In this document: piece after piece, positions 1 to 10,251 of the stretch
Position numbering within the stretch: the stretch's first letter is position 1
Layout of the letters: every line of letters begins with the position of its first letter
From: an uncultured Eubacteriales bacterium
GTDB taxonomy: Bacteria > Bacillota > Clostridia > Lachnospirales > Lachnospiraceae
Reading direction: 5' to 3'
Assembly: GCA_900313855.1 (NCBI GenBank)
Contig: OMSZ01000047.1
Span: forward strand, 1-10,251
Length of the DNA: 10,251 bases
The notes under the pieces: generated by a model
What the model was told of the DNA's origin: nothing
The model's database searches: none
The model's input: the letters and a program-made list of their open reading frames with translations, nothing else
Translations under genes and position numbers: made by a program

Positions 1-9
1 CAAATATAA

Positions 10-1908
10 TCAGGCTGTCTGAGCATCTAATAATCTTAAAAATTCTTCTTCAGGAACAGGCTTTGAGAAATAGTAGCCCTGAATGAAATCAATATCTATT
101 CCGGCAAGCTCGTCTAACTGGTATTGTTCTTCAACACCCTCTGCAACGATCTCTAAGTCGGCTGCCTTGACCATGTTGATGACACTTCCGATAACTGCCT
201 GTCTCTTCTCATTTTCAAAATAAGCCAGAGTCATTTTTCTGTCAAACTTTACAATTTCTATTGGAAGCTCTAACAGATAATCTAAGTTGGAATAACCGGT
301 TCCGAAATCATCAAGCGAGAAGGTAATGCCCATATCTATCATTTTCTTCATATTGCTAATTAGTATTTCAGGAGAACTTATTCCTTTGGATTCAGTAATC
401 TCAAGATTGATCATGCTTGGATCGATACCGACCTCGTCAATCACTTTTTTGAACTCATCAGCCAGATCTGATCTCATACATTGTATGGCGGAAAGATTAA
501 TTTCCAAGTAATGGATCCCCTTTTCATAGAGCTTATGTTCAACCATGAATTGACAGGCTTTTTTGAAAACTATTATACCTATCTGTAAGATCAAGCCGGT
601 ATCCTCAGCTACAGGTATGAATGCTCCCGGAGGGATGATGTTTCCGTCTGTGTCAACGATCCTTACTAAAGCTTCAGCAGATAAGAATCTCCCGGCGGCT
701 GTAGAGTATATTGGCTGATAGAATACCTTGATACGGTCATCTTTGATAGCAGATACTATTACATCTTCGATATTCTGTTCACGCCTGTAATTTGCAGCCC
801 ATTCATCGCCCATGAAAAGATGTCTGTCAGAGCTGTTAGAATAATCTCTGCGGAAGGCTCTCATCATTTCCAACATACTTTCAGCATCCCGAGCGATGAA
901 GGAATTAGGGATCTTGGTATAGATCAGATCGATATTGGCTCTTTCGCCTTCTATCTCCCATATTCTGTCCAATTTTGAGTATAACTTATTAGCGGCTTCA
1001 TCCAAATTGATCTTTCTTGAGAAGGTAATAACGAATTCCCATTCTCTGTATCTGAAAACGTTTCCTTTGGTACTCTCATCAAGGGTTTTACAGAATTCCT
1101 TAAGGAAAAGATTGATATTATCAGTATAATAGCGCTCGTAGAGATAATGTGGATTGGCAAATTGAACTATCATCATGGATATCCGCTCACCCCTGTTATA
1201 GCACTGTTCTAAGTAGGTGTTAAAGGCTAGATCATTAAAGCAGCCTGTTTCACGCTCGATAAAGCTCTCGGGATTTTCCAGTCGGATATACACTATCAGT
1301 ATTCCCAAAGCGCTTGAAAAGCCGATGATCAAAAGAGAATTATTCAAAAATTGTACGATAGCCGCAACTACAAGAAGAACCATCCAGTTCATTCCGGATA
1401 TCCAGCGCCTTTTGCTAAGCTTTTTCTTATATTTGATAAGAATATAACAGTTAACGATAATGAATATAAATGCTGCCAAATATGTATATAACACAGCAGG
1501 GCCATAAGAATATAAGTCAGTTCTTGATGTATGATGTATGTAGATTGGAAGAAACGGTATTATGAAGCTTGATAAACATATGAAAATCTGTGAGATAATC
1601 CTGTGGTAATGCATAAAACTGCTCTTTGCACCGACACTTACGGTCGTATAAAAATTCATGGAAAAGCACATCCATACCAAAGATATAAGGTATGCTTTGC
1701 ATATCGCTCTAGTGAAAACAGTAAAATGACCATGTGCATTAACTATTGCAATTATTGAAAGAACATCAAGAACCAATGCAACCAGGGTACCGCAAAGCGC
1801 AGCAATAAAAGCCTGCTTAGAATGCAGACGGATAGATTTCCTGTTATTAGACAACAGGAGTAATAAGATCATTAATGCTATACCGCAAAGCTGCACTTGA
1901 ATGTTCAT
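10..1908 (-). CDS. Membrane-bound c-di-GMP phosphodiesterase (7TM + degenerate GGDEF + EAL)
   Basis: Predicted to hydrolyse cyclic di-GMP to pGpG at the inner face of the membrane. Of 632 residues, about 1-210 hold seven hydrophobic segments (roughly 8-20, 33-57, 68-90, 103-124, 138-158, 174-190, 191-208) with no recognisable sensor fold. Residues about 217-365 look like a GGDEF domain: ETGCFNDLAF (220-229) resembles the family's TGxxNRxAF start, but the active-site loop reads RYREWEFV (286-293) instead of GGDEF, so diguanylate cyclase activity is unlikely. The EAL domain (about 378-628) is complete: E412 in AEAL, N471 in NLSA, E503 in LEITE, D533-D534 in DDFGTGY, K554 in VKFD, E590 in AEGVE and Q610 in QGY. 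All known metal-binding and catalytic positions are present, so an active phosphodiesterase is expected. The start is supported by GAAGGG eight bases upstream. The gene is divergent from the peptidase gene; its stop lies nine bases from the window edge, so no terminator can be judged. Confidence 0.93.
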   Translation of the reverse strand: MNIQVQLCGIALMILLLLLSNNRKSIRLHSKQAFIAALCGTLVALVLDVLSIIAIVNAHGHFTVFTRAICKAYLISLVWMCFSMNFYTTVSVGAKSSFMHYHRIISQIFICLSSFIIPFLPIYIHHTSRTDLYSYGPAVLYTYLAAFIFIIVNCYILIKYKKKLSKRRWISGMNWMVLLVVAAIVQFLNNSLLIIGFSSALGILIVYIRLENPESFIERETGCFNDLAFNTYLEQCYNRGERISMMIVQFANPHYLYERYYTDNINLFLKEFCKTLDESTKGNVFRYREWEFVITFSRKINLDEAANKLYSKLDRIWEIEGERANIDLIYTKIPNSFIARDAESMLEMMRAFRRDYSNSSDRHLFMGDEWAANYRREQNIEDVIVSAIKDDRIKVFYQPIYSTAAGRFLSAEALVRIVDTDGNIIPPGAFIPVAEDTGLILQIGIIVFKKACQFMVEHKLYEKGIHYLEINLSAIQCMRSDLADEFKKVIDEVGIDPSMINLEITESKGISSPEILISNMKKMIDMGITFSLDDFGTGYSNLDYLLELPIEIVKFDRKMTLAYFENEKRQAVIGSVINMVKAADLEIVAEGVEEQYQLDELAGIDIDFIQGYYFSKPVPEEEFLRLLDAQTA

Positions 1909-1916
1909 AACCCATA

Positions 1917-1922
1917 CCCTTC
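1917..1922 (-). promoter_or_regulatory. Ribosome binding site of the EAL gene
   Basis: On the minus strand GAAGGG lies eight bases before the ATG at 1908. It supports that ATG over the out-of-frame ATG seven bases upstream of it. Confidence 0.6.
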
Positions 1923-1953
1923 AAATAATAATTACTATTTTACATACATAATC

Positions 1954-1982
1954 ATTTTATCATAAGCAGTATTGAAAAACAA
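1954..1982 (-). promoter_or_regulatory. Candidate sigma-A promoter for the EAL gene
   Basis: Read on the minus strand, TTGTTT (1977-1982) is followed after 17 bases by TAAAAT (1954-1959), matching the -35 and -10 consensus at about 3/6 and 5/6. A transcript would start near 1947, giving a leader of roughly 40 bases. The region is very AT-rich, so chance matches are likely. Confidence 0.35.
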
Positions 1983-2045
1983 TAAATATAAAGCAATAAT
2001 CTTACATTTATTTACATTTAATATCACATATATAGCGCCTTTTTA

Positions 2046-2074
2046 TTGATTTTATCAAAACAATAGTATATAGT
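2046..2074 (+). promoter_or_regulatory. Candidate sigma-A promoter for the clostripain-like peptidase gene
   Basis: TTGATT (2046-2051), a 17-base spacer and TATAGT (2069-2074) fit a sigma-A promoter. A perfect TATAAT also occurs at 2084-2089, but no -35-like hexamer sits 16-18 bases before it, and it would start transcription almost on the ribosome binding site. The divergent EAL promoter candidate lies about 60 bases away, so the two genes may share regulation. Confidence 0.45.
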
Positions 2075-2093
2075 GAAATCATATATAATACAT

Positions 2094-2099
2094 AAGGAG
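2094..2099 (+). promoter_or_regulatory. Ribosome binding site of the peptidase gene
   Basis: AAGGAG lies seven bases before the ATG at 2107, fixing that start and therefore the long glycine-rich N-terminus of the protein. Confidence 0.85.
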
Positions 2100-2106
2100 A
2101 AGATAT

Positions 2107-4575
2107 ATGGATAAGAATGGAGGAAGAGAGAAACATATAACTGATGGCGGCAAGGGCGTCAGCAAAAGAGGGGATGGTTTAGGAACCGGTCCTGTTGGCA
2201 GAAGTGACGGCTATTCGGGAAGAAACAGTGGAAGCGGCAGTAACGCTCCTTCGGGCAGAGCCGGCAATGATATGGCGGGAGGGACGAAGATGAGTCCGAA
2301 AACCGCTATCATAGTGCTGGTGATCATGCTGCTGCTTGGAGGCGGCGGTGGCGGTGCAGCGCTGCTTGGTGGTGGTGACAGTAATGATGGTGGCAGCGCA
2401 ACCTCCAATAATAATACTGTAACACAGAATACAGATAATAATGTCGCAAATGATCAGACAGGCAGCTCACCGTCAAGTCTGTTGGGAATGCTGACCGGTT
2501 TTACGGGAAGCAACAATGTGTCTACAGGTTGGGACGAAGGAACCAATAATACAGGAAAGCTTAACCGGCAGGTGGCAGCGGGAGCGCGCGATAAAAGAAC
2601 GACAATAATCGGTAATGGACAGGATACTATCACTATCATGATATATACCTGTGGAACCGATCTTGAATCCCGCGGCGGTATGGCATCTAATGATATAGCT
2701 GAGATGTGTGCGGCAACACTTTCCAATAAGATCAATATTCTCATATATACCGGTGGATGTAAGCAGTGGAAGACAACCGGTATAAGCAATGACGTTAATC
2801 AGATATATAAAGTGAGCAACGGAAGGTTAGAGCGCCTTAAAGAAGATGATGGCGCGAAGGTGATGACAGATCCGGCGACGCTTACGGCATTTATAAAGTT
2901 CTGTAGTGAGAATTATCCGGCTAACAGAAATGATCTTATATTCTGGGATCATGGCGGCGGTTCGATAAGCGGTTACGGATATGACGAGAAGTATGCAAGT
3001 AAGGGGTCCATGAGCCTTTCGGGCATCAATAAGGCGCTCAAGGATTCGGGAATGACTTTTGATTTCATCGGATTTGACGCCTGCCTTATGGCTACCTTAG
3101 AGACGGCGCTTATGACATCTAACTATGCTGATTATCTTATTGCTTCAGAGGAGACAGAGCCCGGTATAGGATGGTATTATACCGACTGGTTGAACTCGCT
3201 GTCACAGAATACCTCACAGGATACGCTTGATACCGGCAAGAATATTGTCGATAGCTTTGTGGCAAAATGCAACGAGAAATGCCAGGGACAGAAAACCACA
3301 TTATCAGTGATCGATCTTTCTGAGTTCTCCGAAACGGTTCCAAAAAAGCTTGCAGCATTTTCTAACGGAACTAAGGGACTTATTAAGGGAGATAATTACA
3401 AGCAGGTATCGGATGCAAGAGCAGGCGCAAGGGAATTTGCCGTCAAATCAAAGATTGACCAGATCGATCTTGTCAATTTTGCTAACCAGATAGGAACTGA
3501 TGAGGCGAAGGAGCTGTCAGATACCCTGCTTTCGGCAGTAAAGTATAATCAAACATCTTCTAATATGACTAATGCCTATGGAGTTTCCATTTACTTCCCA
3601 TACAGAAGGGCATCTAAGGTTGATTCTCAGGTTAATCTCTATAATGAGATAGGAATGGATAATGAGTACTCACAGTGCATTAAGTCTTTTGCAGGAATGG
3701 AGACATCGGGACAGATAAGCACAGGTGGGGCATCTTCTCCGCTTACCACTTTGCTTGGAATGAGTGGCGAGGGAGGAACGACTACCGGTGCCGATGCGCT
3801 TGGAGCTTTGCTTTCTGCCTATATGTCAGGCGGAAGAAGTGTTGAGGGAATTGACAGAAATGCTACTGAGTACATGCAGGATGAGGACGCATTTGATGCA
3901 GAAAGTGCTGCTGACTATATCGCTGCTAATCAGTTTATAGCTGAGGATATGGTTTGGGAGACCAACGAAGACGGACAGCATATCATGGCAATTGCTGATG
4001 ATAAATGGGCGCTTATTCAGTCACTGCAGGTCAATATGTTTTATGATGACGGAGCCGGTTATATAGACCTTGGTCTTGATAATACATACGAGTTTACCGA
4101 TGACGGAAGACTTATAGGGGATACTGATGATACATGGATCTCCATTGATGGTCAGCCGGTAGCATATTACTATGAGAATACTGTTAAGGATGGAGACAGA
4201 TATACGATCACGGGGCGCGTTCCCTGTATGATCAATGATGACAGAGCCAATCTGATCATAGTATTTGATAATGAGCATCCGTACGGATATATTGCAGGCG
4301 CAAGATATGATTATGTTAATGGCGAGACTGAGACGGTTGCTAAGAGTATGACGGAGATAGCAGTCGGTGATGTTATCGATTTCGTTTGTGATTATTATAC
4401 TTACAACGGTCAGTATCAGGACAGCTATTACCTTGGAGAGCCGATGACCTATAAAGAGAATATGGAGATCAGTAATACTAAGGTTGACGGCGACACAAAG
4501 ATAACATATCTGCTTACCGATATATATGATCAGGAATACTGGACTCCTGTGGTACCAAAGCAGGAAATGGATTGA
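2107..4575 (+). CDS. Membrane-anchored clostripain-family (C11) cysteine peptidase
   Basis: Predicted extracytoplasmic cysteine endopeptidase of family C11 (clan CD), a family that usually cleaves after Arg or Lys. The 822-residue protein starts with a polar, Gly/Ser/Lys/Arg-rich stretch (1-64) without a cleavable signal. One hydrophobic segment follows (about 66-88, with a run of glycines at 78-83), then a low-complexity Asn/Ser/Thr/Gly linker to about 165. Positive charge before the helix predicts N-terminus inside and the rest outside. The catalytic domain (about 173-530) shows ITIMIYTCGTDLES (175-188), the histidine motif FWDHGGG (H282) and the cysteine motif FDACLM (C326). A second linker (about 530-580) leads to a C-terminal region (600-822) rich in Asp, Tyr and Gly that I do not recognise. 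It is much longer than secreted clostripain. No Lys/Arg-rich autoprocessing linker like that of clostripain is evident inside the catalytic domain. No clear terminator follows. Confidence 0.9.
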   Translation: MDKNGGREKHITDGGKGVSKRGDGLGTGPVGRSDGYSGRNSGSGSNAPSGRAGNDMAGGTKMSPKTAIIVLVIMLLLGGGGGGAALLGGGDSNDGGSATSNNNTVTQNTDNNVANDQTGSSPSSLLGMLTGFTGSNNVSTGWDEGTNNTGKLNRQVAAGARDKRTTIIGNGQDTITIMIYTCGTDLESRGGMASNDIAEMCAATLSNKINILIYTGGCKQWKTTGISNDVNQIYKVSNGRLERLKEDDGAKVMTDPATLTAFIKFCSENYPANRNDLIFWDHGGGSISGYGYDEKYASKGSMSLSGINKALKDSGMTFDFIGFDACLMATLETALMTSNYADYLIASEETEPGIGWYYTDWLNSLSQNTSQDTLDTGKNIVDSFVAKCNEKCQGQKTTLSVIDLSEFSETVPKKLAAFSNGTKGLIKGDNYKQVSDARAGAREFAVKSKIDQIDLVNFANQIGTDEAKELSDTLLSAVKYNQTSSNMTNAYGVSIYFPYRRASKVDSQVNLYNEIGMDNEYSQCIKSFAGMETSGQISTGGASSPLTTLLGMSGEGGTTTGADALGALLSAYMSGGRSVEGIDRNATEYMQDEDAFDAESAADYIAANQFIAEDMVWETNEDGQHIMAIADDKWALIQSLQVNMFYDDGAGYIDLGLDNTYEFTDDGRLIGDTDDTWISIDGQPVAYYYENTVKDGDRYTITGRVPCMINDDRANLIIVFDNEHPYGYIAGARYDYVNGETETVAKSMTEIAVGDVIDFVCDYYTYNGQYQDSYYLGEPMTYKENMEISNTKVDGDTKITYLLTDIYDQEYWTPVVPKQEMD

Positions 4576-4628
4576 TGCATTTGCCGAGGATCATTTTGAA
4601 GGTTTTTGACAAAAATTTATTTCATTTA

Positions 4629-4657
4629 TTGGAAAATGTAGTAAGACATGATATAAT
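4629..4657 (+). promoter_or_regulatory. Extended -10 sigma-A promoter for the chemoreceptor gene
   Basis: TTGGAA (4629-4634), a 17-base spacer and a perfect TATAAT (4652-4657) preceded by TGA (4649-4651) make an extended -10 promoter. Transcription would start near 4664, giving a leader of about 100 bases before the ATG at 4764. Because this start precedes 4689, it does not by itself exclude the longer reading frame. The ribosome binding site does that. Confidence 0.68.
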
Positions 4658-4660
4658 AAA

Positions 4661-4681
4661 AAAGTATTTGCCGTATACTTT
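4661..4681 (+). repeat. Short inverted repeat at the predicted transcription start
   Basis: AAAGTAT (4661-4667) and ATACTTT (4675-4681) are perfect inverted 7-mers separated by seven bases, placed directly over the predicted start site of the chemoreceptor transcript. It could be an operator or a weak 5'-end hairpin. It is AT-rich and short, so chance is possible. Confidence 0.35.
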
Positions 4682-4750
4682 ATAATTTATGACAAAGTTA
4701 TCGGGGTTATATGATTTATTTCAATTATTTATGAAGAATGAATATACGAG

Positions 4751-4755
4751 AGGAG
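4751..4755 (+). promoter_or_regulatory. Ribosome binding site that sets the chemoreceptor start
   Basis: AGGAG lies eight bases before the ATG at 4764. The in-frame ATG at 4689 has only AT-rich sequence in front of it, so the 25 extra residues it would add are probably not translated. Confidence 0.85.
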
Positions 4756-4763
4756 AATATATT

Positions 4764-6263
4764 ATGGGTGATAACGAAAAGAGTTTTTTCCTTAAACAGA
4801 AGGAGCTTTCTTTGGCTAACAAGAATGCAGTGAGGGCGTTAACTATCTTAGATTCGATCATTTCGGTGGCATATCTTATAGAGATATTCAAGCACACAAG
4901 AACTGTCGGATATGTGATGATGGTCATTGCGCTTGCGATGATACCGGTTGTGATTTCGCATATTGATTACAGAGCTGACAATGCTTCACCAAGAACCAGG
5001 CATATAGTGGCTATCGGTTTTGCTATTCTTTATACTACAGTATTATTTACAACCGAGAATATTCTTGTTTTCACCTATGCCATACCTATGCTTGTAGTGA
5101 TAACCTTATATGATGATGTGAAATTAATCGTATTAAATGGTGGTGGAGTGGCAATAATTAATATTATTCAAGTCGCTGTTTCATTTGCAAAGGGTAAGGA
5201 AGTCAATACCGCTATGGCAGAGATTCAGGTGCTTGTGTTGATAGTGATAGTTGCTTATCTTGTAATGGTGGTTAATACTAACAGTGTAACCCATAAAATG
5301 AGAGAAGAGGACTTAGGTGCAGAGCATGCAAGAACAACACAGCTTTTAGATGAGATTCTTTCTGTTTCCGGTAAGGTTACGGATACGGTTGCAGAGCTTG
5401 CAAGAGAGATGGATACATTAAAGGGCTCGGTTGATCAGACGTTAAACTCTATGGAAGAGGTGAGCAAGGGTACAAGCGAATCTGCAGACGCAGCTCAGAC
5501 ACAGCTTGAACAGACTACCGAGATTTCCAAGCATATCAAGGATGTCGAAGCAGCTTCAGGAACTATTACCGAGAATGTTGATACGGCAGCAGATGCAGTA
5601 GCAACGGGTCAGGATAATATTTCAAGAATGACAAAGCTTACCGTTCAGGTCGATACCGCGGGAAAAGACGTTGCAAGCGCATTGTCAACCTTCCAGCAGA
5701 CCGCTGCAGAGATGAATTCCATTACGGATATTATTACCAATGTAGCTTCCCAGACAAGCCTTCTTGCATTAAATGCTTCTATTGAGGCAGCAAGAGCAGG
5801 CGAGGCAGGACGAGGCTTTGCGGTTGTTGCAAGTGAGATCTCTAATCTTGCAGGACAGACAACAGAGGCTACCGAGAATATTACCTCGCTTATCAATCAG
5901 GTCGTTTCCCAGGTAGATACCATGGTTTCCACGATAGAGAAGCTGCTTAAGGCAGGCGAGGAAGAAAGTAAATGTGCTGCTGATACGGCAGTAAGCTTTG
6001 ACCAGATATCAGGAGTTGTTGATGTTATCAAGACACACACAGCAGATCTTGATACACTTGTAGATCAGCTTGCGAAAGCGAATGAAGAGATTGTCAACAG
6101 CATACAGACAACCTCGGCTATTACAGAACAGGTTACTGCACATGCTACGGAGACCTACAGCATCAGTGAGGAGAATCAAAGAATAGTTGAGCATATCAAT
6201 ACTCTGGTTGATGACCTTAATGAGGATGCACAGTCTCTTAAGGCGCATGAGAACGAGGCTTGA
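4764..6263 (+). CDS. Methyl-accepting chemotaxis protein, six membrane helices, no HAMP
   Basis: A transmembrane chemoreceptor expected to signal through CheW/CheA to the flagellar motor. With the start set by AGGAG at 4751-4755 it has 499 residues. About 22-171 form six hydrophobic segments (22-41, 47-65, 80-97, 99-115, 121-140, 153-171) with very short loops and no large extracellular ligand domain, unlike classical two-helix receptors. The last helix runs into NTNSVTHKMREED and then a long coiled coil. No HAMP domain is apparent. The signalling domain carries the conserved hairpin tip (about 324-365), including SLLALNASIEAARAGEAGRG and then FAVVASEISNLA. There is no C-terminal NWETF-like CheR-docking pentapeptide. 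The few-residue loops suggest that it senses something in or across the membrane, such as a lipophilic compound or energy state. The ligand is unknown. It is a single-gene unit, with its own promoter and a strong terminator. Confidence 0.95.
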   Translation: MGDNEKSFFLKQKELSLANKNAVRALTILDSIISVAYLIEIFKHTRTVGYVMMVIALAMIPVVISHIDYRADNASPRTRHIVAIGFAILYTTVLFTTENILVFTYAIPMLVVITLYDDVKLIVLNGGGVAIINIIQVAVSFAKGKEVNTAMAEIQVLVLIVIVAYLVMVVNTNSVTHKMREEDLGAEHARTTQLLDEILSVSGKVTDTVAELAREMDTLKGSVDQTLNSMEEVSKGTSESADAAQTQLEQTTEISKHIKDVEAASGTITENVDTAADAVATGQDNISRMTKLTVQVDTAGKDVASALSTFQQTAAEMNSITDIITNVASQTSLLALNASIEAARAGEAGRGFAVVASEISNLAGQTTEATENITSLINQVVSQVDTMVSTIEKLLKAGEEESKCAADTAVSFDQISGVVDVIKTHTADLDTLVDQLAKANEEIVNSIQTTSAITEQVTAHATETYSISEENQRIVEHINTLVDDLNEDAQSLKAHENEA

Positions 6264-6282
6264 TCAATAAAGATTATTTAAG

Positions 6283-6328
6283 GTGCTGCGTATGTTTATG
6301 GTTCTGATAAATATGCGCAGCACTTTTT
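6283..6328 (+). terminator. Strong intrinsic terminator after the chemoreceptor gene
   Basis: Two 17-base arms (6283-6299 and 6307-6323) pair along their whole length with two G-T wobbles, closed by a seven-base loop. The GC-rich foot is GTGCTGCG/CGCAGCAC. TTTTT follows at 6324-6328 and a second TTTTT after GG. It isolates the chemoreceptor transcript from the redox cassette. Confidence 0.93.
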
Positions 6329-6338
6329 GGTTTTTGTA

Positions 6339-6367
6339 TTATTATATGGAGAGCGAGTTTTGATAAT
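6339..6367 (+). promoter_or_regulatory. Weak candidate promoter for the redox cassette
   Basis: GATAAT (6362-6367) is a good -10 match, but the hexamer 17 bases before it, TTATTA (6339-6344), is only a 3/6 match to TTGACA. A promoter is needed somewhere in 6329-6384 because a strong terminator stands upstream. This is the best candidate I see. Confidence 0.3.
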
Positions 6368-6383
6368 TTAAAAGGAATAGAAT

Positions 6384-6390
6384 AAGGAGG
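6384..6390 (+). promoter_or_regulatory. Ribosome binding site that sets the thioredoxin start
   Basis: AAGGAGG ends only two bases before the ATG at 6393 but eight bases before the in-frame ATG at 6399. The spacing favours 6399. Confidence 0.85.
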
Positions 6391-6398
6391 ATATGGTT

Positions 6399-7028
6399 AT
6401 GAGAAAAAAATATCGTATGAACTTAAAAATGATCGCAGGTGCGGCAGCTTTAAGCATAACTTTGCTTTTGACAGGCTGTGGAGCAGATAATATATCCGGT
6501 GATAAAGAGGGTCAGGATGTGATCACGACAGCTGTGGAGGACACAGAAGCAGATGCTGCAAAAGAGGATGGCGGGAATGCTGTGTCTGAAACTGCAGAAG
6601 ATGATAAAGATCTTGCTCCGGATTTTACAGCTGAGCTTGTCGGCGGCGGAAGCTTTTCTCTTTCTGAGAACAGAGGAAAGGTTGTTCTTATTAATATATG
6701 GGCTACATGGTGTGGTCCTTGTGTTGAGGAGATGCCCGCGTTTGAAAAGCTTAACGGTGAATATGGTGATGATGTAAAAATAATCTGCGTCAATTGTTAT
6801 GAGGACAAAAAATCTGTAGACAGATTTGTAAGTGAGAACGGATATACATTTCCTGTTGCATATGATGAGGATGGAGCGATCAATGGTCTGTACCCAACAG
6901 ATGGAATACCTTATACTCTTGTGATCGGAAAAGACGGAAAGGTTAAGAACAGCTATGTAGGTTCAAGCGGTATGGAAGAACAGTATAGGACCTATAAGGC
7001 GGCAATAGACGCAGCGCTTGCAGAGTAG
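6399..7028 (+). CDS. TlpA-like thioredoxin-fold lipoprotein
   Basis: A membrane-tethered, extracytoplasmic thiol:disulfide oxidoreductase of the TlpA/ResA type, most likely a reductant of exported proteins or of a partner enzyme. Ribosome binding site spacing favours the ATG at 6399, giving 209 residues; the ATG at 6393 would add two. MRKKYRMNLK precedes a hydrophobic stretch and the lipobox LLTGC, with the lipidated Cys at 27. An acidic spacer (about 28-72) precedes the thioredoxin fold (73-209). WCGPC is at 104-108 inside VVLINIWATWCGPC, and the cis-proline is P171 in GIPYTLVI. A second cysteine pair, CVNC (130-133), lies at the end of the next strand, where relatives usually have no cysteines. 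The stop overlaps the ribosome binding site of the next small gene, so the genes are translationally close and probably form an operon. Confidence 0.93.
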   Translation: MRKKYRMNLKMIAGAAALSITLLLTGCGADNISGDKEGQDVITTAVEDTEADAAKEDGGNAVSETAEDDKDLAPDFTAELVGGGSFSLSENRGKVVLINIWATWCGPCVEEMPAFEKLNGEYGDDVKIICVNCYEDKKSVDRFVSENGYTFPVAYDEDGAINGLYPTDGIPYTLVIGKDGKVKNSYVGSSGMEEQYRTYKAAIDAALAE

Positions 7029-7033
7029 AGGAG
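7028..7033 (+). promoter_or_regulatory. Ribosome binding site of the 59-residue CXXC protein gene
   Basis: GAGGAG begins on the last base of the thioredoxin stop codon and lies nine bases before the GTG at 7043. It is the main evidence that this small GTG-initiated frame is translated. Confidence 0.75.
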
Positions 7034-7042
7034 TCTGATATC

Positions 7043-7222
7043 GTGGAGGATAAAGCAGTTAATAATGTTTCTCGTTCAAAGGAATATGTTAAGAGATTCG
7101 TTCAAATTGTAATGATCCTTGCCGGTATAACTCTTATTGTACTGGGTATTTACAGTGGCAATGTGACCGATATCTGGAATAAGGCTGTTCACATATGCTA
7201 CGAATGTATCGGCATTGGATGA
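7043..7222 (+). CDS. Small single-helix CXXC membrane protein, CD1871A-like
   Basis: A 59-residue frame starting with GTG that is easily missed by gene finders. A good ribosome binding site overlaps the preceding stop. Residues 1-18 are polar and basic at the end (SKEYVKRF). Residues about 19-36 form one hydrophobic helix (FVQIVMILAGITLIVLGI). The tail ends HICYECIGIG, with C52 and C55 in a CXXC motif. Lys/Arg before the helix predicts the CXXC outside. The motif and the gene order match the family that NCBI annotates as CD1871A family CXXC motif-containing protein, as I recall it. No function has been shown that I know of. I infer that it relays electrons or a disulfide between the polyferredoxin downstream and the thioredoxin lipoprotein upstream. 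Confidence 0.85.
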   Translation: MEDKAVNNVSRSKEYVKRFVQIVMILAGITLIVLGIYSGNVTDIWNKAVHICYECIGIG

Positions 7223-7245
7223 GATTTTTATTTATTTGTCTTATT

Positions 7246-7251
7246 AAGGAG
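7246..7251 (+). promoter_or_regulatory. Ribosome binding site of the polyferredoxin gene
   Basis: AAGGAG lies 11 bases before the ATG at 7263, a slightly long but acceptable spacing. No better start is nearby. Confidence 0.65.
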
Positions 7252-7262
7252 TAGAAGCGTTA

Positions 7263-8093
7263 ATGAAGACCGGAAGAGCAAAGCGCAGATTTATTCAGGT
7301 TATCTGCGCCGTTCTATACAACTGTAATATAACCGGATTTGCCAAGGGGAAGATATATCAGGGAAAGGTAAAGGGTGCCTGTATGCCGGGACTTAACTGC
7401 TATTCCTGTCCGGGGGCAGTCGGCGCCTGTCCGCTTGGCAGTCTTCAACAGGCGTTAGTATCCTCAAAATATAAGTTTAACTATTATGTGTTAGGTATCC
7501 TTTTGTTGTTTGGCGTGATCTTGGGTCGTGTCGTTTGTGGTTTTTTGTGTCCGTTTGGATTAATTCAGGAGCTGCTATATAAGCTGCCGACTAAGAAGAT
7601 CAGGAAAGGCACCTGGAGTCAGGTGATGTCATATCTGAAATATGTAATTCTTGCAGTCCTTGTTATCGGTATTCCTCTTGCAATAAATGTTCCAGGATTC
7701 TGTAAATATGTATGTCCGGCAGGAACCTTAGAGGGCGGCATACCGCTTGTGCTTATGCAGGAAAAGCTTTATGAATTAGCAGGAGCGCTGTTTACATGGA
7801 AAATGATAGTGCTTATTGTGATACTTCTCGCTTCTGTTTTTATTTTCCGGTTTTTCTGCAGGTTTATTTGTCCATTAGGCGCCATTTATTCGTTGTTTCA
7901 TAAGGTGTCTTTATGTAGAGTTAAGGTTGATGAGAAGAAATGTATCGGCTGTAACATATGTGTCCGCGAGTGTCTGATGGATGTTAAATGTGTAGGTGAC
8001 CACGAGTGCATACATTGCGGAGAATGTATTGAGAAATGTCCGACCGGGGCGATAAACTATAAGAATCGGATGATGTTTACCGAACATAAATAA
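7263..8093 (+). CDS. NapH-like membrane polyferredoxin (4Fe-4S binding protein)
   Basis: A 276-residue integral membrane iron-sulfur protein related to the NapH/NosR/RdxA-type ferredoxins, which move electrons at the membrane. An N-terminal Cys cluster (C40, C46, C49-Pro, C56-Pro) precedes the first clear helix (about 72-91). Membrane-edge CxxxCP motifs follow: C92GFLC96P, C147KYVC151P and C199RFIC203P. The helices between them span about 121-142 and 179-199. The C-terminus is a complete two-cluster ferredoxin domain: C227, C230, C233, C237 and C249, C252, C255, C259-Pro. It contains no haem-binding CXXCH or flavin motif that I can see. Forty bases separate it from the CXXC gene, consistent with one operon. 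I infer that it carries electrons from a cytoplasmic donor to the CXXC protein and the thioredoxin lipoprotein. The alternative is a general NapH-like redox subunit of another enzyme encoded elsewhere. Confidence 0.9.
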   Translation: MKTGRAKRRFIQVICAVLYNCNITGFAKGKIYQGKVKGACMPGLNCYSCPGAVGACPLGSLQQALVSSKYKFNYYVLGILLLFGVILGRVVCGFLCPFGLIQELLYKLPTKKIRKGTWSQVMSYLKYVILAVLVIGIPLAINVPGFCKYVCPAGTLEGGIPLVLMQEKLYELAGALFTWKMIVLIVILLASVFIFRFFCRFICPLGAIYSLFHKVSLCRVKVDEKKCIGCNICVRECLMDVKCVGDHECIHCGECIEKCPTGAINYKNRMMFTEHK

Positions 8094-8105
8094 AGACCGG
8101 TTATT

Positions 8106-8783
8106 TTATCGGGAATTTAAGTACCTGCATATTCCCACAGATATGGAATAAGCAATATCTTTTTGATAATTGGAATCTGTAAGCATGGCGGTTTCATCGG
8201 GGTTGGAGAGAAAGCCGCATTCTACTATTACGGCGGGAACGGAGTTATGCTTTAACAGGTAATAGCTGTCGTTGGCTTTTTCAACACGTTTGTTGGTGGG
8301 ATCTATGCCAAGCAGTGATTTCTGGATCTGCTTTGCGAGGGTTTTACTTTCATCATTTCCTTTGTAATAGAAGGTCTGCGCACCGTGCTGCGACGGATCG
8401 GGATAGCTGTTTTGATGAATGCTGATCACAAGATCGGCGTTTTTTTCTTTGAAAAACTGTATGCGGTTGTTAAGATCGGATCTTTTTTTGTTGGAAACAT
8501 TTTCATCATAAAGCCCCCTGTCGGTATCTCTTGTCAGAAAAACAGTATAATCATGAGCGATCAGATAGTCCTGAAGGTATTTGGCAATCGCTAAATTAAT
8601 ATTCTTCTCCTCTATGCCATCGGGGCTTACCTTGCCTGGATCTGAGCCGCCATGTCCGACATCTATGACTATAATTGCAGAGTGCAGCTTTGTTGAAAAT
8701 ACATTTTCGGTAAATCCTTCAGAGATCAAAGGTGAAAATAAGAGGAGTGTGATTAAGAATGCACGGAGGATATCTTTTTTCAT
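8106..8783 (-). CDS. cwlD: CwlD-like N-acetylmuramoyl-L-alanine amidase
   Basis: A zinc amidase (Amidase_3 family) that cuts the bond between N-acetylmuramic acid and the stem peptide. Residues 1-23 contain a hydrophobic segment after MKKD, either a signal peptide or an anchor, so it acts outside the cytoplasm or in the intermembrane space of the forespore. The zinc ligands are visible as H44 in DVGHGG, E59 in IEEKN and H123 in SIHQN. The catalytic glutamate is E188 in VECGFLSNP. The 225-residue length and the single catalytic domain without SPOR, SH3 or LysM repeats resemble Bacillus subtilis CwlD, which works with PdaA to make muramic-delta-lactam in spore cortex. A sigma-E-like promoter upstream agrees. 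The ribosome binding site is poor. It is convergent with the polyferredoxin gene, with 12 bases between stops. The amidase call is firm; the cwlD assignment is probable but rests on likeness and promoter. Confidence 0.9.
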   Translation of the reverse strand: MKKDILRAFLITLLLFSPLISEGFTENVFSTKLHSAIIVIDVGHGGSDPGKVSPDGIEEKNINLAIAKYLQDYLIAHDYTVFLTRDTDRGLYDENVSNKKRSDLNNRIQFFKEKNADLVISIHQNSYPDPSQHGAQTFYYKGNDESKTLAKQIQKSLLGIDPTNKRVEKANDSYYLLKHNSVPAVIVECGFLSNPDETAMLTDSNYQKDIAYSISVGICRYLNSR

Positions 8784-8812
8784 GTCATAAAACCCGAATG
8801 TAGATTGCTATT

Positions 8813-8841
8813 AGTATATGTGCGCGCAGGAGAAAATATGA
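8813..8841 (-). promoter_or_regulatory. Sigma-E-like sporulation promoter for the amidase gene
   Basis: On the minus strand TCATATT (8835-8841), a 14-base spacer (8821-8834) and CATATACT (8813-8820) match the Bacillus sigma-E consensus, KMATATT then CATACAHT, at 7/7 and 7/8. Transcription would start near 8805, about 20 bases before the start codon. A sigma-A reading of the same -10 (TATACT) lacks a good -35. Confidence 0.6.
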
Positions 8842-8893
8842 AGGCTCTATATTAACAAACGCTTACTAAAATGGTATTTTCTTTTTTGTATGG

Positions 8894-8922
8894 TTGCAGA
8901 TTTTGTCAATGTGGGGTATACT
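8894..8922 (+). promoter_or_regulatory. Candidate sigma-A promoter for the Sua5 gene
   Basis: TTGCAG (8894-8899), 17 bases, then TATACT (8917-8922). The -10 matches at 5/6 and the -35 at 3/6. Transcription near 8929 would leave a leader of about 37 bases. It is back to back with the amidase promoter, with about 50 bases between the two elements. Confidence 0.5.
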
Positions 8923-8965
8923 ATGAGCGCAAATGAGCATTTATCATGAATGTTAATAATATTAC

Positions 8966-10090
8966 ATGGGTATGGAAATGGATAATAAAGCTTTGAGAAA
9001 TACTATTATAATAGATGCTAAAGGGAGTGCAGGTTTATTGGATGAACCTGACAAAAGCCTTGATAAAGCGGCCAAATGTTTAAGAAATGGCGGACTGGTA
9101 GCATTTCCGACAGAGACGGTGTATGGTCTTGGAGCAGATGGTCTTAATCCTGAGGCATCGAAGAAGATATACGCAGCAAAGGGCAGACCATCGGATAATC
9201 CGCTTATCGTGCATATAGCGGATATGGAGGCGTTAGAGAAGCTGGCATATACCAATGAAAAGGCTTATACTTTAGCTCACGCGTTCTGGCCGGGTCCGCT
9301 TACGATAATACTTCCCAAAAGGGATGTGGTTCCGAAGGAGACAACGGGAGGGCTTGATACGGTTGCGATCCGTATGCCTTCACATCCGGCAGCCTTAGAG
9401 CTTATACGTTTGTCCGGAGTGTATGTTGCGGCGCCGTCGGCTAATATTTCAGGAAGACCGTCACCAACGACAGCGGCCCATGTTATTGAGGATATGAGTG
9501 GAAGGATTGATTACATCATTGATGGCGGACCGGTTGGTATAGGGATAGAGTCAACGATCGTTGATCTGTCAGGTGAGGTGCCTGCAATCTTAAGACCGGG
9601 ATTTATTACAAAGCGTATGTTAGAGGATATGATTGGTGAGGTTGTTATCGATCCTGCGATAGCAGATCCAAAGGAAAGTGTTTTAAAGGGACTTAAGCCG
9701 AAAGCACCCGGAATGAAGTATACACATTATGCGCCAAAGGGTGAACTGACACTGGTCGAAAAGGGTTCGGATAATGTGACGGGAGGCGAGCCGGTTATAG
9801 ATAAGATAAGGGAGCTTGCCAAAGAGAAAATGGAATCAGGCTATAAGGTAGGTATCATGGCACCACAGGAAACGGTATCATTGTATGAAGGATATGCCGA
9901 TTATGTAGTATGCGTGGGCGAAAGGAAGGAGCAGGCGACGATAGCGGCCGGATTATATTCGGCGTTGCGCTCCTTTGATGATGCAGGCGCTGAGTATATA
10001 TATGCGGAAAGTTTTCGCGGTGAGGGATTGTCTTACGCGATAATGAACAGGCTGCTTAAGGCAGCGGGACAGAGAGTAATTTATGTGTGA
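8966..10090 (+). CDS. Sua5/YwlC L-threonylcarbamoyladenylate synthase
   Basis: Makes threonylcarbamoyl-AMP from L-threonine, bicarbonate and ATP, the first step of t6A37 formation on tRNAs that read ANN codons. It acts in the cytoplasm with TsaD/TsaB/TsaE. The 374 residues give the full two-domain Sua5 form rather than the short YrdC form. The YrdC domain (about 32-225) shows FPTETVYGLGAD (47-58), KGRPSDNPL (72-80) and PSANISGRPSPT (157-168). The conserved linker PKAPGMKYTHYAP is at 245-257. The Sua5 domain follows (about 258-374), ending SFRGEGLSYAIMNRLLKAAG. The N-terminus is about 20 residues longer than is usual. Three in-frame ATGs (8966, 8972, 8978) follow an in-frame TAA at 8957, none with a convincing ribosome binding site, so the exact start is open. 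It stands alone on its strand. Confidence 0.95.
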   Translation: MGMEMDNKALRNTIIIDAKGSAGLLDEPDKSLDKAAKCLRNGGLVAFPTETVYGLGADGLNPEASKKIYAAKGRPSDNPLIVHIADMEALEKLAYTNEKAYTLAHAFWPGPLTIILPKRDVVPKETTGGLDTVAIRMPSHPAALELIRLSGVYVAAPSANISGRPSPTTAAHVIEDMSGRIDYIIDGGPVGIGIESTIVDLSGEVPAILRPGFITKRMLEDMIGEVVIDPAIADPKESVLKGLKPKAPGMKYTHYAPKGELTLVEKGSDNVTGGEPVIDKIRELAKEKMESGYKVGIMAPQETVSLYEGYADYVVCVGERKEQATIAAGLYSALRSFDDAGAEYIYAESFRGEGLSYAIMNRLLKAAGQRVIYV

Positions 10091-10150
10091 AATTGGGTTT
10101 TATCGAGCTGGTGTTTGACGGACGCACAGGTCTAACGGTATGCCGATATC

Positions 10151-10251
10151 TCACTTCCGCTGTTCGTATATAAGAGTTTGTAAGTATTCAGGGATGGTTT
10201 TCTTAGCGTTCGCGGCAAGTCTCAAGGTCGACATCCTGTCTCCATTGAGAC
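10151..10251 (-). other. Possible 3' end of a minus-strand coding region running off the window
   Basis: A minus-strand frame is open from the window edge to a TGA at 10151-10153. It encodes about 33 codons, including MSTLRLAANAKK and then TIPEYLQTLIYEQRK before the stop. The ending is polar and amphipathic and would be convergent with Sua5, 60 bases from its stop. Thirty-three open codons have roughly a one-in-five chance of arising at random, and I do not recognise a family. If it is a gene, most of it lies beyond the window. Confidence 0.25.
10219..10251. repeat. 33-base element bounded by inverted 7-mers at the window edge
   Basis: GTCTCAA (10219-10225) and TTGAGAC (10245-10251) are perfect inverted copies bounding 19 bases. 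A nested GTCTC/GAGAC hairpin (10238-10242 with 10247-10251, four-base loop) shares the right arm. It ends exactly at the window edge, so whether it repeats beyond cannot be seen. It lies inside the possible minus-strand coding end, which may be the simpler explanation. Confidence 0.3.

What the first reader, a model, noticed from the sequence alone, without database searches (positions are those of the whole stretch)
6399..8093. Three-gene redox cassette: thioredoxin lipoprotein, 59-residue CXXC membrane protein, polyferredoxin
Seen: a lipobox thioredoxin (WCGPC), a one-helix protein ending in CYEC with predicted N-in/C-out topology, and a membrane protein with four extra Cys motifs plus two complete 4Fe-4S sites, spaced as one operon. 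No CcdA/DsbD gene is in the window. Known: TlpA-type proteins need reducing power from the membrane, and NapH-like proteins carry electrons. Inference: this is an iron-sulfur route that exports low-potential electrons to extracytoplasmic thiols, with the small protein as the thiol relay. I know of no characterised pathway of this design.
Basis: partly seen in the sequence, partly recalled or inferred. Interest (0 to 1): 0.72.

Follow-up and report, generated by a model that had tools for sequence, protein, structure and literature searches.

The report
Three-protein iron-sulfur thiol-reducing module
Three neighbouring genes, found together in many anaerobic bacteria, look like a wire that carries electrons from iron-sulfur clusters inside the cell to a thioredoxin outside it, a job usually credited to a different kind of membrane protein.

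Summary
In detail: a thioredoxin lipoprotein (6399-7028), a 59-residue one-helix protein ending CYECIGIG (7043-7222) and a membrane polyferredoxin (7263-8093), on one strand. They form a real module. In 156 class genomes, polyferredoxin and small protein occur in the same 22; in 398 phylum genomes, all 54 with the small family carry the polyferredoxin, 53 within 1.2 kb. In 101 loci (21 from the class genomes), the small gene is next to the polyferredoxin in 101 and a thioredoxin gene close in 98. Natural fusions exist: polyferredoxin-thioredoxin in 41 loci, polyferredoxin-small in 4. Twelve of 18 invariant cysteines are shared with E. coli NapH; the six predicted to face outward are not. Selenocysteine codons replace the first CXXC cysteine in one small protein and two thioredoxins. 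DsbD/CcdA is rarer in carriers, though 19 of 59 have it. The small protein is already named (CD1871A family); I found no paper on it. Most likely: an iron-sulfur route reducing extracytoplasmic thiols. Electron direction, donor, relay order and clients are inferred; structure models were too weak to help.

The parts
6280..6326 (+). Terminator-like hairpin plus T-run between the upstream methyl-accepting chemotaxis gene and the cassette
   Evidence: consensus match, 3 such sites found in 6200-8300 against 1.5 expected in shuffles
6399..7028 (+). TlpA/ResA-like thioredoxin lipoprotein (lipobox LLTGC 6465-6479; WCGPC 6708-6722)
   Evidence: only PF08534 match in the window's genome (80% complete)
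7043..7222 (+). CD1871A-family small one-helix protein; CYEC at 7196-7207, C-terminal IGIG; predicted N-in/C-out
   Evidence: 45.4 bits, cut-off 32; charge bias; topology from natural fusions
7263..8093 (+). NapH-like membrane polyferredoxin
   Evidence: next to the small gene in 101 of 101 fetched loci
7380..7430 (+). C40-x5-C46-x2-C49-x6-C56 set, predicted extracytoplasmic; absent from E. coli NapH
7536..7550 (+). C92-x3-C96-P, predicted cytoplasmic side, shared with NapH
7701..7715 (+). C147-x3-C151-P, predicted extracytoplasmic; absent from E. coli NapH
7857..7871 (+). C199-x3-C203-P, predicted cytoplasmic side, shared with NapH
7941..8039 (+). Two [4Fe-4S] ferredoxin sites (C227/230/233/237 and C249/252/255/259), predicted cytoplasmic

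Best explanation
The cassette is a self-contained transmembrane thiol-reducing module. The polyferredoxin takes electrons on the cytoplasmic side, probably from reduced ferredoxin, through its two ferredoxin clusters and a NapH-like four-cysteine site, and passes them to a clade-specific six-cysteine extracytoplasmic site that probably holds a [4Fe-4S] cluster. There one-electron chemistry is turned into two-electron thiol chemistry: the C-terminal CxEC of the small protein is reduced and hands the electrons to the WCGPC of the TlpA lipoprotein, which reduces disulfides or oxidised substrates outside the cell. It does the job that CcdA/DsbD does elsewhere, by iron-sulfur electron transfer instead of thiol-disulfide exchange across the membrane. 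Shown: the three proteins go together as one unit, the cysteines are conserved, and part of them is specific to this unit. Supported by inference: topology, and that both CXXC pairs are redox-active. Inferred only: cluster occupancy, direction, donor, relay order, clients.
For: Co-occurrence: in the class set both are in 22 genomes and the other 134 have neither the polyferredoxin clade nor a small-family match over its cut-off; in the phylum set 54 of 54 small-family genomes have the polyferredoxin and 53 of 54 are within 1.2 kb on the same strand. Of 59 polyferredoxin genomes, 5 lack an NF040920 hit; 3 of these have a divergent CXXC small gene beside it and the other 2 show neither small gene nor TlpA nearby. 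101 loci: small gene 101, at most 424 bases away; TlpA 98, each of these with a CxxC or UxxC; three orders of the genes. Fusions: polyferredoxin-TlpA 41, polyferredoxin-small 4 (DNA of one read), each with a hydrophobic stretch between ferredoxin and thiol parts. Cysteines: 18 invariant; the 12 inward ones are shared with E. coli NapH and two NapH-like proteins; of the 6 outward ones NapH and one NapH-like protein have none, the other a single C aligned at position 56. Selenocysteine: small protein ULEC, TlpA UPSC in two genomes, all three genomes with SelA and tRNA-Sec. DsbD_TM in 19 of 59 carriers against 248 of 339 others, and 7 of 22 against 77 of 134.
Against: DsbD/CcdA is present in a third of carriers, so the module is not simply its replacement. 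Genomes and loci are related, so the Fisher p-values overstate independence. AlphaFold models of both fusions are too weak to place the CXXC (mean pLDDT 62.9 and 77.3, under 50 in the N-terminal cysteine loop). The first membrane crossing is only weakly hydrophobic, so the outside position of C40-C56 rests on the other helices and the charges. No conserved client gene was found. The module is patchy: the four other genomes of the window's family in the class set lack it. The selenocysteine in the small protein is one genome of the surveys, without a congener to confirm it, and its SECIS-like hairpin is no more stable than shuffles. One genome (G184, L244) has an intact-looking polyferredoxin beside a small gene that is broken, by mutation or by sequencing error.
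Confidence: 0.62

Rival explanations
1. Same electron export, but the small protein is not a relay. It is a structural or ligand subunit: its CxEC helps to hold the extracytoplasmic cluster or docks TlpA, and the polyferredoxin reduces TlpA directly.
For: The small protein is tiny, its C-terminal G-x-G is as conserved as the CxxC, and polyferredoxin-TlpA fusions outnumber polyferredoxin-small ones 41 to 4, though in a sample with many close relatives.
Against: A selenocysteine codon at the first CXXC position is the usual mark of a catalytic thiol rather than a ligand, though it is one case. The small gene is kept beside all 41 polyferredoxin-TlpA fusions.
Confidence: 0.2
2. The electrons come from a quinol, as proposed for NapH, not from ferredoxin; the module links the quinone pool to extracytoplasmic thiols.
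For: The polyferredoxin keeps the twelve NapH cysteines and its best named models are NapH.
Against: It scores far below the NapH cut-offs (71.0 against 213 and 56.9 against 234). Many carriers are gut or rumen Clostridia by their record titles and so probably fermenters (recalled); whether they make menaquinone was not tested.
Confidence: 0.1
3. The flow is inward: TlpA and the small protein oxidise extracytoplasmic thiols and the polyferredoxin takes the electrons into the cell, as an oxidative-folding or electron-recovery route.
For: Nothing in the sequence fixes the direction.
Against: TlpA/ResA proteins with WCGPC are reductants in characterised cases (recalled), ferredoxin is too reducing to accept electrons from thiols (recalled), and carriers are depleted in DsbD/CcdA, which fits a replacement for reducing power.
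Confidence: 0.05
4. The module is a maturation or sensing device: thiol chemistry on TlpA and the small protein keeps or builds the extracytoplasmic cluster, which reports redox state to a neighbouring two-component system.
For: Neighbour clusters whose sampled members are a histidine kinase and a response regulator lie within 5 kb in 17 and 15 of 101 loci.
Against: Those neighbours are absent from most loci, including the window, and their position and strand vary.
Confidence: 0.03

Closest known systems
CD1871A family CXXC motif-containing protein (NCBIfam NF040920)
   Same: The small protein is a member (45.4 bits, cut-off 32). The plasmid record of Peptoclostridium acidaminophilum names it so beside a '4Fe-4S binding protein'.
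   Different: The family has a name and a domain model, but searches for 'CD1871A' and 'NF040920' found no paper; linkage, topology, fusions and a selenocysteine form are added here.
NapH of periplasmic nitrate reduction
   Same: Twelve cysteines predicted at the cytoplasmic side and the membrane core align with E. coli NapH.
   Different: Six further cysteines, predicted extracytoplasmic; no NapG/NapA genes in the window; scores far below the NapH cut-offs.
Flavinylated NapH-like systems (PMC8238504, passages read)
   Same: A Fer4_5 membrane protein proposed to carry electrons across the membrane to varied partners.
   Different: Those have an FMN-binding domain on or beside the NapH-like protein; here the partner is a thiol pair. 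The G075 comparison protein looks to be of the FMN type by its SGAT motifs (by eye) and lacks all six outward cysteines.
CcdA/DsbD with TlpA/ResA/Etrx lipoproteins
   Same: Same proposed output: reducing power for extracytoplasmic thioredoxin-fold lipoproteins; the window's TlpA matches ResA by sequence and the TlpA part of a fusion matches ResA and Etrx by fold.
   Different: No PF02683 domain; electrons would cross by iron-sulfur clusters rather than by a cysteine pair.
Ferredoxin:thioredoxin reductase
   Same: Proposed conversion of ferredoxin electrons into a reduced CXXC by way of a [4Fe-4S] cluster (recalled analogy).
   Different: Soluble and cytoplasmic or plastidic (recalled); homology was not tested.

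Membership tests
CD1871A family (NF040920) | Score over the curated cut-off of 32 bits | tested here: met
   45.4 bits
CD1871A family (NF040920) | C-terminal CXXC motif | tested here: met
   CYECIGIG; of 101 relatives 98 have C.EC, one U.EC, one CTQC, one CKAC
Fer4_5 domain family (PF12801) | Score over the gathering cut-off | tested here: met
   73.7 bits against 22
NapH (TIGR02163, NF007013) | Score over the curated cut-offs | tested here: not met
   71.0 against 213.05 and 56.9 against 234; all 35 fusion relatives match TIGR02163, and the one whose score is shown reaches 78.1
NapH | nap neighbours such as napG and napA | tested here: not met
   None among the window's eight scanned proteins
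Flavinylated NapH-like system | FMN-binding domain on the protein or on a neighbour | tested here: not met
   None on the window's eight scanned proteins; not among families matched by two or more of 73 adjacent genes of relatives (which lists 25 of 84 families, so single cases are not excluded)
TlpA/ResA-like redoxin (PF08534, PF00578) | Domain cut-off and CXXC | tested here: met
   92.6 against 26.6 and 84.5 against 26; WCGPC
ResA or StoA proper (NF002854, NF041202) | Curated cut-off | tested here: not met
   103.3 against 170 and 81.5 against 210
CcdA/DsbD (PF02683) | DsbD_TM domain | tested here: not met
   No match in the window's scanned proteins or its genome, 80% complete
Selenoprotein form of the small protein | UGA at a conserved Cys, SelA and tRNA-Sec in the genome | tested here: met
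   L039/G084
Selenoprotein form of the small protein | SECIS element | tested here: inconclusive
   Six-pair hairpin with GGGU loop 19-22 bases after the UGA, z-score 0.26; in the longer of the two stretches folded another pairing wins
Transmembrane thiol-reducing system | Electron transfer to an extracytoplasmic thioredoxin | not testable with these tools
   Needs biochemistry

The most novel reading that the evidence does not exclude
A separate class of transmembrane thiol-reducing machine: instead of the cysteine-pair relay of CcdA/DsbD, a four-cluster iron-sulfur wire carries ferredoxin electrons across the membrane to an outward-facing cluster that reduces a one-helix CXXC (in one genome selenocysteine-containing) relay and, through it, an extracytoplasmic thioredoxin: in effect a membrane-spanning ferredoxin:thioredoxin reductase of Clostridia.
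Probability: 0.5. Interest if true: 0.86.

Novelty: new variant of a known kind. Interest (0 to 1): 0.74.

Why it matters
How anaerobic Firmicutes without CcdA/DsbD supply reducing power to thiols outside the membrane is, as far as my ten paper searches show, unanswered. This module would be an answer, tied directly to ferredoxin, the main low-potential carrier of fermenters. It gives a testable role to a named protein family, found in 54 of 398 sampled genomes of the phylum, on which I found no paper, and it shows how a NapH-type wire could gain an outward cysteine site and a thiol partner.

Tried and rejected
Both were too weak in the cysteine loop to ask whether CXXC meets the cluster site, and no coordinate file was found in the Python box. 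Foldseek of the second model listed only thioredoxin-fold matches in its 50 rows shown. An alignment with separate small proteins added was dropped because MAFFT placed them at the wrong end.

Client search: neighbour clustering, Pfam on one member of each of the three largest clusters (oligopeptide permease, histidine kinase, response regulator) and a Pfam tally of 73 of 75 adjacent same-strand genes (two were not carried over when I wrote the list) gave no recurrent substrate enzyme, so no client is proposed.

Considered and rejected: chance neighbours (co-occurrence and fusions); NapH or a flavinylated NapH-like system (membership tests); a plasmid-borne accessory (1 of 72,556 plasmid records at E 1e-30). 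A first reading that some TlpA partners lack the active site was dropped: the pattern used demanded a W at a fixed place, and all 98 loci keep a CxxC or UxxC; only a second TlpA copy in L241 lacks it.

Papers: ten searches. Passages were read from PMC8238504, PMC13188914, PMC9312934 and PMC10434189; all other papers were seen only as search listings. No paper describing this pathway was found; most subscription papers, and preprints, are not held.
Full report
WHAT IS THERE. The window holds, on the + strand, a TlpA/ResA-like lipoprotein (6399-7028), a 59-residue protein (7043-7222) and a 276-residue membrane polyferredoxin (7263-8093). Each has a Shine-Dalgarno-like sequence by eye; the gaps are 14 and 40 bases. 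A terminator-like hairpin at 6280-6326 separates them from the upstream chemotaxis gene, and none lies in the two gaps. The lipoprotein matches Redoxin at 92.6 bits and carries lipobox LLTGC and WCGPC. The small protein matches NCBIfam NF040920, the CD1871A family, at 45.4 bits against a cut-off of 32, and nothing in Pfam at E 0.01. The polyferredoxin matches Fer4_5 twice and Fer4 twice, and NapH models far below their cut-offs. In the window's own genome (80% complete) this TlpA is the only PF08534 match and no DsbD_TM domain was found.

IT IS A MODULE. I surveyed 156 genomes of the class (the window's own included; the others drawn with at least 90% completeness). The small family was over its cut-off in 22, and the polyferredoxin clade (E 1.1e-74 or better) was in the same 22. 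Two other genomes had NapH-like proteins near 1e-21, and one (G146) had a below-cut-off small protein without cysteines and no polyferredoxin. The four other genomes of the window's family had neither, so the module is patchy. In 398 genomes of the phylum the polyferredoxin scores split cleanly, 202 bits and above against 117 and below: 59 genomes lie above the gap (at most five first-look candidates were scored in each genome, so some could be missed). The small family was found at E 0.001 in 54, 44 of them over the cut-off, and all 54 are among the 59; 53 of 54 pairs lie on one strand within 1.2 kb, the other 2.3 kb apart. Of the five polyferredoxin genomes without a hit, three have a divergent small gene ending CLSCIGV, CFSCIGL or CLSCIGI plus one residue beside it, and two show neither small gene nor TlpA in the 11 and 12 kb fetched. 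The two surveys share some genomes, and related genomes are not independent. A search of 96 genomes of the family of G084 found the small family over its cut-off in 10; of these only G204 and G166, besides G034 and G084, were followed up. G184, below the cut-off there, has a polyferredoxin beside a broken small gene.

The small gene is on the same strand next to it in 101 of 101, median gap 23 bases, largest 424. A TlpA gene or domain on the same strand is close (starts within 2.6 kb) in 98, and in all 98 it keeps a CxxC or UxxC; the three misses are L037, L039 and L141, of which L141 is a 5.3-kb contig. Gene order varies: small-polyferredoxin-TlpA is commonest, then TlpA-small-polyferredoxin, and four loci have the small domain last. 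Many of the 80 are metagenome-assembled and some closely related.

FUSIONS. In 41 loci, all among the 80, polyferredoxin and TlpA are one open frame; in 4 (L095, L096, L100, L103) polyferredoxin and small protein are one open frame (the DNA of L103 is). A hydrophobic 19-residue stretch (mean hydropathy 1.57 to above 2) lies between the ferredoxin and the thiol part in all 41 and all 4. If the ferredoxin sites face the cytoplasm, which is their usual place (recalled) and fits the charges, CxEC and TlpA both lie outside. Positive charges agree: in 73 of 101 small proteins the 12 residues before the helix hold more K+R than the tail after it, 20 are equal and 8 hold fewer.

CYSTEINES. Eighteen cysteines of the polyferredoxin are invariant in alignments of 27, 60 and 35 sequences. 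Hydropathy shows three clear helices and a weak first one. With the ferredoxin domain inside, C92, C96, C199, C203 and the eight ferredoxin cysteines are inside, and C40, C46, C49, C56, C147 and C151 outside. Aligned with E. coli K-12 NapH and two NapH-like proteins of surveyed genomes, all twelve inside cysteines are shared by all three. Of the six outside ones NapH and the G075 protein have none, and the G079 protein has a single C aligned at position 56. The outward set thus goes with the thiol partners. Its service as a cluster site is inference.

SELENOCYSTEINE. In G084 (L039) the small gene has TGA at the first CXXC cysteine and then reads LECIGIG and a normal stop. In G017 (L035) and G136 (L038) the TlpA beside the polyferredoxin has TGA at the first active-site cysteine, UPSC. 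These three genomes have SelA over its cut-off and a tRNA-Sec match over its gathering score (65.1, 72.5 and 72.4 bits). A short hairpin follows the UGA of the small gene, but it is not more stable than shuffles and another pairing wins in a longer stretch; no congener was available. Of 91 distinct small-family places listed this is the only one with an in-frame TGA. Two reviews say that most selenoproteins probably serve redox functions, as homologues of thiol oxidoreductases or carriers of redox motifs such as UxxC (PMC9312934 and PMC13188914, passages read). A term search of the text of PMC13188914 for NF040920 found nothing.

RELATION TO CcdA/DsbD. At E 0.001 DsbD_TM is present in 84 of 156 class genomes, 7 of the 22 carriers and 77 of 134 others, and in 267 of 398 phylum genomes, 19 of 59 carriers and 248 of 339 others (tallied by hand; Fisher p 0.037 and 2.8e-9, not corrected for kinship). 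Carriers lack it more often, but a third have it.

SURROUNDINGS. No neighbour recurs enough to name a client. The commonest clusters within 5 kb occur in 21, 17 and 15 of 101 loci, at varying places and strands; the member of each that I scanned is an oligopeptide-type permease, a histidine kinase and a response regulator. A Pfam tally of 73 adjacent same-strand genes found no family in more than three. The plasmid record of Peptoclostridium acidaminophilum lists TlpA disulfide reductase family, CD1871A family and 4Fe-4S binding protein, with an MFS gene on the other strand between the first two.

STRUCTURE. AlphaFold on the two kinds of natural fusion gave mean pLDDT 62.9 and 77.3; the cysteine loop is below 50 in both, so the models decide nothing about contacts. 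The TlpA part matches ResA and similar structures. A search of solved structures with the polyferredoxin profile matched, in the 60 of 170 rows shown, only from about position 214 on, that is the ferredoxin part.

HOW IT LIKELY WORKS. Reduced ferredoxin, or another cytoplasmic donor, gives electrons to the two ferredoxin clusters; they pass the four-cysteine inner site and reach the outer site; the small protein's CxEC next to it takes two electrons and reduces TlpA; TlpA serves extracytoplasmic substrates. Shown: linkage, fusions, cysteine conservation, specificity of the outward set among the proteins compared. Inferred: everything about electron flow.

NOVELTY. The parts belong to known families and the small one has a name. 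The combination, an iron-sulfur membrane protein with a CXXC helix and a thioredoxin, is not described in any paper that my ten searches found. I rate it a new variant of the NapH-like membrane electron carriers; if electron flow to thiols is shown it would be a new class of transmembrane thiol reductant.

Noticed in passing
L039 (G084) 7904-8038: Small CXXC protein with TGA at the first cysteine (ULECIGIG), in a genome with SelA and tRNA-Sec: possibly a selenoprotein family not yet listed.
   Followed up: partly
L035 1673-2338; L038 3301-3924: TlpA partners with TGA at the active site (WVTTUPSC, WGTFUPSC).
   Followed up: partly
L046 7709-7861 (G146): Relative of the small protein with no cysteines (SLHYIGIG) in a genome without the polyferredoxin; a CAT-family acetyltransferase gene and an ABC transporter ATPase gene lie near.
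   Followed up: partly
L237-L241 (G204): Five copies of the small gene in one genome, each with a polyferredoxin; the polyferredoxin copy in L238 is interrupted by an in-frame stop, and one of two TlpA copies in L241 lacks its cysteines.
   Followed up: partly
L109 5986-8124; L125 5986-8112: Polyferredoxin fusions that seem to carry two thioredoxin-like domains, the first apparently without its cysteines (by eye).
   Followed up: no
L114, L133, L143, L150 and others: The small domain is the end of a longer open frame with further hydrophobic stretches (by eye; start codons not verified).
   Followed up: no
L227-L234, L236: Divergent subclade whose small genes end CxSC[IV]G[IVL] plus one residue (L233: CLACMGL plus two), with polyferredoxins of 202-255 bits.
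   Followed up: partly
window 2107-4575: Clostripain-family (Peptidase C11) protein with a long Gly/Ser/Asn-rich N-terminal part and a hydrophobic stretch.
   Followed up: no
window 8106-8783 (-): CwlD-like spore cortex amidase, 217.2 bits, just under the curated cut-off of 221.55.
   Followed up: no
window 10-1908 (-), 4689-6263, 8966-10090: EAL-domain protein, methyl-accepting chemotaxis protein and Sua5-type threonylcarbamoyladenylate synthase.
   Followed up: no
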